Notes under the pieces: generated by a model | What the model saw: the letters and a program-made list of their open reading frames with translations, nothing else | Databases searched by the model: none | What the model was told of the DNA's origin: nothing | Made by a program: the position numbers and the translations under genes | Shown here: piece after piece, positions 1 to 61,667 of the stretch | Layout: each line of letters begins with the position of its first letter | How positions within the stretch are numbered: the first letter of the stretch is position 1 | Origin: Chloroflexota bacterium | GTDB taxonomy: Bacteria; Chloroflexota; Anaerolineae; Anaerolineales; Villigracilaceae | Length of the DNA: 61,667 nt | Assembly (NCBI GenBank): GCA_024434165.1 | Contig: QMIW01000010.1 | Span: 1 to 61,667 of the forward strand | Direction: 5' to 3'

Positions 1-334
1 TTTAGAAAACAAATTCCTGCTCATGCCGCCGTCCTCGGCGGCGGGGACGCCGCCGGGAGCGTATTTTTGTAAAATTTATTTCGACCGACTACTTAGAAAG
101 TGTTTTGAAATTCGTTTATAACCACAGATGAACACAGATAAATTGGATTTAAAGCCCTTAAATTGGCGTTTCCGTCAAAAATCAACGTTCCTCCGCGTTT
201 ACACTTGCACCAAACGCAAGTGCGGTGTCTGTGGTGAATTTTGATTTATAAAACACTCTCCTAGGGGATTAAGTCTTTGCCGGCGCATTCCTTTGACTAT
301 ATTCGCAGCATCGAAGGATCGAAAGGATGATACT
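1..334. other. Leading intergenic region with GC hairpin and inverted repeat
   Basis: No gene is seen here. A GC-rich hairpin (GCCGCCG 25-31 against CGGCGGC 36-42) is followed by a T-rich stretch at 62-68 and may terminate a gene left of the window. An inverted repeat has arms ACCACAGA near 121 and TCTGTGGT near 228, with an inner hairpin CACTTGC/GCAAGTG at 202-222. A possible -10 (TATATT, about 298) precedes the first gene. Confidence 0.5.
120..236. repeat. Inverted repeat, ACCACAGATGAACACAG family
   Basis: The left arm at about 121-137 reads ACCACAGATGAACACAG and the right arm at about 227-236 reads GTCTGTGGTG. The intervening sequence holds a 7-bp hairpin (202-222). Similar arm words (GTGTCCTTTGTGG, CACAGAAGACACAGAGG) recur at 35.6, 37.5 and 53.6 kb, so this is a dispersed family. 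Confidence 0.5.
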
Positions 335-1759
335 ATGGCACCAGGAAAGTTTGTCGCTTTATTCGTATTGCTGGCGGGTGTTATTCTCTTTGCAGCGTGC
401 GGCGGAGATGCGCTGCCGCCGGAACCGGAAAATATTCCCTCATCCGTAATTCCATCCCTTTCTCCCACTCCCACGTTTATCCCTTCCCCCACCGCCACTC
501 CCCAAGGCGGAGGCGGTACGATCTTGATGGGGATCAACCAACTGCTGGTTCCAGACGACATTGATCAGGGAGTCCCTTTTATCTGGCTGGCTTCGGCTGC
601 GGATGGAACGAATTTGAAAAAACTCGAATTTGAAATCTATGGCGTCTCGCCCGATGGAAGACGAATGCTGGTGCGTCAGGGTGAAAAAATCACCCTGATC
701 AACCCGGATGGGTCCAACGCCGTGCCGCTGGGTACGGGAAAAGATACTCTGTTGGACCTCTCATACGGTTTTCGGAACGACCGTTTGATTCTCTACACAA
801 AAAGCATGATATGGCTCTCAGGCGGGAGAATCGTTTTTCTGGCGACAGATAGACCCGGCGGGAGTAAATCGTTTTATGTCGTGAATTTGGACGGGAGCGG
901 TCTCAGAAGGCTTGAACTGTCTTCCGCCTCGGCTCTGGAAACGACAAGATTGCTGTTCGAATCGCCGGATGGGAGCGGTTTCTATTGGGTGACGGGAAGC
1001 CGATGCGACATACGCGATGTTTGTAATGAAAAATATTATTTCTCGCTTCTGGATGACTCCGGTCAACAGGAGGTCTGGCAGCAGATCGAAAACGCGGGCG
1101 ATAAAGTCTATCTTTCGCCGTCGGGTCAATACCTGGCATATTCCGCGTACTATGGGGAGGCGCCCGCCGATAAGATCAGGAACGGCTGTTACCTGGCGAC
1201 CCTTGCGGGGGAACTCGTTGCAAAAATGGAATCCGGCGGACTCGTCATCTTTTGCAATAAGGGAGATCGCTGGTCTCCGACGGAGGACAAAATCCTCGGT
1301 TATGGCTGGAGGGGCAGCGATAGGGGACCTCAAAAATATTTCGTTACCTGGTCTGCGCCGAACGGCGAGATCACGCGCCTGCCCAGTTACAATGCCGGGG
1401 ATTGCTATTCCGCCGAATGGATGCCGGACGGCCGGCGTATTTTCCTTGCCGTTTGCGTGGAAACGCTGACAACCATGTCGGCGCTGGATAAGTCGCTTGG
1501 ACAGCGAATGATTTACATCGAAGACATGGACGTGGTGGAATACCCGGATTTCGGAAATTGCGATTACGTCCTTTCACCGGATGCGCAATGGGCTTTTTTC
1601 TACGGCTGCAAAAATTTGCCCGATAGCAGCAGCGTCTATGCGTATCCATCCCAACTGCTGAACTTGAACACGGGAGAGGCGCATCCGGTATTTGCAAACT
1701 TCGTTTCAAACCAGGTGATTCCTCCAAACGAAGGGTGGTGGTCGTTTTGGGTGCCGTGA
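335..1759 (+). CDS. TolB-like beta-propeller lipoprotein
   Basis: A predicted secreted lipoprotein of 474 residues. It begins with a hydrophobic signal segment ending in a lipobox (LFAAC, Cys about residue 21), then a Pro/Thr/Ser linker of about 45 residues. The body carries repeated beta-propeller words (SPDGRR, SPSGQY, SPTEDK, MPDGRR, SPDAQW), as in TolB/WD40-like PD40 repeats. The start at 335 is chosen over an upstream in-frame ATG at 293 because it has AAAGGATG just before it and puts the signal peptide at the N-terminus. It probably sits on the outer face of the membrane; the ligand is unknown. A similar lipoprotein lies at 32.9-34.2 kb. Confidence 0.85.
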   Translation: MAPGKFVALFVLLAGVILFAACGGDALPPEPENIPSSVIPSLSPTPTFIPSPTATPQGGGGTILMGINQLLVPDDIDQGVPFIWLASAADGTNLKKLEFEIYGVSPDGRRMLVRQGEKITLINPDGSNAVPLGTGKDTLLDLSYGFRNDRLILYTKSMIWLSGGRIVFLATDRPGGSKSFYVVNLDGSGLRRLELSSASALETTRLLFESPDGSGFYWVTGSRCDIRDVCNEKYYFSLLDDSGQQEVWQQIENAGDKVYLSPSGQYLAYSAYYGEAPADKIRNGCYLATLAGELVAKMESGGLVIFCNKGDRWSPTEDKILGYGWRGSDRGPQKYFVTWSAPNGEITRLPSYNAGDCYSAEWMPDGRRIFLAVCVETLTTMSALDKSLGQRMIYIEDMDVVEYPDFGNCDYVLSPDAQWAFFYGCKNLPDSSSVYAYPSQLLNLNTGEAHPVFANFVSNQVIPPNEGWWSFWVP

Positions 1760-1792
1760 TTTGACGGATTCCCCCAGCGCCCATAAGGTGAA

Positions 1793-2563
1793 TTACTCAT
1801 GCCCCGGCCATGGAATCTCGGCGGGACCGGCATAGCCGTGCTTTTCCTGAATGTACACCCGTCCGTGAGAAGGCTCGGCACAGCCGGGCTCATCGGTAAC
1901 GGTGATGAAGGGCACCCTGGAACCGAGCGTGTCGAAGACGATCTCGCCATCCCTGCAGACCCAGACCTCTACGAGATAAGGGAACATGGCTTCGTTTTCA
2001 TACTTGCCCGGGCTGACAACGACCTCCATCCAGGTGATGGTCACTTCGCTGCCTTCGCGTGCGGCGCTGAGGACGGTGGTCGGACCGTAATACGGTGAAA
2101 CGATAAGTTTGAAACCGTCCGGGTATACCGAACGGAGCGTGTCGGGGTCGCCGTCTTTCACCTCGATGAATTGCGAATTGACCCAGCAGTCCTGCTGGCC
2201 GTTTTCCACCAGGACCCAGTCGTTTCCTGCGGCGCGCCCAATCAGTCTCAACGGCGTCGTTTTGTTGAACGCAATGAGGTACAGGTAATTGGCGCCCGGT
2301 CCATACCGGCAGACGAGTTTATCTGCGGCGACGGCGGCTTTCAAACTGTCTACGGGGGTTGGCGTGGGTGTGGCGGTGTCGGTTGCGGTGGGGGGCAGGG
2401 GCGTGGAGGTTTGCGTCTCTGTCGGCGCGAGGGCGGCGGGGGTAAAACTTGCGGGTTGGCTAAGCCCGCCCGCAGCCGGGAACAGGTCTGAGGTCGGGGT
2501 GGAGGCGGGAGCGCAAGCGGTCAATATGAGGAGCGGAATCAATAAAGTCAGAATCGGTTTCAT
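1793..2563 (-). CDS. Lipoprotein with bacterial SH3-like domain
   Basis: A 256-residue predicted lipoprotein. The signal peptide ends in the lipobox LLILTAC (Cys 17), followed by a Pro/Thr-rich linker to about residue 70. Residues about 75-135 match a bacterial SH3_3 domain (VCRYGPGANYLYL, then a DCWVNSQFIEV end), a fold often used to bind cell-wall peptides. The C-terminal 110 residues form an unassigned domain with two Cys that could pair. It faces the first gene convergently and diverges from the VanW gene. The role in the wall is inferred only from the domain. Confidence 0.8.
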   Translation of the reverse strand: MKPILTLLIPLLILTACAPASTPTSDLFPAAGGLSQPASFTPAALAPTETQTSTPLPPTATDTATPTPTPVDSLKAAVAADKLVCRYGPGANYLYLIAFNKTTPLRLIGRAAGNDWVLVENGQQDCWVNSQFIEVKDGDPDTLRSVYPDGFKLIVSPYYGPTTVLSAAREGSEVTITWMEVVVSPGKYENEAMFPYLVEVWVCRDGEIVFDTLGSRVPFITVTDEPGCAEPSHGRVYIQEKHGYAGPAEIPWPGHE

Positions 2564-2610
2564 CGTTCTATCTCATTGTCGTTAATGGAACGGGCGGCAT
2601 CGGGTCCTGA

Positions 2611-2650
2611 AAACAAAGCAATCTCCCTGTCGTTTGGAGATTGCATCCTG
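2611..2650. repeat. Partial copy of the AAGCAATCTCC inverted repeat
   Basis: AAAGCAATCTCC and GGAGATTGCATC form a hairpin with a loop of about 9 nt. The same inner hairpin sits inside the 87-bp element at 27370-27456; here the outer GTCATTGCGAG arms are missing. It lies between divergent genes, so it is unlikely to be a terminator. Confidence 0.6.
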
Positions 2651-2735
2651 CAATCGTGCGTTCCACATTGTACCGTATCCGCGATTTGCTAATCTTAAAC
2701 TTAATTCCACCCAAAAACGGGCTGGATTTTTTCGT

Positions 2736-2741
2736 TATAAT
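2736..2741 (+). promoter_or_regulatory. -10 box (TATAAT), leaderless start of VanW gene
   Basis: A perfect TATAAT ends 8 nt before the ATG at 2750. Transcription would start at or next to the start codon. No Shine-Dalgarno is possible in that space. Confidence 0.6.
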
Positions 2742-2749
2742 CCCTCCTC

Positions 2750-4627
2750 ATGAACGCATTGAATCCCCGGCATCATTTGCCAAAACAAATCCTCGCCGTG
2801 CTGACGGGCGGGTTCACCTTGTTTGTCGCCACAGTGTTCGTGTGGACGATTGGCTACCAGCTGATGTACGCCGGGCGCGTTTTTCCCGGTGTCTCGGTGG
2901 CAGGCGTGGACCTTTCCGGTCTTTCCCCGAACGATGCGGCGTTGAAGTTGAGCCAGACCCTTTCCTATCCGATCACGGGAAAGGTGTTGTTCCGCGACGG
3001 CGAAAGGATTTGGGTCGCTTCGCCCGCGGAGTTGGGCATGGTCTTCGACCCGACCGCCAGCGCCCTGGCGGCGTATGAGCATGGACGAAAAGGCGGCTTG
3101 TTCAAGGCGCTTGCCGGTCAGGTTGGGGCGCGCGGACTCGGCGCCGATGTGCCGCCTGTGATCATCTTCGACCAGCGCGTGGCTTACACCTATTTGCAAA
3201 ATATCGCCTCGCAGGTGAATCAACAGGTGGTGGAGGCAAGCCTGCGCGTGGAGGGTACGAACGTGGTTTCCGAACCGGGGCGGGTGGGGCGCTCGCTCAA
3301 CCTCGATGCGACGCTGGTATACCTCGCCGGGCAGCTGCAATCCTTCCGCGATGGCGAAGTGCCGCTCGTAATTCAGGAGACCGCGCCGAAACTGTTGGAT
3401 GTTTCTTCGCAGGCGGAAGCCGCGCGGCGCATCCTCAGCCAGCCGCTCACCATCAACGTCCCAAATCACCGCGAGGGCGACCCCGGTCCGTGGACGTTCG
3501 ATATTCCCGTGCTTGCCAACATGCTGGCGGTGGAAGTGGTGGATAACAACGGCGCGGCGGAAATGCGCGTCGGGCTGGACCCGGCGGCTTTGCGCCAGAC
3601 TTTGAGCGACCTCAAGGTGCTGGTGGACCGCAGCCCGCAGAATGCGCGTTTCATTTTCAACGACTCAACCGGGCAGATCGAGCCGATCTCCGCCTCCGCC
3701 ACCGGGCGCGTGATGGATGTGGAAGCCAGCATCGCCGCCATCAACGAGGCGCTTTTGCGCGGCGAGCACAACGTCAACCTGGTGGTTGCCGAGCAGGCGC
3801 CCGCCGTGCAGGATACCGCCACCGGCGCGGAATTGGGCATCATCCAACTGATCGCCGAGCAGACGACGTATTTCTACGGCTCGAGCGAGGCGCGCATTCA
3901 AAACATCGTCACTGCGGCAGGCGAATATCATGGATTGCTCGTTGCGCCCGGTGAGACCTTCTCGATGGGCAGCGTGCTGGGCGACGTGAGCCTGGAAAAC
4001 GGCTATGCCGAGGCGCTCATCATCTACGGCGGACGAACCATTAAAGGTGTGGGCGGCGGCGTGTGCCAGGTAAGCACCACCCTCTTCCGCACCGTGTTCA
4101 TGGCGGGCTTCCCGGTGGTGGAGCGCTATTCGCATGCCTATCGCGTCTCGTATTACGAAATGGACGCCAGCGGCTCCATAGACACCAAGTACGCAGGTCT
4201 GGATGCGACGGTCTACTTCCCGCTCGTGGATTTCAAATTCAAAAACGACACCCCCTACTGGCTGTTGATGGAAACCTATGTCAACGTCAGCGCGCGCACG
4301 CTCACATGGAAAATCTACTCCACCTCCGATGGACGCACAGTGACCTGGGAAACGACGGGACCGATGAACATCGTCCCGCCGCCAGAGCCGGTGTTTGAAG
4401 AAAACCCCGAGCTGGATCCAAACCAGATCAAACAGGTGGATTACGCCGCCGAAGGTGCGGATGTCACCGTGACGCGCACGGTTTGGAAAAACGGGCTGGT
4501 CTACTTCACCGACCAGTTCCAAACGCACTACGAGCCCTGGGCGGCGGTCTGCCAGTACGGTCCCGGTTCGGATAGTCCCAAGAAACTGGCTAGAAAGAAC
4601 AACATCTGCCTTGGGGGAGGTTCGTAA
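2750..4627 (+). CDS. VanW family protein with peptidoglycan-binding-like repeats
   Basis: A 625-residue protein anchored by one N-terminal membrane segment (residues about 15-40). The extracellular part starts with a PG_binding_4-like module (FPGVSVAGVDLSGLSPNDAA) and a second related region. A VanW domain follows at about 370-510, with LLVAPGETFSMGSVLG and GVGGGVCQVSTTLFRT. VanW proteins occur in glycopeptide-resistance clusters and widely in Firmicutes and Chloroflexota walls; their biochemical function is not established. No other van genes are nearby, so a general wall role is more likely than resistance. Translation appears leaderless. Confidence 0.85.
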   Translation: MNALNPRHHLPKQILAVLTGGFTLFVATVFVWTIGYQLMYAGRVFPGVSVAGVDLSGLSPNDAALKLSQTLSYPITGKVLFRDGERIWVASPAELGMVFDPTASALAAYEHGRKGGLFKALAGQVGARGLGADVPPVIIFDQRVAYTYLQNIASQVNQQVVEASLRVEGTNVVSEPGRVGRSLNLDATLVYLAGQLQSFRDGEVPLVIQETAPKLLDVSSQAEAARRILSQPLTINVPNHREGDPGPWTFDIPVLANMLAVEVVDNNGAAEMRVGLDPAALRQTLSDLKVLVDRSPQNARFIFNDSTGQIEPISASATGRVMDVEASIAAINEALLRGEHNVNLVVAEQAPAVQDTATGAELGIIQLIAEQTTYFYGSSEARIQNIVTAAGEYHGLLVAPGETFSMGSVLGDVSLENGYAEALIIYGGRTIKGVGGGVCQVSTTLFRTVFMAGFPVVERYSHAYRVSYYEMDASGSIDTKYAGLDATVYFPLVDFKFKNDTPYWLLMETYVNVSARTLTWKIYSTSDGRTVTWETTGPMNIVPPPEPVFEENPELDPNQIKQVDYAAEGADVTVTRTVWKNGLVYFTDQFQTHYEPWAAVCQYGPGSDSPKKLARKNNICLGGGS

Positions 4628-4645
4628 TCATCCAGGCGTGCATGG

Positions 4646-4651
4646 TACAAT
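4646..4651 (+). promoter_or_regulatory. Candidate -10 box (TGGTACAAT) before Trm112-like gene
   Basis: TACAAT preceded by TGG (extended -10) lies 23 nt before the start at 4675. This leaves a short leader that contains AAGGAG. Confidence 0.45.
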
Positions 4652-4674
4652 CCTTCCTCAAACAAGGAGAAATC

Positions 4675-4893
4675 ATGGTTAGCACTGAATTGCTCGAAAT
4701 CCTGCGCTGCCCGAACTGCGTGCGCGAAAAAGATGGGCTGCTTACTCTCTACAAAGATGCCTGGCTCATCTGCCAGGACTGTGGACGCAAATATCCCATC
4801 GTGGACGACATCCCGGTCATGTTGATTGACGAAGGCGATAAGTGGGTCAACACCGCGCAGGACGCCCTGCCGGTTCCGCCGCCTGCAAAATAA
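4675..4893 (+). CDS. Trm112 / YcaR family zinc-ribbon-like small protein
   Basis: A 72-residue protein of the Trm112/UPF0434 family. It has a CPNC pair (residues about 11-14), a CQDCG pair (about 32-36) and the family ending KYPIVDDIPVMLIDE. Eukaryotic Trm112 is an activator of methyltransferases; the role of bacterial homologues is poorly known. The start at 4675 is chosen because AAGGAG precedes it; an upstream ATG at 4642 lacks a ribosome site. It is followed by the HEAT-repeat gene and probably shares its transcript. Confidence 0.85.
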   Translation: MVSTELLEILRCPNCVREKDGLLTLYKDAWLICQDCGRKYPIVDDIPVMLIDEGDKWVNTAQDALPVPPPAK

Positions 4894-4919
4894 GAATGTC
4901 CGCAATAAGCGGAGCCAAA

Positions 4920-5489
4920 ATGGCTTCCCTGCTGGCTGAACTTACAAGCGGGGATGACGAACGCGCGGAAAAAGCGATCACCGCCCTGGTGGAATTGGGA
5001 GAGGCGGCGACTCAACCGTTGTTGGATCTGACCCGCTCCGGCGACGCGGATATTCGCTGGTGGGCGATCCGCGCCCTTGCCTCTTCGCCTCACACACAGA
5101 CCCGCGACCTGATTCCCAGCCTGAGCGACCCCGCCCCGGAAGTGCGAGCCGCTGCCGCGCTTGCCTTGTGCGCCCATCCCGGCGCGGAGGCAGTCGAAGC
5201 ATTGGTCAAAACCCTGGGCGACGCAGATTCGCTCACAGCCGGGCTGGCGGGAAATGCCCTGGTGAAGCTCGGAGCCCCCGCCGTGCCGCGCCTGCTCGAG
5301 GTCATGAACGAGGCGGAGAACGGCATCCGCATTCTGGCGCTGCGCGCGTTGAGCGAAATCCGCGATCACCGCGCCATTCCCGTCATGATGAAATGCCTGA
5401 ACGACGAAAACGAGTCCGCTGTGATTCAATACTGGGCGCAGCAGGGCTTGGAACGACTTGGGCTGGATATGGTATATATTAAGCCTTGA
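4920..5489 (+). CDS. HEAT-repeat (PBS-lyase type) protein
   Basis: A 189-residue all-helical protein made of about five HEAT-like repeats (LVELGEAATQPLLDL, DIRWWAIRALA, EVRAAAALAL, GNALVKLGAPAVPRLLEV, GIRILALRALSEI). Such scaffolds bind proteins or tetrapyrrole lyase substrates; no catalytic motif is seen. The start at 4920 is preferred because GGAG lies 5 nt upstream; another in-frame ATG exists at 4896 without a ribosome site. It stands between the Trm112-like gene and the LCP gene in the same direction. Confidence 0.8.
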   Translation: MASLLAELTSGDDERAEKAITALVELGEAATQPLLDLTRSGDADIRWWAIRALASSPHTQTRDLIPSLSDPAPEVRAAAALALCAHPGAEAVEALVKTLGDADSLTAGLAGNALVKLGAPAVPRLLEVMNEAENGIRILALRALSEIRDHRAIPVMMKCLNDENESAVIQYWAQQGLERLGLDMVYIKP

Positions 5490-5503
5490 GGTTTTAGCGA
5501 AAA

Positions 5504-6964
5504 ATGAATCTTGATTTCCTGAAGAACTTGAAAATTGGACGTCCCTCCATCCAGGGGATGATTTTTTGGGGCGTTTCAGCCGCGCTGGCAGTGACCATTT
5601 ACATTCTGGTCGGCAACTTTACGCAGTGCTGGACGTTTACCAAACTTCCGGGCATCCCGCCCGCTGCATGTGGCGTTGCCGCAAATGACCCCGGATTCAC
5701 GCCAAACGAAGAAGGTACCTTAGTGCCCAACGAACTGCCGCCCACGCCGCAGTTGATTCCCGAAGCGAGCCTGCCCCCCGCATGGGATGGCGCCAGCCGC
5801 ATCAACATCCTTTTCATCGGTCTGGATGCGCGCGACCTCGAAGTGAATCAAGGTCCGCCCCGCACCGATTCGATGATTCTCTTCACGATAGATCCCGCCA
5901 GCAAAACCGCCGGCATGCTGTCCATTCCGCGCGATATGTGGGTGAACATCCCCGGCTTCGGTTACAGCCGCATCAACACCGCCTACCCCAGCGGCGAAGG
6001 CTCGCAGCTGCCCGGCGGCGGACCCGAACTTGCCAAGAAAACCGTCTCGCAATTCCTCGGCGTTCCGGTGCATTATTACGTGCAGGTGGATTTCAACGTC
6101 TTCGTCGCCATGGTGGACGAGCTGGTGAAGATCGGCGGCTGTATTTACGTGGAGCCGACCGAGAAAATGACCCTCGACCCCATCGGTCCCGGGACGGATA
6201 AGGTCGTCATCACTCCCGGCGGCGAACGCAGGCTTTGCGACGGCTGGAAGGTGCTGGCGTATGCCCGCAACCGCAAGACCTCCGGCGGCGACGCCGACCG
6301 CGCCCGCCGCCAGCAGGAAGTAGTGCTGGCGCTGCAGGAAATTATCATTGACCCGAACAACTTCCCCAAATTCATCAGCGCCGCGCCGCAGTTGTACGCC
6401 GATCTCTCCTACGGCATCAAGACGGATATGTCGTTCGAAGACGCCGTTAAACTGGCTGTGCTCGGCAAGGATATTCCGCCGGAGAGCGTCAAGACCGGCG
6501 TGATTGACCCCCAGCAGGGCATGGCGATCTTCGACCGGACAACCCTGAACGGAGAGGACGCCAGCATCCTCAAGCCGATCATGGACCAGATTCGCATCCT
6601 GCGCGACGAGATTTTCACCACCACCGGTCCCACCAGCCCCATGGCGCAGGGCGACCCCGCAGTGCTGATGCAGCAGGAGGAAGCCCGCGTGCGCATCATG
6701 GATGGCACGTTCACCCCCGGTCTCGACCAGCGCGCAGGTGCGCTCTTCCAATCCTACGGCATGAACGTGACGGAGATCGTCCAGTCGCCGGAGATTTACA
6801 GCCAGACCATTATTGTGGTCTACGGACCCAAACTCTACACCATCAAGTGGCTGCAGGCGACCTTTGGAATTTCTAACCGGCAGATCCGCTTCATGCCCGA
6901 CCCAAACCAGACGGTGGATATCGAAATCCGCATCGGCTCGGATATTGCCGGGAGCATTCCGTAA
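5504..6964 (+). CDS. LCP (LytR-CpsA-Psr) family cell-wall glycopolymer transferase
   Basis: A 486-residue membrane-anchored LCP protein. One membrane segment lies at residues about 20-40. The LCP catalytic domain spans about 100-290, with INILFIGLDAR, RTDSMILFTID, SIPRDMWVNIPG, RINTAYPSGEG and AYARNRKTSGGDADRARRQQ; the conserved Arg and Asp residues that bind the polyprenyl pyrophosphate are present. A LytR_C domain is visible at about 395-480 (VRIMDGTFTPGLDQRAGALF). LCP enzymes transfer polymers from lipid carriers to peptidoglycan. It fits the wall theme of the adjacent VanW gene. Two hairpins follow the stop. Confidence 0.9.
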   Translation: MNLDFLKNLKIGRPSIQGMIFWGVSAALAVTIYILVGNFTQCWTFTKLPGIPPAACGVAANDPGFTPNEEGTLVPNELPPTPQLIPEASLPPAWDGASRINILFIGLDARDLEVNQGPPRTDSMILFTIDPASKTAGMLSIPRDMWVNIPGFGYSRINTAYPSGEGSQLPGGGPELAKKTVSQFLGVPVHYYVQVDFNVFVAMVDELVKIGGCIYVEPTEKMTLDPIGPGTDKVVITPGGERRLCDGWKVLAYARNRKTSGGDADRARRQQEVVLALQEIIIDPNNFPKFISAAPQLYADLSYGIKTDMSFEDAVKLAVLGKDIPPESVKTGVIDPQQGMAIFDRTTLNGEDASILKPIMDQIRILRDEIFTTTGPTSPMAQGDPAVLMQQEEARVRIMDGTFTPGLDQRAGALFQSYGMNVTEIVQSPEIYSQTIIVVYGPKLYTIKWLQATFGISNRQIRFMPDPNQTVDIEIRIGSDIAGSIP

Positions 6965-6969
6965 CCTGT

Positions 6970-7027
6970 GCGCAGGAAGCATCCTGCGCTTATAAAACAC
7001 ATCCCCTTCGCATGAAGGGGATGTGTT
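6970..7027. terminator. Bidirectional terminator pair between LCP and DUF4870 genes
   Basis: A hairpin GCGCAGGA-AGCA-TCCTGCGC (6970-6989) is followed by TTATAAAA and serves the plus-strand LCP gene. A second, 13-bp stem (6996-7008 with 7015-7027, loop CGCATG) is followed on the minus strand by TTTTATA and ends the DUF4870 gene. Confidence 0.75.
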
Positions 7028-7030
7028 GAT

Positions 7031-7465
7031 TTAACCCGTCAACGTGCTGCGGAACCAGTCGCCGATGAGCCAGTATTTGAAATCCTGTCCCTGGTTGCAC
7101 TGAATCCCTGCATACACACCGTAGATCAGCGCCGCCAGCGGCATGGCGCTGATCACACAGGCGAACGGGATGCAAAGCAAGCCGATCAATACCGCGCTCA
7201 ATGCGCCTGTGATCGCCCAGGCGATGCCCGTCAGAATTCCGCCGCCGACCCACCAGATGAGCTGGAAGACCAGCCCCTGCAGGGATTGGTAGGCGACGTA
7301 CCGCGAGCGGTCCTTGTAGATCATATAAATTACCAGCGGCACAACGGGACCCAAAATGCCGGAAAACAAATTTGCCAGCACACCCAGGTGTGCCAGCATC
7401 GCCCACTGACGCTCCTCCTGCGGGGTAAGGGGGAGGGGGGCTGGTTGAGGAATCTGTTCGTTCAT
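7031..7465 (-). CDS. DUF4870 small membrane protein
   Basis: A 144-residue membrane protein with the DUF4870 signature near its start (QEERQWAMLAHLGVLAN) and several hydrophobic helices, including GGGILTGIAWAITGALSAVL. The start at 7465 is set by AAGGAG 7 nt upstream; the reading frame continues upstream to 7501 without a better site. Function is unknown. A second DUF4870-type gene follows upstream in the same direction. Confidence 0.75.
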   Translation of the reverse strand: MNEQIPQPAPLPLTPQEERQWAMLAHLGVLANLFSGILGPVVPLVIYMIYKDRSRYVAYQSLQGLVFQLIWWVGGGILTGIAWAITGALSAVLIGLLCIPFACVISAMPLAALIYGVYAGIQCNQGQDFKYWLIGDWFRSTLTG

Positions 7466-7548
7466 TCGCATTCTCCTTCTTGTTTCGGGTGAGTTTATCA
7501 CGTCTTTCTACGAGTTGGAGGGACGGGAGGTCGCAAACGGGAATAAAA

Positions 7549-7572
7549 ATACCCGCGCATTTGCGCGGGTAT
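7549..7572 (-). terminator. Terminator of the second DUF4870-type gene
   Basis: ATACCCGCGC (7549-7558) pairs with GCGCGGGTAT (7563-7572) around a 4-nt loop. On the minus strand it is followed by TTTTATTCC. Confidence 0.8.
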
Positions 7573-7593
7573 CACGAACGACGGATATTCGGA

Positions 7594-7905
7594 TTATGCC
7601 CAGCCCTGGTTGCGGATAAAGTCTGTAACGACCGGCACCTTGACTTCCTGTCCTTGATAAGCCAGATAAGCGAGATAGAACATGTACAAGCCGACAAGGA
7701 TGCCTACACATAAGAACGAAGTGACCCAGGCAATGATGCCCATCGCAATGGATTGAACGGCGTTGAACTTGATGTACGGGCGGTTTTTCTTATCTTCCAT
7801 CAAGAATACAATGATTGCGGGGATGGGCCAGATAAAAGGCAAATAGCAAAGCATTGCCCACAGTTTATCGTCCTGGGAGACGTCCGACATGGGTGCTTGA
7901 GACAT
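7594..7905 (-). CDS. DUF4870-like small membrane protein
   Basis: A 103-residue protein with about three membrane helices. DDKLWAMLCYLPFIWPIPAIIV and RPYIKFNAVQSIAMGI resemble DUF4870/Tic20-like proteins. The start at 7905 has GGAGGAG 7 nt upstream and so is preferred over longer frames. It has its own terminator (7549-7572). Function is unknown. It is a likely paralogue of the neighbouring 144-residue protein. Confidence 0.75.
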   Translation of the reverse strand: MSQAPMSDVSQDDKLWAMLCYLPFIWPIPAIIVFLMEDKKNRPYIKFNAVQSIAMGIIAWVTSFLCVGILVGLYMFYLAYLAYQGQEVKVPVVTDFIRNQGWA

Positions 7906-8034
7906 GGGTTTGCTCCTCCGAATAAATTGATTTTGGATTTGCAGTATTGTACAACCAATCCACCCAATGCGCAACCAGCCCGCTTCACCCAATGGTACTG
8001 TTTGCCGCAACATAAACAATCTTCCGATACGCGG

Positions 8035-8040
8035 TACAAT
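8035..8040 (+). promoter_or_regulatory. -10 box (TACAAT), leaderless start of fmt
   Basis: TACAAT ends 6 nt before the fmt ATG at 8047, leaving no room for a ribosome-binding site. Confidence 0.55.
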
Positions 8041-8046
8041 CTGCGC

Positions 8047-8961
8047 ATGTCCATTCGCATCGTATTCATGGGGTCGCCTGAATTCGCCCTGCCCAGTTTG
8101 CGCTCACTCACGCAGGCATATCAAGTCGTCGGCGTTGTCACCCAGCCCGACCGCGCCTCGGGACGCGGGCGCGAGCTCAAAGCGCCGCCCGTCAAAGCGC
8201 TTGCGCTTGAGTTGAACATTCCAGTCATCCAGCCGCAAAAATTGCGCGAGCCCGAAGCCGTGCAGCAACTTCAAACCTGGAACCCAGACCTGATCGTGGT
8301 TGCGGCGTTCGGTCAAATCCTCCGCAAAGAGGTTTTGGATCTGCCGAAATACGGCTGTATCAACGTTCACGCTTCGCTGCTCCCGCGCTGGCGCGGCGCG
8401 GCGCCCATCAACGCCGCCATCCTTGCCGGGGATGAAGAGACCGGCGTGACCATCATGAAAATGGATGCGGGACTCGATACCGGTCCCATGCTTTCGAAGC
8501 GCGCGGTTCGCATCCAACCGGACGATACGGCTGGTTCGCTGACCGGGACCTTATCCACGCTGGGAGCGGATTTGCTCATCGAGACCCTGCCCAACTACAT
8601 TGACGGGAAACTCGCGCCCCAGCCCCAGCCCGAGGAGGGCGTCACGTATGCGCCCATGTTGAAAAAAGAGGACGGTTTACTCGATTTCAATCAATCCGCC
8701 GTTGACCTGGAACGCAGAGTCCGCGCGATGAACCCGCGGCCCGGGGCGTGGTTTCAATGGAATGGGGCGCCGCTCAAAGTCCACCGTGCGCATGCAGGGG
8801 AGGGTAAGGCTGAGGCGGGGCAAAGGTTTGTGGCGCAGAATCAACCTGCGGTCGGCGTGAGAGGCGGGGTTCTCATCCTCGATGAAGTGCAGCCGCCGGG
8901 GAAGAAATCCATGAGCGGCAGGTCGTTCCTCGCGGGCGCGCGGGGCTGGGAAACGTCGTAG
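8047..8961 (+). CDS. fmt: Methionyl-tRNA formyltransferase
   Basis: Formylates the amino group of initiator Met-tRNA using 10-formyl-THF. The protein has 304 residues, close to the usual 310-315. The catalytic domain has IVFMGSPEFALPSL at the N-terminus, the SLLPRWRGAAPI signature (residues about 108-120) and the Asp-bearing loop MDAGLDTGPML. The C-terminal part matches the tRNA-binding Fmt_C domain (MNPRPGAWFQWNG) but looks short. The ATG at 8047 is the start by homology and lies just after a -10 box. The usual partner def is not adjacent. Confidence 0.92.
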   Translation: MSIRIVFMGSPEFALPSLRSLTQAYQVVGVVTQPDRASGRGRELKAPPVKALALELNIPVIQPQKLREPEAVQQLQTWNPDLIVVAAFGQILRKEVLDLPKYGCINVHASLLPRWRGAAPINAAILAGDEETGVTIMKMDAGLDTGPMLSKRAVRIQPDDTAGSLTGTLSTLGADLLIETLPNYIDGKLAPQPQPEEGVTYAPMLKKEDGLLDFNQSAVDLERRVRAMNPRPGAWFQWNGAPLKVHRAHAGEGKAEAGQRFVAQNQPAVGVRGGVLILDEVQPPGKKSMSGRSFLAGARGWETS

Positions 8962-9014
8962 CAGATTGGGCTTGGGCGGGTTATAACCTTCAAATCATTT
9001 TGTTTGGAGGAAGC

Positions 9015-9782
9015 ATGTTCAATTCAAGGGTTTTTCTGGCTGAATTTATCGGCACGTTTGCGCTGGTGTTCATTGGCGCCGGCGCAGGGATGGCAGGCGC
9101 CGGGCTGGTGGGCGTTGCGCTGGCGCATGGGCTCACCCTGGCGGTGCTTGCCTACGTCTTCGGGTATATTTCCGGCGCGCACGTCAACCCGGCGGTGACG
9201 TTTGGCTTGGCGGCGAACGGGACCATCAAATGGGGCGAGGCGGCAGGTTCGTATTGGCTTCCGCAGTTCGCCGGCGCGGCGCTGGCTGGATATGTGCTGA
9301 ACGTCGTGGCGAACGCATCGGGAGCCAGCCTGATGGCTGGCGCAACGGTCGGCTCGCTGACGGAGAGCGCGCCCGTGCTGGCAATGATCGTGGAAGCGGT
9401 GTTGACGTTCTTCCTCGTCAGCGCGGTTCTGCACACGGCGGTGGCGGGCAAAGGCGGTGCGCTTGCCGGGCTTGCCATCGGCTTGACGCTGGCGGTCTCC
9501 ATTCTGGCTGGCGGGTCGTTGACCGGCGGGTCGTTGAACCCCGCGCGTACCTTCGGCACCGCGATCTTTACTGCGCCCAGTTTTAGCAGCACATACACCT
9601 ACCTGATTTATCTGATGGGTCCGTTGGTGGGCTCCATCCTTGCTGTGATCGCCTTCCGATCCATGACGGAGGAAGAGGTCAGGACGATTGATGCGGAAGT
9701 GGTGGACGTGAAGGAGGAGGCGCCCGCAAAGCCCCGCCCGAAGCGCCCGGCGCGGAAACCCGCAAGGGCGGCGAAAAAATAA
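9015..9782 (+). CDS. MIP family channel (aquaporin type)
   Basis: A 255-residue membrane channel with the two NPA half-helices of the MIP family: GAHVNPAVTFGL (about residue 57) and GGSLNPARTFGTA (about residue 172). The residue after the second NPAR is Thr; glycerol facilitators normally have Asp there, so the pore looks more like a water channel despite the glpK neighbour. The C-terminus ends in a basic Lys/Pro/Arg tail of about 20 residues, probably cytoplasmic. GGAGG lies just before the start. A terminator separates it from glpK. Confidence 0.88.
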   Translation: MFNSRVFLAEFIGTFALVFIGAGAGMAGAGLVGVALAHGLTLAVLAYVFGYISGAHVNPAVTFGLAANGTIKWGEAAGSYWLPQFAGAALAGYVLNVVANASGASLMAGATVGSLTESAPVLAMIVEAVLTFFLVSAVLHTAVAGKGGALAGLAIGLTLAVSILAGGSLTGGSLNPARTFGTAIFTAPSFSSTYTYLIYLMGPLVGSILAVIAFRSMTEEEVRTIDAEVVDVKEEAPAKPRPKRPARKPARAAKK

Positions 9783-9863
9783 ACAGGAGCCGCCCGCCCG
9801 GCGAACGAATAACGCTTGACCGATTTCAAGTGATCGCCCCCGCCATTGAGGGTGCATTGATGA

Positions 9864-9897
9864 AGTCCCCGTTTTCATTACGGGGGCTTTTGTTTTA
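9864..9897 (+). terminator. Terminator between aquaporin gene and glpK
   Basis: AGTCCCCG (9864-9871) pairs with CGGGGGCT (9881-9888) and is followed by TTTGTTTT. It suggests that glpK is either separately transcribed or reached by partial read-through. Confidence 0.7.
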
Positions 9898-9920
9898 CAA
9901 TTGCGCCCGGAGGTGAATCC

Positions 9921-11447
9921 ATGACAAGGTACATCGGCGCAATTGACCAGGGCACGACCAGCACGCGATTCATCATTTTCGATCGCGGCGGGAATATCGC
10001 CGCGGTTGACCAAAAGGAACACCGGCAGATTTACCCCAAGCCCGGCTGGGTGGAGCACGACCCGCTGGAGATTTGGGAGCGGACGCTGGAGGTGATGAGG
10101 GGGGCATTACAAAAAGTGAGCAGTGATCAGTTATCCGCGATCGGTGAAATTGCGGCGGTTGGGGTGACGAATCAGCGCGAGACGACCGTGGTTTGGGATA
10201 AGAACACGGGCAAGCCGGTTTACAACGCCATCGTCTGGCAGGATACGCGCACGGATTCGATTTGCGCCAAACTGGCGAAGCAGGGCGGTCAGGATCGTTT
10301 TCGCAAAAAGACGGGGCTGCCGCTCGCCACGTATTTTTCCGGTCCCAAGATCAAATGGATATTGGATAACATTCCGGGCGCGAAGGAAAAAGCCAAAAGA
10401 GGCGAGTTGCTGTTCGGCAATATTGATACCTGGTTGATCTGGAAATTGACCGGCGAGCATGTCACCGATGTGACCAACGCCTCGCGCACGCTGTTGATGA
10501 ACCTCAAGACCCTCGATTGGGACGATGAAATTCTGGAAATTCTCAAAATTCCCCTTTCGATGCTGCCGAGAATCAAGTCGTCTTCTGAAATTTACGGCGA
10601 AATCAAAGCGGGTGAATTTAATGCTCGAGGCGGCGGGAGCCTGCCATTACAAGGCATTCCCGTCGCCGGCGACCTCGGCGACCAGCAGGCGGCGTTGTTT
10701 GGTCAGACCTGTTTCAAGGCGGGGGAAGCAAAGAACACCTACGGCACGGGCTGTTTCATGTTGTTGAACACGGGCGAGAAACCTGTCCAAAGCAAGGCAG
10801 GACTGCTCACCACGCTGGCGTACAAAATCGGCGCTCGAAAACCGGTTTACGCCCTGGAAGGCTCGATTGCCATCACAGGCGCGTTGATTCAATGGCTGAG
10901 GGATAATCTCGGTATCATCGAACGCTCCGCCGAGGTGGAGGCGCTGGCGAACAGCGTGGAGGACAACGGCGGCATCTACTTCGTCCCGGCGTTTTCCGGC
11001 TTGTACGCGCCCTACTGGAGGTCCGATGCGCGCGGAGTCATCGTGGGCATGACTCGTTATGTCAACAAGGGTCACATCGCGCGCGCCGCGCTCGAAGCCA
11101 CTGCCTACCAGACCCGCGAGGTGCTGGATGCGATGGAAAAGGATTCGGGCGTCAAACTCCGCGCCCTGAAAGTGGACGGCGGCATGGTCTTCAACGAATT
11201 GCTCATGCAGTTCCAGTCCGACATTTTGAACGTCCATGTGGTACGCCCAAAAGTGGCGGAGACCACCGCGCTCGGCGCCGCCTACGCAGCCGGACTCGCC
11301 GTCGGCTTTTGGAAGGGTACCGAGGAATTGAAAAAGAATTGGGGGCGCGATAAAGAGTGGAAACCGTCCATGGAAGAAAAAGCCCGCAGGTCGCTGTATG
11401 CAGGCTGGAAGAAGGCAGTTACAAAAACGTTTGGCTGGGTGGAATGA
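9921..11447 (+). CDS. glpK: Glycerol kinase
   Basis: Phosphorylates glycerol to sn-glycerol 3-phosphate with ATP. A full-length 508-residue FGGY-family kinase. It has the N-terminal phosphate loop [15 protein letters not shown], the substrate region [20 protein letters not shown], and the C-terminal FGGY region with [24 protein letters not shown] precedes the start. Residues about 68-71 are encoded by a 14-bp sequence identical to two intergenic heptamer repeat units. With the aquaporin gene and glpD it forms a glycerol use block, although glpD is in a separate unit. Confidence 0.95.
10121..10134. repeat. Heptamer repeat units inside glpK
   Basis: CAGTGATCAGTTAT is the exact reverse complement of two adjacent heptamers (ATAACTG, ATCACTG) of the array at 57470-57511. 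Here it is in frame and codes for Ser-Asp-Gln-Leu. Confidence 0.6.
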
Positions 11448-11464
11448 CGCAGAGCGGGATATTA

Positions 11465-11486
11465 TCTCTCTCTCTCTCTCTCTCTC
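11465..11486. repeat. (TC)11 dinucleotide microsatellite
   Basis: Eleven TC units lie 17 bp after the glpK stop, just before its terminator. Such a tract can change length by slippage, but no coding sequence is affected. Confidence 0.9.
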
Positions 11487-11499
11487 CACGTCACCAATA

Positions 11500-11560
11500 A
11501 ACGTCCCGAAGGCTTTTCCTGCAAATCAGAAGCAGGCATTAACCTTCGGGACGTTTTTCT
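11500..11560. terminator. Bidirectional terminator after glpK and the CPBP gene
   Basis: A 13-bp stem (AACGTCCCGAAGG at 11500-11512 with CCTTCGGGACGTT at 11543-11555) encloses an inner CCTGC/GCAGG hairpin and is followed by TTTTTCTC. It separates two convergent units. Confidence 0.75.
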
Positions 11561-11579
11561 CATCCCGATACCGTCCAGT

Positions 11580-12308
11580 TTACATTCCAACCGTTGCGGC
11601 GACAAAAACCGCCTCGACGATGTTTACCGCCAGGTGCGCGGCAAACGGGGCGATGACGTTTTTGCGCGACACACGAAGCCAGGCGAACAGCCCGCCCGCG
11701 ATCATGCCCGTCGCCAGAACGTACTAGAATCCGCCCGCCCAATGCAGGATGCCGAAGAAGAAACACGTTATTGCAATCGCAGCAGGCTGGCTGAACCTTC
11801 CGAGCAGGCGGGTAAACCCATAGCCCCGATAAATGCTTTCTTCTACGAACGGCGCGAACAGAACATTGGCAATCAAAAACGGAACGAGCGACGCGCCCAG
11901 CGACGTGAACAATTCGCCTGCGGGGACGTAATCCCAGATTTGCTGAAGGCGGGCAAGCATGGGGGATAAGACGAAGACGTACAGCAACCCCAAAGCGATT
12001 CCCAGCCCGCCTCCAATCAGGACCTCGCGGCTGAACCGTTGACCCCCGGTATTTTCCCAGCCGATGTCTTTCCACGTCATCCCGTCGCGCTTCATGGATT
12101 TCACGAGTATCAGCAGCAGCCAGATTTGCACGACCGCCAGTTGATACGGCGTGGACGCGGCGACCATTCCGGGAATCGCCTCCGCGTTTTGCCCCCGGGT
12201 GATAAAGCCGAAATAGAGCGAGGCGCCGATAATGGCAGCCAGGAACAGAAGGGGTCCCGCCAGCAGCGTCCACCAGACGCGGGCGAATTTTCGAGAGGGT
12301 TCGTTCAT
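11580..12308 (-). pseudogene. CPBP intramembrane protease split by an in-frame TAG
   Basis: A CPBP (CAAX protease/bacteriocin-processing) family membrane protein. The frame runs from 12308 (GAGGA upstream) for 194 residues to a TAG at 11724-11726, then continues open for 47 residues to TAA at 11580. The first part holds motif 1 (FVEESIYRGYGF, Glu-Glu and Arg) and motif 2 (FFFGILHWAGGF, His). Motif 3 (FAAHLAVN, His and Asn) lies only after the TAG. The enzyme would therefore lack a metal/active-site motif unless the TAG is read through. A single-base change from TGG, CAG or TAC would explain it. It sits 8 nt after the other CPBP gene. Confidence 0.75.
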
Positions 12309-12316
12309 TGCGTTCC

Positions 12317-13135
12317 TCATTGACCCGGCTGCCGTTTCAGCATCCACAAGCCAATTGCCCAGAAGAGCGTCATCATCAGGATTCCATCGAGATTGGGCGA
12401 GAAGATGAATTCCGCGCCGGGTTTCAGTTTGACGAAACCTTCGAGGATCAGCGATGCACTGAGGGCGTTGGTCATGTTATGCGCCAGGTAGGCGGGCCAA
12501 AGCGATCCCGTCTTGAGGCGCAGTTCGCCGTATACGAGCGAGGTGGGAAATAGACCTATCAAACCGAGCGCGATAAACCAGCCCTGTCCAAGACTTGTGT
12601 ATTGATTGATGACATCACTTCCCAAAAAGAACAGCCAGTAGGGGAGGTGCCATAATCCCCAGATCAACGCAGTGAGGGCATGGTTGGCGAAACCACTCAA
12701 CCCAAGAGTCTGGAAACGCGGCGTGAGGTACCCGCGCCAGGCAAACTCTTCGCCGATATTTTTGATGAGCGAAGCCGCCAGCCCAAATCCCAGGACGGGC
12801 AGCAGCTCGGAAAACGTTCGATGGGTGGATAACGTTCCCGTCGCTGCACCCAGCCCAACGGTCAGCGCGGTTGCGAGGGGGTAGATCAAAATCGAAAGCG
12901 CGTACCAGAATCCGTTCCCCCGCAGGTTCAATTTGAGTCCGAAATCCGCCCAGCCGTCGCCGCCAATGCCGCGCAGAATGAGAACGGCGAGCAGGGGCAG
13001 GGTGATCCAAAGCAGTAAGCCCAAACTTTGCTGGGGGCTCGGGCTGGGGATCTGGGCGTTGACCCACACCCCGATCCAGCCGCTGGCGATGACGACGGCG
13101 GAGAAGATAACGATGTTGCGAAACGTTTTATTCAT
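12317..13135 (-). CDS. CPBP family intramembrane metalloprotease
   Basis: A 272-residue polytopic membrane protein of the CPBP (Rce1-like) family. All three motifs are intact: EEFAWRGYL (Glu-Glu and Arg, residues about 131-139), WGLWHLP (His, about 155-161) and AYLAHNMTNAL (His and Asn, about 218). Family members cleave CAAX-type or signal-like peptides within the membrane, or give self-immunity to bacteriocins; the substrate here is unknown. It lies between a PadR regulator gene and the split CPBP gene, all on the minus strand, so the three probably form one unit controlled by the regulator. Confidence 0.85.
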   Translation of the reverse strand: MNKTFRNIVIFSAVVIASGWIGVWVNAQIPSPSPQQSLGLLLWITLPLLAVLILRGIGGDGWADFGLKLNLRGNGFWYALSILIYPLATALTVGLGAATGTLSTHRTFSELLPVLGFGLAASLIKNIGEEFAWRGYLTPRFQTLGLSGFANHALTALIWGLWHLPYWLFFLGSDVINQYTSLGQGWFIALGLIGLFPTSLVYGELRLKTGSLWPAYLAHNMTNALSASLILEGFVKLKPGAEFIFSPNLDGILMMTLFWAIGLWMLKRQPGQ

Positions 13136-13172
13136 GTTTTTCCTTTCGCGCGGGATGAAAAGGCGGTCCGTT

Positions 13173-13724
13173 TTATGATGACGGAAGTTTGCGAACGTTC
13201 TCGATGGCGGTTTCGATCCATGCCAGTTCGGATTTGTAATACGCCGCGCCGTAATCGGCGGTCATTTGCCAGAGACGGCGCATGCGCTCGCTTCCCCCGG
13301 CGGCGGCATTCTCCTCCGGGGAAGGGGTTTCGGCATGGAAGGCTTCGAGTGAAGCGCCGATCTGGTTGGCGCGATCCTGCAATAACGCGACGATCTCGTC
13401 ATTGGAACTGGCGTGCGAGAAAAAGATTTGAATCAACCAGGCTTCGCGCGTTGCGGCAAGCGGAAGAGGCGTGACCACCCAGCGGCGCAGTTCGGCGCGC
13501 CCCGCCTGGGTGATGTGATACTCCCTGCGGTTGGGTTTGCCTTCCTGTGGAATGATTTTCGATTCGACCATCCCGTCCTTTTCGAGCGTCTCCAGCGCTT
13601 TATAAATGTGGCTTTGCGTGGCTGACCAAAAATGCGCCACGGACTGGTCGAAGTATTTTTTCAAGTCATAGCCGGTCATGGGCTGGTAATCGAGAAAACC
13701 GAGGATGGCGTGGGGGAGAGACAT
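13173..13724 (-). CDS. PadR family transcriptional regulator
   Basis: A 183-residue DNA-binding protein. The N-terminal winged helix has the PadR pattern (ILGFLDYQPMTGYDLKKYF, then SHIYKALETLEKDGMV with the wing at IPQEGKPNRREYHIT). The C-terminal half matches the Vir_act_alpha_C dimerisation helix region, ending in a long helix. PadR proteins usually repress adjacent transport or stress genes; here the adjacent genes are two CPBP proteases. An AT-rich inverted repeat directly upstream (13745-13770) is a likely autoregulatory operator. Confidence 0.88.
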   Translation of the reverse strand: MSLPHAILGFLDYQPMTGYDLKKYFDQSVAHFWSATQSHIYKALETLEKDGMVESKIIPQEGKPNRREYHITQAGRAELRRWVVTPLPLAATREAWLIQIFFSHASSNDEIVALLQDRANQIGASLEAFHAETPSPEENAAAGGSERMRRLWQMTADYGAAYYKSELAWIETAIENVRKLPSS

Positions 13725-13744
13725 TTTATTCCTTTCAAGATATA

Positions 13745-13770
13745 TATCTAAATAGGTATATTACTAGATA
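13745..13770. promoter_or_regulatory. Candidate PadR operator
   Basis: TATCTA (13745-13750) and TAGATA (13765-13770) form an inverted repeat with a 14-bp spacer in a very AT-rich tract 20-46 bp before the padR start. The position fits an autoregulatory site; the sequence is not a known consensus. Confidence 0.4.
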
Positions 13771-13860
13771 GTTCTATATATGTCAAGAGCGTAAAATCCA
13801 AAAACAAAAACGCAAAAATCGGCGTAAAATAAACACGCAGCCTCACGAAAAGGATAGTGG

Positions 13861-15555
13861 ATGAATCGCAGCGAGATAATCAATTCAATAAAGAACAACC
13901 CTGAAGTTTCCGTCCTGATCGTCGGTGCGGGGATTAACGGCATTGGCACATTCCGCGATTTGGCGCTCAACGGCGTGGACGTTTTGATGATAGACCGCGG
14001 CGATTTCTGCTCCGGCGCAAGCGCGGCGTCTTCGCACATGGCGCACGGTGGGATTCGCTACCTCGAAAACGGCGAGTTCCGTCTGGTGCGCGAAGCGGTG
14101 GGGGAGCGCAACCGCATGATTCAAAACGCGCCGCACCTCGTCAAACCCCTGCCAACCGCCATTCCCATCTTCAAGGTTTTTTCGGGCATCTTCAATGCGC
14201 CGCTCAAGTTTTTGGGCTGGCTGGATAAACCCTCGGAACGCGGCTCGCTCATCATCAAACTCGGCTTGATGATGTACGACGCGTACACCGGCGGTCAGCG
14301 TACCGTGCCGCATCACAAGTTCCACTCCCGCACCGAATCGCTGAAACGCTGGAAGCGTCTGCATCCCGATATTGTCAACACGGCGGTTTATTACGACGGC
14401 TTGATCTCGAACCCCGAACGGCTCGCGCTCGAAATCCTGCTGGATGCCGAAGCGGAGAACCCCCACGCGCGCGCGCTGAATTACTTCAGCCTTGTGGGCG
14501 GTGAAAAGGACAAGGTCTTCCTGCGCGATGAAATGACCGACGAGACCTGCGAAGTGCGCCCGAAACTGGTCATCAACGCCGCCGGTCCGTGGATTGACTT
14601 TGCCAACCACAGCCTGGGCGTTTCCACCCGGTACATCGGCGGCACCAAAGGCTCGCATCTCGTGCTGAACCATCCCGAACTGAGGGAGGCAATTGGCGAC
14701 CACGAGTTTTTCTTTGAGAACAAAGACGGGCGCATCGTGCTCCTCTTTCCCCTGCAAGACCGGGTGCTGGTCGGCACATCCGATATCAAGATTGACCACC
14801 CGGACGAAGCGCGCTGCACCGAAGAGGAAGTGGATTACTTCATCGGAATGATCGCGCGCGTCTTCCCGACCATCCAGGTGACGCGCGAACATATCGTGTT
14901 TCGGTTTACAGGAGTCCGCCCGCTGGCGGCGAATAGCGGCGGGAAGACCACAGGTCAATTCAGCCGCGACCATCACATCGAAGTGCTGAGCGGCGATTGG
15001 ACGAGTCTGCAATTCCCGGTCTATTCATTGGTGGGCGGCAAGTGGACGTCCTTCCGCGCGTTTGCCGAGCAGGTCACGGATAAATCGCTGGCGCACCTGG
15101 GGTTGAAGCGCCAGAAGCACACCCGCGACCTGCCCATCGGCGGCGGGCGGGGGTATCCGCGCAGCGAAGAGGAACGCGCAAAGTACATCACCGGTCTCGC
15201 CGCATGGACGGGGTTGTCGAAGGAACGGCTCGATATCCTGTGCGCGCGCTACGGGACCCGCATCGAAACCATCGCCGAATTTTTGAAGCGCGGCGCGGAT
15301 GCGCCGTTGAAATTCCTGCCGGAATACTCGCGGCGCGAAATCATCTTCCTTGCCCAGTACGAGAAGGCGCAGCATCTCGACGACATCCTCCTGCGCCGCA
15401 CCATGATCGCCATGCTCGGCAGGTTGACCCGGGATGCCTTGATCGAAATCGCCGAAATTGTGGAGGAGGCGCTCGGCTGGAGCGGGGAGCGGAAAAATGC
15501 CGAGGTGGAGCGCACGCTCCGATTGCTGGCAGACAGGCATGAGGTCCGCTTGTGA
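13861..15555 (+). CDS. glpD: Glycerol-3-phosphate dehydrogenase (FAD, aerobic type)
   Basis: Oxidises glycerol 3-phosphate to dihydroxyacetone phosphate and passes electrons to quinone at the membrane. The 564-residue protein has the FAD dinucleotide-binding motif VLIVGAGINGIGTFRDLALN (residues about 20-39), the DAO-family segment SSHMAHGGIRYLENGEF and the late FAD-contact region YSLVGGKWTSFRAFAEQ. The C-terminal DAO_C helical domain is present (RYGTRIETIAEFLKRG). AAAGGA precedes the start. It completes the glycerol pathway begun by glpK 2.4 kb upstream, but the intervening minus-strand genes put it in its own unit. Confidence 0.93.
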   Translation: MNRSEIINSIKNNPEVSVLIVGAGINGIGTFRDLALNGVDVLMIDRGDFCSGASAASSHMAHGGIRYLENGEFRLVREAVGERNRMIQNAPHLVKPLPTAIPIFKVFSGIFNAPLKFLGWLDKPSERGSLIIKLGLMMYDAYTGGQRTVPHHKFHSRTESLKRWKRLHPDIVNTAVYYDGLISNPERLALEILLDAEAENPHARALNYFSLVGGEKDKVFLRDEMTDETCEVRPKLVINAAGPWIDFANHSLGVSTRYIGGTKGSHLVLNHPELREAIGDHEFFFENKDGRIVLLFPLQDRVLVGTSDIKIDHPDEARCTEEEVDYFIGMIARVFPTIQVTREHIVFRFTGVRPLAANSGGKTTGQFSRDHHIEVLSGDWTSLQFPVYSLVGGKWTSFRAFAEQVTDKSLAHLGLKRQKHTRDLPIGGGRGYPRSEEERAKYITGLAAWTGLSKERLDILCARYGTRIETIAEFLKRGADAPLKFLPEYSRREIIFLAQYEKAQHLDDILLRRTMIAMLGRLTRDALIEIAEIVEEALGWSGERKNAEVERTLRLLADRHEVRL

Positions 15556-15584
15556 GGCGTAAAACGCCGGCATTTGGCGCATGG

Positions 15585-15590
15585 TAAAAT
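15585..15590 (+). promoter_or_regulatory. Extended -10 (TGGTAAAAT), leaderless start of glycosyltransferase
   Basis: TAAAAT preceded by TGG ends 8 nt before the ATG at 15599, with no room for a ribosome-binding site. Confidence 0.5.
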
Positions 15591-15598
15591 CCTCCCCG

Positions 15599-16561
15599 AT
15601 GCCTTCCAGGAAAAAATCCAAACTCAAGATAGACCTCGTCATCCCGGTTTATAACGAAGCGGAAGCGATTGGACAAACGTATGCAGACCTCCGCCGGGTG
15701 GTGGATGCTCTGCCGTACGATTTTCATTTTATCTATGTGGACGACGGCTCGAACGACGGGACGGCGGATACGCTTCGAGAAATCCTGGCGAACGACCGCA
15801 GAGTGACCCTGCTCCAACTCAGCCGCAACTTTGGGCATCAGGCGGCGCTGACAGCCGGCATGGATGCGTCGCAGGGTGATGTGATGATCTCGCTGGATGG
15901 CGACGGTCAACACCCGCCGGAGATGCTCCCGAAAATGATTGACCTCGTCCGGCAGGGCTACGACGTGGTGCAAGCCCAGCGCATCGAAGACGACCGCGCG
16001 ATGTCGTTCAAGAAACTCACCTCGAATTTTTTCTACTGGCTCATCAACAAGATCAGCGGCACGCAGGTGCTGCAGGGCGCGGCGGATTTTCGCGCGCTCT
16101 CGCGCACCGCGCTGGACGGCGTGCGTTCGATGCAGGAGTACCACCGCTTTCTGCGCGGTATGATCTCATGGATGGGATATAACAGCGTCATCCTGCCATA
16201 TCACGAACCGGCCCGCATTGCGGGGAAGTCGAAGTATTCGCTGGGCAAGATGGTGCGGCTGGCTTCCGACGCCATTTTTTCGTTTTCACTTGCCCCGTTA
16301 TACATCGGCTTGAGCGCGGGCTTCCTCTTTTTCATCCTTGCCGGCGCGCAGTTGATCTACGTCCTCTCGCTCTGGCTGACGGGCAATACCCAGCGCGTGG
16401 AGCCGGGTTGGAGTTCGCTGATGGGCGTCCTGCTGATTGCCAGCGGCATCATTATGATTTTGCTCGGTTTTATCGGCGTGTATGTCGGTTATATCTTCCA
16501 GGAAGTGAAACGCCGTCCAATTTATCTTATAAAGGGGAAACTTTCGCACGATGGAGAATAG
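15599..16561 (+). CDS. Family 2 glycosyltransferase with membrane tail (GtrB/DPM1-like)
   Basis: A 320-residue polyprenyl-phosphate glycosyltransferase. The GT-A domain begins KIDLVIPVYNEAEAIGQTY and carries the nucleotide-binding DDGSNDGT and the SLDGDGQHPPE (DXD-type) motif at about residues 98-108. Two membrane helices follow (about 235-260 and 275-305). This architecture matches GtrB and dolichol-phosphate mannose synthase-like enzymes that load a sugar onto a lipid carrier for export. It overlaps the next gene by 11 nt. Confidence 0.88.
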   Translation: MPSRKKSKLKIDLVIPVYNEAEAIGQTYADLRRVVDALPYDFHFIYVDDGSNDGTADTLREILANDRRVTLLQLSRNFGHQAALTAGMDASQGDVMISLDGDGQHPPEMLPKMIDLVRQGYDVVQAQRIEDDRAMSFKKLTSNFFYWLINKISGTQVLQGAADFRALSRTALDGVRSMQEYHRFLRGMISWMGYNSVILPYHEPARIAGKSKYSLGKMVRLASDAIFSFSLAPLYIGLSAGFLFFILAGAQLIYVLSLWLTGNTQRVEPGWSSLMGVLLIASGIIMILLGFIGVYVGYIFQEVKRRPIYLIKGKLSHDGE

Positions 16562-17198
16562 ACCCAAACTGTTTTTTATCACCCTGCTTCGTCATGGCGA
16601 GTCGGTGGGGAACGCCGAATCGCGCTGGCAGGGGCAGGCGGATTTTCCGCTGACCGATAAGGGGCGCGAACAGGCGCGCGCCCTCGCGGCGCGTTGGAAG
16701 CGCGAGAAAATGCAGTTCGACCATGTGATTTCCAGTCCGCTTTCTCGCGCGCGGGAGACGGCGGAGATCATCGCCTCTGAACTGAACCTGAAAGTGGAGC
16801 ACGAACCCCTCTGGCTGGAACGCGACAATGGCGAGTTTTCCGGCTTGACCGCGCAGGAAGTGCGCCAGAATTTCACCCACCCGGAGTTTTACACACCCTA
16901 CGACCCCGTCGGCTCGGACGGCGAAGGCGATTGGGAGTTGTTCCTGCGCGCGGGGCAGGCATTGCACAACCTGTTGAAGCGCGAACCGGCGCGTTACCTC
17001 ATCGTCTCGCATGGCGGTCTGCTGAACCAGGTGATGCACGCCGTGGTAGGAATCGCGCCGCAGGCGAACAACGCTGGCGCGCGTTTCCGCTTCAATAATA
17101 CGGCGTTCGCCCAACTGGTCTATTATCCGCACCAGCACCGCTGGGCAATTGACTCGCTCAACGACCACGCCCATTGGCGGGACGAGGAAGCGGAATGA
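16551..17198 (+). CDS. Histidine phosphatase family protein
   Basis: A 215-residue phosphoglycerate-mutase-like phosphatase. The catalytic RHGES motif is at residues about 14-18, with the supporting Arg in ISSPLSRARETAEII, the acid Glu region ERDNGEFSGLT, and the second His in LIVSHGGLLNQVMH. The substrate cannot be told from sequence; the family includes sugar-phosphate and alpha-ribazole phosphatases. Its start overlaps the glycosyltransferase stop by 11 nt, indicating translational coupling. Confidence 0.88.
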   Translation: MENRPKLFFITLLRHGESVGNAESRWQGQADFPLTDKGREQARALAARWKREKMQFDHVISSPLSRARETAEIIASELNLKVEHEPLWLERDNGEFSGLTAQEVRQNFTHPEFYTPYDPVGSDGEGDWELFLRAGQALHNLLKREPARYLIVSHGGLLNQVMHAVVGIAPQANNAGARFRFNNTAFAQLVYYPHQHRWAIDSLNDHAHWRDEEAE

Positions 17199-17212
17199 TG
17201 GGTGTTATCGCA

Positions 17213-17247
17213 AATCATCAATCATCAAATCCCAAATTGTAAATCGT
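17213..17247. repeat. Heptamer tandem repeat abutting a start codon
   Basis: Five consecutive heptamers fill the gap exactly up to the ATG at 17248: AATCATC, AATCATC, AAATCCC, AAATTGT, AAATCGT. The last units could also act as a weak -10 region. Confidence 0.6.
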
Positions 17248-18327
17248 ATGAGTCTTCTTCCGTCTCAATCTCCTGAACTGAAATTCCTCGTCTTCGGCGC
17301 GGGCGCCATCGGGACGTACATCGGCGGGTCGCTGGCGCTTGCCGGTCACCAGGTGGCATTTGTGGAACAGCCGAAAATGGTAACGGAACTGCTCGCCAAA
17401 GGCTTGCGCCTCGATCTGACGATGGATCAAAAAAGAAGGACGAAAGACGCCTTTCTGGTCGAGCCGCGTTCGTTCGTCATCGAGCCATCGCTGGAGGAGG
17501 CGCTCAATTTTGGTCCGTTTGATGCTGCGATCTTTGCCCTGAAGTCCTTCGATACTGAACCCGCCATGCAGGGCTTGAAGCCCTTCGCGGGAAAACTTCC
17601 CCCTATTTTGTGCCTTTCCAACGGCGTGGAAAACGAAGCCATCATTGCGGAAACCCTCGGCGCAGACAAGGTCATCTATGGCACCGTCACTTCCGCCATT
17701 GGCAGGCGCGGACCCGGCGACATCGTCCTCGAAAAACTGCGCGGCGTGGGCATTGCGGAGGGGCATCCGCTTTCGGAGAAACTGACGGCGGTCTTTGACA
17801 ACGCCTTTCTTAACTGCCGCCTGTACCCGGACGCCTTGAGCATGAAATGGTCGAAGATGCTCACCAACCTGATCGCCAACCCCACCTCGGCAATCCTGGA
17901 TATGACCGCGGCGCAGGTCTTTGCAAACAAGGATTTGTATCGGATTGAAATCGAAATGCTGAGGGAATGTCTCGCCGTGATGAGGGCGATGAACCTCGAA
18001 GTGGTGGACCTGCCCGGCACGCCCGTGCGGGCGCTGGCATTCGCCGCGAAACTTCCCCCCTGGCTTTCCAGACCCATCCTCTCCCGCGCGGCGGGCGGCG
18101 GGCGCGGCGGCAAGATGCCGTCCTTTCATATTGACCTGCATTCCGGGCGCGGCAAAAGCGAAGTGGAATACCTGCACGGGGCGGTCGTCCGCGAAGGCGC
18201 AGCGCGCGGCATTCCCACACCCGTCAACAAAGTATTGACCGAGACCCTGCTGGCGTTGACCCACAGGGAAATCCCGCTGGAAGAGTTTGCGGGAAAGCCT
18301 GAAAAGTTATTGGCGAAATTAAAATAA
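17248..18327 (+). CDS. Ketopantoate reductase family protein (PanE/ApbA)
   Basis: A 359-residue NADP-dependent reductase. The N-terminal Rossmann motif is FGAGAIGTYIGGSLALAGH (residues about 16-34). The mid region has LSNGVENEAIIAETLG and YGTVTSAIGRRGPG, and the helical C-domain has the conserved Lys in SMKWSKMLTNLIANP. True PanE makes pantoate for CoA; many paralogues with this fold act on other 2-oxo acids. At 359 residues it is longer than E. coli PanE (303), so the substrate is left open. The start lies directly after a heptamer array. Confidence 0.8.
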   Translation: MSLLPSQSPELKFLVFGAGAIGTYIGGSLALAGHQVAFVEQPKMVTELLAKGLRLDLTMDQKRRTKDAFLVEPRSFVIEPSLEEALNFGPFDAAIFALKSFDTEPAMQGLKPFAGKLPPILCLSNGVENEAIIAETLGADKVIYGTVTSAIGRRGPGDIVLEKLRGVGIAEGHPLSEKLTAVFDNAFLNCRLYPDALSMKWSKMLTNLIANPTSAILDMTAAQVFANKDLYRIEIEMLRECLAVMRAMNLEVVDLPGTPVRALAFAAKLPPWLSRPILSRAAGGGRGGKMPSFHIDLHSGRGKSEVEYLHGAVVREGAARGIPTPVNKVLTETLLALTHREIPLEEFAGKPEKLLAKLK

Positions 18328-18373
18328 TCACCGACCATTGACGGCAGACGGCAGACCGTCAAGCACCATCCAC

Positions 18374-18394
18374 GGTCCATCGTCCATTGTCCAT
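18374..18394. repeat. Heptamer tandem repeat (NGTCCAT)3
   Basis: Three adjacent units: GGTCCAT, CGTCCAT, TGTCCAT, ending 7 bp before the next start codon. The unit family is shared with 20134-20161 and, inverted, with 28032-28052. Confidence 0.6.
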
Positions 18395-18401
18395 CTTCTT
18401 T

Positions 18402-20096
18402 ATGTCCATTCAAATCACCCAACCCAGTTCAACCGTTCAAATCCACCTGCCCAACGGCAAGACTCTTACCGGTCCGCGCGGGACGAAAGTGGGGGAGTTC
18501 CTGACGCAGGTGCAGGAGGATTTTCCCGCGCCGGTGGTTGCGGCGGTCATCAACAACGAAATCCGCGAACTGACCTATCCGATCAACATCGAGTCGAACT
18601 GCTCGCCCATCACCATGAATACCGCCGACGGCGCGCGCATCTACCGCCGCTCGCTCGTTTTTCTGTTGGAGATGGTCTTTGCCCAGATGTTCCCGCAGGG
18701 ACGTTTGAACATTGACCATTCGGTCTCATCGGGCGGCTTCTATTGCGAAGTGAAGGAACGCGACCCGCTCACGAACGATGAAATCCGCGCGCTCGAAAAC
18801 CGCATGAAGGAAATCATCGCGGAAGACCATCCCTTTGAACGCCGCGAAATCCCCATTCAGGAAGCGGTGGATTATTTTTCCAAACGCGAGTATGAAGATA
18901 AACTGCGCCTGTTCAAGCACCGCCGCAAGGAATACCTCACGGTCTACAACTTCAACGGGCAAATGGACTACATGCACGGCTACATGGTCCCATCCACCGG
19001 CTACTTGAAATGGTTCAGCCTGAAGGACGTCAACAGCGGATTCATATTGCAGTTCCCGCGCCGCCATGCGCCCACCCAACTCGAACCGCTCGGCGAATAT
19101 CCCAAACTGCTGAAGACGTTCCGCCAATATGGCGACTGGCTCGAGACCCTGCACATTGACAGCGTGGGCGCGCTCAACGACGCCATCGAATTGGGGCGCG
19201 CCGATGAACTCGTGCTCGTTTCCGAAGCGCTGCATGAGCAGAACGTCTCCGATATTGCCCAGCAAATCGCCGAACGAAAAGCGCGCATCATTTTGATTGC
19301 GGGTCCTTCATCGTCCGGTAAAACCACAACCTCGCGGCGCCTCGCCATTCAATTGCTGGCGCGCGGCATCTCGCCCTATCCGCTCGAACTCGACCATTAT
19401 TTCGTGGACCGCGACGCAACCCCGCTCGACGAGCACGGCAACCACGATTTCGAAGCCCTCGAAACCCTGAACCTTGCGCGCCTTGCGGAAGACATCGAGA
19501 AACTCCTCAGGGGAGAAAAAGTTCAATTGCCGCGATTCAACTTCAAGTTGGGGCGAAGCGAGGAAGGGGAAACGATTCAACTCAAAGACGGGCAGCCGCT
19601 CATCCTCGAAGGCATCCATGGGATGAACCCCCGCCTCATCCCGGACCGTTGGGCTGATTCTGCTTTCAGGCTGTATGTCTCCGCCCTGACCCAGCTCAAC
19701 CTCGACCGGCATAATCGCGTCTCGACCACCGACACGCGGCTCATCCGGCGCATTGTGCGCGATGCGCGCGAGCGGGGCTATTCCGCGCAGGCGACCATCT
19801 CGCGCTGGGAGTCGGTGCGGCGCGGCGAAAAGCGGCACATCTTCCCATACCAGGAAAACGCCGATGTGATGTTCAATTCCGCGCTGGTGTATGAACTGGC
19901 GGCGTTGAAGCCGTTCGCCGAACCGCTTTTACGGCAGGTTCCATACAACGTGCCGGAATACATCGAAGCGCGCAGACTGCTGGCATTCCTCGATTGGTTC
20001 CTGCCGCTGGAGGCAAGTCTCGTGCCCGGTAATTCGATTGCCCGCGAGTTTTTGGGCGGTTCGAGTTTGCAGGATTTCAAGATCTGGAGAGGGTGA
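18402..20096 (+). CDS. TGS-domain nucleoside kinase (uridine kinase-like)
   Basis: A 564-residue two-part protein. The N-terminal 70 residues form a TGS domain (VQIHLPNGKTLTGPRGTKVG), followed by a ThrRS-like second additional domain to about residue 210. The C-terminal part is a PRK/uridine kinase P-loop domain with Walker A GPSSSGKTTTS (about 304) and FVDRDATPLDEHGNHDFE. The combination is known in a family of bacterial uridine kinase-like proteins including one from Thermotoga; the substrate is presumed to be a nucleoside. The ATG at 18402 is used because the frame upstream starts only with TTG. Confidence 0.85.
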   Translation: MSIQITQPSSTVQIHLPNGKTLTGPRGTKVGEFLTQVQEDFPAPVVAAVINNEIRELTYPINIESNCSPITMNTADGARIYRRSLVFLLEMVFAQMFPQGRLNIDHSVSSGGFYCEVKERDPLTNDEIRALENRMKEIIAEDHPFERREIPIQEAVDYFSKREYEDKLRLFKHRRKEYLTVYNFNGQMDYMHGYMVPSTGYLKWFSLKDVNSGFILQFPRRHAPTQLEPLGEYPKLLKTFRQYGDWLETLHIDSVGALNDAIELGRADELVLVSEALHEQNVSDIAQQIAERKARIILIAGPSSSGKTTTSRRLAIQLLARGISPYPLELDHYFVDRDATPLDEHGNHDFEALETLNLARLAEDIEKLLRGEKVQLPRFNFKLGRSEEGETIQLKDGQPLILEGIHGMNPRLIPDRWADSAFRLYVSALTQLNLDRHNRVSTTDTRLIRRIVRDARERGYSAQATISRWESVRRGEKRHIFPYQENADVMFNSALVYELAALKPFAEPLLRQVPYNVPEYIEARRLLAFLDWFLPLEASLVPGNSIAREFLGGSSLQDFKIWRG

Positions 20097-20133
20097 TACG
20101 CCATGGACCGTAAAGGATGGATCGCAAACCTCT

Positions 20134-20161
20134 TCCATCGTCCGTTGTCAATCGCCCATCG
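20134..20161. repeat. Heptamer tandem repeat (TCCATCG-type)4
   Basis: Four units, TCCATCG, TCCGTTG, TCAATCG and CCCATCG, fill most of the gap between two convergent genes. Confidence 0.6.
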
Positions 20162-21154
20162 TCAGCCCCCCAAAATATTCTCGATCTCTTGCAGTTCGCC
20201 TGGTGAAAATTCCCGCTTGTTCAACATCCCCACCGCATCCTCGATCTGACCGACCTTGCTCGCGCCGATCAGCACGGAGGTCATCCCTTCGTGGCGCAGG
20301 ACCCAAGCCAGCGACATTTGGGCGAGGGTTTGTCCGCGCTGCCGGGCGAGGATATTCAGCCTTTTCACTTTGGCAATTTTATCGTCGGTGATGTGGTCGG
20401 GTTTGAGGAATCCATGCGGTTTGGATGCGCGCGATCCTTCGGGGATGCCGTCGAGATATTTATCGGTCAGCAAGCCCTGGGCAAGCGGGGAAAAGGAGAT
20501 ACAGCCGATGCCCTCCTCTTTCAGCGTTTGCAGCAGACCATCCTCCACCCAGCGGTTGAACATGTTGTAAACCGGTTGATGAATGAGGCAGGGCGTGCCA
20601 AGCTGCCGTAGTACCCGTGCGGCTTCGCGGGTTTTGTCGGCGGAGTAGCTCGAAATGGCGGCGTAAAGCGCGCGCCCGCTGCGGACGATGAAATCCAGCG
20701 CCTGCATGGTCTCTTCGAGCGGGGTCTCCGGGTCGGGGCGGTGGTGGTAGAAGATGTCCACATAATCCAAGCCCATGCGCTTGAGGCTTTGGTCGAGGCT
20801 GGCGACGAGATATTTGCGCGAGCCCCAGTCTCCGTAGGGACCGTCCCACATGGTAAAGCCCGCTTTGGAGGAGATGATCAGTTCGTCGCGGTAATTTTTC
20901 AAGTCCTTTGCCAGAATCCGACCAAAGGTCTCTTCCGCCGAACCGGGCGGCGGACCGTAATTGTTGGCAAGATCGAAATGCGTGATGCCGAGGTCGAAGG
21001 CGCGCAGGACCATGGTGCGGCTGTTTTCGTATACGTCCACGCCGCCAAAGTTATGCCACAAGCCGAGCGAGACGGCGGGCAGTTTCAGCCCGCTGCGCCC
21101 GGAGCGGCGGTATTGCATGAAGGTATAGCGCGATTCAGCGGGGAGATGGTTCAT
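20162..21154 (-). CDS. Aldo/keto reductase, YghZ / L-glyceraldehyde 3-phosphate reductase type
   Basis: A 330-residue NADPH-dependent aldo/keto reductase. The opening YRRSGRSGLKLPAVSLGLWHNFGG closely resembles E. coli YghZ (AKR14), which reduces L-glyceraldehyde 3-phosphate. Catalytic residues are visible: Asp and Tyr in HFDLANNYGPPPGSAEE, Lys in ISSKAGFTMW and His in IFYHHRPD. The cofactor region near the end is SVLIGASKVGQIEDAV. The start at 21154 gives the family length; the frame extends further upstream without homology. Confidence 0.88.
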   Translation of the reverse strand: MNHLPAESRYTFMQYRRSGRSGLKLPAVSLGLWHNFGGVDVYENSRTMVLRAFDLGITHFDLANNYGPPPGSAEETFGRILAKDLKNYRDELIISSKAGFTMWDGPYGDWGSRKYLVASLDQSLKRMGLDYVDIFYHHRPDPETPLEETMQALDFIVRSGRALYAAISSYSADKTREAARVLRQLGTPCLIHQPVYNMFNRWVEDGLLQTLKEEGIGCISFSPLAQGLLTDKYLDGIPEGSRASKPHGFLKPDHITDDKIAKVKRLNILARQRGQTLAQMSLAWVLRHEGMTSVLIGASKVGQIEDAVGMLNKREFSPGELQEIENILGG

Positions 21155-21173
21155 GATTATCCATTGGGTATTG

Positions 21174-21983
21174 TTACATAAGACCGGGTAATAATGCCAT
21201 AAATACCCCAAACGCCCCACACGCGACATTGACCCAGTCGTTATCCAGCCACTTCCAGCCGCGGATGTGGGCGGTGGGTGTGCCGCAGGTGTGCAGGGGG
21301 TGTTTCTCGGTTTCCTTATCGTCGGTGGGGCAGTAGTACATGGCTTGTACCGTCGCGCCGAGGAAGGAGTCGAAGAGCGAACCGGCGAGACCGGCAAAGG
21401 TGATGAGGAGAAAAAGCGACCATTGATCAGTGACCGGTATATCCGTTGGGATGAACAGAACTGCGAGAAGCGCAATCAGCCCGGACCCGGCGAGGGAGGC
21501 GAGCGTCCCGTAGATGGAGATGCCACCCGAAGTCCCTTTTTCGACGCGTCTTCTCAGGTTCGTGATCAGACGCGGGGGATGTGGATTCAGCACGCCGAGT
21601 TCCGTCGCCCAGGTGTCGGCGTTGACGGCAGCCAGGGAGGCGGCGAATCCAATCCAGGTCCAGGGTTGATGCGGAAAGAAGAAATGCAGTGCGGCGAAGA
21701 GTGTGGCGAGTCCGCCGTTGGCGAAGACCTGTCCCGCATCGCGCTGGTGACCTTTTGAAAATTTTTCATCGAGACCCTGCTTGCGCTTTTTGAAGGCGCG
21801 GCTCAACGCAGACGATGTGATGAAGAACGTAAGCAAAAGGACCGCCCAGGGCAGACCGCCGATTCCGAAGATGATCGTGCCTGTGAATGCGGCGGCGGCG
21901 GCTCCGCTTTGATTCAAACTGCGGGCTTTGTAAGCGAGGAATGCGATGACGATTGCAAGAAGAAAACCGAGGGGGAACTGCAT
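21174..21983 (-). CDS. DUF92 family membrane protein (VTE6-like)
   Basis: A 269-residue polytopic membrane protein of the DUF92/TIGR00297 family. Diagnostic segments are LNQSGAAAAAFTGTIIFG, FANGGLATLFAA, NADTWATELGVL and VEKGTSGGISIYGTLASLAGS. The plant plastid member VTE6 is a phytyl-phosphate kinase; bacterial members are not characterised. A prenyl-phosphate kinase role would fit the carotenoid genes 30 kb away but this is only suggestive. It ends 19 bp before the aldo/keto reductase start. Confidence 0.82.
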   Translation of the reverse strand: MQFPLGFLLAIVIAFLAYKARSLNQSGAAAAAFTGTIIFGIGGLPWAVLLLTFFITSSALSRAFKKRKQGLDEKFSKGHQRDAGQVFANGGLATLFAALHFFFPHQPWTWIGFAASLAAVNADTWATELGVLNPHPPRLITNLRRRVEKGTSGGISIYGTLASLAGSGLIALLAVLFIPTDIPVTDQWSLFLLITFAGLAGSLFDSFLGATVQAMYYCPTDDKETEKHPLHTCGTPTAHIRGWKWLDNDWVNVACGAFGVFMALLPGLM

Positions 21984-21988
21984 GGGGA

Positions 21989-22030
21989 GGTTGAAGGTTA
22001 AAGATTGAAGGTTGAAGGTTGAAGGTTATA
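21989..22030. repeat. Heptamer tandem repeat (GGTTGAA)6
   Basis: Six contiguous heptamers with consensus GGTTGAA run from 21989 to 22030, directly upstream of the DUF92 start. Related degenerate units (CAACCTG, TTCAACC in inverted sense) continue to about 22080, so the region may fold on itself. Confidence 0.7.
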
Positions 22031-22092
22031 AGGTTAAGGGTTGGGGTGAAGGTTTTCCAACTTTCAACCTGTTACCTGCAACCTGTAACTTA

Positions 22093-23010
22093 TTAAACAG
22101 GAGTCGTAACGATGAATAAAACCGACAGCAAAAATAAAAGGCTGGTCAGCGTGCTGGATCCCCACACGATAAAAGCGAGAATCCGTTCGCGTTCCCAGCG
22201 GTAAAAGTACAGCCCGGCGACCCAGCCGGTCACTGCAAGCAGGAGACTCGCCACCGGAAAGATGATCAACTGTGAAGACGGAACGGTCTCCAGTTCACTG
22301 CCGATGAATTGCGGACCAAGCGCCACACGCGGCGTGCCGGGGATGATGAGGCTTGCCCAAACGAACAGACCAATGTTCAGGAAGAGAGCCGAAAGCCACA
22401 GGTAACGCGCCAGCCCGCTCTCCCAAGCCTGCGAGACGACGAAGGATGGATAGACCGATTTTGCTTCGGCGGGAGCCAGGCTTCCCATTTCGGTGGCACG
22501 GGCAAAGGTCTGCGCCAGCCCGGCAGGGTTGTCGGGCGAGATGACGAAGATGCGCTTCGCAGTTGCGACCAGCAGAAGTTTTCCGGCATCCGAGGCGAGG
22601 AACTCGACCACGCCCAGGTCGGGGTGGCGGCGCAAGCCGAGCAGTCCGCCTGGAAGCGGGAAGGTTGGCAGGCTGAGCGGGTGGGTCAGGTCTTCGGCGG
22701 GGCGAATCCATTCGATGTCGTTGAGGGGGATGTCTTCCAGGCGCAAGCCCCAATGGATGGCGAGGCTGTCGCGGTCAATGTGATAATCCGCCCGCCAGAG
22801 GGAGTAGGCGCGGTACGCCAGAAATGGAATCGGCGCGAAAGCGGCAAGGGACACGAGGAGCGAGACCAGGAAGGCAGGTCCCACCTCGGCACGCGACAGG
22901 TTGAGAAACCCCGCCGTGACGATGACCGTCAGCACGAGCAGGAGCGCGCCGTGGACGGTCAATCCGCGTTGTTTGGGAGGGGGGAAGTGACCGGTGCTGT
23001 GGTTATTCAT
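22093..23010 (-). CDS. Membrane protein with bacterial PH-like domain
   Basis: A 305-residue membrane protein. Two helices lie near the N-terminus (about 20-40 and 47-70). A bacterial PH-like domain follows at about 75-170 (YHIDRDSLAIHWGLRLEDIP, then LLLVATAKRIFVISPDNP). Two or three further helices are at about 205-300. Similar proteins are common but uncharacterised; they may sense or organise membrane lipids. It follows higA with a gap of only 11 nt and may be read from the higBA transcript. Confidence 0.65.
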   Translation of the reverse strand: MNNHSTGHFPPPKQRGLTVHGALLLVLTVIVTAGFLNLSRAEVGPAFLVSLLVSLAAFAPIPFLAYRAYSLWRADYHIDRDSLAIHWGLRLEDIPLNDIEWIRPAEDLTHPLSLPTFPLPGGLLGLRRHPDLGVVEFLASDAGKLLLVATAKRIFVISPDNPAGLAQTFARATEMGSLAPAEAKSVYPSFVVSQAWESGLARYLWLSALFLNIGLFVWASLIIPGTPRVALGPQFIGSELETVPSSQLIIFPVASLLLAVTGWVAGLYFYRWERERILAFIVWGSSTLTSLLFLLSVLFIVTTPV

Positions 23011-23021
23011 TCAGTGTAACG

Positions 23022-23426
23022 TTACGCTGCAACGGACTTATGGCGATGAGACCTGCCGGATGCCGCAATCTTGTATGGCTTAACCAGCACGTCTGCCGGG
23101 ATGCCCAGCCCCGCGTGTAAACGCTGAATCATCGGCAGTGTCAAGGGGCGTTTGCGGTTCAGGATTTCAGAAACGCGCGCGCGATTACCGATATACGGCT
23201 CGATATCGGCGCGGGTCAATCCGCGGCTCTCCATATAATAGCGGATCGCTTCAACGGGATCGGGCGCGGGGATGTCATACCGCGTGTCTTCGTATGCCGC
23301 TATCAAGGTTGTGAGGACCTCAAGGCGGTCACCCTCCGGCGTGCCGGGTTCTGCATCGAATAGTCTTTCGACTTCCTCGAGGGCTGCGTTGTAATCCTTT
23401 TCTGTTTTAATGGGCTTGATTTCCAT
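23022..23426 (-). CDS. higA: HigA-type antitoxin
   Basis: A 134-residue antitoxin of the HigA family. The N-terminal part is a helical toxin-binding region (YNAALEEVERLFDAEPGTPEGDR, the usual HigA/COG5499 opening). The C-terminal XRE-type helix-turn-helix spans about residues 70-115 (LTRADIEPYIGNRARVSEIL). It would bind and neutralise HigB and, with it, repress the operon at the palindrome upstream of higB. It lies 10 nt after higB. Toxin-first order is typical of higBA. Confidence 0.9.
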   Translation of the reverse strand: MEIKPIKTEKDYNAALEEVERLFDAEPGTPEGDRLEVLTTLIAAYEDTRYDIPAPDPVEAIRYYMESRGLTRADIEPYIGNRARVSEILNRKRPLTLPMIQRLHAGLGIPADVLVKPYKIAASGRSHRHKSVAA

Positions 23427-23436
23427 TCAAACTCTC

Positions 23437-23730
23437 CTAGATTGTTTTGGCGTCAACGCGGTCGTATTCTTTATGCGTACCGACAAAACGAACGTACACG
23501 ATGCCGTGTCTGTATTGCACGACGACTATGATGCGGTAGTCATTGCCTTTGATATTGAATACCACGCGGTTGCCGGATAGGAAGCTTGCGTTGCGGTAGA
23601 CGCTCTTGATGTCGGAAGGTTTTTTCCAGTCTGCGTGTTTTACATCCGCGAACCACGCCTGTAATGGCTGACGGACATCAGGGTGTTTTTCCCAGAACTC
23701 TCGCAGGATTTTGCGGGAGATGATTCGCAT
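23437..23730 (-). CDS. higB: HigB-type mRNA interferase toxin
   Basis: A 97-residue RelE-superfamily toxin of the HigB type. Key segments are KILREFWEKHPD, LQAWFADVKHADW, VYRNASFLSGNRVVFNIKGNDYRI and the basic/aromatic end YVRFVGTHKEYDRVDA. Such toxins cut mRNA at the ribosome. The ATG at 23730 is used; TATAAT ends 6 nt upstream, so the mRNA is probably leaderless. An inverted repeat covers the region just upstream of that box. Confidence 0.9.
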   Translation of the reverse strand: MRIISRKILREFWEKHPDVRQPLQAWFADVKHADWKKPSDIKSVYRNASFLSGNRVVFNIKGNDYRIIVVVQYRHGIVYVRFVGTHKEYDRVDAKTI

Positions 23731-23736
23731 GGGCAA

Positions 23737-23766
23737 ATTATATCATTTGTTCCCGCTTTGGGAACA
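23737..23766 (-). promoter_or_regulatory. higBA promoter with palindromic operator
   Basis: On the minus strand TATAAT (23742-23737) ends 6 nt before higB. TGTTCCC-GCTTT-GGGAACA (23748-23766), a perfect 7-bp inverted repeat, covers the spacer and -35 position. HigA-type antitoxins bind such palindromes to shut off their own promoter. Confidence 0.7.
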
Positions 23767-24960
23767 TCAGGGGCGACTTGCAATGAATTGGACAATTTCT
23801 TCCAAAGGCACAAGTTGAACATCGAGGGCGATTCGTCTCTTGATTTCCACTTTTCCCTCCTTCAATCCCTTTTCGCCCGCCGTCACCCGCAGGGGGCAGC
23901 CGATTAGATCCGCATCGTTGAATTTGACTCCGGCGCGCTCGTCGCGGTTGTCGAATAAAACCGAAACTCCCGCGTTTTGCAGTATCTCATAGATCTCTTG
24001 GGCTTTTCCCAGGGTGTCCACCGTCTTCCCGGGGACGTGCATCAGGTACACGTCGAAGGGCGAAGCGGGGGGCGGCAGGGTCAAGCCCTTGTCGTCGTGA
24101 TGCGTCTCCGCGATGGCAAGCAGGATGTTCTCAAAATCAAAACCGGATTGCGTGCGCAGCAGGATGGCGCTCGAAACCGTCAGCAGATTTCCGCAATTCG
24201 CGCAGCCATCGCCCGCCTGCGCCAGCGCCAGGTCCGTCACGATCTCGGCGGTGTAATCGCGTCCGTAATTCGTGTTCTTCAGATGATATTCCGCTTCGTT
24301 TGCGCCTGCCACAAGGTTTTGCGATTGCGGAATGAGATCATCCACAACGATAAGCGCATCCCGCAGCCCGATCGGCGACGCAAACCCCGCCTCCGCACCC
24401 GACCTCTGAACTGCTTCCGCATCTGCAAGTTTTATTCCGCCGACGGCGTTCCGCAGTTTCGCTTCGCTCAACGTCATATCTCCGCGCACGACAACGAAGA
24501 CGAACCTGCCATCGGCGGCGCGGGTGTACATCAGCGCTTTGGCAGTCTTCTCTTTGGGGATGTGCAGAAAGTCTGCCAATGCCTCGATGGTGTGACAATT
24601 GGGCGTGAGCACCTTTTCGAGTGGAAGTTCCTCCTCGCGCGGAAGGGGCGTCTTTTTGAATCGAGCCAGTTCGAGGCGTTCGGCGTACTTGCAGGATTCG
24701 CAATGGGCGATTTCGAGCCCGCCGCTGGAAAGCGGAAAGAAGGTTTCGCGGTCGTTTTGGAGAATTGGCAGAGAAAGATGAAAAAGGAAGGAAGAATCGC
24801 TTGATTGGTTTCGTAACTTTTCAATTGCCCGCTCTCCCAGCGGCAGGAGTTGATTCTCGCGGGTCAAATACCCCGCGCGCACCAGCCAGCCAAAGCCCGC
24901 TGTCCGCGCGTTGTTCGGGAACTCTCGTTGCGTTTGGATTTTGAGGTCGGTGTATTTCAT
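23767..24960 (-). CDS. Prolyl-tRNA synthetase-like protein lacking the catalytic core
   Basis: A 397-residue relative of bacterial ProRS (normally about 570). It keeps a shortened N-terminus (TAGFGWLVRAGYLT, LLPLGERAIEKL), the INS/YbaK-type editing domain at about 115-240 (HTIEALADFLHIPKEKTAKALMY, VVVRGDMTLSEAKLRNAVGG), a CxxC ribbon (CANCG) and the anticodon-binding domain at about 300-390 (VLFDNRDERAGVKFNDADLIG). Class II motifs 1, 2 and 3 are not found; the usual CYGIGVTR segment is replaced by unrelated sequence. It should not form prolyl-adenylate. A trans-editing or tRNA-binding role is possible. It starts by a 4-nt ATGA overlap with the toroid-like gene. Confidence 0.75.
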   Translation of the reverse strand: MKYTDLKIQTQREFPNNARTAGFGWLVRAGYLTRENQLLPLGERAIEKLRNQSSDSSFLFHLSLPILQNDRETFFPLSSGGLEIAHCESCKYAERLELARFKKTPLPREEELPLEKVLTPNCHTIEALADFLHIPKEKTAKALMYTRAADGRFVFVVVRGDMTLSEAKLRNAVGGIKLADAEAVQRSGAEAGFASPIGLRDALIVVDDLIPQSQNLVAGANEAEYHLKNTNYGRDYTAEIVTDLALAQAGDGCANCGNLLTVSSAILLRTQSGFDFENILLAIAETHHDDKGLTLPPPASPFDVYLMHVPGKTVDTLGKAQEIYEILQNAGVSVLFDNRDERAGVKFNDADLIGCPLRVTAGEKGLKEGKVEIKRRIALDVQLVPLEEIVQFIASRP

Positions 24961-25928
24961 GCGTTGTACCTTTCCAGCAGGATCAGCGTTCTCGTCGTCC
25001 AGTCGAATGTGCGTGTGTACCTCCCGCGCCGGTTCTGGGAAAGCGGCATGAAAGTGGAGCGGAAGGCTTTCGATCCGAAGTCCCACAAGCCGTTTTCCCC
25101 AAGCCGGTCCCGGAGCCAGCGGGTGATTTCTTTTGCCCGCTCATGCCAGCCGGAAAACCGCGACACGATTTCCATGGAGGTAAACCATCTGTCCATCTGG
25201 CTTGCAGTACAACCGGGTTTCGGCGGAGAGAGCGGCATATCCAGGTAGCCAAGACCATCTTCCCTGCGCCAGAGCCAGTTGAGCAGGTTGGTTTCCGTTT
25301 TGCGGGCAAGGAGATTTGGCTGCGACCCCAGCAGGGTGATCTGGTATTTTCCGTGAAGCCTCAGATAACTGTTTTCAACCGATGCGCCGGTCAACTGGCG
25401 GTGCGCTTGAATCTCCGCCCCCGGGTCATATTCACCAGAGGAGAACGTTCTCTCGGCAATCGCAGACCATAATTCTAGGGAATCTTTCAGGGCGGGGTGC
25501 CCCGGGCTGATACGTGCCAGGGTGGAGGCTGTGAATAACCGCACGCCTGTTGACCAGCGGTTATTCTTTTCCGCCGGGTCGGGAAAGTCGAATTCGCCTT
25601 TAAGAAGACAGGCAAGATAGTTGACCGCCTTTCTGGTGATCGGGTGCGAATCATCCAACCCCAGCGCCTGGGCGCGTGCAACCCCGAATTCTGTCGTGGG
25701 GATTTTTTGTTTCAGGCGGGTGTCTTCAGAATGAAACCGCCCCCAGCTGCCGTCCTGCCTCTGTTCCTTTCCCAATTGGACAACCCAGCTGCTCTCACTT
25801 GCCTCTTTTTTTGCCCGGGCGATTTCTTCGGGGGATGAGCGAAGGACGTCACGCAGGAGTCTGAGGCGAACAACGGGGTCAGGGTTTGTATCGAGGATTT
25901 GATTGGCGATATCGCGGACGGGAATCAA
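24957..25928 (-). CDS. Prenyltransferase/terpenoid-cyclase toroid-like protein
   Basis: A soluble protein of about 323 residues with repeated motifs typical of alpha/alpha toroid folds: EQRQDGSWGRFHS, WRREDGLGYLDMP and ENGLWDFGSKAF (QxDGSW-like words). It lacks the DxDD motif of squalene cyclases, so it is probably not a cyclase. No ATG fits: homologous-looking sequence starts at IPVRDIANQIL just after a TTG at 25928, only 4 nt after the bactofilin stop, and this TTG is proposed as the start. It overlaps the ProRS-like gene by 4 nt. Confidence 0.6.
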   Translation of the reverse strand: MIPVRDIANQILDTNPDPVVRLRLLRDVLRSSPEEIARAKKEASESSWVVQLGKEQRQDGSWGRFHSEDTRLKQKIPTTEFGVARAQALGLDDSHPITRKAVNYLACLLKGEFDFPDPAEKNNRWSTGVRLFTASTLARISPGHPALKDSLELWSAIAERTFSSGEYDPGAEIQAHRQLTGASVENSYLRLHGKYQITLLGSQPNLLARKTETNLLNWLWRREDGLGYLDMPLSPPKPGCTASQMDRWFTSMEIVSRFSGWHERAKEITRWLRDRLGENGLWDFGSKAFRSTFMPLSQNRRGRYTRTFDWTTRTLILLERYNA

Positions 25929-25932
25929 TTGC

Positions 25933-26448
25933 TTATTTTTTCTTTTTTGCGATCTTCTGTGAGGATTCGACAACGGACGCCGGTTCGGGTATATGAATTG
26001 CCGTCTGGGCGATGGACTCCGCCTGGGCGGCTTCCGAGGGCGTCGCTTCGGGAGTTGGTTCGAGGTTGAGGTCAACGGTCTCTTCCATGCGAATCTGCCC
26101 GCGCAGGAAAGCGCCTTCCTCGGTGACAAAAGCGGTGGTGACCACGTCGCCCCACACCCGTCCCGTGGCACGGATTTCCAGTTTTTGCGTGGTGATGTTT
26201 CCGCGCACCGCGCCCGCCACGATGACGGTGTTGGCGCGCACGTTCTGGCAGGTCACGCGCCCTGTCTCGCCGACGACGAGCATGCCGCGCAGGGCAATCT
26301 CGCCCTCGAACGCGCCCTCGATGCGCACGCCGCCTGATCCGTTGATCGAGCCGTGCCAGATCACGCCCGACCCCAGCACAGACGTGATCCGTTCCACGGC
26401 TTGCACGGGCTGCGGCGTTTCAACGGGAGTAGTGTTGCGTTTGAACAT
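25933..26448 (-). CDS. Bactofilin family cytoskeletal protein
   Basis: A 171-residue protein with a central bactofilin domain (residues about 25-125) made of short beta repeats: GSGVIWHGSINGSGGVRIEGAFEG, TVIVAGAVRGNITTQKLEIR and GRVWGDVVTTAFVTEEGAFLRG, partly shown. Bactofilins polymerise into membrane-associated filaments. The C-terminal 45 residues are acidic then end in four lysines. The ATG at 26448 gives the domain at the usual place; TAAAAT ends 7 nt upstream. It heads a unit with the toroid-like and ProRS-like genes. Confidence 0.85.
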   Translation of the reverse strand: MFKRNTTPVETPQPVQAVERITSVLGSGVIWHGSINGSGGVRIEGAFEGEIALRGMLVVGETGRVTCQNVRANTVIVAGAVRGNITTQKLEIRATGRVWGDVVTTAFVTEEGAFLRGQIRMEETVDLNLEPTPEATPSEAAQAESIAQTAIHIPEPASVVESSQKIAKKKK

Positions 26449-26455
26449 GGAAGCA

Positions 26456-26461
26456 ATTTTA
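26456..26461 (-). promoter_or_regulatory. -10 box (TAAAAT), leaderless start of bactofilin gene
   Basis: On the minus strand TAAAAT ends 7 nt before the ATG at 26448. Confidence 0.5.
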
Positions 26462-26512
26462 CCGTTAAACCAAAAGGGCGGGTTGCGCCCCAAAACCGCA
26501 GCCCGCCCCTCC

Positions 26513-26552
26513 AATTCTCCAATCCTCAATTACTCAATTACCAATCCCCCCA
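26513..26552. repeat. Octamer-like tandem repeat (CAATTCTC type)
   Basis: CAATTCTC, CAATCCTC, AATTACTC and AATTACCA follow each other between the bactofilin promoter and the fabI stop. The array resembles the heptamer arrays elsewhere but with an 8-bp period. Confidence 0.45.
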
Positions 26553-26553
26553 A

Positions 26554-27354
26554 TCACTCCTTCCCCTCCTCCTTCCCCGTCATCTGCACGCCCATAATGT
26601 TGAACCCCGAATCCACATAAATCACTTCGCCGGTGATCCGCTTGGATAGATCCGAAGCCAGGAAGACCGCCAGATTTCCCACGTCTTCGATGGTCACGTT
26701 TTCGCGCAAAGGCGACATATCCGCAAAGTGCTTGTACATATCGCGGAAGCCGCCCACGCCCGCCGCTGCCAGCGTGCGGATCGGTCCCGCCGAAATCGCG
26801 TTCACCCGCATCTTTTGCGAACCCAGGTCATACGCCAGATACCTCGTCGAAGATTCAAGCGCGGCTTTGGCGACGCCCATCACGTTGTAATGCGGCGCGA
26901 CCTTCACCGCGCCCGAACCATACGTCAGGCACATGATCGAAGCGCCGGGGTTCAAAATCGGCAAAAAGGCGTTGACCAGCGCCACGAACGAAAAGACGCT
27001 GATGTCCATCGCATTCTTGAAGCCTTCGCGGCTGGTCTGGTAGTAGGGTCTGCTCAATTCCTCGCGCCCCGCAAACGCAATCGAGTGCACCAGAATATCA
27101 ATCTTCCCAAAATGCTTTGCGGCTTTTTCCGCAACAGCGGCGATGTGTTCATCTTTCGTCACATCGCATTCCTCCAACCACTTACACTCCACCTGCTCGG
27201 CAAGCGGCTTCACGCGGCGTTCGAGCGCCTCGCCCGCATAACTGATTCCCAAATTTGCCCCTTCGCGTTTGAACGCCTGCGTAATGCCCCACGCAATCGA
27301 ACGTTCATTTGCCAGACCGAAAATCAAAGCATTCTTTCCTTCGAGTAAACCCAT
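26554..27354 (-). CDS. fabI: Enoyl-ACP reductase (NADH)
   Basis: Catalyses the last reduction of each fatty-acid elongation cycle. A 266-residue SDR-fold FabI. It opens with LLEGKNALIFGLANERSIAWG, the FabI form of the glycine-rich loop. The catalytic pair appears as YNVMGVAKAAL, with Tyr and Lys spaced six apart, and the preceding Tyr in REELSRPYYQTSREGF. The end SKRITGEVIYVDSGFNIMGV is typical. GGAGG precedes the start at 27354. No other fab genes are adjacent. Confidence 0.95.
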   Translation of the reverse strand: MGLLEGKNALIFGLANERSIAWGITQAFKREGANLGISYAGEALERRVKPLAEQVECKWLEECDVTKDEHIAAVAEKAAKHFGKIDILVHSIAFAGREELSRPYYQTSREGFKNAMDISVFSFVALVNAFLPILNPGASIMCLTYGSGAVKVAPHYNVMGVAKAALESSTRYLAYDLGSQKMRVNAISAGPIRTLAAAGVGGFRDMYKHFADMSPLRENVTIEDVGNLAVFLASDLSKRITGEVIYVDSGFNIMGVQMTGKEEGKE

Positions 27355-27369
27355 CGTTCCTCCGTTTAT

Positions 27370-27456
27370 TGTCATTGCGAGGAGGGTGATTTTCCCGACA
27401 AAGCAATCTCCTCAATGTTTGGGGATTGCTTCGCCAAAGAACGGCTCGCAATGACA
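27370..27456. repeat. 87-bp inverted-repeat element, GTCATTGCGAG family
   Basis: Outer arms TGTCATTGCGAG (27370-27381) and CTCGCAATGACA (27445-27456) are perfect 12-bp inverted repeats. Inner arms AAGCAATCTCC (27401-27411) and GGGGATTGCTT (27421-27431) pair with one mismatch. It carries no protein gene of its own and resembles a REP/MITE-like element. It forms the 3' end of mpg. A partial copy is at 2611-2650. Confidence 0.8.
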
Positions 27457-28022
27457 TGACCTGTAACCAGAAACCGCCACGGCTTCGAGAGCCACGGTTC
27501 CGGTGTGTTGTTTAAACCCACACGAGGACTAATCGTCACGCTGGTATCGGGGACTTTAACCCCCGCCTCGATCCATAGACGTGAGCCTGTCTCCGTTAAA
27601 TCGGCATTGTTCTCGCTGACGGTGATTCCCATCGCCTGGGTCAATTTCCCCGGTCCGTACGTGTCGCGCCCCAGACGGCGCTCCATCATCACCTCCACGC
27701 CCTCGATCGGCTGGATCGCGCGAATCAGCACCGCCGCAGGGAAGCCCTCCCGCTCCGTAACCGCGTTCAGCATCCAATGATTCCCATATGTGAAATAAAC
27801 GTAGGCATGACCCGGCGGACCATACATGGGAGCGGTGCGCTTGGTCAAGCCGGCTTTAGCATGGCAGGCTAAATCCTCCTCGCCGATGTATGCCTCTGTC
27901 TCGGTGATGAGACCCACCAACTTCACGCCGTCCAGAATCCGTACCAACCGCGCGCCGAGCAGCTCGCGCGCGACGGTCAACGTAGGGCGGCTGTAGAATT
28001 TTCTGGAGAGAATGTTTTTCAT
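27372..28022 (-). CDS. mpg: 3-methyladenine DNA glycosylase (AAG/Mpg family)
   Basis: Removes alkylated purines in base excision repair. A 216-residue protein of the AAG fold: ARELLGARLV, the catalytic ITETEAYIGEEDLACHA region (Glu), KRTAPMYGPPGHAYVYFTYGNHWMLN, and YGPGKLTQAMGI. Family sequence ends at about residue 189 (WRFLVTGH). The last 27 residues or so (VIASRSLAKQSPNIEEIAL onward) are encoded by the inverted-repeat element at 27370-27456, so the original stop has been replaced. Start at 28022 by homology. Confidence 0.9.
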   Translation of the reverse strand: MKNILSRKFYSRPTLTVARELLGARLVRILDGVKLVGLITETEAYIGEEDLACHAKAGLTKRTAPMYGPPGHAYVYFTYGNHWMLNAVTEREGFPAAVLIRAIQPIEGVEVMMERRLGRDTYGPGKLTQAMGITVSENNADLTETGSRLWIEAGVKVPDTSVTISPRVGLNNTPEPWLSKPWRFLVTGHVIASRSLAKQSPNIEEIALSGKSPSSQ

Positions 28023-28031
28023 TTGCGACGA

Positions 28032-28052
28032 CGATGGACGGCGGACCATTGG
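28032..28052. repeat. Short heptamer-type repeat (CGATGGA)
   Basis: CGATGGA, CGGCGGA and CCATTGGA lie in the mpg/epimerase gap. They are the reverse complement of the TCCATCG units at 18374 and 20134. Confidence 0.45.
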
Positions 28053-28060
28053 ACGGTCTG

Positions 28061-28984
28061 TTATTTGAACCTTGAATCCCTTTGCAGGGTCAATCTCAGC
28101 CCTTCTTCCAATCTGATCGAAGGCGTAAAGCGCAGTTTTTCCCTTGCCAGCGTCAGATCCGCTTTCATGCGCGAGACGCCGCCGGAGGTCTGGGTGTTAA
28201 AGACCACGTTGGCTTTGCTGACGGTCACATCCAGGACGACATGAATGAGGTCCTTGATCGAGGTCTCTGCGCCCGAGCCGACGTTGATGACCAACCCGTT
28301 GACGTTGGGTGCGGTCGAAGCCGCAACCATCGCGCTGACCACATCATCCACGTAGATGTAATCGCGGGTCTGGCTCCCGTCGCCGTGCGCCACCAGGGTC
28401 CCGCCGCGAAGCGCCTGCCTGAGATAATGGGGGACCACGGGAGGATGCGAAGGCGGCAGGTGTTGACCCGGTCCATAGGCGTTGAAAATCCGCAGGCTGA
28501 CGGTTTCGATGTTCCACAAAGCCCCAATGGTGCGGACGTAGTACTCCGCCGAGAGTTTCGAGACCGCATAGGGTGAGCGCGGATTGGGTGTATCCAATTC
28601 TTTCAGGCTCTCGTCCGTCATATCGCCATACACCGCACCCGACGAAGCCAGCACAACGCGCTTCACGCCCACGTCGCGCATGGCTTCCATCAGCGCCACC
28701 GTGCCGCCGACGTTGACGGCATTGTAATCGCGCGGATACAAAATGGACTCGGGCACGGAAACCCGCGCCGCAAGGTGATAGACCACGTCCACATCCTGAA
28801 GCAGCGTCCACAACTTGGGGCGGTCGCTCACGTCGCCGCGCGTGAAATGGACATCCGGCGAAAGCACTTTGGGGTCGCCGGTGGAGAGGTCGTCCAAGCC
28901 GCGCACCTGGTGTCCTTCGCGGGCGAGGTGGTTGGCAAGAGAAGAGCCGAGGAATCCCGCGGCTCCGGTGATTAAGAAATTCAT
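28061..28984 (-). CDS. NAD-dependent sugar epimerase/dehydratase
   Basis: A 307-residue extended SDR enzyme related to UDP-glucose 4-epimerases. The NAD site is FLITGAAGFLGSSLANHL (residues 3-20). The active site shows Ser in LASSGAVYGD and YAVSK (Tyr and Lys, about residues 141-145). RIFNAYGPGQ and DGSQTRDYIYVDDV are family marks. The exact sugar nucleotide is not readable. TATAAT ends 6 nt before the start, so the mRNA is probably leaderless. Confidence 0.87.
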   Translation of the reverse strand: MNFLITGAAGFLGSSLANHLAREGHQVRGLDDLSTGDPKVLSPDVHFTRGDVSDRPKLWTLLQDVDVVYHLAARVSVPESILYPRDYNAVNVGGTVALMEAMRDVGVKRVVLASSGAVYGDMTDESLKELDTPNPRSPYAVSKLSAEYYVRTIGALWNIETVSLRIFNAYGPGQHLPPSHPPVVPHYLRQALRGGTLVAHGDGSQTRDYIYVDDVVSAMVAASTAPNVNGLVINVGSGAETSIKDLIHVVLDVTVSKANVVFNTQTSGGVSRMKADLTLAREKLRFTPSIRLEEGLRLTLQRDSRFK

Positions 28985-28990
28985 GATGGC

Positions 28991-28996
28991 ATTATA
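28991..28996 (-). promoter_or_regulatory. -10 box (TGCTATAAT), leaderless start of epimerase gene
   Basis: On the minus strand a TATAAT with an upstream TGC (extended -10) ends 6 nt before the ATG at 28984. Confidence 0.6.
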
Positions 28997-29023
28997 GCAT
29001 CGGTTTTACGGCGGGCGGCTGTA

Positions 29024-29407
29024 TCATCGGTCAGGCTGCTTTTCCACCCATTCCGCCCGCCAGGCAGGCGCATCGAAGGGTTCGGGCCAGAACTCGACCT
29101 GCCGCCAAATCCTCCCATCGCGGAGCGTGGAAAAGGTGATGGCGCGGTCCTGCCGCTTTCCATCTGTGACCGTGACATCGGTGACGACTACATCCCCCTC
29201 GGCGATGATGGCATTGACCGTGAAGTGCCACTTGCCTTCGGCGGGATACGCGGTGTTGATTTTCGCAAAATTATCCCTGCCGCGAATGCGTTCGCCGGAT
29301 TGCTGCCATTCGAGGAGGAAGTCGTCGTGCAGGAGTTGGGCGGCGGCGTGGAAGTCGTTGGTTTCCATCGTCTGCCAGAATTGTTCGACGATTTGTTTGG
29401 CGTTCAT
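29024..29407 (-). CDS. NTF2/SnoaL-like domain protein
   Basis: A 127-residue single-domain protein of the SnoaL/NTF2 fold. It shows the usual opening helix (IVEQFWQTMETNDFHAAAQLL), HDDFLLEWQQSGERIRGRDNF and alternating strands such as VVVTDVTVTDG. No catalytic residues can be assigned; many homologues are of unknown function. AGGAG lies 8 nt before the start, inside the end of the upstream methyltransferase gene, which stops 1 nt before it; the two are surely co-transcribed. Confidence 0.8.
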   Translation of the reverse strand: MNAKQIVEQFWQTMETNDFHAAAQLLHDDFLLEWQQSGERIRGRDNFAKINTAYPAEGKWHFTVNAIIAEGDVVVTDVTVTDGKRQDRAITFSTLRDGRIWRQVEFWPEPFDAPAWRAEWVEKQPDR

Positions 29408-29408
29408 T

Positions 29409-30395
29409 TCATTTTCTCCTTACATCCAGGATTGCGATCTTGGTGGAGTGGTTGAACGGAGCGGGGTCGGTGATCGGTTTTTCGATGCGCCGGACGCCGA
29501 TGAATTCCTCGGGTACGGGAATCAACTCGCGGATGCTCAGGTAGCCGTCCCTGCAGAGGTCTTCCAGCGTGCGCATGTACTCAGCGCCGCTCAAAAAGAG
29601 CGCGTTGTTGATGGCGATGAGCCAGCCGCCGTGATTGATCAACGGGCGGACCTTGTTGATCAGCCGCGCGCTTTCATGGATCAAATCCACTTTGCCGCGT
29701 TCGGTGCTGGAGAAAAACGGCGGGTCAATGATGACGCAATCGAAAAACTGCTTCGTGCTTTTCAGCCGCGCCGCGGCGGGGAAGAAATCCTGCGCGATGA
29801 AATCCCTTTTTTCGATGGGGAAGCCGTTCAGGGAGTATGAGTCTTTGGCGAGATTGAGGAACCGGCGGTTGAGATCGGTCTGCACCACGCGCGCCGCTCC
29901 GCCCGCCGCTGCCGCCACACCCAGGCTGCCTGTGTAGGCAAAGGTATTCAAAACGGTTTTTCCGCGCGCATTTTCGATGAGCCATTTCCGCAGGTTGGAC
30001 GTATCCAGGTAGAAACTTGTATCGCGGTTCATGGTCAGGTCGAGCGCGTACCAAACGCCGTGCTCTTTGATTTTTCGGTCCGGCAGATCGCCGAATAGCA
30101 ATTCGCCGCATTTGGCGGATTGTGTTGCGCCGTTCCGTGTTTTGACCAGCCCTGCGCGTAGCCAATCAAGGGCGGTTTTCACGTGCCCGGCAACTTCGCG
30201 GATAAAATCCGAATCGGGCTGTTCGGCGTAATCGTGAATCACCAGCGTGCGCCCATAGATGTCCAGCACGAGATCGGGATGCCCTTCGTAGAATCCGTTG
30301 AAGAGGCGAAACGCTTCCTCATGGCGGGACCCGCTCACAGTCCGGTGTGAGGCGAGCGCCTGGTCGAGCAGTGGTTTTATCGAGTCGAACGTCAT
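29409..30395 (-). CDS. Class I SAM-dependent methyltransferase (RlmI/RlmK-like)
   Basis: A 328-residue methyltransferase. The N-terminal part contains an insertion typical of the RlmI group (FRLFNGFYEGHPDLVLDIYG). SAM-binding motif I is VLNTFAYTGSLGVAAAAGG (residues about 147-165), followed by VQTDLNRRFLNLA and catalytic motif IV IIDPPFFSS (about 222). RlmI and RlmK modify 23S rRNA; the substrate here is inferred only from similarity and could be another RNA. TACAAT ends 6 nt before the start. Confidence 0.82.
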   Translation of the reverse strand: MTFDSIKPLLDQALASHRTVSGSRHEEAFRLFNGFYEGHPDLVLDIYGRTLVIHDYAEQPDSDFIREVAGHVKTALDWLRAGLVKTRNGATQSAKCGELLFGDLPDRKIKEHGVWYALDLTMNRDTSFYLDTSNLRKWLIENARGKTVLNTFAYTGSLGVAAAAGGAARVVQTDLNRRFLNLAKDSYSLNGFPIEKRDFIAQDFFPAAARLKSTKQFFDCVIIDPPFFSSTERGKVDLIHESARLINKVRPLINHGGWLIAINNALFLSGAEYMRTLEDLCRDGYLSIRELIPVPEEFIGVRRIEKPITDPAPFNHSTKIAILDVRRK

Positions 30396-30718
30396 GACGC
30401 GATTGTACTGTAACGCCGCTCATTTTCCCGGAGCAGTTCAGGAATGGGTATAACGCAAAAGCATCGGTAATTTTCTTACTGCTCCCTGCGCCGGGACGGC
30501 ACAGGGTTTATGTTCAGAATGAGTACTGCGTCTCACCTGCACCCACCGGCGAACGGTGGCGGCTTTGAACATAGGTCACCGACAGTTTGCGCTACACTCT
30601 TCGGGAATGTAAGAATTGCACCGGGCGGGCGTCCATTATGTATCCTGCACGGTTTTCTCATGCCGTTATCACGATTTTGGGATACACTTTTCAAACCAAC
30701 TCCCAAAAAAGAGGTTCC
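30396..30718. other. Intergenic region between divergent methyltransferase and FtsH-like genes
   Basis: About 320 bp without a gene. It holds the minus-strand -10 box for the methyltransferase, a hairpin CCACCG-GCGAA-CGGTGG near 30543-30559, and two TACACT words (about 30592 and 30684) that could be plus-strand -10 boxes. No clear -35 is seen. Confidence 0.4.
30402..30407 (-). promoter_or_regulatory. -10 box (TACAAT), leaderless start of methyltransferase
   Basis: On the minus strand TACAAT ends 6 nt before the ATG at 30395. Confidence 0.55.
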
Positions 30719-32887
30719 ATGTCTGCAACCGCCATTCAACCTGTCATACCGGGGAAATCCAATCGCTCAAAGGTGGTCACGAAACCTGCCACAGATTTTT
30801 ACGGCGGAATCGGCTGGCTGATCGGATTGTTGATCACGTTGTTCATTTCCGCGCCGGTCATCTGGCTGTTGACAACGAACGCGCCGCGCGCCAGCCAGGA
30901 TGAGATGCTTGCCCTCGGCATCGCGGCGGCGTGGTGGCTAAATCCGCTTTCGCTGGGCGGTCTGTTCTACGTGTTGAGCAATATCCGCGTCTGGCGGTTT
31001 TGGACTGTGCCGGGCTTGCTGGTGTGGGGATTGATCAATGCGATGGTTTCCTTTTCCATCGCTTCGGAGACCGCGCGCGAATGGGTGTTCAGCGCGCTGT
31101 GGATTCTCGGATTGGTTCTGCTCGGACTTTTCTTCCTCTACATCCAATTGAGAGTTTTTGTGTGGGCGGCATCGGGGAATGCCGGGCGCTTCTTCTTCGG
31201 GATCCTGGGCTGGGCGCTGCTCAATGCGCTTGTGGTTTGGGCGGTGGTGAATCCCGATGTGTTGAACATCGTGCTGGTGGCGCTGGTTTTCATCTTCCGC
31301 ATTGTGTTCGCCATCGCATTTGCCATCATTCAGTTTGTGGCGATCTTCTGGTTCATGTCGCAGACGCGCGTGGAAGTGATTCGCCCCGGCGACCCGAAGC
31401 AGATCACGTTCGAAGATTACAAGGGACAGCCCAACCTGCTCAAGATGGTGCGTCAGTGGATTTATCTGCTTTCGGACCGCGAGCAGTTCCAAAAAATGGG
31501 CGGGCAGTTCATCACCGGTCTGCTGCTGTACGGCGAGCCCGGCACCGGCAAGACTCTGCTTGCCAAGGCGATGGCGGGGGAGGCGGGCGTTGCGTTTATC
31601 TCCATCGAAGGGTCGGGCTTCCGCGGCATGTTCTGGGGCGTGGACGTTTTGCGTATGATTCAGTTCGTCAACCGCGCCCGCAAACTGGCGCGCGAATACG
31701 GCGCGTGCATCGCCTACATTGATGAAATTGACGCGGTGGGCATGTCGCGCGGTTCGGTGATGGGCGGCGGTCAGATGATGGGCGGTCTGATGGGGATGGG
31801 CGCCGGGTCGGGCGCGCTCACCCGCCTGCTCTACGAAATGGACGGCATCGGCGCGTTGACATCGTGGGAACGCCTGCGCGCGCGCATCAACCAGCTGCTG
31901 GGCAGGAAAGCCCCGGTGCGCAACTGGCACGTCATGTTCATGGGTTCCACCAACCGCCCGGACGTGCTCGACCCGGCGCTCGTTCGCCCGGGTCGTTTCG
32001 ACCGAAAAATTGCGGTGGGAATGCCGGACCGTTCGGGACGCCGCGAGATCGTGAAATACTATCTAAGCAAGGTCAAGTATGACGATACGGTGGACATCGA
32101 AGCCATTGTGAGCGACACGGCATGGGCGACGCCGGCGCGCATCATGTCTGCAATATCGAAGGATGCCGTCCGTCTGGCGTTGTTCGACGGGCGGGATAAG
32201 ATCTCCCAACGCGACATCGAACTTGCCTTTCAGGAACAGGCGATCGGTCTGGAGAATCCCATCGAAGAGATGGAAGAAGACCAGCGCAGGCAGGTGGCGT
32301 ACCACGAGGCGGGTCATGCCGTGGTGCAGCATTACCTCCGCCCGGATGAACGCATTGTGCGCGTGAGCATCATCCGCCGCGCCGACGCGCTTGGGTATGT
32401 GCTGCCCGTTTCCAACTTCGATGTGTATGCCATGCCGCTCAGGCGCTTTGTGGCGGACATTATGGTTTCGATGGCGGGGCATGTCGCCACCAAGATTTTC
32501 CTCGGCGAATATTGGACGGGCGCAACGGGCGACTTTCAAAACATCCGCGCGCGCCTGTGGCAGCTGGCTCATTACGGGTATTTCGGTCCGCCGATTGCGT
32601 TGAACGGCGCCATGGGCGTGGATGGCAGTTTCAGCGGCAAAGGGGATTTGGTCGAGAAGTTCTGGCAGCAATTGGAAGATCAGACCGAACACCTGCTGCG
32701 CATGCACTCCCGCGAGGTGGAAGCGGTCGCCAAAGCCCTGTTGGAGCGCAGCGACCTGACCGGGCGCGAATGTGTCGAGATCATCCGCAATGCGGCGGCT
32801 GGCAATACAGACAGCCCGCCTGATTCGGGGAAGACGCTGAACGAGATCGTCGAGGAAGTGACTCAGGGGAAGAATAAGAAGGAGTAA
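30719..32887 (+). CDS. FtsH-like AAA+ membrane metalloprotease, multi-span variant
   Basis: A 722-residue ATP-dependent protease related to FtsH. Instead of two, about six membrane segments fill residues 30-215. The AAA domain has Walker A GEPGTGKT (about 272), Walker B IAYIDEID and the Arg-finger region NRPDVLDPALVRPGRFDRK. A Gly/Met-rich loop (GGGQMMGGLMGMG) follows Walker B, and about 25 extra residues lie before the NRPD strand. The M41 peptidase domain keeps the zinc motif HEAGH (about 529) and a likely third ligand Asp in TGATGDFQNI. GAGG precedes the start. Substrates are unknown; it may act on unusual membrane proteins. Confidence 0.85.
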   Translation: MSATAIQPVIPGKSNRSKVVTKPATDFYGGIGWLIGLLITLFISAPVIWLLTTNAPRASQDEMLALGIAAAWWLNPLSLGGLFYVLSNIRVWRFWTVPGLLVWGLINAMVSFSIASETAREWVFSALWILGLVLLGLFFLYIQLRVFVWAASGNAGRFFFGILGWALLNALVVWAVVNPDVLNIVLVALVFIFRIVFAIAFAIIQFVAIFWFMSQTRVEVIRPGDPKQITFEDYKGQPNLLKMVRQWIYLLSDREQFQKMGGQFITGLLLYGEPGTGKTLLAKAMAGEAGVAFISIEGSGFRGMFWGVDVLRMIQFVNRARKLAREYGACIAYIDEIDAVGMSRGSVMGGGQMMGGLMGMGAGSGALTRLLYEMDGIGALTSWERLRARINQLLGRKAPVRNWHVMFMGSTNRPDVLDPALVRPGRFDRKIAVGMPDRSGRREIVKYYLSKVKYDDTVDIEAIVSDTAWATPARIMSAISKDAVRLALFDGRDKISQRDIELAFQEQAIGLENPIEEMEEDQRRQVAYHEAGHAVVQHYLRPDERIVRVSIIRRADALGYVLPVSNFDVYAMPLRRFVADIMVSMAGHVATKIFLGEYWTGATGDFQNIRARLWQLAHYGYFGPPIALNGAMGVDGSFSGKGDLVEKFWQQLEDQTEHLLRMHSREVEAVAKALLERSDLTGRECVEIIRNAAAGNTDSPPDSGKTLNEIVEEVTQGKNKKE

Positions 32888-32894
32888 ATAAAAA

Positions 32895-32922
32895 CGCCGC
32901 GCAGGAAGTCTCCTGCGCGGCG
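32895..32922. terminator. Bidirectional terminator
   Basis: A 12-bp stem CGCCGCGCAGGA (32895-32906) and TCCTGCGCGGCG (32911-32922) with loop AGTC separates two convergent genes. Minus-strand continuation is TTTTTATTT. The core CGCAGGAAG..TCCTGCG is shared with 6970-6989. Confidence 0.85.
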
Positions 32923-32927
32923 AAACT

Positions 32928-34196
32928 TTATTTCCACGACCAGGCGGCGAAGACGCCCTCTGCCAGAAGCCTCGGCTCGGTGACGCCCGAGGCGGGGACG
33001 ATGGCAATCGCGGGGACGCCTCCCGAAGCGATGAACGCGATGACAAGGTTGTTGCTGTCCGGCGACCAGATGGTGACGGATTGGTGGTACTGGTCCATGT
33101 AGGGGAGGAGCGAGAAGAATTGCTGGGTCGGCTGGAATGTGGCAATCAGGCGGCTCTCGCTGCTTGCAACGTCCAGGATGTACATTTCAAGGTAAAAGAC
33201 CTGCTCGCTCGAATCCTCCGGCGTGAAGACCTGCGGCAGGAAGTAGGCAATTTCCCCTCCATCCGGCGACCAGAAGAAGCCGGCCACGTCTTCATCCACG
33301 ATGACTTCTTCGCTTCCAAACACATCGCCCACATGCAGGGGACCCAAAGCGCCGTTTTGCAGTTGTTCATTGCCGAGGATGTAGGCGAACTGTTCCCCAT
33401 CTGCCGCCCAGGCAAACGAGGCGTTGACCTCGAATTCCGCAATTGTCTTTTGCACACTGCCCGCCGCATCTGCCAGGACGATTTGCTGGCTGCCGTTTTC
33501 GGAGAGCGTCGTCAGCAGGATGAAACTTCCGTCTGGCGACCAGGCTGGGGCTTGGAAAGATGCGGGGATTTCATCCATCACAAATTCGGTCACTTCATCG
33601 TCCAGTTTCAAAAAGGAGAGTTGGCTCTGTGTGCCCGCCGCCGCGCCGTTTTTATGGACGATCATCGCGCGTCCATCCGGCGACCAGCTCCAATAAAAAG
33701 GCGAGCCGGTATCCAGCACGCGCCGCGCTTCGCCGCTGGCGGGAATGCTTTGCAATGCCAGCGTCTGCCGCGAAGCGGTGGTGCTGAGGATGCCGATGTT
33801 TTCATTATCCGGCGACCAGTTGATATAAAACGGAAGTTCGGTTTCGCTGGCGTAAACGCTTGCGAGCGTGTCGCCGTCGGTGTCTGCCACCATCAATTCG
33901 GCGGAGAGCGAATCCGCGCCGGTTTGTTCCAGCCGCACGAAGGCAACGCGGCTTCCATCCGGCGACCAGGTGGGCAATTGATACGCGATTTGGGATCGTG
34001 TCGCTTCGGTCACGTCCTCGGTGAGCGGGGTGGTGCTGGTTGCGCCCTGATCGGTAACGTACACGTTGCCGTCGTTGCCGATGTAGGCGATCAAGCCCGA
34101 TTTCCGCTCGATGAAGCGCAGGGCGGGGCTTTGCGGCACTTGAAAATTACAAGCCGCCAGCAGGAACGCCAAAACCAGAAGGGATGTCTTTTTCAT
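32928..34196 (-). CDS. TolB-like beta-propeller lipoprotein
   Basis: A 422-residue lipoprotein. Signal peptide with lipobox LLAAC (Cys 16). At least six propeller words recur at regular intervals: WSPDGSRVAFVR, WSPDNENIG, WSPDGRAMIV, WSPDGSFILL, WSPDGGEIAYF and WSPDSNNLVIAF. The DNA for these shows a repeated 12-14-bp word (CATCCGGCGACC). The gene starts inside the stop of the S41-like gene (ATGA overlap), so the two products are probably made together and may act as a pair at the outer membrane face. Confidence 0.85.
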   Translation of the reverse strand: MKKTSLLVLAFLLAACNFQVPQSPALRFIERKSGLIAYIGNDGNVYVTDQGATSTTPLTEDVTEATRSQIAYQLPTWSPDGSRVAFVRLEQTGADSLSAELMVADTDGDTLASVYASETELPFYINWSPDNENIGILSTTASRQTLALQSIPASGEARRVLDTGSPFYWSWSPDGRAMIVHKNGAAAGTQSQLSFLKLDDEVTEFVMDEIPASFQAPAWSPDGSFILLTTLSENGSQQIVLADAAGSVQKTIAEFEVNASFAWAADGEQFAYILGNEQLQNGALGPLHVGDVFGSEEVIVDEDVAGFFWSPDGGEIAYFLPQVFTPEDSSEQVFYLEMYILDVASSESRLIATFQPTQQFFSLLPYMDQYHQSVTIWSPDSNNLVIAFIASGGVPAIAIVPASGVTEPRLLAEGVFAAWSWK

Positions 34197-35464
34197 TCCT
34201 GCACCTCCAGTGAAAGGATGGCTTGTTCGAGGACGGGGTCGGCTTCGGGCAGGATTTCATCCCACCGCGCTTCAACCCGGACCTCGGGCTGGAATCCGTG
34301 CAAACCGAGTTCTTCCTCCCCGCTGACCCGGAAGGACGCGCTTGCGATCAGAATCTGCCCGCCGTTGGAGAGCGGATATGCGTTGAGGGCTTCGATGTTC
34401 CCTTCGGTGTTCGAGCCGATGACAATTCCCCTGCCGGTGGATTGGACGGCAGCGGCGAAGAGTTCGGGCAGCCCGCTGGTGTGTTCGCCCACCAGCACCA
34501 CCAGCGGAATTTCCTGTGAGCCGAAGAGATTCTGCCCGTTGACGTGATACGGTTCGCTCTGGGAGCGGCTGTAGATGTCAATGGTGGCGTTGTCGAGAAA
34601 GAGGGCGAGCATTTCTTCGATGGGCCAGTTCGTGCCGCTGTTGGAAATGCGCAAGTCCAGGATCACGCCTTTGAGCTCGCTGTTTTGAGAGAACGTTTCG
34701 AGCGCCGCCGCAATCTCTTCCACCGGGGAGGCTGGAAGCGTTGTCGGCATCAGGATGTAACCGATGTCGGCATCGGGCAGTTCGCTGGCTTTGACCTTTC
34801 CCAGCCCGGTCAATGGGGCGCGGATGATTTCGATCTCGCGTTTTTCCCCGCCGGGCGACTGCACCGTCAGCGAGACGGTCGTGCCGGCGTCGCCGCGGAT
34901 GCGCAGGACGACATCGCCGCCTTCCTCCAGGCGCACCTCTTCCCCGTCCACGGCGTAGATGCTGTCGTGCGCGCGCAGACCGGATTTTTCCGCGGGCGAG
35001 CCGGGCATCACATCCAGAATGACCACGTGAGGCACGTCTTCCGCCTGAAAACTGACGAATGCGCCGATCCCGCCGTAGGTTGGGGTGTTGACGGCGGTAT
35101 CGGCTTGAATCCGTTCTTCTCTTGAAACGTAAACGACCTCGCCCTGCGCAAATTCCGCTTCGAACTGTGTCATAAGCGCTTCGAATTCGGCGGTGGTCAA
35201 CCCCTTGTTGATTTCATCCAGGTAGGTTTCGCGCAGGGAAGCCCAATCCATTTGGCTGGATTCGTAATACACATAGTTTTCCTGCATGTGCTTCAGGACG
35301 TCTTCGAACACGCCGGTTTGGTGTTCTGTTGCCGAGAGTTGAGGTCCAAAGGCGATGTCTGCCGCTTCCTCGTCCGTTCCGAAGGCTGGCAGACCGGCGC
35401 AGGCGAAGAGAACGGAGGAGAGGACGATCAACCGATAAATTACAGTACGCTTTTGCGGACTCAT
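34193..35464 (-). CDS. S41 family peptidase-like protein with PDZ domain
   Basis: A 423-residue exported protein of the C-terminal processing peptidase family. A signal peptide with a possible lipobox (VLFAC) leads into a helical region, a PDZ domain at about 120-205 (YGGIGAFVSFQ, VMPGSPAEKSGLRAHDSIYAVDGEEV) and the S41 core. A candidate nucleophile Ser is in GEHTSGLPELFAAAVQ, but the usual GxTxGK Lys position reads GSNTEGNIE, without Lys. The enzyme may be inactive or use another base. AAGGAG supports the start at 35464. It is coupled to the beta-propeller lipoprotein gene. Confidence 0.82.
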   Translation of the reverse strand: MSPQKRTVIYRLIVLSSVLFACAGLPAFGTDEEAADIAFGPQLSATEHQTGVFEDVLKHMQENYVYYESSQMDWASLRETYLDEINKGLTTAEFEALMTQFEAEFAQGEVVYVSREERIQADTAVNTPTYGGIGAFVSFQAEDVPHVVILDVMPGSPAEKSGLRAHDSIYAVDGEEVRLEEGGDVVLRIRGDAGTTVSLTVQSPGGEKREIEIIRAPLTGLGKVKASELPDADIGYILMPTTLPASPVEEIAAALETFSQNSELKGVILDLRISNSGTNWPIEEMLALFLDNATIDIYSRSQSEPYHVNGQNLFGSQEIPLVVLVGEHTSGLPELFAAAVQSTGRGIVIGSNTEGNIEALNAYPLSNGGQILIASASFRVSGEEELGLHGFQPEVRVEARWDEILPEADPVLEQAILSLEVQE

Positions 35465-35555
35465 ACCAAACTCCTTGGCGGGATAAAACCACATTGGCTC
35501 TACCGTTTTAAACGGGAAAACCATTCTTCAACACGACCCTCATGCTGAGGGCTTA

Positions 35556-35623
35556 GGACACGACGGTTACGAAGGAGAAATCTCGAAAAACAGCCCTCTT
35601 TTCCCCTTTGTGTCCTTTGTGGT
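35556..35623. repeat. Inverted repeat, AGGACAC...GTGTCCT family
   Basis: AGGACACGACGGTTACGAAGGA (split here only for length) on the left and TTTGTGTCCTTTGTGG on the right frame about 30 bp. The same arrangement recurs at 53556-53626. The rest of the 234-bp gap shows no gene. Confidence 0.6.
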
Positions 35624-35697
35624 AAGACGTTTTCCCGTTCGTTACGGGAGAGTCACCACATTGTAATTTAGAACTCACCGTTATCCCAAATGCAGCG

Positions 35698-35916
35698 TTA
35701 CCCGATCTTTTGAATATTTTTGGGGTTGAAGACCGAGATTTCCCGGATTCTCAAAACCGACTGCGCTTGCTCGTCCAATGCCACCCAGTAGAAACTGCGG
35801 TGCTGGGAGTAGGGTTCGATCTTGAAGACCGTGCCTTCATACCAGCCTTCGCGTTCCCCGAATTTGGCGTCCAGCCGAATGCGGACGCGATCCCCAATCT
35901 CAATCGAATCGGTCAT
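35698..35916 (-). CDS. Small hypothetical protein, beta-barrel-like
   Basis: A 72-residue soluble protein rich in beta strands (IEIGDRVRIRLDAKFGEREG, WYEGTVFKIEPYS, RSFYWVALDEQ). The opening looks like a KOW/SH3-like small barrel. No function is known. Its ATG overlaps the stop of the upstream 62-residue membrane protein by 4 nt (ATGA), so both are real and co-translated. Confidence 0.65.
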   Translation of the reverse strand: MTDSIEIGDRVRIRLDAKFGEREGWYEGTVFKIEPYSQHRSFYWVALDEQAQSVLRIREISVFNPKNIQKIG

Positions 35917-36101
35917 GATTTCCTGCGGCGGATGTACCAGAACAACGCGATTCCAATCGCGGCGGTGATCGCGCCGTTGACCGCCCATTGCGGGTCGCCG
36001 GTCATATAACTGCCGGGCAGGAGGTTCACTCCCTGCAAGATCCAGACAAGCCCCGTCAGCGCGAGCAATACAGCGACGACTTTTCCTAATGTGTTCAGCA
36101 T
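35913..36101 (-). CDS. Small two-helix membrane protein
   Basis: A 62-residue protein with two membrane helices (VVAVLLALTGLVWILQGV and AVNGAITAAIGIALFWYI) joined by NLLPGSYMTGDPQW and ending in RRRKS. The LLPGSxMTGxxxW word recurs in many small bacterial membrane proteins of unknown role. GGAG precedes the start at 36101. It overlaps the next gene by 4 nt. A terminator lies just upstream. Confidence 0.75.
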   Translation of the reverse strand: MLNTLGKVVAVLLALTGLVWILQGVNLLPGSYMTGDPQWAVNGAITAAIGIALFWYIRRRKS

Positions 36102-36129
36102 ATTTTCTCCATGATTTGATTTTGAAAAA

Positions 36130-36158
36130 ACTCCCTGCTGATTTTTCAGACAGGGAGT
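36130..36158 (-). terminator. Terminator of the LysM gene
   Basis: ACTCCCTG (36130-36137) and CAGGGAGT (36151-36158) form an 8-bp stem, followed on the minus strand by TTTTTTCAAA. Confidence 0.75.
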
Positions 36159-36187
36159 GGGATGAAAATCTTTCGCTTCAAACCGGA

Positions 36188-37357
36188 CTATGGGTTGGGC
36201 GTGCCCTGGACGGCGACTCCCACCCAGGTGAAGACGCGCTTCTCGCTGACGGTTCCGGCGGCAACCCAGATCGGCTGTCCCTGATCGTCCACGCCCGCCT
36301 GACGGACGGGAGTGACCCACCAGCGCATCACGTGCGCCACGTTGTCCTTCGGGCGGAAGGAAGTCGGCACGATGTACTTTGTGTCGGTGACGTAGTCTGT
36401 GATGCGGTGGGTCTGGCTGGCGGTGACATCTTCCACAATAATCTGGTAGGCTTCGCCTTCGCGCAGCACGCCAACCGATGCCCACTGCAGTGTGACCACG
36501 TCATTTGCCAGGGTGAAGGCAGCGCCGTCCGCAGGCAGGAGCAGGTTCGGGGCGGGGTAGGGAGGCGGGAGTGTCGCCGTGGGAGTGGGCTGGTTTGGGT
36601 CCGGGGCGCGCCGGCAGAGCGGAATCACCAGCGTCGAGCCGAGGAAGACGTTGTCCGTCGTCAAGCCGTTGTATTCTTTGATGTCGGCAGGGGAAACCGC
36701 ATAATTCGCCGCAATGCTGGAAAGGGTGTCGTTTGCCTGCACGGTGATGACCACGGTCTCACAGGCTTCCTTGGTGGCGACATCAGGCGGAGGGGTGCTG
36801 GTGGGCGGCGGCGGGACGGTGGGCGTGGGATATGGAATCAGCAGTTTTTGCCCAACCGAGATCGGACAGCTCGAAGGGAGATTGTTTAGAACGATGATGC
36901 TTTGGACCGAGATGTTGAAATTGAAGGCAATTTGCGAACACGAGCCGTCCGAGGCGGATACGGTGTATTCGAATGGAGGCTGGGGCGTTGGGGTTGGAAT
37001 ATCCGTCGGCGGCAGGGTGACGGTGGGAGTGGGCGATGCCGTTGGGGTTTCGGTGGGAGTGGGGGTATCCTGCGTTTCGAAGGTTCCTTCGGGCGCGCTC
37101 GCACGGACGGAGAAAAATACGATCGCGGCTACCGCAATGACCACGACAGCGAGAATGCCGACCGCTGCGGGCAGGCTGAGTTTGATCTCCGGCATACGGG
37201 TGGCTTGCACCGCTTTCTCGGTCTTTTTGGCGGCTTTCGCTTCCGGCTGCGCTGTGAATTCCGTCCCACATACGAGACAGCGCACGGCATTTTCACTCAG
37301 GCGCGTTCCACAGGTGGGACAAACCTTTGTCTTGCTGGAAGTAGGTTCGGGAGTCAT
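36188..37357 (-). CDS. Zinc-ribbon, membrane-anchored LysM protein
   Basis: A 389-residue protein. Residues about 12-33 form a zinc ribbon (CPTCG and CLVCG) on the cytoplasmic side. One membrane helix (about 62-85) is followed by a Pro/Thr linker and two LysM-like modules (FEYTVSASDGSCSQIAFNFN; ITVQANDTLSSIAANYAVSP). A C-terminal beta domain follows (ADGAAFTLANDVVTLQWASVG). It may link the cell wall to a cytoplasmic partner. On the minus strand TATAAT (37373-37368) lies 10 nt before the start, so the leader is at most a few bases. Confidence 0.85.
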   Translation of the reverse strand: MTPEPTSSKTKVCPTCGTRLSENAVRCLVCGTEFTAQPEAKAAKKTEKAVQATRMPEIKLSLPAAVGILAVVVIAVAAIVFFSVRASAPEGTFETQDTPTPTETPTASPTPTVTLPPTDIPTPTPQPPFEYTVSASDGSCSQIAFNFNISVQSIIVLNNLPSSCPISVGQKLLIPYPTPTVPPPPTSTPPPDVATKEACETVVITVQANDTLSSIAANYAVSPADIKEYNGLTTDNVFLGSTLVIPLCRRAPDPNQPTPTATLPPPYPAPNLLLPADGAAFTLANDVVTLQWASVGVLREGEAYQIIVEDVTASQTHRITDYVTDTKYIVPTSFRPKDNVAHVMRWWVTPVRQAGVDDQGQPIWVAAGTVSEKRVFTWVGVAVQGTPNP

Positions 37358-37367
37358 ACGGGCGAGG

Positions 37368-37373
37368 ATTATA
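37368..37373 (-). promoter_or_regulatory. -10 box (TATAAT) of the LysM gene
   Basis: On the minus strand TGGTATAAT ends 10 nt before the ATG at 37357; TGG makes it an extended -10. Confidence 0.5.
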
Positions 37374-37402
37374 CCATCGAACAGAAGGACGACTTTAAGG
37401 CG

Positions 37403-37667
37403 CTCTTTAGAATATCATGACCGCCTTAGTGCTCTTTGCGCCGGGGACAGCGCAGGGAGCAAACTACGAGCGCACAGAAGACACAGAGGTTTCAAGGTTT
37501 TTTCTCCGTGCTCTTTGTGATCTCCGTGGCTGAATCTTTTTGGGTCTTCCGTAATTAATGGGAAGGAGCCTAAACACAAAGGGCACCAGGTACACATAAA
37601 AACGGCAGAGCCATCTTTTTGTAAACCCGCACAATTAGACACTCCTCTTTAGAATGCCATGACCGCC
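37403..37667. repeat. Insert flanked by 23-bp direct repeats
   Basis: CTCTTTAGAAT-ATC-ATGACCGCC (37403-37425) recurs as CTCTTTAGAAT-GCC-ATGACCGCC (37645-37667). Between them lies an imperfect inverted repeat (CACAGAAGACACAGAGG near 37472 and CTCCGTGCTCTTTGTG near 37505) of the dispersed family. There is no gene in this gap. Confidence 0.6.
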
Positions 37668-37669
37668 GA

Positions 37670-38968
37670 TCAGGATTGTTCAGTGACGGGTTTTTGCTTG
37701 GTCGTAACCAGCACCTTGTCCACACGCCGCCCGTCCATATCCATGACCTCGAAGCGCAGGTTGTTCCACTCGAAGTGATCCGATGTCTGGGGGACACGCC
37801 CCAGCGAGGTCATCACGAACCCGCTGAGCGTCTCGTATTCATCCTCGTGCGGGAGGTCGTCCAGGTGGAAGATTTCCTTGAACTCATCCACTTCCAGCAT
37901 GCCGTCCAACAGCCAGGACCCGTCCTGCCGCTGGGTGGCTTGCGGCTCGTCGCCTTCCATCACGCCGACGATCTCTTCGAGGATGTCGTTGATGGTGAGC
38001 AAGCCCTGCACGCCGCCGAATTCATCCACCACGAGCAGCATTTCGGTGTTGTTCTTCTTCAACACCTCCAGCGCGCGCGAGGCGAGCGTGGTCTCCGGGA
38101 TGTAGTAGGCGGGCTTCGCCAGTTCCTTCAGGTTGATTTCTTTTTTCGAGAGCGTTGCCACGAGCAAATCGCGCGATTTGACGATGCCCACGATGGTCTC
38201 CAGCGAGTCCTGGCGGACGGGGAAGCGCGAGTAGGGGCTGTTTGCAATTTTTTCGAGAATTTCCTCGGTGGTGTCGTTCACGTCCAGCCAGACGATCTCG
38301 GTGCGCGGAGTCATCAGGGAATATACGCGCTGATCGCCGAGGCTGAATACTCCCTCCACCATATCCTGCTCGGATTCCTCGAAGACCCCCGCCTGCGTGC
38401 CCTGACTGATCAGCATCTGAAGTTCCTCTTCCGTAATGGGCGGTTCGGCGGAGGGATTGACCCCGATCAGGCGCAGGACAAAGTTGGTTGCGCCGCTCAT
38501 CAGTTTGATGAAGGGGGAGAAGATGCGCGAGATCAAAAGCATCGGTCCCGCCACGATTTGGGCGATCCGCTCCGGGCTGTTGATGCCCAGCCGTTTGGGG
38601 ACGAGTTCGCCCAGCCAGATGGTCAGGATGGTGATGGATACAACCACGATGCCGAGTGCAATCGAATCGCTGTACTGACCGATATACGGCGCATCCTTGA
38701 GGACGAATGCCAGCGATTCGGAGATCGTCGCGCCGCCGACAGCGCCGGAGAGCACGCCGATCAGTGTGATGCCGATCTGGATGGCGGATAGAAAGATGTT
38801 CGGGTCTTCGATCAGTTTGACAGCCAGCGCCGAGGCTTTGTTGCCTTCGCCCGCCTGTTGCTGGAGGCGCGCCTTGCGCGAGGCGACCAGCGCGGCTTCG
38901 GACATCGCCAGCACCCCGTTGATCAGAATCAGAACAAGGATCGTTACGATTTCACTGCTAATACTCAT
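37670..38968 (-). CDS. CNNM/CBS/CorC-type membrane protein (hemolysin family)
   Basis: A 432-residue protein with the DUF21/CNNM membrane domain at residues 1-190 (INGVLAMSEAALVASRKARL, IQIGITLIGVLSGA, LGELVPKRLGI). A pair of CBS domains follows (about 205-325: VYSLMTPRTEIVWLD, VDEFGGVQGLLTINDILEE), then a CorC_HlyC domain (ETLSGFVMTSLGRVP). Relatives take part in magnesium/cobalt transport or are called hemolysin C; ion transport is the better guess. A consensus-like promoter lies 150-185 bp upstream. Confidence 0.9.
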   Translation of the reverse strand: MSISSEIVTILVLILINGVLAMSEAALVASRKARLQQQAGEGNKASALAVKLIEDPNIFLSAIQIGITLIGVLSGAVGGATISESLAFVLKDAPYIGQYSDSIALGIVVVSITILTIWLGELVPKRLGINSPERIAQIVAGPMLLISRIFSPFIKLMSGATNFVLRLIGVNPSAEPPITEEELQMLISQGTQAGVFEESEQDMVEGVFSLGDQRVYSLMTPRTEIVWLDVNDTTEEILEKIANSPYSRFPVRQDSLETIVGIVKSRDLLVATLSKKEINLKELAKPAYYIPETTLASRALEVLKKNNTEMLLVVDEFGGVQGLLTINDILEEIVGVMEGDEPQATQRQDGSWLLDGMLEVDEFKEIFHLDDLPHEDEYETLSGFVMTSLGRVPQTSDHFEWNNLRFEVMDMDGRRVDKVLVTTKQKPVTEQS

Positions 38969-39124
38969 TGGTTCCTGTCGGTCGGTTTTGGATGAAATGT
39001 AAAATGACCCGCCGTGAGGCAGGTGAAAAATGCGTCAGTTTGGTTGAAACGACAAAAGGGGAATTAGAGTCCGGTTCTATGGGGATTTCAGACATGACGG
39101 TTCTTGCAGAAACGTTGCATCCCT

Positions 39125-39154
39125 ATTGTACCTGATTGACAAGCCAATTGACAA
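39125..39154 (-). promoter_or_regulatory. Sigma-70-like promoter of the CNNM/CBS gene
   Basis: On the minus strand TTGTCA (39154-39149) and TACAAT (39130-39125) are separated by 18 bp. The mRNA would have a leader of about 150 nt (38969-39118) with no recognised riboswitch. Confidence 0.55.
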
Positions 39155-39203
39155 CTTCCCGCGCACTCGTTCCGCTGTCTCCTCGGCGGCGTGATCTCCC
39201 GGA

Positions 39204-39350
39204 TCATTTTCTCTTATCCAGTTTCTTTTCGATTTCATCCAGGCGTTTATCGGTCCGGCGCGCAAAAATGACGACGATAGCCGGGATGACGACGAGCAGA
39301 ACAAGCAGCCCGCACGTCAGCCCCAGTTCAAAAATGCCAATCCGAAACAT
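39204..39350 (-). CDS. Small single-span membrane protein coupled to selD
   Basis: A 48-residue protein with one membrane helix (GLTCGLLVLLVVIPAIVVIF) and a charged helical tail (RRTDKRLDEIEKKLDKRK) that could form a coiled coil. Its ATG overlaps the selD stop by one base (TAATG), a strong sign of coupled translation. No function is known. Confidence 0.65.
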   Translation of the reverse strand: MFRIGIFELGLTCGLLVLLVVIPAIVVIFARRTDKRLDEIEKKLDKRK

Positions 39351-40408
39351 TATGCCCTGACCTCGATTCCCGCGCCCTCGCGCGCCTCGCCGACCACCCA
39401 AACGGGCTGCCCCAACTCCCCGGCGCGCTGGAGGAGCGCATCCAGTTTTTCGCGCGCCACGCCGAACAGCAGCCCGCCGCTGGTCTGCGGGTCGAACAAA
39501 AGCATCTGCGCGGCTTCATCCAACCCGGCGAAGGTCACGCCCTTCTCGAAATGACCTTTGTTGTCGAACGCGCCGCCGGGAAAGATGCCGCGTTCCGCAT
39601 ATCCACGCGCGCCGCTCAGGAGCGGAATTTTAGTGAAATCAAAATGCAGGGACACGCCGGAAGCCTCCGCCATCTCCGCGGCATGACCGAGCAGACCAAA
39701 GCCGGTGATGTCCGTCCCGCCGCGCACGCCAAACTCCTGCGCCAGTTGACCCGCCTCCCGGTTCAGGCGCGACATCCATTCGATGACTTCGCGCACGTGT
39801 TCTTCCGCGGCTTTTTCCTGCTTGATGGCGGTTGTGGTTACGCCCGCGCCAAGCGGCTTGGTCAGGACCAGCGCATCGCCAGCCTTGAGTCCGCCTTTGC
39901 CGATGATTTTCTGCGGGTGGACAAAGCCGACCGCCACCAGACCGTATTTCGGCTCCTTGTCCTTGACGGTATGCCCTCCCGCGATGACCACGCCCGCTTC
40001 GCGCGCCTTTTCCGCGCCGCCGCGCAAAATCTCGCTGGAGATTTCGGCGGGGAGGGTATCGGGCAGCGCCGCGATGTTCAACGCCAGGAACGGCTTCCCG
40101 CCCATCGCGTACACGTCCGAAAGGCTGTTCGCAGCGGCAATCGCGCCGTACTCGTAGGGCGTATCCACCACCGGGGTGAAGAAATCGGTGGTGATGACAA
40201 TGGCTTGCTCGTCGCTTAAACGCCAGACAGCCGCATCGTCCGGGGACGACAGACCAACCAACAGGTCCGGGTGGGAGGCGGGGTCGAAGATATCCTTGAT
40301 GGGACGCAGAACCTGCGTCAGCGCATCTGCGCTTAGTTTGGACGCTCAACCCGCGCAGGCGGAAAGAGTCGTAAGGCGGATTTCGCGTCCGGTTTGGGGA
40401 ATGGGCAT
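39350..40408 (-). CDS. selD: Selenophosphate synthetase, itself a selenoprotein (Sec21)
   Basis: Makes selenophosphate from selenide and ATP for selenocysteine synthesis. The frame begins at 40408 and reads MPIPQTGREIRLTTLSACAG, then TGA (40348-40346), then ASKLSADALTQVL. The TGA falls exactly where E. coli SelD has catalytic Cys17, with the essential Lys three residues later (Lys20 equivalent). So the TGA is read as Sec. Later motifs are intact: DDAAVWRL, ITTDFFTPVVDTPYEYG, GGHTVKDKEPKYG, GTDITGFGLLGHA and FDPQTSGGLL. With Sec the protein has 352 residues (E. coli 347). A conventional caller would start it at 40261 and lose the active site. Confidence 0.93.
40315..40345 (-). promoter_or_regulatory. 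Candidate bacterial SECIS element in selD
   Basis: Directly after the TGA, on the minus strand, GCGTC (40345-40341) pairs with GACGC (40319-40315) and AGCGC (40333-40329) with GCGCT (40324-40320). The apical loop is AGAT and a 7-nt bulge lies on the 5' side. Distance and shape suit a SelB-binding SECIS; the exact bases differ from the E. coli model. Confidence 0.6.
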
Positions 40409-40424
40409 GTCAAAATAACCGAAT

Positions 40425-40468
40425 GACCCTAAAGGCTTCTGTCATCTTCAGGGATAGCCTTTAGGGTC
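40425..40468 (-). terminator. Terminator-like hairpin between SPFH gene and selD
   Basis: GACCCTAAAGGCT (40425-40437) and AGCCTTTAGGGTC (40456-40468) form a perfect 13-bp stem with an 18-nt loop. On the minus strand it is followed by ATTCGGTTATTTT, a weak T-tract, just before selD. Confidence 0.65.
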
Positions 40469-40477
40469 GTAAATCAA

Positions 40478-41497
40478 CTACTGGGAGATGGGCGGTGTCG
40501 TGTTCGGCAGCGGCAAAATGAACTGCTGACCGCTTGGGATGAAGATGGTCTGAACGTTCGGGGCGAGGCTCAGGATGTATTGATATTGGATCAATTCCGG
40601 CGTGAGCGAGGCAGCCAGAAGCCGGTTGGCTTCGGCTTTTGCCTGCGCTTCGATCAGCAGCGCCTCGGCTTCGCCTTTCGCCGCAATCACCGCTGCATCC
40701 GCCTGACCCTGCGCGATCTGGCGCGCCTGCTCGGCTTCCTGCTTTTTCTGCTCGACCACGAAAGCCGCCTGCTGCGCCTGCTGTTCGGCGATCTGCTTCT
40801 GTTCCACCGCCGCGGCGTATTCATCGCTGAAGCGGATGTTGCGCAGGACGAAATCGCGCAGGACCAGGTTGTTTTCCGCAAAGACCTGCGTCAATTCGTC
40901 GCTGATCAACTGCTCCATTTCGGCGCGTTTGGTGCTGACGATCTCCTCCACGCCATACTGCGATGCCACATCGCGGATCACGCCGCGCGCCTGCGGACGC
41001 ACCAACCCGTCTTCGTAATTCGCGCGCCAGGTGCTGTACAGACTCACCACCTTGACCGGGTCCACGGCATAGATCACCGAAGCGTCAATGTACACCTGCT
41101 GCCCATCCTTGGTGCGCACCTGGATGGAGTCGTCGCCTTCGGTGGTCCCTTCATCCGCCACCGAAGACATCGTATAGGTTTGGTTGAGTTTCGGGAAGCG
41201 TTCCACACGCTCGGCAAATGGAATGATCCAATGCAAACCGGATTCGAGCGGTTCGGGTCGAATGCCGCCCTGACCCAGCACCGTGATCACCACTGCCAGT
41301 TCATCCGGCTCCACGAAAACCAGACCCGCGCCCACCGAAGTCAGCAGGATGGCGGATACCAGCAAAACAATCGCGGCGCTGCTCAGCCCTTTCACCGGCT
41401 GCTTGCGGCTGGCGCGCACCGAAATCGCCACAAGGACCCCAATAAAACCGATCCATGCGAACGAAGCAATTCCTTGAAGCAAACTGGAAATATTCAT
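40478..41497 (-). CDS. SPFH/prohibitin (HflC-like) membrane protein
   Basis: A 339-residue SPFH-domain protein with two N-terminal hydrophobic segments (about 10-28 and 41-62). The SPFH domain spans about 65-240 (VFVEPDELAVVITVLGQGG, LHWIIPFAERVERFPKLNQT, KDGQQVYIDASVIYAVDP). An Ala/Glu/Gln-rich coiled coil follows (QIAEQQAQQAAFVVEQKKQE). Such proteins form membrane rings and can regulate FtsH-type proteases. GGAGG precedes the start. It is distinct from the slipin at 46.6 kb. Confidence 0.87.
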   Translation of the reverse strand: MNISSLLQGIASFAWIGFIGVLVAISVRASRKQPVKGLSSAAIVLLVSAILLTSVGAGLVFVEPDELAVVITVLGQGGIRPEPLESGLHWIIPFAERVERFPKLNQTYTMSSVADEGTTEGDDSIQVRTKDGQQVYIDASVIYAVDPVKVVSLYSTWRANYEDGLVRPQARGVIRDVASQYGVEEIVSTKRAEMEQLISDELTQVFAENNLVLRDFVLRNIRFSDEYAAAVEQKQIAEQQAQQAAFVVEQKKQEAEQARQIAQGQADAAVIAAKGEAEALLIEAQAKAEANRLLAASLTPELIQYQYILSLAPNVQTIFIPSGQQFILPLPNTTPPISQ

Positions 41498-41555
41498 GGT
41501 TCCTCCGTTTCAATTTGAAAAATTATAACCGCCTTGCCTTGCGCCTTGAAGCATG

Positions 41556-41561
41556 TTAACA
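41556..41561 (+). promoter_or_regulatory. Possible -10 (TAACAT) of the PyrK-like gene
   Basis: TAACAT ends 8 nt before the ATG at 41570, the same spacing as at several other starts; the hexamer itself is weaker. Confidence 0.3.
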
Positions 41562-41569
41562 TTTTTCCA

Positions 41570-42241
41570 ATGAAGACCGCCGCAGGCAGTGTTGCAGAAA
41601 TTTATTTGGACGGCTCCGCCCGCATCGTTTGCCCGCCCGAACTGATGCCCGCCCCCGGGCAGTACCTGCTCGCCCATGCAGACGCTTCGTCCCACCCTCT
41701 GCCTGTTCCTCTTTTCTCCAGCCTCTCCGCCCTGCATGGATTCCGCTCCGCCCCGCCCGTGCCTTCCTCCTGGCGTCCCGGCGATTCGCTTGCCCTGCGC
41801 GGACCGATCGGTCACGGCTTCGTCGTCCCATCATCTGCGCGGCGGCTTGCCCTGCTCGCCTTTGACGATTCACCCGCCCGCCTGCTGGGGCTGATTCCGC
41901 TTGCGCTCAAACAAAACGCGGAGATCGTCCTCGTCAGCAATTCGACGGCGGCGGATCTGCCCGAGATCGTGGAAGTCCAGCCGCTGAAAGCCATGCTGGA
42001 CGTGCTCCGCTGGTCGGATTATGCCGCATTGGATATTGAAAGGGAGAATCTGCCCGGGCTGAGGGAAAGGCTCGAAAGGGACCCGCAGGCGGCGTCGAAG
42101 AGCGAAGCGCAGGTCCTGATTCGTGCGCCCATGCCTTGCGGCGCGCTCGCAGAATGCGGAGTCTGCGCTCTGATGCTCCGCCGTGAATGGAAGATGATCT
42201 GCAGGGATGGTCCCGTGTTTGGGTTGGGGGAATGGCTGTAA
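41570..42241 (+). CDS. PyrK-like iron-sulfur flavoprotein subunit
   Basis: A 223-residue relative of the dihydroorotate dehydrogenase electron-transfer subunit PyrK. The C-terminal [2Fe-2S] region has four Cys: CGALAECGVC, then MICRDGPVF, the latter a PyrK hallmark. The FAD/NAD part is degenerate and shorter (LALRGPIGHGFVV is the clearest match). No pyrD is adjacent, so the partner and electron route are unknown. A terminator follows the stop. Confidence 0.7.
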   Translation: MKTAAGSVAEIYLDGSARIVCPPELMPAPGQYLLAHADASSHPLPVPLFSSLSALHGFRSAPPVPSSWRPGDSLALRGPIGHGFVVPSSARRLALLAFDDSPARLLGLIPLALKQNAEIVLVSNSTAADLPEIVEVQPLKAMLDVLRWSDYAALDIERENLPGLRERLERDPQAASKSEAQVLIRAPMPCGALAECGVCALMLRREWKMICRDGPVFGLGEWL

Positions 42242-42243
42242 AA

Positions 42244-42270
42244 AAATCTCCCGCTTGAGCGGGAGATTTT
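42244..42270. terminator. Bidirectional terminator
   Basis: AAATCTCCCGCT and GCGGGAGATTT form a stem around TGA, with A-runs before and T-runs after, between convergent genes. Confidence 0.85.
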
Positions 42271-42275
42271 TCGAT

Positions 42276-43217
42276 TTAGTACCAAATTCTGAAGGAGGTC
42301 GTCGTCGTGGCGCTCAGGTCGAGGTAGGTACAAAGGATGTCGGTGTAGATGAGGCTGCCGTATGGCTGGTTCGAGAACGAGAGCGAAATGATGCCCACGC
42401 CGTTGGTGTTGGTGCGGATGACGGTCGAATCTTTTATGCCGTTGGTCCAATGGACAACCGCCGTGCAGCTGGCGTCGGGCACCGGCTGCATGTTTTGGTC
42501 CTGCAAAATGACGAAGAACAATTGATTGTCGCTTGCAAGCGTAACCGCCTTCCACGCAAAGGCGCGCACCTGCAAAGACGTGATCACACGCGGCGCGTTG
42601 CCGATGGGGCTGGTGGGGGTGAGCAGGGCGGGGTCTTCGCCGAGTTTGTCGAAGTACACGCGCCCCAGGTCGGAGACCACCACACGCTGACCTTCGGGCA
42701 TCCAGGGCTGCCATTCCAGGCGGGTCTTTTCGAAATACTGCACCAGTTTGTTCTCGTGATATTCGAATCCCGAAATCGGATAACCGAACTGCGCCACGCC
42801 GCCGTGTTTGTCGAAAAATTCAAGGAACGCAAAACAGACCGGGAAGCCCGTCTCCACATAGGTGCGGCAGGCAAAGGTGTTATTGACGTTGAGCATTCCC
42901 GCGCTGACGTAGGTCTCGCGTCCCAGCGGGGTAAGCGTCACCCGCTGGCCTTCGGGCAGGTCGGCATGATATTCAAAGCGCGCGCGTTGGAAATATTGAA
43001 CGGTCCTTCCGTCCTTGCTGGTGATCTGCTCCGTGATCGGATAGCCGTATAAAAACGTGGCGTTGGGATTGCTATTGTAAAACTTGAGGAATTCTCCGGT
43101 TACGTTATGTCCCGTCTCGCTGAAATATTGCGATTCCGGCGTCTGCGCATGAACAAAAACCCAACTCGAACTGAGGAGGGCTGAGACAAGAACGAGCGCA
43201 AACAGTTTCTTTCGCAT
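42276..43217 (-). CDS. Secreted protein with two FGYPI-type modules
   Basis: A 313-residue exported protein. A signal peptide ends near residue 25 (VFVHAQ). Two copies of a module follow: FLYGYPITEQ with VQYFQRARFEYHADLPEGQR, then QFGYPISGFE with VQYFEKTRLEWQPWMPEGQR. This module type is frequent in secreted Chloroflexota proteins and is of unknown function. The last 100 residues look like a beta-sandwich domain with two Cys. TATAAT about 15 nt upstream and GGCGGAAG support the start. Confidence 0.75.
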   Translation of the reverse strand: MRKKLFALVLVSALLSSSWVFVHAQTPESQYFSETGHNVTGEFLKFYNSNPNATFLYGYPITEQITSKDGRTVQYFQRARFEYHADLPEGQRVTLTPLGRETYVSAGMLNVNNTFACRTYVETGFPVCFAFLEFFDKHGGVAQFGYPISGFEYHENKLVQYFEKTRLEWQPWMPEGQRVVVSDLGRVYFDKLGEDPALLTPTSPIGNAPRVITSLQVRAFAWKAVTLASDNQLFFVILQDQNMQPVPDASCTAVVHWTNGIKDSTVIRTNTNGVGIISLSFSNQPYGSLIYTDILCTYLDLSATTTTSFRIWY

Positions 43218-43319
43218 ACTTCCGCCTGTTTCATTATACTCAGAAATCCCCCAAAATTCCTACGCTAACATTACAACCAGTTATCTTCTTGCGTTTATGA
43301 AAGGTAGGAAGGGACGGGA

Positions 43320-44420
43320 TTATGGCTCCAGCAAGGCGTGGACGATTTTTTCGGCGGCGCGACCATCGCCATACGGATTCGCCGCCCGCGACATCGCCGC
43401 GTAGGCGGAGGCATCCGTCAAAAGGCGCTGCGCCTCCTGGACGATACGGCTGGTCTCTGTGCCTGCGAGTTTAAGCGTCCCTGCCTGCACGCCCTCGGGT
43501 CGTTCAGTTACCTCGCGCAAAACCAGGGTCGGGATGCCAAAAGCGGGGGCTTCCTCTTGAATTCCACCCGAGTCGGTCAGGATGAGCGCGGCGTGTTTCA
43601 TCAGATGGACGAGCGGCAGGTAATCCAGCGGCGGCAGGAGGGTGACGTGTTCCACGCCTCGCAGCAGACGATTGACCGGTTCCTGCACATTTGGGTTTAG
43701 ATGAACCGGGTAAACGATCTCCACATCGCCGAGGTCTGCCAGTTGAATCAGCGCCCGGCAAATATTCTCCAGCGGCTTCCCAAAGTTTTCGCGGCGGTGG
43801 GCGGTGACTAAAATCAGTTTTTTCGTTCCCAGTTTTTCGTTTCGCAATTCGGTGATTTCTTTCGGTTCGGGCTGTTTCGCCACGAATTGCAGCGCATCAA
43901 TGACCGTGTTGCCCGTCACTTTGATCATGCGTTCATCCACGCCTTCGCGCAGGAGGTTCTGCTTCGACCATTCCGTGGGCGCGAAGTGCAGGTCCGCGGT
44001 GACGCCGGCGATGCGGCGGTTGATCTCTTCGGGGAAGGGCTGCCATTTATCGTGCGTGCGCAAACCCGCCTCCACGTGCCCGAATTGGATGCGGCGGAAA
44101 TACGTCAGCAGGGAGGTGATGGCGACGGTGGTGGTATCGCCCTGCGCCAGCACCCAATCCGGCTGGAAATCCGCGAGGACGGGGTCCAGATGGGTGAAGA
44201 TCGCCGCGCTCAACTCCGCCAGCGACTGGTTGTCGCGCATCAAGTTGAGGTCGTAATCCGGCTGGATGTCGAAGAGTTCCAATACCTGGTCGAGCATCTG
44301 GCGGTGCTGCGCCGTCACGCAGACGCGCGATTCCACGCCGGGGGTTCCCGCAAGCCGCATGACCACCGGCGCCATTTTCACGGCTTCGGGTCTTGTGCCG
44401 AAAACGGAAAGGATCTTCAT
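43320..44420 (-). CDS. wecB: UDP-GlcNAc 2-epimerase (non-hydrolysing)
   Basis: Converts UDP-N-acetylglucosamine to UDP-N-acetylmannosamine. A 366-residue GT-B fold enzyme of usual length. Signature segments are SVFGTRPEAVKMAPVV, VLAQGDTTTV, GHVEAGLRTHDKWQPFPEE, VTGNTVIDALQ, LVTAHRRENFGKPLENI and LTDSGGIQEEAP; the catalytic Asp, Glu and His residues are present in these. It lies 9 nt after wecC in the same unit, so the product feeds the next enzyme for a surface polysaccharide. Confidence 0.95.
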   Translation of the reverse strand: MKILSVFGTRPEAVKMAPVVMRLAGTPGVESRVCVTAQHRQMLDQVLELFDIQPDYDLNLMRDNQSLAELSAAIFTHLDPVLADFQPDWVLAQGDTTTVAITSLLTYFRRIQFGHVEAGLRTHDKWQPFPEEINRRIAGVTADLHFAPTEWSKQNLLREGVDERMIKVTGNTVIDALQFVAKQPEPKEITELRNEKLGTKKLILVTAHRRENFGKPLENICRALIQLADLGDVEIVYPVHLNPNVQEPVNRLLRGVEHVTLLPPLDYLPLVHLMKHAALILTDSGGIQEEAPAFGIPTLVLREVTERPEGVQAGTLKLAGTETSRIVQEAQRLLTDASAYAAMSRAANPYGDGRAAEKIVHALLEP

Positions 44421-44429
44421 GGAGTCCTG

Positions 44430-45734
44430 TTACTTCCCTGCGCCCAGCCGGACGAACGTAAAACCGGCAGCCTGCCATTCGGTTTTTTTCCAGCCGTTGA
44501 CTGCGTCAATCGCGATTCTGGCTCCGGTCTTTTGGGCGACCTGCGCGGGGACGAGGCTGACAAACTCCGAATGTTTGACCAGCAGTAAAAGCGCGTCCGC
44601 ATTGCGGATGGCGTCTTCAAACGCGGGGGCGATGGAGATGCCGGGCAGGTGCGCGTCCGGCTTGAACGGCTCCCACGCATGGACGCGCGCGCCTTGTTCT
44701 TGAAGCAGGTGAACCACCCCGCCCGCCGGGCTTTCGCGCAGATCGTCCACATCCGGCTTGTAGGCGAGCCCAAGCGCGGCAATCGTTTTGCCCTTCAACG
44801 AGCCGAGCGTACGCTGGACGATATCCACGACGAAATTCGGCTGCGCATCGTTCACCTGGCGGGATTGGTAGATGAGCGGGGTGAGTTCCGGCGCGGTCTC
44901 CACGAAGAACCAGGGGTCCACGCTGATGCAGTGACCGCCCACGCCCGGACCGGGGCTGAGGATTTTCACGCGCGGGTGCAGGTTGGCAATGGAGATGGCT
45001 TCCCACACGTCCACGCCGAATTTATCGGCAAGACGGGAAAATTCGTTGGCGATGGCGATGTTGACGTCGCGGTAGGTGTTCTCCATCAGTTTGACCATCT
45101 CGGCGGTGCTTGAGTCGGTTTTGATGATTTGCCCCTTGACGAAGATGGAGTACAGGTCCGCGCCCGCCTGTGCGGATTCGGGCGTCACGCCGCCGATGAC
45201 GCGCGCGTTTTCGATCAACTCGCGCATGATCTGTCCCGGCAGGACGCGCTCCGGCGAATAGCACAGGAAGAAGTCCGTGCCCGCTTTCAGCCCGGAACGC
45301 TCCAAAATGGGGGCAACCAGCTCAATGGTCGTGCGAGGCGGAGAGGTTGATTCCAGCACGACGAGATTTCCCTTCCTCAAAACCGGCAGGATGGATTCCG
45401 TCGCCGCGATTACGGCGGTCATATCCGCCAGTTTGTACGTTCTGCCGTTGTATTCGCCGTATTTGTCCTCGTGGAAAGGCGTGGGAACGGCGATGATGAA
45501 GGCGTCGGCTTCCTGCGGCTTGAGCGCCGCTTTGAATTTTCCCGATTGAACGGCTTTCGTAACCGCGTCGCGCAAACCCGGCTCGTGAATGTGGATCTCG
45601 CCCCGGTTGAGGGTTTCGATGATGGAGGAGTTGACGTCCACGCCGAGCACGTCCACGCCTTGTGCGGCGAAGGTGGAGGCGGTGGGCAGTCCGATATATC
45701 CCAGCCCGATGACACAAATTTTATTGAAGTTCAC
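44430..45734 (-). CDS. wecC: UDP-N-acetyl-D-mannosamine dehydrogenase
   Basis: Oxidises UDP-ManNAc twice to UDP-ManNAc uronate with NAD. A 434-residue UDP-glucose/GDP-mannose dehydrogenase family member. NAD site CVIGLGYIGLPTASTFA, then CYSPERVLPG, the central helix region MENTYRDVNIAIANEF with catalytic Lys nearby, and the catalytic Cys in PGVGGHCISVDPWF (residue about 260). The C-terminal domain has LAYKPDVDDLRESPA. Specificity for ManNAc rather than Glc is inferred from wecB next to it. A long structured leader precedes it. Confidence 0.92.
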   Translation of the reverse strand: MNFNKICVIGLGYIGLPTASTFAAQGVDVLGVDVNSSIIETLNRGEIHIHEPGLRDAVTKAVQSGKFKAALKPQEADAFIIAVPTPFHEDKYGEYNGRTYKLADMTAVIAATESILPVLRKGNLVVLESTSPPRTTIELVAPILERSGLKAGTDFFLCYSPERVLPGQIMRELIENARVIGGVTPESAQAGADLYSIFVKGQIIKTDSSTAEMVKLMENTYRDVNIAIANEFSRLADKFGVDVWEAISIANLHPRVKILSPGPGVGGHCISVDPWFFVETAPELTPLIYQSRQVNDAQPNFVVDIVQRTLGSLKGKTIAALGLAYKPDVDDLRESPAGGVVHLLQEQGARVHAWEPFKPDAHLPGISIAPAFEDAIRNADALLLLVKHSEFVSLVPAQVAQKTGARIAIDAVNGWKKTEWQAAGFTFVRLGAGK

Positions 45735-45878
45735 TATGCACCTGTTTTGACGGGCTGCTTTTTGCCGCAGAATTCACCGACCACTTTGAGGGAATAACTC
45801 TGGGTCTTTGGTGCCCCTGGCGGCACAGCCCGCGAAGTTGGGCTCTCCCTTTGAGAGAGAGCTGCCCCGCCCATTATA
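45735..45878 (-). promoter_or_regulatory. Promoter and structured 5' leader of wecCB
   Basis: On the minus strand TATAAT (45878-45873) is followed by a leader of about 130 nt with three hairpins: GCTCTC/GGAGAGC type (about 45842-45862), AGCCC/GGGCT (45827-45844) and GTGCC/GGCAC (45811-45826). This is unusual in a window where many genes have no leader. No known riboswitch class was recognised. Confidence 0.4.
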
Positions 45879-45949
45879 CAACCGCCGGGCAGAACGGCTC
45901 CTGCAACATTGCAATCCGTCCGCCGTAGATATTGGTGAAGATGCTGATG

Positions 45950-45955
45950 TATAAT
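45950..45955 (+). promoter_or_regulatory. -10 box (TATAAT) of the nfeD-slipin unit
   Basis: TATAAT ends 14 nt before the ATG at 45970, leaving a short leader with GGAGG. Confidence 0.6.
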
Positions 45956-45969
45956 CAAATGGAGGACGT

Positions 45970-46572
45970 ATGAATTTCCTGCTCGATCCAAACATTGCCT
46001 ATCTAATTCTGCTGGGCGGAATTCTGCTTGGCTTGATGGCAATCGTCACACCGGGGACGGGGCTGTTCGAAGTAGGCGGGTTCTTTTGCCTTGTGCTGGC
46101 GGGATATGCCGTGTACAACCTGTCGTTCAACTGGTGGGCGCTTCTCCTGATCGTCCTGAGTTTCATCCCGTTCGTTTATGCCTCCCAAAAGCCCGGGCGC
46201 GAAATCCACCTGGGGCTTGCCATCCTTCTGCTTCTGGTCGGTTCCGTGTTCCTCTTTGCAGTGGATGGCTGGCGTCCCGCTGTTCATCCGTTGGTGGCGT
46301 TTTTAGCTTCCGGCTCGCTGGCAGTCTTCCTGTGGATCATCGTCCGCAAGTCGGTGCAGGCGGCGTCTGTGCGCCCGGCGCACGACCTCGACGCGCTGGT
46401 AGGGCGGGTGGGGGAGGCTCGCACCTCGATCAAGGATGATGGGAGCGTGTATGTCGGCGGCGAGATGTGGACCGCCCGCAGCGACGGCGAGATTCCATCC
46501 GGGAGCCGCATCCGTGTCGTTCGACGCGAGGGATTTGTCCTCGTTGTGGAAAAAGAGAAATCCAATTCATAA
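45970..46572 (+). CDS. NfeD-like membrane protein
   Basis: A 200-residue short-form NfeD protein. Several membrane helices lie in residues 8-125 (AYLILLGGILLGLMAIV, GGFFCLVLAGYAVYNL, LGLAILLLLVGSVFLF). A soluble OB-fold domain is at about 138-195 (LVGRVGEARTSIKDDGSVYVGGEMW, then SRIRVVRREGFVLVV). NfeD proteins pair with slipins in membrane rafts. GGAGG precedes the start and the slipin gene follows after 20 nt, as is usual for this pair. Confidence 0.88.
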   Translation: MNFLLDPNIAYLILLGGILLGLMAIVTPGTGLFEVGGFFCLVLAGYAVYNLSFNWWALLLIVLSFIPFVYASQKPGREIHLGLAILLLLVGSVFLFAVDGWRPAVHPLVAFLASGSLAVFLWIIVRKSVQAASVRPAHDLDALVGRVGEARTSIKDDGSVYVGGEMWTARSDGEIPSGSRIRVVRREGFVLVVEKEKSNS

Positions 46573-46592
46573 CCGATTGAAAGGAGAAAACA

Positions 46593-47495
46593 ATGGAGTT
46601 TTTAGGTGGTAGTATTGCATGTATCATCGGCGCGATCATCCTGATTGGCTTTGTGTTTCTTGCCAACGCCATCCGCATTGTGCCGGAATATCAGCGTATC
46701 GTGGTCTTCCGGCTGGGACGCAGCGTCGGCGCAAAGGGACCGGGCATTGTGATTCTCGTTCCGGTCATTGACCGCGGCGTGAAGGTAGACCTGCGCGAGC
46801 AGGTGCGTGAGGTGCCTCAGCAGACCTCCATCACCAAGGATAACGCCCCGATCTCGATTGACTTCCTGTGGTATTTCAAAGTGATGGAGCCGACCCAGTC
46901 GGTGCTGCAGGTGACCAACTTTGAAACCGCCGCGGCGGGTATTGCAGCGACCACCCTGCGCGCGGTGATCGGCGGTATTCCGCTCGACGATGTGCTTTCG
47001 CAGCGCGAGCATATCAACACCATGCTGCGCACCCGCCTCGATGAAGTGACCGAACGCTGGGGCGTGAAAGTGACCAACGTGGAAATCCGCGAGATCGTCC
47101 CGCCGCGCGACGTGCAGGAAGCGATGAACCGCCAGATGTCCGCCGAACGCATCCGCCGCGCCGTGGTGACCGAATCCACCGGTACGCGCGAAGCCGCGGT
47201 CAACGTGGCAGAAGGCGAAAAGCAAGCCGCCATCCTGCGCGCCGAAGGTCAGAAGCAGGCCGCCATCCTCGCCGCCGAAGGCGAACGCCAGGCGCAGCTG
47301 CTGCGCGCGGAAGGTTTCGCGCAGGCGCTCGAAGCCATCTTTGGCGCGGCAAAGAACGTGGACCAGAAGACCATGACCCTGCAATACTTCGAGACGCTCA
47401 AGTCCATCGGCGCAAGCCCGTCCACAAAGTACATCTTCCCGATGGAGTTCACCAGCATGTTGGATAACTTCCTCGGCAAGGAAACCAAGAAGTAA
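46593..47495 (+). CDS. Slipin (stomatin-like SPFH protein)
   Basis: A 300-residue bacterial slipin. One hydrophobic N-terminal segment (residues about 8-28) is followed by the SPFH domain: IRIVPEYQRIVVFRLGR, GPGIVILVPVIDRGVKVDLREQ, ITKDNAPISIDFLWYFKV and ERWGVKVTNVEIREIVPP. A short Ala/Glu coiled coil then repeats EGQKQAAILAAEGERQAQLL. It forms membrane complexes with NfeD, encoded directly upstream. AAGGAG lies before the start. A strong terminator follows. Confidence 0.93.
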   Translation: MEFLGGSIACIIGAIILIGFVFLANAIRIVPEYQRIVVFRLGRSVGAKGPGIVILVPVIDRGVKVDLREQVREVPQQTSITKDNAPISIDFLWYFKVMEPTQSVLQVTNFETAAAGIAATTLRAVIGGIPLDDVLSQREHINTMLRTRLDEVTERWGVKVTNVEIREIVPPRDVQEAMNRQMSAERIRRAVVTESTGTREAAVNVAEGEKQAAILRAEGQKQAAILAAEGERQAQLLRAEGFAQALEAIFGAAKNVDQKTMTLQYFETLKSIGASPSTKYIFPMEFTSMLDNFLGKETKK

Positions 47496-47505
47496 ACCCC
47501 GCACA

Positions 47506-47538
47506 GCCCGCTCGCCGAGGCTGCGGCGCGGGCGTTTT
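47506..47538 (+). terminator. Terminator of the slipin gene
   Basis: GCCCGC (47506-47511) and GCGGGC (47528-47533) frame a GC-rich inner stem and are followed by GTTTTTC. Confidence 0.75.
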
Positions 47539-47544
47539 TCGGTA

Positions 47545-47581
47545 TACAATAAGGTCTCTCAAAACGAGAGACCTTATTTTT
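47545..47581 (+). promoter_or_regulatory. -10 box and perfect hairpin at the rimI-like start
   Basis: TACAAT (47545-47550) overlaps the left arm of a perfect 13-bp stem, AATAAGGTCTCTC (47548-47560) with GAGAGACCTTATT (47566-47578), which ends 3 nt before the ATG at 47582. It looks both like a second terminator for read-through RNA and like a promoter for the next gene. RNA starting near 47557 would carry only the right arm. Confidence 0.5.
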
Positions 47582-48013
47582 ATGGAAATCGTAACCGCAT
47601 CCATCCTCGACCTCAACGCGCTTCGCAGGCTCGAAAGGGAAACCTTTGCGCGGGATTCGTGGCCCCTGTTCGATTTGATCGCCGTGTTGACGTTCCCGGA
47701 GGTGATTCGACTCAAGGCGGTGGAGGACGGCAGGATGATCGGCTTTGTGGCGGGAGACCCGCATCCGCGCGACGGGTGGGGCTGGATCGCCACCATTGCA
47801 GTGGATCCACGCTTTCAGCGGCGCGGCATCGGCACGGCGCTCCTGCATGCGTGTGAGAGCCGGCTGGGCGTGCCGCGTTCGCGCCTGACGGTGCGGATGT
47901 CCAACAACGGCGCGATCTCCCTTTACGAGAGGGAGGGCTATCAGGTCATTGATGTCTGGCGGGCGTATTACAACGATGGGGAGGATGCCATCGTGATGGA
48001 GAAAACCTTATGA
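47582..48013 (+). CDS. GNAT acetyltransferase, RimI-like
   Basis: A 143-residue GNAT enzyme of the RimI type. RimI acetylates the N-terminal Ala of ribosomal protein S18. The opening DLNALRRLERETFARDSWP, the acetyl-CoA loop VDPRFQRRGIGTALLHACE (QRRGIG, residues about 79-84) and the ending SLYEREGYQVIDVWRAYYNDGEDAIVMEK match that group. It overlaps the acyltransferase gene by 4 nt (ATGA). Confidence 0.85.
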   Translation: MEIVTASILDLNALRRLERETFARDSWPLFDLIAVLTFPEVIRLKAVEDGRMIGFVAGDPHPRDGWGWIATIAVDPRFQRRGIGTALLHACESRLGVPRSRLTVRMSNNGAISLYEREGYQVIDVWRAYYNDGEDAIVMEKTL

Positions 48014-49008
48014 GCGAAAAACCCAGGCGGATGCAGGAATTCGAGGCTTTGCGCGGGCTGTCCATTCTTTTGCTGCTGGCGCTTCACAGCGAGGTGTTCG
48101 ACTCAGGCGTGATGGGCTTTGAGGTCGGTCCGCTGGCGGGGGTGGTGGCTTCCCTTTTGCTGGGGTCGTTCTTCTTTCTGGCGGGGTTCTTTGCGGAGTT
48201 TTCCCGTCAGCGGTCGGATGCGCTTGCGTTCATAAAATCGAAGGTTGTCCGCATCTTTCCGCCTTACTGGCTGGCGCTGGCGCTGTTCATTTTTGTGCTT
48301 GGTTACACATTGAAACGTTTCGATACCGCCATCTATGCCCTGAACATGCAGTGGCTCTTTTCGCCCGTGTTCGTCAAACCGGTATTGACCTTGTGGTACA
48401 TCAGCGTGCTGGTGGGATATTACATCCTGTTCGGCGTTTTGCTTTTTACGGTCAAATCCAACCTGGGATTGCTCATCTCGTCGGCAGTGATGTTCGCGGC
48501 GGCATATCTGGCAAATGGGACCGCCGGGCTGTTCGAGCCGCGTTTCTTTCAATATTTTTTTATCTTTCTCGCAGGGATTTATTTTTACCGCTTTGAAGCC
48601 GTGCGAAAACGTCTGCTGGATGTAAATCCGCTGTATGCGGTTGCCGCCGCCGCGATCCTTATCGTTCCATATTGGCTCGTATCGGCGGGTGAATACCCGG
48701 TGACAGACCCGATCTCCATCCTGACCGCCGACCTTTTCATCCTCGGCTGGGTATGGATGCTGCTGTCCATATTTCGATCCGCAGCGGGGGGATGGAGGAT
48801 CTGGGCGTTCCTTTCCACCGCTTCCTTCTTCGCCTATCTGTATCACCGTCCCATCTGGAAGATTCTCGATACTGCGTTTGGCTTGGAGGAGGCGGGAATA
48901 TACAAAGTATATTTTCACCTGATACCCGGCTCCCTCATTGCGTTGATCGTCGGATATTTTCTCCAGCGGGGTTATGACCGTTTGCTGGCGGTTCTGCGTT
49001 TGAAATAG
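48010..49008 (+). CDS. Acyltransferase family 3 membrane protein
   Basis: A 332-residue polytopic membrane protein of the acyltransferase-3 family. The catalytic region is FEALRGLSILLLLALHSEVF, with the conserved Arg (RG) and His. Around ten hydrophobic helices follow, as usual. Members O-acylate sugars of exopolysaccharide or peptidoglycan; the acceptor is unknown here. Its start lies in the rimI-like stop (ATGA), so translation is coupled. Confidence 0.85.
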   Translation: MSEKPRRMQEFEALRGLSILLLLALHSEVFDSGVMGFEVGPLAGVVASLLLGSFFFLAGFFAEFSRQRSDALAFIKSKVVRIFPPYWLALALFIFVLGYTLKRFDTAIYALNMQWLFSPVFVKPVLTLWYISVLVGYYILFGVLLFTVKSNLGLLISSAVMFAAAYLANGTAGLFEPRFFQYFFIFLAGIYFYRFEAVRKRLLDVNPLYAVAAAAILIVPYWLVSAGEYPVTDPISILTADLFILGWVWMLLSIFRSAAGGWRIWAFLSTASFFAYLYHRPIWKILDTAFGLEEAGIYKVYFHLIPGSLIALIVGYFLQRGYDRLLAVLRLK

Positions 49009-49049
49009 TCATGATAAAGATGTAACATTCCTCCCTCTTCCATCGGGTT

Positions 49050-49055
49050 TATAAT
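49050..49055 (+). promoter_or_regulatory. -10 box (TATAAT), leaderless start of rnd
   Basis: TATAAT ends 8 nt before the ATG at 49064, with no ribosome-binding site between. Confidence 0.6.
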
Positions 49056-49063
49056 CAGCCAAT

Positions 49064-50200
49064 ATGTCCGAAGAACTTAAGCCGCCCGTATGGGTGAATA
49101 CAACCGAGTTATTGAAACGCATGGCGGATGACATCGCTTCGCAGACCCGTGTGGCGGTGGATACCGAATCGAACAGTCTGCACGCCTTTCGTGAACAGGT
49201 ATGTTTGCTGCAATTTTCGACCAGCCAGGCCGATTATCTGGTGGACCCGCTGGTCTTGAAAGACCTCGACATCCTTGCCCCCATCTTTTCCGATTCAGGG
49301 ATCGAAAAAATCTTCCATGCCGCGGAATACGATTTGATCTGCCTGCGGCGCGATTTCGGTTTCACTTTTGCGAATCTGTTCGATACCATGCAGGCGGCGC
49401 GCGTGCTGGGCTACCCGGCGGTGGGTTTGGATAAACTGCTGGGCGACAAGTTCGGCATCAAAATGGACAAACGCCATCAAAAGGCGAATTGGGCGGCGCG
49501 TCCGCTGACGAAGGAACAGATCCATTACGCGCGGCTGGATACGCATTACCTGTTCGACCTGCGCGATGCCCTCGAAACCGAACTGCGCGAAAAGGAGCGC
49601 CTCGATTTCGCGCTGGAGGATTTCCGCCGCGCCTGCGCGATGGACGAAAACAAAGCGCGGACGAACGGGGATTCATGGGAACGCTTCGCGGCGCGCAAGG
49701 ACCTTTCCCTGCGCGAGTTGACCGTCATTGCCCAGCTCTGCAAATGGCGGGATCGGGAAGCGGAACGCTTGAACCGTCCGCCGTACAAAGTGGTGATGGA
49801 CGATGTCTTCGTCACGCTGGCGAAAAACCCGCCGGAGAAGAAGGTGGACCTCTCGGCGGCTGGTTTGAGTGAAAAGCAAATCCGCCTGTGGGGCGAGATG
49901 ATTTTGTCGGCAGTCCGCCGGGGGGAGGCGGCTCCGCTTGTGGAGCGGAGGCATGCCGAACGTAAGAACGAGGCGGTGCTGAAAAGGCTGGAAAAACTCA
50001 AAGCGTGGAGAAAGAACGCGGGGGCACAGCTCAACGTCGAGTCGGACATCATCCTGCCGAAACCGTACCTGGCGATCCTCTCCGAGAACCCGCCAAAGAA
50101 CATCCATGAATTGATGCAGCTGATGAAGGATTCGCCTTCGCGGGCGGAAAAGTTCGGCGCGCAAATCCTGAAGGCGTTAGGAGTAAAACATGCGAATTAA
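49064..50200 (+). CDS. rnd: Ribonuclease D
   Basis: A 3'-5' exoribonuclease for tRNA and other stable RNA ends. The 378-residue protein has the DEDDy active site: AVDTESNSLHAF (Asp and Glu), KIFHAAEYDLICLRRDF (Asp), and HYARLDTHYLFDL (Tyr and Asp). HRDC-type nucleic-acid-binding domains follow (SLRELTVIAQLCKWRDREAERLNRPP and a second C-terminal copy). It overlaps the beta-CASP nuclease gene by 11 nt, making a two-gene RNA-processing unit placed directly before a tRNA gene. Confidence 0.92.
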   Translation: MSEELKPPVWVNTTELLKRMADDIASQTRVAVDTESNSLHAFREQVCLLQFSTSQADYLVDPLVLKDLDILAPIFSDSGIEKIFHAAEYDLICLRRDFGFTFANLFDTMQAARVLGYPAVGLDKLLGDKFGIKMDKRHQKANWAARPLTKEQIHYARLDTHYLFDLRDALETELREKERLDFALEDFRRACAMDENKARTNGDSWERFAARKDLSLRELTVIAQLCKWRDREAERLNRPPYKVVMDDVFVTLAKNPPEKKVDLSAAGLSEKQIRLWGEMILSAVRRGEAAPLVERRHAERKNEAVLKRLEKLKAWRKNAGAQLNVESDIILPKPYLAILSENPPKNIHELMQLMKDSPSRAEKFGAQILKALGVKHAN

Positions 50201-51584
50201 CTTTCACGGCGCGGCGCAAACAGTGACCGGCAGCCAGCATTTGCTGGAGATCAACGGCAGAAAACTGCTGCTGGATTGCGGTTTGTACCAGGGGCGGCGC
50301 GCGGATACCTACTCGCGGAATCTGAACTTCCGCTACCGCCCGCAGGATGTGGACGCGGTGATCCTTTCTCATGCGCATATTGACCATTCGGGCAACCTGC
50401 CCAACCTTGTGAAGCAGGGATTCGAAGGGAATATTTTTGCCACCCATGCAACCGCAGACCTGGGGAGCATCATGCTTTCGGATTCGGGTCACATCCAGGA
50501 GGCGGATGCGGAATTCGTCAACAAGAAGCGCGCCCAGCGCGGCGAGCCGCCCATCGAGCCGCTCTACACACAGGAAGACGCCGAACAGGTGGCTGGGATG
50601 TTTGCAGGCGTGGATTATGAACAACCGTTCGAGCCCATCCCCGGCGTGGTTGCGCGCTTCCACGAGGCGGGGCACATCCTCGGTTCCGCCAGCGTTTCGC
50701 TGGAGATCGAGGAGAAGGGCAGGAAGATTCGCTTTTGGTTTTCGGGCGATATCGGCAGGTATAGACTCCCGCTGCTGCGCGACCCGGTCCTGCCGGCGTA
50801 TGCCGATTACATGATCATGGAATCAACCTATGGCGACAAACGTCATGACGACCCGGAGTTGGCATTCAATGAGTTTCGTGACGTGGTGAAACGGACGGTG
50901 GAACGCGGCGGCAAGGTGATCGTGCCAGCCTTCGCGGTGGGACGCACGCAGGAACTGGTCTATAACCTGAATCAGATGATGTTCGAGAACGGCGTGCCGC
51001 GTGTGCCGGTCTATGTGGACAGCCCGCTGGCGGTGAATGCGACCGACGTGTTCAAACGTCACCTGGAATGTTTCGACGAGGAGACGCGCGAATTCGTGAA
51101 GGAGTCGCGTCACCCTGCGCTGGATTTCAAGATGCTGACGTACATCCGCTCGGTGGAGGAGTCGAAGGCGTTGAACGAACGCACCGACCCGATGATCATC
51201 ATTGCGGCTTCGGGCATGGCGGAAACGGGACGCATCGTCCATCACATCCGCAACAACATCGAGAACCCGAAGAACACGATCTGCATCGTCTCGTGGCAGG
51301 CGCCGGAAACGCTCGGGCGCAGGCTGGCAGACCGCGCGCCGGAAGTGCGCATCTTCGGCGAGACGTACAAACGCAAATGCGACGTGGCGACCATCGGCGG
51401 GCTTTCGGGTCACGCCGGGCAGGATTTGCTGGTGCGCTATGCGGTTGGCGTGAAGAGCAGCGTAAAGCAGATCTTTCTGGTGCATGGGGAAGAGAAACAA
51501 GCCATGATCTTGAAGGGGCTGCTGAAGGAACAAAAGATGGGTCAGGTGCATTACCCCGATTTGCATGAGAGCGTGAGTTTGTAA
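50190..51584 (+). CDS. MBL-fold beta-CASP RNA metallohydrolase
   Basis: A 464-residue zinc-dependent nuclease-like protein. Metallo-beta-lactamase motifs: LSHAHIDHSG (residues about 55-64), HEAGHILGSASV, FSGDIG. The beta-CASP part has VPAFAVGRTQELVYNL, IIAASGMAETGRIVHHIRNN and GLSGHAGQDLL; the final LVHGEEKQA is typical. Relatives include CPSF-73-like and RNase J-related enzymes; endo- or exo-activity cannot be told. It is coupled to rnd. Confidence 0.9.
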   Translation: MRINFHGAAQTVTGSQHLLEINGRKLLLDCGLYQGRRADTYSRNLNFRYRPQDVDAVILSHAHIDHSGNLPNLVKQGFEGNIFATHATADLGSIMLSDSGHIQEADAEFVNKKRAQRGEPPIEPLYTQEDAEQVAGMFAGVDYEQPFEPIPGVVARFHEAGHILGSASVSLEIEEKGRKIRFWFSGDIGRYRLPLLRDPVLPAYADYMIMESTYGDKRHDDPELAFNEFRDVVKRTVERGGKVIVPAFAVGRTQELVYNLNQMMFENGVPRVPVYVDSPLAVNATDVFKRHLECFDEETREFVKESRHPALDFKMLTYIRSVEESKALNERTDPMIIIAASGMAETGRIVHHIRNNIENPKNTICIVSWQAPETLGRRLADRAPEVRIFGETYKRKCDVATIGGLSGHAGQDLLVRYAVGVKSSVKQIFLVHGEEKQAMILKGLLKEQKMGQVHYPDLHESVSL

Positions 51585-51602
51585 TCGCAGAGGGATTTTC
51601 GG

Positions 51603-51608
51603 TTATAA
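51603..51608 (+). promoter_or_regulatory. -10 box (TATAAT) of the tRNA-Ser gene
   Basis: GGTTATAATC at about 51601-51610 lies some 40 bp before the mature tRNA 5' end, a normal distance for a tRNA promoter. Confidence 0.6.
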
Positions 51609-51648
51609 TCTGCGCCGCTCGTAACGAGAAATTTATTTTGCGCGACCT

Positions 51649-51738
<90 letters not shown>

Positions 51739-51769
51739 GTGAAATACGTCCGTAAGGGCGTATTTTTGT
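51739..51769 (+). terminator. Terminator of tRNA-Ser
   Basis: AATACGTCC-GTAA-GGGCGTATT forms a stem followed by TTTTG. An almost identical copy lies at 51909-51939. Confidence 0.8.
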
Positions 51770-51775
51770 TCCCCC

Positions 51776-51945
51776 CGCGCGCCTCCATTGAGGAGGTGGT
51801 ATTCGAATCCCTCTCTCCGCTAGAGTCTGACGATTTTGTCGGACTCTTTTCTTTTCCACCGCGCGCCTCCATTGAGGAGGTGATATTCGAATTCCTCCCT
51901 CTCCGCCAGTGAAATACGTCCGCAAGGGCGTATTTTTGTTCCCCC
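51776..51945 (+). repeat. Tandem copies of the tRNA-Ser 3' end and terminator
   Basis: Two downstream units repeat parts of tRNA-Ser. Both start with CGCGCGCCTCCATTGAGGAG (51776 and 51860, offset 84 bp) and continue with TATTCGAATYCCTC. The second ends in CTCCCTCTCCGCCA, as the true tRNA does, and then in the same AATACGTCC terminator (offset 170 bp from the original). The first has CTCTCTCCGC and its own hairpin GAGTCTGACGATTTTGTCGG (51824-51847). No full tRNA can be formed from either. Confidence 0.8.
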
Positions 51946-52043
51946 TATTTAAAAATTGCTCCTTGCGCTGTCCCCGATGCAAGATTCCCTCGGAAATCGC
52001 CGCCGAGGACTGCGGCGTGAGCGTCGTCGTGTACAGTAAAGGA

Positions 52044-53537
52044 TTACTCCCTGTCAAGTTCATCCATGATCCGCTCGGCGGACAAACGACCGGAAACCAT
52101 GGCGGTCGGCAAACCCGTCCCCGGATGGGTGCTGGCGCCCACAAAATACAAGTTGTGGTACCGTGCATGTCGGTTATGCGGACGGAAATACGCCAACTGC
52201 GTCAGCGTGTGCGAAAGCCCATGCGTGGAGCCTTTCACCAGGTTGTAGCGTTTGCGCCACGAGAGCGGGGTGTAGGTCATCTCGAATTTGATGTGCGACT
52301 CGAGGTCGGTAATTCCAAGCCTCGCCAGGCGGCGGAAAACATGCTGGCGGGCTTCATCCCGGAGTGCGCCCCAATCCTGCCCGTCGTTTTCGCTGAGATG
52401 CCCGACCGGGACGATGGCGATCAGCGTATCTTGTCCGGGCGGCGACATCGTCGGGTCGAGGCGCGCCGGGGCGTGGATGTAAAGGCTGGGGTTGGCGGGC
52501 AGGCTCAGGTCACGGATGATGCGCTCGAAGTTCTCGCGGTAATCGTCGGCGAGGAAGAGGGTGTGCGGCGCGAGAGTCTCATACATCTTATCCATTCCCC
52601 AAAAGAAACTGATGACCGAACAGGAAAAACGTTTTCGGGCAAGTTTTTTGTTCATCCCGTCCTGCGGCAGGAGGTTTTGATACACATAAGGCAGGTCGGC
52701 GTTGGCGAGGACGATGTCTGCCTTAAGGCGTGTGCCGTTGGCAAACGTTACGCCGTGAGCGCGGGTTTGATTGACCTCTATCTGTTCCACCGCGGTGTTG
52801 AAGATGAATTCAACGCCTGCCTGCCGTGCCAGTTCCATCAGCGCTTCGACCACGCGATACATGCCGCCTTCGGGATACCAGACGCCGTGCGCTAGTTCGG
52901 TGTACGGCATGAGCGAAAAGGTGGCGGGCGCATCGAAAGGACTCAAGCCCATGTACACATCCTGAAAGGTGAACGCGGCTTTCAGGCGCGGATCGTCGAA
53001 GTACGCCGACATGTTGTGGTAGTGTTTCGCCAGCGGCTTGAGTTGAAACAGGAGCGGAAGGTTTTCGAGCGCGAAGAATTCGGAGGCTGTGCGAAAGTCG
53101 CGGTTGACGAGTTTGCTCATGCCGAGGTCGTAATGACGCCTGCCTTCCAGCAGGTAACGCAGCAAGCCCTGAAAACTTCCCGGCTCGATGGACTCTAGCT
53201 GCTCCTGCATGGATTTCATGTCCGAGGTGAGCGCCAGTTGACTGCCGTTATCGAAGACCAGATGATAGGTTGGATCCACGCGCTGTAAATCCAGCATCTC
53301 GCGCATGGACGCTTCCACGCCCAACGCGCGGAATTCCGCTTCGTAAAGCAAAGGCATGACCAGCAGGGTGGGACCCGTATCGAAGATATGACCGTCGCGG
53401 ACGACGCGGTCGCAGCGCCCGCCGGGGGAATCGTTCTTTTCCACCACTGTGACGCGCAAGCCGCGTTGGGCAAGATGCGTCGCGGCGACGATGCCCCCAA
53501 CCCCCGCGCCGATGACAACTACAGATTTCGATTTCAT
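52044..53537 (-). CDS. crtI: Phytoene desaturase (CrtI type)
   Basis: Desaturates phytoene in carotenoid synthesis using FAD. The 497-residue protein has the N-terminal FAD motif VVVIGAGVGGIVAATHLAQRG, then VVEKNDSPGGRCDR, a membrane-lipid contact region HGVWYPEGGMYRVVEALM and the C-terminal bacterial-type desaturase signature NLYFVGASTHPGTGLPTAMVSGRLSAE (split: NLYFVGASTHPGTGLP). The product (neurosporene, lycopene or other) cannot be told. crtB lies upstream on the same strand, 90 bp away. Confidence 0.93.
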   Translation of the reverse strand: MKSKSVVVIGAGVGGIVAATHLAQRGLRVTVVEKNDSPGGRCDRVVRDGHIFDTGPTLLVMPLLYEAEFRALGVEASMREMLDLQRVDPTYHLVFDNGSQLALTSDMKSMQEQLESIEPGSFQGLLRYLLEGRRHYDLGMSKLVNRDFRTASEFFALENLPLLFQLKPLAKHYHNMSAYFDDPRLKAAFTFQDVYMGLSPFDAPATFSLMPYTELAHGVWYPEGGMYRVVEALMELARQAGVEFIFNTAVEQIEVNQTRAHGVTFANGTRLKADIVLANADLPYVYQNLLPQDGMNKKLARKRFSCSVISFFWGMDKMYETLAPHTLFLADDYRENFERIIRDLSLPANPSLYIHAPARLDPTMSPPGQDTLIAIVPVGHLSENDGQDWGALRDEARQHVFRRLARLGITDLESHIKFEMTYTPLSWRKRYNLVKGSTHGLSHTLTQLAYFRPHNRHARYHNLYFVGASTHPGTGLPTAMVSGRLSAERIMDELDRE

Positions 53538-53555
53538 AACGCACCTACTTAATTA

Positions 53556-53626
53556 CAAAGGACACAACGGTCACGAAGGAAAAAGGCCTGATAATCGTAA
53601 GGTGTTCCCACTTTGTGTCCTTCGTG
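53556..53626. repeat. Inverted repeat, AGGACAC...GTGTCCT family
   Basis: AAAGGACACAACGGTCACGA on the left and ACTTTGTGTCCTTCGTG on the right frame about 30 bp in the crtB-crtI gap. The element matches the one at 35556-35623. Confidence 0.65.
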
Positions 53627-53627
53627 T

Positions 53628-54554
53628 TTACGCTCTCTTCCGCTCCACTGGAATGGGTTGAGGTGAAACGCTTCCCACGCGCCAGTGCAGTGCGGATGCC
53701 AGCGCGAGCCAAACCATGCGCAGCCCCACAGGCATACTTTTTCGTTCATCGTAGGCGGAGCGCAGGCAATATCCTTCTCTCTCGATAGTGTCCAGCAGCC
53801 ACTCGAAGCGCGCCGCGTATGCGTAACCCGCCAGCCTGCACCGCAGGTTCTCGACGCGATCCAGATATTCCCTTCCCGCGCTGAAATACGACCGCGCCAA
53901 CTGCACCCGGCTTCGCACCCACAACCGATATGCGTTGTTGCTCACGTCCTGCGGCGCGATATGATTTGCTTCGAGAATTTCAAGCGGAATGTTGAAATAG
54001 CCCGCCTGAACGTCGTCGAACGTATCCCTTAACATGTGCGTAATGTGCGCGGCGGAAACTGCCAGGTAGCGCGTCTCATCGCGCGGGGAGCGGCAGCCAT
54101 GCCCAATGAAATAGTGCATTGCTTCCGTCACTGCGCCTGCCAGCCAGCCCGTGTAACCGTTCAATTCGGCTTGCGTCACCAGTCGTCCGCGCCGCGCGGC
54201 GTCGAACGCCATTACCGACATCATGTTGAAAAGGTAGGACCGCAAGCCGCCGTTCTTTTCCGCGTCGTTTTGGACCAACTCGATGAGCATCCCCTCCTGC
54301 GGATTTGCATCCGCGATGATTTCGCCGTGATAGCAGCGCTCCAAAAGGGATTTCTGCCGCCGAACGAAAACGCCTCGTTCCTCCGCCGAAGCGGATTCGC
54401 CGTCGAGACAGTCGTCCACCCAGCGGAAGTAAGCGTACGCCCGATAGGCGTCCGCGACTCGCTCGCGGTCTGCGAGGAAGCGGATGGTGTAAAACGTTTG
54501 CCTGCTGGCTTCTTTGGTGATGGATGCGGCGAGAGTAGAGGTGGCGTTCATCAC
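53628..54554 (-). CDS. crtB: Phytoene/squalene synthase family protein
   Basis: Condenses two prenyl diphosphates; next to crtI it is most likely phytoene synthase. The 308-residue protein has the two Asp-rich motifs: YFRWVDDCLDGE (residues about 43-54) and MLRDTFDDVQAGYFNIP (about 174-190). The tail (LRMVWLALASALHW) is hydrophobic. Two adjacent ATGs (54554 and 54551) are possible starts. The pair crtB-crtI would make a carotenoid precursor, but no cyclase is in the window. Confidence 0.87.
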   Translation of the reverse strand: MMNATSTLAASITKEASRQTFYTIRFLADRERVADAYRAYAYFRWVDDCLDGESASAEERGVFVRRQKSLLERCYHGEIIADANPQEGMLIELVQNDAEKNGGLRSYLFNMMSVMAFDAARRGRLVTQAELNGYTGWLAGAVTEAMHYFIGHGCRSPRDETRYLAVSAAHITHMLRDTFDDVQAGYFNIPLEILEANHIAPQDVSNNAYRLWVRSRVQLARSYFSAGREYLDRVENLRCRLAGYAYAARFEWLLDTIEREGYCLRSAYDERKSMPVGLRMVWLALASALHWRVGSVSPQPIPVERKRA

Positions 54555-54606
54555 TTACACTTACGAAAGAATCTCCACTATGTTTCGGAATCGTCTCACA
54601 TCCTGA

Positions 54607-54720
54607 TCAAATGGGGCGTACATCCACGCGTATGCCGTTATCAAAAAGAGTTTTTCCGATGGCTTCGGCGACGCCGACCGCCCAGCCTGTGCCGCTGGCG
54701 TTTGTAACGAGGATATTCAT
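54607..54720 (-). pseudogene. N-terminal remnant of a flavodoxin-domain protein
   Basis: A 37-residue frame beginning MNILVTNASGTGWAVGVAEA and ending VDVRPI before TGA. It resembles only the first strand, FMN phosphate loop and helix of HemG-like flavodoxins (about 150-180 residues). The loop itself is altered (NASGTGWA rather than a YAS.TGST form). AAGGAG and a start codon are intact, so the remnant may still be translated. No continuation is found downstream in any frame. Confidence 0.55.
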
Positions 54721-54787
54721 TTTCCTCTCCTTATAGTATTGTTTCACTGTCTCCCCTCTTTGTTTCCGACAACCTGTAAAGAATTCT

Positions 54788-54988
54788 ATGCTTTTATCTG
54801 AATTCCATAATGGGAAGTTGTCATACAAATGGGGTGTTGAATGTACGGATTCGAGCGGCTTCGCCGCCTTCCCCGGCGCTGTCTTGGTCGTCGGCGGCGC
54901 GGTCTTCCTGATCGTGCTGGGCGGCTGCCTGATCCTCAAACCGTACTTCGATAAACAAGGCTTGTTCGACAAGGCGGAACAAAGTTGA
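54788..54988 (+). CDS. Small putative membrane protein
   Basis: A 66-residue frame with one hydrophobic segment (GAVLVVGGAVFLIVLGGCLIL) and a charged C-terminus (KPYFDKQGLFDKAEQS). There is no recognised family and no clear ribosome site. A strong terminator directly after the stop (55000-55038) supports a real transcribed gene. Confidence 0.45.
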   Translation: MLLSEFHNGKLSYKWGVECTDSSGFAAFPGAVLVVGGAVFLIVLGGCLILKPYFDKQGLFDKAEQS

Positions 54989-54999
54989 ACCACGCGGGC

Positions 55000-55038
55000 A
55001 GACCTGTCAGGTTCATAAGACCTGGCAGGTCTTTTTTG
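55000..55038 (+). terminator. Terminator after small membrane protein gene
   Basis: AGACCTGTCAGG (55000-55011) pairs with CCTGGCAGGTCT (55021-55032, one G-T pair) and is followed by TTTTTGTTT. Confidence 0.85.
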
Positions 55039-55046
55039 TTTAGTGG

Positions 55047-55052
55047 TAAGAT
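55047..55052 (+). promoter_or_regulatory. Extended -10 (TGGTAAGAT), leaderless start
   Basis: TAAGAT with upstream TGG ends 8 nt before the ATG at 55061. Confidence 0.45.
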
Positions 55053-55060
55053 TCGCGGCG

Positions 55061-55909
55061 ATGAAACTCAACCTTGCGCTCGCCCAAATCTCCACCAAAC
55101 TCGGCGCTGTGGAAGCCAACCTTGCCAGGCATCTCGATTACATCAAACAAGCCAGGGCGGAAAAAGCGGATTTGCTGGTCTTTCCCGAACTTTCATTAAC
55201 CGGCTATGTCTTGCAGGATTTGGTCGCCTCCGTTGCACACAAACCGACGGAAGATGATCCCATCTTCAAGCCGCTCCTCGCCGCCTCACGCGACCTGGAC
55301 CTGGTCGTTGGTTTCGTTGACGAAGACTCCCGCCACCGCTTCTATATCGCCTCCGCCTACCTTTCGGGCGGGAAATTGATTCACGTCCATCACAAAGTTT
55401 ACCTTCCAACTTATGGATTATTCGACGAAGGGCGTTTCTTTGCCTGGGGCGACTCGATACGCGCCTTCGATACCCGCTTTGGGCGCGTGGGGATGCTGAT
55501 CTGTGAAGACTTCTGGCACGCTTCGCCTCCGTACCTGCTCTGGCTCGACGGCGCGGACATTATGCTCTTCTCCTCCGCCTCTCCCGGCCGCGGACTGAAC
55601 GACAAGGAGAAACTTGAATCCGCACGCTGGGTGGAGCGGGTCAACAAGGCGTATGCCAGCATGTTCACTTCCTTCGTGGCGCACGCCAACCGCGTCGGCT
55701 ATGAAGATGGGCTTCACTTCTGGGGTGGGGCGACGGTCTTCGACCCAAACGGCGAGGAACTGGCTCACGGTCCCTATAACGAAGAAGCCATCGCCTATGC
55801 CCAATTGGATCTGAATCAACTTCGCCGCACCCGCGCCCGCCTGCCTCTCCTGCGCGACGAACGGACGAACTTGGTTATGACGGAATTGCAAAGGATATTA
55901 CAAAAATAA
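55061..55909 (+). CDS. Nitrilase-family amidohydrolase, NAD synthetase glutaminase-like
   Basis: A 282-residue carbon-nitrogen hydrolase. The Glu-Lys-Cys triad is visible: FPELSLTGYVLQD, HHKVYLPTYGLFDEGRFF and GMLICEDFWHASPP. The sequence between (YGLFDEGRFFAWGD) is typical of the glutaminase domain of glutamine-dependent NadE. In most bacteria this domain is fused to the NAD synthetase; here nadE is a separate gene 670 bp downstream, so the protein could supply ammonia in trans. A generic amidase role remains possible. Confidence 0.8.
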   Translation: MKLNLALAQISTKLGAVEANLARHLDYIKQARAEKADLLVFPELSLTGYVLQDLVASVAHKPTEDDPIFKPLLAASRDLDLVVGFVDEDSRHRFYIASAYLSGGKLIHVHHKVYLPTYGLFDEGRFFAWGDSIRAFDTRFGRVGMLICEDFWHASPPYLLWLDGADIMLFSSASPGRGLNDKEKLESARWVERVNKAYASMFTSFVAHANRVGYEDGLHFWGGATVFDPNGEELAHGPYNEEAIAYAQLDLNQLRRTRARLPLLRDERTNLVMTELQRILQK

Positions 55910-55917
55910 ATATTGAC

Positions 55918-55946
55918 TTGTAAAACCTGAAAACGCCTTGTATAAT
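55918..55946 (+). promoter_or_regulatory. Promoter of vapB
   Basis: TTGTAA (55918-55923) and TATAAT (55941-55946) are spaced by 17 bp, followed by GGAGG before the vapB ATG. This gives the vapBC-nadE genes their own promoter. Confidence 0.6.
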
Positions 55947-55962
55947 GCAGGCGGAGGCTCAA

Positions 55963-56208
55963 ATGCAAACCACACTTACGCGGCGTGGACAGATTGTCCT
56001 GCCTGCTGAAATTCGAAAACGCCATAAATTCAAGGAGGGAGATCGTTTCATCTGGCTGGATGACGGAAAAACGATCAAATTAATTCCAATCCCCAAAGAT
56101 CCCATTTCCGCCTTGCATGGACGTGGTAAAGGGGAAGAACTTCTGAGCAAACTTCTCGATGAGCGGAGGAAAGATCGCGATTATGAGCGAAGAAAAATTT
56201 CTTCTTGA
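55963..56208 (+). CDS. vapB: AbrB-fold antitoxin (VapB type)
   Basis: An 81-residue antitoxin. The N-terminal swapped-hairpin DNA-binding domain reads TLTRRGQIVLPAEIRKRHKF and FIWLDDGKTIKLIPIP. The C-terminal charged tail (EELLSKLLDERRKDRDYERR) would wrap the toxin. The ATG at 55963 has GGAGG 5 nt upstream. It overlaps vapC by 26 nt. Together they form a type II toxin-antitoxin pair, placed between the two NAD-synthesis genes. Confidence 0.88.
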   Translation: MQTTLTRRGQIVLPAEIRKRHKFKEGDRFIWLDDGKTIKLIPIPKDPISALHGRGKGEELLSKLLDERRKDRDYERRKISS

Positions 56209-56584
56209 TACCTCCGCTGTCCTTACCTTGATCGAAGACGAGCCCGGAGCAAACCGTGTGAAACAAATCTTTTCACAAAAGAACGTTTTGCTGCCCTGGG
56301 TGGTCCTCATGGAAATCTATTACATGACGTTGTATGAGAAAGGCGGGGAAGAAGCGGAAATTCGGTTTGCAATGCTGCGTCACTCCACGGCTGAAATCGT
56401 TTGGGAAATGAACGAAGTCGTCACCCTTCGAGCAGCTAAGATAAAATCTGGAAACAAATTGTCCTTCTCCGACGCTGTAATTGCCTCGATTGCCGTGCAC
56501 CATGGCGCGGTACTGGTACACAAAGACCCGGAATACGAACAATTGAAGGATGAGCTTCAATTGGAAGCCTTACCATATAAATGA
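56183..56584 (+). CDS. vapC: PIN-domain ribonuclease toxin (VapC type)
   Basis: A 133-residue PIN-domain toxin. The acidic catalytic residues are present: LLDTSAVLTLIEDEPG (Asp), LMEIYYMTLYEKGG (Glu), LSFSDAVIASIAV (Asp) and LVHKDPEYEQLKDE (Asp). VapC enzymes cleave tRNA or rRNA. The start at 56183 lies in the vapB reading region. Its stop overlaps the nadE start (ATGA), so nadE translation is coupled to the toxin. Confidence 0.88.
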   Translation: MSEEKFLLDTSAVLTLIEDEPGANRVKQIFSQKNVLLPWVVLMEIYYMTLYEKGGEEAEIRFAMLRHSTAEIVWEMNEVVTLRAAKIKSGNKLSFSDAVIASIAVHHGAVLVHKDPEYEQLKDELQLEALPYK

Positions 56585-57405
56585 CTATCAACCTCTCCAT
56601 CAACACCGACCTCGCGCGCGACATCCTTACCGGTTTCATCAAATCCGAGATCGCGCGCGTGGGCATGTCCCGCGCCATTGTCAACCTTTCGGGCGGCTTG
56701 GATTCGGCGCTCTCCTGCGCGCTGGCAGTGAAAGCCCTCGGCGCGGAAAACGTCATCGCCCTGCGCTTGCCATACCGCACCTCCTCGCCCGACTCGCTCG
56801 AACACGCCCAACTGCTGATTGACCAGCTCGGCATCCAAAGCAAAACCATCGAAATCACCGGGATGGTCGAGCCGCTCTTCAAACTCGACCCCGAAATCTC
56901 AAAAGTCCGCAAGGGCAACATCATGGCGCGGGCGCGGATGATCGTTCTCTACGACCAGTCGGAAGTATTCAAGGCGCTGCCCGTCGGCACGAGCAACAAG
57001 ACCGAAATCCTGCTTGGCTACAGCACGCTCCACGGCGATTCTGCCAGCGCGATCAACCCAATCGGCGACCTTTATAAAACGCAGGTGCGTCAACTTTCGC
57101 GCGCCATGAATATCCCTGCGCCCATCATTGACAAGCCGCCCTCCGCCGATTTGTGGGAAGGTCAAACCGACGAAGGCGAACTCGGCTTCACCTACGAAGA
57201 AGTGGACAAACTCCTCCACCTTTTGGTGGACCAGCGTTATAGTCCGCAGGAGGCGGTGGAGGCGGGCTTCGACGAAAAATTCGTCAACACTGTCATCGCG
57301 CGCATCCGCCGCAACCAGTTCAAGCGTATGCTCCCGCCGATTGCAAAGATCAGCAACCGCACCATCGGCTACGACTTCTTATATCTCCGCGACTGGGGAA
57401 CTTAA
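56581..57405 (+). CDS. nadE: NAD synthetase
   Basis: Amidates nicotinate adenine dinucleotide to NAD. The 274-residue protein is the synthetase domain only, with the ATP pyrophosphatase loop VNLSGGLDSALSCALA (residues about 33-48), RKGNIMARARMIVLYDQS, GTSNKTEILLGYSTLHGD and PSADLWEGQTDEGELG. This short form normally uses ammonia, but a glutaminase-like gene lies just upstream of vapBC. It is translationally coupled to vapC by an ATGA overlap. Confidence 0.94.
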   Translation: MTINLSINTDLARDILTGFIKSEIARVGMSRAIVNLSGGLDSALSCALAVKALGAENVIALRLPYRTSSPDSLEHAQLLIDQLGIQSKTIEITGMVEPLFKLDPEISKVRKGNIMARARMIVLYDQSEVFKALPVGTSNKTEILLGYSTLHGDSASAINPIGDLYKTQVRQLSRAMNIPAPIIDKPPSADLWEGQTDEGELGFTYEEVDKLLHLLVDQRYSPQEAVEAGFDEKFVNTVIARIRRNQFKRMLPPIAKISNRTIGYDFLYLRDWGT

Positions 57406-57469
57406 CCAGTAATCCGTGGGCAGTGATCAGTAATAGGCACACTGAATCACTGCACTGATCACTGCACTG

Positions 57470-57511
57470 ATCACTGATAACTGATCACTGATAACAGATC
57501 ACTGATAACTG
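57470..57511. repeat. Heptamer tandem repeat (ATMACTG)6
   Basis: Exactly six heptamers: ATCACTG, ATAACTG, ATCACTG, ATAACAG, ATCACTG, ATAACTG. Looser copies reach back to 57411 and forward to 57521, filling the gap between nadE and the MFS gene up to the ATG at 57522. Confidence 0.85.
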
Positions 57512-57521
57512 ACTCACTGAA

Positions 57522-58763
57522 ATGCACATCCCGCCTTCGCTCAAACACAAAAAATTCTTCTATCTCTGGCTCGGGCAACTCATCTCCATCACCGGCACGC
57601 AGATGCAATTGTGGGCGTTGTTCTGGCATGTCAACCAACTGGACGATAACCCAATCGCCCTCGGCGGCATCGGCGTAGCGCGCATCCTGCCCGTCATCAT
57701 CTTTTCGTTGATCGGCGGCGCGCTCGCGGATTCGATGGACCGGCGCAAGGTGATGTTTGCCACGCAATCCATTGCCGCGCTTCTCGCCCTGACGTTGGGG
57801 CTGCTCACCCAATTTGGGCATGTCACCATCTGGCACATTTACTTCATTACCGCTCTGCAGGCGGTTGTGGTCGCCTTCGATGGTCCCTCCCGCCAGGCGT
57901 TGATTCCCAACCTTTTGCCAAAAAAAGACCTGCCCAATGCCTTCAGCATGACCTTCACCTCTTTTCAAGCCGGCTCGGTGCTGGGACCCGCCCTGAGCGG
58001 CGTAGTCATTGCCTCGTTTGGGCAGGAGGCGGTTTACTACATCAACGCGGTCTCGTTCGCGGCGGTGCTTCTTGCGCTGGCATTGATCGGGAACGTGCCG
58101 CAGACCATCGCCGAAAAATCGGCGGGAATCAGCATGGACGCCATCGGCGACGGGATTCGTTTCATTCTTTCCAAGCCCATCATCTTTTCGACGATGATGC
58201 TCGATTTCGTCGCCACCTTTTTCGCCTCCGCCAATACGCTGATGCCAATCATTGCCAGGGAGGTGCTGAAGGTGGGGGTGGTGGAATACGGCTATCTTTC
58301 CGCGGCTTCGGCGGTGGGAGCGGTAGCGGTAGCGGTGGTCATTTCGCAGGTGAAGGAACTCCGCAGGCAGGGTATGCTCTTTCTTGGCTCGGTCATCGTC
58401 TTTGGGGCTGCGACCGTCGTCTTCGGTCTGACCCGGTCTTTCATCGTGGCGTGGACTGCGATTGCAATTACCGGCGCGGCGGATGGGGTCAGCACGATCA
58501 TCCGCAACACCATTCGCCAGCTGCAGACCCCCGACCACATTCGCGGACGGATGACCAGCATCAACCAGATTTTCTTCCAGGGCGGACCGCAGCTGGGCGA
58601 GATCGAGGCGGGCGTGGTGGCGCAGTTGTTCGGCGCGCCGTTTGCCATCGTGAGCGGCGGAATCGGCTGCATTCTCGGCACGTTGTGGATCGTCTGGAAG
58701 TGGCCCCAGTTGAAGACCTACAACGGCGACGAGCCGATGCTGGCAGGCGCAACAGCGGATTGA
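57522..58763 (+). CDS. MFS transporter (EntS/MFS_3 type)
   Basis: A 413-residue major facilitator with about 12 membrane helices. Family marks are FFYLWLGQLISITGTQMQLWAL, the loop-2/3 basic motif GALADSMDRRKVM, FDGPSRQALIPNLLPKK and DGVSTIIRNTIRQLQTPDHIRGRM (shown in parts). It belongs to the MFS_3 group that includes the enterobactin exporter EntS; the substrate is unknown and no siderophore genes are here. Confidence 0.85.
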   Translation: MHIPPSLKHKKFFYLWLGQLISITGTQMQLWALFWHVNQLDDNPIALGGIGVARILPVIIFSLIGGALADSMDRRKVMFATQSIAALLALTLGLLTQFGHVTIWHIYFITALQAVVVAFDGPSRQALIPNLLPKKDLPNAFSMTFTSFQAGSVLGPALSGVVIASFGQEAVYYINAVSFAAVLLALALIGNVPQTIAEKSAGISMDAIGDGIRFILSKPIIFSTMMLDFVATFFASANTLMPIIAREVLKVGVVEYGYLSAASAVGAVAVAVVISQVKELRRQGMLFLGSVIVFGAATVVFGLTRSFIVAWTAIAITGAADGVSTIIRNTIRQLQTPDHIRGRMTSINQIFFQGGPQLGEIEAGVVAQLFGAPFAIVSGGIGCILGTLWIVWKWPQLKTYNGDEPMLAGATAD

Positions 58764-58768
58764 GAAGC

Positions 58769-58790
58769 AGTACCGACTTAAGCCGGTACT
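58769..58790. terminator. Hairpin between convergent MFS and acyltransferase genes
   Basis: AGTACCG (58769-58775) and CGGTACT (58784-58790) form a 7-bp stem, followed by ACGTTTTG on the plus strand. It overlaps the acyltransferase stop codon by two bases. Confidence 0.5.
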
Positions 58791-59658
58791 ACGTTTTGTC
58801 AGGCGGGTTTTCGATCAACGACTTCATCTCTGCCAGCACGGCGCGGTGGATGACATCGGTTTCGGTACTCCCCAAATCTTTGGCGTAGATCGGCTTCCCG
58901 ATTTGCACGGTGACGGTCACGGGCTTTTCGTTGAAGATGACCATGCCCAGTAACTGCAAAGCCGCCGCCAGTTTTTCTTTTTCCTCTTTCGTCCTTTTGA
59001 TTCCCAACAGCCAATGATGGGCGTATTTCGGCGCGACCACATTGCGTACCAGCGCCGGCAGGATGGCGGCATCGGGCGCCATGCGGATGAAGACACCCAC
59101 GCTGTCGGTCCAGGTTTGGAGCGACTCCACCGCGCCGGGATGGACGCCCGGGTCGGGTTCGATGCGCCCGGCGGGGAAGGTGAGCGCCGCGCCGCCCTTT
59201 TTCAGGTGCGCGCTGACCTGCCGCACGAGCGTCATGCGTTTGGCGGGATCGTCATGGACGTAGAATAAATGATGGGCGGTGTTCGGAAGCGAATTGAGGA
59301 AGGGTCTGTCGAGGGCGATGATGCGCAGGTCTTTGCGATTCAACGCGGCGAAGAGTGCGGCTGTGTCGGTCATGCCCGGATGGTTGGACAAAGCCAGAAA
59401 CGCTGACTCAGGTATCCGGTCCGCGCCAATGATGCGGAGGTCGTTCACATAGCGGCGGAGGAGATTCCATCCGCCCGCCGCGATTCCGTGACGCCCGATC
59501 GTCTCGTCGAATTCGATCACGTGACGCGCGAAGGTTTCCGCAGGCTTGCGAAAAACGATCCTCAGCAGACGCGAAAGGAACGGGGAATCCTCCCAGCCAA
59601 ACGCGGAGACAAGATCGTCGAGATTGATTTCGGTGAGGGCTTCGAGACTGGAGTTCAT
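58789..59658 (-). CDS. 1-acyl-glycerol-3-phosphate acyltransferase-like protein
   Basis: A 289-residue PlsC-like acyltransferase. The catalytic HX4D motif is LSNHPGMTDTAAL (residues about 92-104) and the phosphate-binding motif is a variant TFPAGRIEPDPG instead of FPEGTRS. No membrane helix is obvious. It may acylate lysophosphatidate or another lipid. Its start overlaps the clpS stop (ATGA). Confidence 0.78.
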   Translation of the reverse strand: MNSSLEALTEINLDDLVSAFGWEDSPFLSRLLRIVFRKPAETFARHVIEFDETIGRHGIAAGGWNLLRRYVNDLRIIGADRIPESAFLALSNHPGMTDTAALFAALNRKDLRIIALDRPFLNSLPNTAHHLFYVHDDPAKRMTLVRQVSAHLKKGGAALTFPAGRIEPDPGVHPGAVESLQTWTDSVGVFIRMAPDAAILPALVRNVVAPKYAHHWLLGIKRTKEEKEKLAAALQLLGMVIFNEKPVTVTVQIGKPIYAKDLGSTETDVIHRAVLAEMKSLIENPPDKT

Positions 59659-59966
59659 TCGGGTTCGACGGTGAAGCGAAGCGGATAACCTTCCATGCGC
59701 GCGGCTTCGTGGGCGCGATCCGCCCGCCTCTGCGCCTCGGACTTGGGCAGGGTCTGTACGTACGCCGAGCCTTTGATGTGCGCCGTGAGCATGATCTCCG
59801 CCGCGCGGTCGTTGCCGAGGAAAAATATCTGCTTCAATACTTCCACGACAAAATTCATCGGCGTCACATCGTCGTTATGGACGACCACCGTGTAAAGGGG
59901 TTCAAGATCGGCGTCCGTCTCTTCGTTAACCTGAATTTCGGGCAGGGCATGTAATAATCCTTCCAT
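59655..59966 (-). CDS. clpS: ATP-dependent Clp protease adaptor ClpS
   Basis: Delivers N-degron proteins to ClpA/ClpC. The 103-residue protein has a disordered N-terminus of about 22 residues and the ClpS core: PLYTVVVHNDDVTPMNFVVEVL (HNDDVTPM is the N-degron pocket, with the DD gate), FFLGNDRAAEIMLTAHIKGSA and a final strand YPLRFTVEPE. Length is usual. It shares a coupled unit with the acyltransferase gene. No clpA/C is in the window. Confidence 0.93.
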   Translation of the reverse strand: MEGLLHALPEIQVNEETDADLEPLYTVVVHNDDVTPMNFVVEVLKQIFFLGNDRAAEIMLTAHIKGSAYVQTLPKSEAQRRADRAHEAARMEGYPLRFTVEPE

Positions 59967-59994
59967 TTTCCACTTTCCACTTTCTACTTTCCAA
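59967..59994. repeat. Heptamer tandem repeat (TTTCCAC)4
   Basis: Four exact 7-bp units: TTTCCAC, TTTCCAC, TTTCTAC, TTTCCAA. The array fills the gap before the clpS start and reaches into the last codons of the aldo/keto reductase gene. Confidence 0.75.
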
Positions 59995-60805
59995 TCTTCT
60001 CCAACTGCTCCATCTCTTCCCCGGTCAATTCAATCTCCGCCGCCTCGAAATTCTCTTTAATGTGTTTCGGATCGAACGACATGGGAACGGTAACGACGCG
60101 CGGATGGCTGACAACCCACGCCAGCGCGATCTGATACACGGTGGCGTTATGCGCTTTGGCGATGGTCTCGAGGGTTTTATTCGAGCGCAGGTTGCCTTCA
60201 TCAACGGGGGAATAGGCGGTGAAGAGGATGTCGTTCTGCCGGCAGTATTCCAGCACGCCGTTCTTGACATACGAACGGTCTGACACGCTGAATGGAACCT
60301 GGTTGGTAAGAATCGGCGTCTCGGAGAGTTCCCGCGCCAGTTTCAGCAGCCTCAAATTGAAATTGCTTACGCCGAGATGCCTGACCTTCCCGTCGCGGAC
60401 GAGTTTGTTCAGCGCCTTGAAGGTCTCGTTGTATTTCGATCCCCCGTGCGGCCAGTGGATGAGATACAGGTCTATGTAATCCATCTTCAACCGGCGCAGA
60501 GAATTTTCGCACGCGCTCAATACGTCGTCGTATCTCAAATGGCTCGGCGTCACTTTCGAGGTGATGAACACATCTTCCCGCTTTGCGCCGAACTCGCGGA
60601 TCGCCCGCCCAAGCAGTTCCTCGCTGTGACCGTCGGCGTACATCTCGGCAGTGTCGAAGTGGGTATAACCGGCTTCGAGCGCGGCGCGCAAAGCGGTCAG
60701 GGATTTATCGTCGAGCGCAGGGTTGGGTGAAGAGTTCCCGCCGATACGCCATGCGCCGAATCCGATCTTGGGCAGGGAAATGCCGCGGATTGTCTCGTAT
60801 TTCAT
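59984..60805 (-). CDS. Aldo/keto reductase
   Basis: A 273-residue aldo/keto reductase with a TIM-barrel fold. The catalytic tetrad is visible: Asp and Tyr in YTHFDTAEMYADGHSEELLG, Lys in VFITSKVTPSH and His in DLYLIHWPHGG. The cofactor end motif VTVPMSFDPKHIKENF is present. The substrate is unknown. The ATG at 60805 is used; TAAAAT ends 7 nt upstream and overlaps the ridA stop. The last codons lie in a heptamer array. Confidence 0.87.
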   Translation of the reverse strand: MKYETIRGISLPKIGFGAWRIGGNSSPNPALDDKSLTALRAALEAGYTHFDTAEMYADGHSEELLGRAIREFGAKREDVFITSKVTPSHLRYDDVLSACENSLRRLKMDYIDLYLIHWPHGGSKYNETFKALNKLVRDGKVRHLGVSNFNLRLLKLARELSETPILTNQVPFSVSDRSYVKNGVLEYCRQNDILFTAYSPVDEGNLRSNKTLETIAKAHNATVYQIALAWVVSHPRVVTVPMSFDPKHIKENFEAAEIELTGEEMEQLEKIGK

Positions 60806-60812
60806 TTCCCCG

Positions 60813-60818
60813 ATTTTA
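60813..60818 (-). promoter_or_regulatory. -10 box (TAAAAT), leaderless start of aldo/keto reductase
   Basis: On the minus strand TAAAAT ends 7 nt before the ATG at 60805; the TAA of the ridA-like gene forms part of it. Confidence 0.45.
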
Positions 60819-61217
60819 CCCAAATTCATTTGAAGTAATCGCCGTCACTTCGATCTCGATCAGCAAATCCGGGCTGATCAGCCCCTTCACTTCGATCATG
60901 GACGCGGCGGGTTTGATCTCGCGGAAGAATTCCCCATGCGCCCGCCCGATCTCCTCCCATTGGGAAATGTCAGTGACGAACATCCGCGTCCGCACCACGT
61001 TCTTGAGGGTCGCGCCTGCCTCTGCCAGCGCCTTTTCGATTTTCTTGAAGATGAGTTTTGTCTGTTCGTAGGCGTCGTTCACGCCGACGACGTTCCCTTC
61101 ATCGTCAATCGCCGTCGTCCCTGCAACCTCGATGACGTTTCCAACCCTGACGGCGCGCGAGTAGCCGACAATATCCTCCCACTTCGCGCCGGATGAGATG
61201 TTCATTCTGTTGTTCAT
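60816..61217 (-). CDS. RidA family (YjgF/YER057c/UK114) protein
   Basis: A 133-residue RidA-like protein. RidA deaminates reactive enamine/imine intermediates. Family marks are VGNVIEVAGTTAIDDEGNVVG, YEQTKLIFKKIEKALAEAGA, VVRTRMFVTDISQWEEIGRAHGEFF and the end IEIEVTAI. The conserved Arg (VRTRMFV) that holds the carboxylate is present. The ATG at 61217 has GAGGAG upstream; a second in-frame ATG lies at 61205. Confidence 0.88.
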   Translation of the reverse strand: MNNRMNISSGAKWEDIVGYSRAVRVGNVIEVAGTTAIDDEGNVVGVNDAYEQTKLIFKKIEKALAEAGATLKNVVRTRMFVTDISQWEEIGRAHGEFFREIKPAASMIEVKGLISPDLLIEIEVTAITSNEFG

Positions 61218-61234
61218 GGCTCCTCGTTTCCAAA

Positions 61235-61667
61235 TCAAGGCTGCTCGGATTCGCCGCTCCGGCCGGTCTCGAACAGCCTTTCCACTTCTTTGATCTGGTC
61301 TTCATCGCCGATAAAACCGACGCGGTCGTTCGCTTGCAGCGCCGTATGCGATTTCGGATTCGCCATCACCGCATTGTTACGCAGGATCGCCACAATGGAC
61401 GCGCCCGTCCTTGCGCGCAGGTCGGCTTCGGCGAGAGTCTGTCCGACCAGCGGGTTGCCGGGCAGCAACGTCAGCCAGGCGATGCCGATGCTCTGTGCGG
61501 CGTGGATCAGATCGTGCAGGACGCGGTGTTCCTCCTCGGTATTGACTTGCGCATCATAATGATCGCGCCGCACCGCGTCCATGTATCGAATGATCTCCTG
61601 AAGAGGAAAATCCAGTTTCAGTAAGGTATGCCGGACGATCTCAAGCCCGATCCCCCGGTTGGCCCCC
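61235..61667 (-). CDS. C-terminus of a monovalent cation:proton antiporter (partial)
   Basis: The last 143 residues of a gene that continues beyond the right edge. They form a RCK_C/TrkA_C domain (LLPGNPLVGQTLAEADLRARTG, VAILRNNAVM, ANDRVGFIGDEDQIKEVERL) preceded by a helical linker RYMDAVRRDHYD. The linker and domain order match CPA2-type (KefB/YbaL-like) antiporters, in which RCK_C senses a ligand; the membrane part is not in the window. Confidence 0.75.
   Translation of the reverse strand, partial: GANRGIGLEIVRHTLLKLDFPLQEIIRYMDAVRRDHYDAQVNTEEEHRVLHDLIHAAQSIGIAWLTLLPGNPLVGQTLAEADLRARTGASIVAILRNNAVMANPKSHTALQANDRVGFIGDEDQIKEVERLFETGRSGESEQP

Follow-up and report, generated by a model that had tools for sequence, protein, structure and literature searches.

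In the survey of long simple sequence repeats (LSSR) by Mrazek et al. (2007), units of 7 nt were over-represented in many genomes, for which polymerase slippage has been proposed, and the dominance of heptamers among the longer bacterial simple repeats has stood as an open remark since then (PMC4679880, PMC4692102). Repeats of the word TAACTGA occur in Cyanobacteria, Beggiatoaceae and Bacteroidetes, where they are intergenic, patchily distributed and, between Cyanothece strains, subject to 7-nt indels (PMC4679880). In BOGUAY they mostly end a few nucleotides before a start codon, mostly without a ribosome binding site; one word dominates, related heptamers are seldom repeated and one inverted repeat is given for 170 sets, whereas a range of mixed heptamers has been described for M. 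aeruginosa (PMC4679880). The GGGAATC and GGGGA(C/T)T repeats of Xanthomonas and Nostoc are heptameric and mostly non-coding, their length and sequence differ among close species and inverted repeats are mentioned; in each organism the words are essentially of a single G4-forming type, and arrays of four units are preferred (PMC4692102). Within the Chloroflexota, 22 (GATAGRA)n heptamer satellites of a single word have been reported to be scattered over the genome of Chloroflexus aurantiacus (PMC6749651), and oligopurine runs are over-represented in Chloroflexus and Roseiflexus (PMC4060949). Tandem repeats of other unit lengths that arise fast and independently have been described for Borgs (PMC9879509). 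In the literature searched we found no paper on intergenic tandem repeats of Anaerolineae.

The arrays analyzed in this work share with these systems the excess of 7-nt units, the mostly intergenic location, the dispersal over the genome and the variation among close relatives, and one of their words, ACTGATA, is a rotation of TAACTGA. They behave like the cyanobacterial STRR, from which they differ by taxon, the host not being a filamentous cyanobacterium. Unlike those of BOGUAY, they use many words, carry inverted arms and show turnover of words; M. aeruginosa, with its mixed heptamers, is nearer to them. No single heptamer is favoured, several word clusters being present in the genome studied. 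Most words, inspected by eye, lack the runs of three G or three C that distinguish the Xanthomonas and Nostoc repeats, an exception being a CTATCCC array in contig C25 (3096-3142). The many words also set them apart from the one word of C. aurantiacus. Chloroflexus is placed in a different class of the Chloroflexota. The sequence-only reading (made by a model from the letters alone) was not aware of such a system in the phylum; heptamers are already known there, and the present arrays are a multi-word, partly inverted variant of heptanucleotide simple repeats.

The window, i.e. the whole stretch of 61,667 nt that was analyzed, is one contig of a 4.4-Mb draft genome (173 contigs), the closest named relatives of which in protein searches are Anaerolineales/Chloroflexi MAGs. 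Tandem repeats were called by TRF with a minimum score of 30, and each listed place was also inspected. Heptamers in perfect register over 3-6 copies had been claimed for at least six gaps. Period-7 calls in five of the named gaps (17213, 18340/18375, 21988/22066, 57440 and 59961) confirm that the arrays are real; the units at 20134 and 28032 are degenerate and were not called, and the perfect register was overstated, since the longer arrays reach only 74-88% matches. The strongest period-7 arrays of the named gaps are 57440-57520 and 21988-22054. The former, of which the stretch first singled out (57470-57511) is the central part, lies in the gap (57406-57521) between the NAD synthase gene (56581-57405) and a gene for an MFS transporter (MFS_3; 57522-58763). 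It consists of direct CACTGAT/ACTGATA units on the + strand (TRF period 7, score 88, 11.9 copies, 76% matches), with ACTGATA-type units intermixed with ACTGATC; its part 57454-57520 is also called at period 14 (4.9 copies, 89% matches, score 97). As in the TAACTGA repeats, the direct units come close to the start codon, the last base lying one nucleotide short of the MFS ATG. The array forms the main, right arm of a fold of the gap in which it is complementary to a short left arm, cagtgatcagtaa (57421-57433, + strand), that looks fuller by eye in the sister genome G306.

The second gap (21984-22092) is laid out alike on the - strand: a G-word arm of AGGTTGC/AGGTAAC/AGGTTGA (22057-22089; TRF 22066-22089, AACCTGT, 3.4 copies, 76% matches) follows directly upon the stop of the upstream gene and pairs with a C-word arm of AACCTTC units (21988-22054; TRF AGGTTGA, 9.7 copies, 74% matches) adjoining the start of a DUF92 gene. 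Both arms at 18328-18401 lie on the + strand, the left one, GACCATTGACGGCAGACGGCAGACCGTC (18333-18360; TRF 18340-18356, GACGGCA, 2.4 copies), downstream of a ketopantoate reductase-like gene and the right one, of GTCCATC units (18369-18398, recognized by TRF and fold; TRF 18375-18395, 3.0 copies, 85% matches), upstream of a uridine kinase-like gene. A degenerate AATCATC/AATCGTA array (17207-17246, + strand; TRF 17213-17228, AATCATC, 2.3 copies) reaches a start codon, and a TTCCACT array (59961-59993, - strand; TRF 4.7 copies, 88% matches) spans the narrow junction between the end of an aldo/keto reductase gene and the start of ClpS, both on the - strand, overlapping the latter. The 8-bp version noted near 26513 is present in two TRF rows (26509-26531 and 26525-26545) that make up a mixed 7/8-bp array of CTCCAATT/CTCAATTA (26509-26545) beside a GC-rich hairpin. 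This hairpin, together with the motif ACGGTAAAATT upstream of the next gene (26449-26553), recurs in many relatives independently of arrays. Degenerate GTCCATC-like units were recognized by eye, with no TRF call, in the convergent gap at 20134-20161 (+ strand) and in the short gap 28023-28060 (- strand), the orthologues of which in loci L059, L071 and L097 look like hairpins by eye. Two further period-7 TRF rows (10115 and 18088) sit within called ORFs.

Many arrays have a complementary second arm, and several gaps fold into imperfect hairpins in which the left arm is short and the right arm long. Compared with shuffled sequences the folds reach z = -4.88 at 21984-22092, -3.84 at 57406-57521 and -1.94 at 18328-18401; no hairpin fold was found at 17199-17247, at the 59961-59993 array or at loci L061 and L068. 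Inverted partners with a score of at least 10 were found upstream of 14/64 arrays (4.6% in swapped controls) and downstream of 4/64 (1.4%). At least nine opposite-strand pairs of ACTGAT no more than 150 bp apart occur among the matches listed, all with the reverse word first. Arrays are more frequent in co-directional gaps (64 in 1,272) than in gaps of other orientations (10 in 408; p = 0.026). The polarity rests on the co-directional gaps, the convergent and divergent ones holding too few arrays: G exceeds C in 23 arrays of the left half of the gap and C exceeds G in 8, as against 7 and 36 in the right half (p = 7.3e-7). G-rich words therefore lie near the upstream stop and C-rich words near the next start, and G/C skew is absent from the 1,174 array-free co-directional gaps. 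An overall strand bias of the arrays was considered and dropped, being not significant (C>G 38 vs G>C 25, p = 0.13), so that the signal is a position-dependent polarity. The heptamers of Xanthomonas and Nostoc have the same polarity, with the G-strand on the coding strand downstream of ORFs and the C-strand upstream (PMC4692102).

A 7-bp peak in the periods of the whole genome had been proposed as a check, and it was found. The sample of the genome studied comprised 764 kb of the 4.4 Mb, or 760 kb (759,883 bp) after removal of two N stretches, and five of its contigs had surfaced in an earlier ACTGAT search. Lags 7, 14 and 21 stand well above the others: exact lag runs of at least 12 in the 764 kb number 15, 14, 8 and 9 at lags 7, 14, 21 and 28, and 2-5 at the remaining lags; the N stretches contribute a baseline of 2. 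With a score of at least 12 (759,883 bp), gaps hold 14 lag-7 segments and called ORFs 12; a first-order Markov shuffle gave none, lags 5, 9, 11 and 13 gave none and lag 8 gave six; with a score of at least 10 the counts are 43 for period 7 (3 in the shuffle), 15 for period 6, 12 for period 8, 10 for period 9 and 4 for period 5. TRF gave 49 intergenic period-7 rows and 25 in called ORFs, the next most frequent intergenic periods being 12 (27 rows) and 14 (21 rows). Since genes were called by a crude home-made codon scorer, some "coding" arrays are probably located in false ORFs. The 1,680 gaps of 15-600 bp pooled from 115 sequences hold 86 arrays of period 7, 25 of period 8, 8 of period 9 and 1 of period 5, and per base the arrays are strongly enriched there, as claimed from the window: the 86 arrays fall in 241 kb of intergenic DNA, compared with 62 in 3.2 Mb of called genes.

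The idea that each gap has its own consensus could not be upheld. Among 39 arrays of the genome studied (4 of 43 were dropped for low complexity) there are 19 pairs with identical words, compared with a mean of 1.1 and a maximum of 4 for a null of random intergenic 7-mers, and 66 pairs with no more than one differing base (15.9 under the null, with a maximum of 28). The frequent words are ACTGATC, GTCCATC (listed as ACGATGG), AACCTTC and AAATCGT. The named loci (52 arrays) and genome G080 (22 arrays) share words in a similar way, and the 6 arrays of G064 show no clear difference from the null. Loci that are not linked draw on one small set of words.

Within the family the ACTGATN word is common, and in the rest of the phylum it is rare: ACTGATNACTGATNACTG matched 76/120 genomes of the Villigracilaceae (reversed control 3/120) and 23/301 genomes of the phylum (reversed control 5/301), i.e. 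13 of the family's 18 and 10 of the 283 outside it. For AACCTNN, AACCTNNAACCTNNAACCT was found in 61/120 family genomes and its reversed control in 31/120 (counted by eye), a control that is not neutral, since reversal yields another word of the same set. The density of arrays within the genus, measured in stretches of 100-760 kb, ranges from 0 to 208 per Mb (57 in the genome studied, 208 in G080, 30 in G005); stretches of 100-112 kb from G112 and G297 hold none, and G112 carries arrays elsewhere. G168, of the same order and another family, appeared array-rich at first sight; 12 of its 13 hits came from one 20-kb stretch, L152, with words like AGCTACC, and after exclusion of L152 from the later pooled set a single hit was left, so G168 is not used for any claim.

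Changes in length were followed in three pairs of species (G112/G337, G304/G339 and the genome studied with G306), about 52 kb each. The window and G306 mostly share 85-93% nucleotide identity, with synteny over much of the window, and 34 of 42 gaps are comparable. The gaps measure 74 vs 89 nt at 18328-18401, where the right arm of G306 holds about two extra units, 109 vs 89 nt at 21984-22092 and 49 vs 6 nt at 17199-17247, where G306 lacks the array 17207-17246. In the first two the change lies in the right arms, 15 nt or about two units in one and 20 nt or about three units in the other, and the left arms are the same or differ by one base. The gap 26449-26553 is rewritten in G306 with CCAATTC-like units. 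Array-free gaps of this pair keep their length in many cases, not in all, and some differ by other sequence. Changes by whole units were seen between closer relatives: 14, 14 and 7 nt between arrays of G339 and G304 (about 95.7% identity) and, by eye, six vs four CACCTGA-like units (14 nt) in an orthologous array of G337 and G112, at about 2% divergence; no indels of 7 or 14 were found in the aligned 52 kb of G112/G337. The three pairs also include arrays of unchanged length and changes of 12 (G304/G339), 15 and 20 nt (the genome studied/G306). Several unit-multiple changes between sisters agree with the slippage-type mechanism suggested for the arrays, and those that are not multiples of 7 fit it less well.

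Words are replaced at orthologous gaps. Several species carry different words at the gap corresponding to 21984-22092 (GGTCGAA, GGTTGAA, AGGTTTG) in the same layout, and others among the 22 gaps printed are without clear heptads. In a pairing test the left half of each gap was paired with its own right half and compared with the median of swapped halves, arms not being drawn; it covered gaps of 35-260 nt in at least 8 species, including those without clear heptads. Own halves pair better in 16/16 species at 21984-22092, 23/36 at 18328-18401, 12/17 at 28023-28060, 17/26 at 17199-17247 and 16/18 at 26449-26553, a gap which contains a GC-rich hairpin; array-free gaps gave 7/11, 5/10 and 6/13, and the overall total is 102/147. 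The covariation of arms is strong at one gap, 21984-22092, and weak at the others.

The origin of an array could be followed between the NAD synthase and MFS genes, which are neighbours in 29/30 loci of the genus (the window included). The gap, measured from the last sense codon, has 5-14 nt in 9/29 genomes; by eye, heptads of differing words fill it in the genome studied, G306, G345, G308, G337 and G339, weaker heptads in G304, G328 and G302, and other sequence in 11 genomes. Most array-bearing rows of the MFS tree fall in one ten-row clade, with G328 and G337 outside it, and G337 stands next to G112, which has no array (support 99/87). G112 and G005 share homologous 85 nt in this gap, and G337 has a 70-nt CACCTGA hairpin instead (stop codon counted). 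Identity between G337 and G112 is 0.92-1.00 per 150 columns outside two blocks at the gap and 0.739 in the block that contains it. In G337 the array has thus replaced an older spacer between species about 98% identical, with neither gene broken, and both hairpin arms were gained. No target duplication was seen by eye in this one dated case. Within G337 itself the best other match of the insert reaches 80% over 54 query nt, and the best in G112 85% over 53 query nt, the best matches elsewhere spanning both arms. In a second case (CCAATTA)4 of G304 stands against unrelated sequence in G339, which may reflect a gain in the one or a loss in the other; no second exact copy of the 21-mer was found in the genome of G304. 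Copying from another array of the same genome was considered, and a close donor was found for neither birth; both newborn arrays are built of words present elsewhere in the genus. The inverted arms as a rule, the polarity, the turnover of words at orthologous gaps and the births by replacement had all been missed by the sequence-only reading.

We regard the arrays as probably being unstable, fast-turnover heptanucleotide simple repeats of the LSSR/STRR/TAACTGA kind, produced by 7-nt slippage combined with inverted template switching. Slippage in replication or repair, with a preferred step of 7 nt, would make the arrays grow and shrink, template switching to the complementary strand would create and refresh the inverted arm, point mutation would erode the units, and selection would purge gene-breaking arrays and G-rich, ribosome-binding-like words before the start codon; with these processes together a dedicated function would not be needed. 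This explanation is less easily reconciled with the complementarity of arms in all 16 species at one gap, a hint that the hairpin is selected for or actively renewed, and with the vocabulary, since purely local slippage predicts a random word per locus and sharing goes far beyond the null. The same sharing at unlinked loci makes it improbable that slippage is purely local, each array being seeded by seven nucleotides of its own gap such as the last four bases and stop codon of the upstream gene. Words that by eye extend the gene end in register (CACCTGA in G345, AACTTGA/AACCTGA in G308, AACCTGA in G339) and arrays of L055 and L058 that repeat the local leader word TAAATCG speak for such seeding; the array of G337, however, adjoins an unlike gene end (AACGTAA), and the in-phase match to the gene end amounts to 2.76 of 7 positions vs 1.61-2.20 at shifted phases (n = 51), so the upstream stop codon is weakly supported as a general seed. 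The common vocabulary would be expected if two-armed arrays were mobile or copied hairpin units, carried to new gaps by ectopic gene conversion or by some enzyme, and the simultaneous appearance of both arms in G337, with a best match elsewhere that spans both, points the same way. We nevertheless give this little credence, as a high-identity donor within the same genome and a target duplication (by eye, in the single dated case) were not found, and arms and unit numbers vary freely among loci.

That the arrays are kept as a functional leader or intercistronic RNA, whose hairpin or C-rich right arm would govern how well the downstream mRNA is translated or how long it lasts, seems to us rather unlikely; a similar proposal has been made for the TAACTGA repeats of Beggiatoaceae (PMC4679880). 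A Shine-Dalgarno (SD)-like motif is present in 1/27 C-type arrays abutting a start and in 573/1,049 array-free gaps (p = 2.6e-8), an absence due in part to composition alone. In the size range of 40-200 nt, array-bearing gaps have better folds than array-free ones relative to shuffles (p = 0.027), the mean z being -2.52 for C-type arrays (n = 46), -1.89 for G-type or tie (n = 28) and -1.55 without array (n = 114, a random 15% sample). The bias to co-directional gaps and the complementarity that outlasts a change of words, clear at one gap, agree with a function as well. Against it, several arrays form no hairpin, array-free relatives exist at the NAD synthase/MFS gap, and the 10 proteins encoded next to arrays of the window come from diverse families. 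Rfam at gathering score gave no RNA-family match in the whole window except one tRNA (51649-51735). A hairpin bridging stop and start as a coupling device was also considered; the end-to-end distance is not below that of shuffles (C-type p = 0.14, G-type 0.88).

Slippage with template switching remains in our opinion the likeliest engine, and further study is best directed at the polarity and the vocabulary held in common. With many species, datable births, a vocabulary and a polarity at hand, slippage, template switching and selection on leaders become separable by counting, and the spacer between neighbouring genes proves to be rewritable within about 2% divergence. It is a long shot that a family-specific activity writes two-armed 7-nt arrays of limited vocabulary into co-directional gaps, replacing the spacer in one step with no recognizable donor in the genome; if so, heptamers of distant phyla, with their TAACTGA word and G-left/C-right polarity, would reflect one shared process and not independent slippage.

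Some minor observations concern other repeats. At 11465-11486 a convergent gap holds (TC)11, which is much shorter in G306, so a dinucleotide repeat varies too, and short local repeats beside the tRNA (51648-51945) give three overlapping matches to one place of G306. The uridine kinase-like gene of locus L091 (10001-11971) is broken by an N run and a duplicated stretch, probably a scaffolding artefact. Around position 1500 of L282/L283 a short TGACACC array lies, by eye, seemingly in frame within a gene of G337, G112 and, in diverged form, G005.
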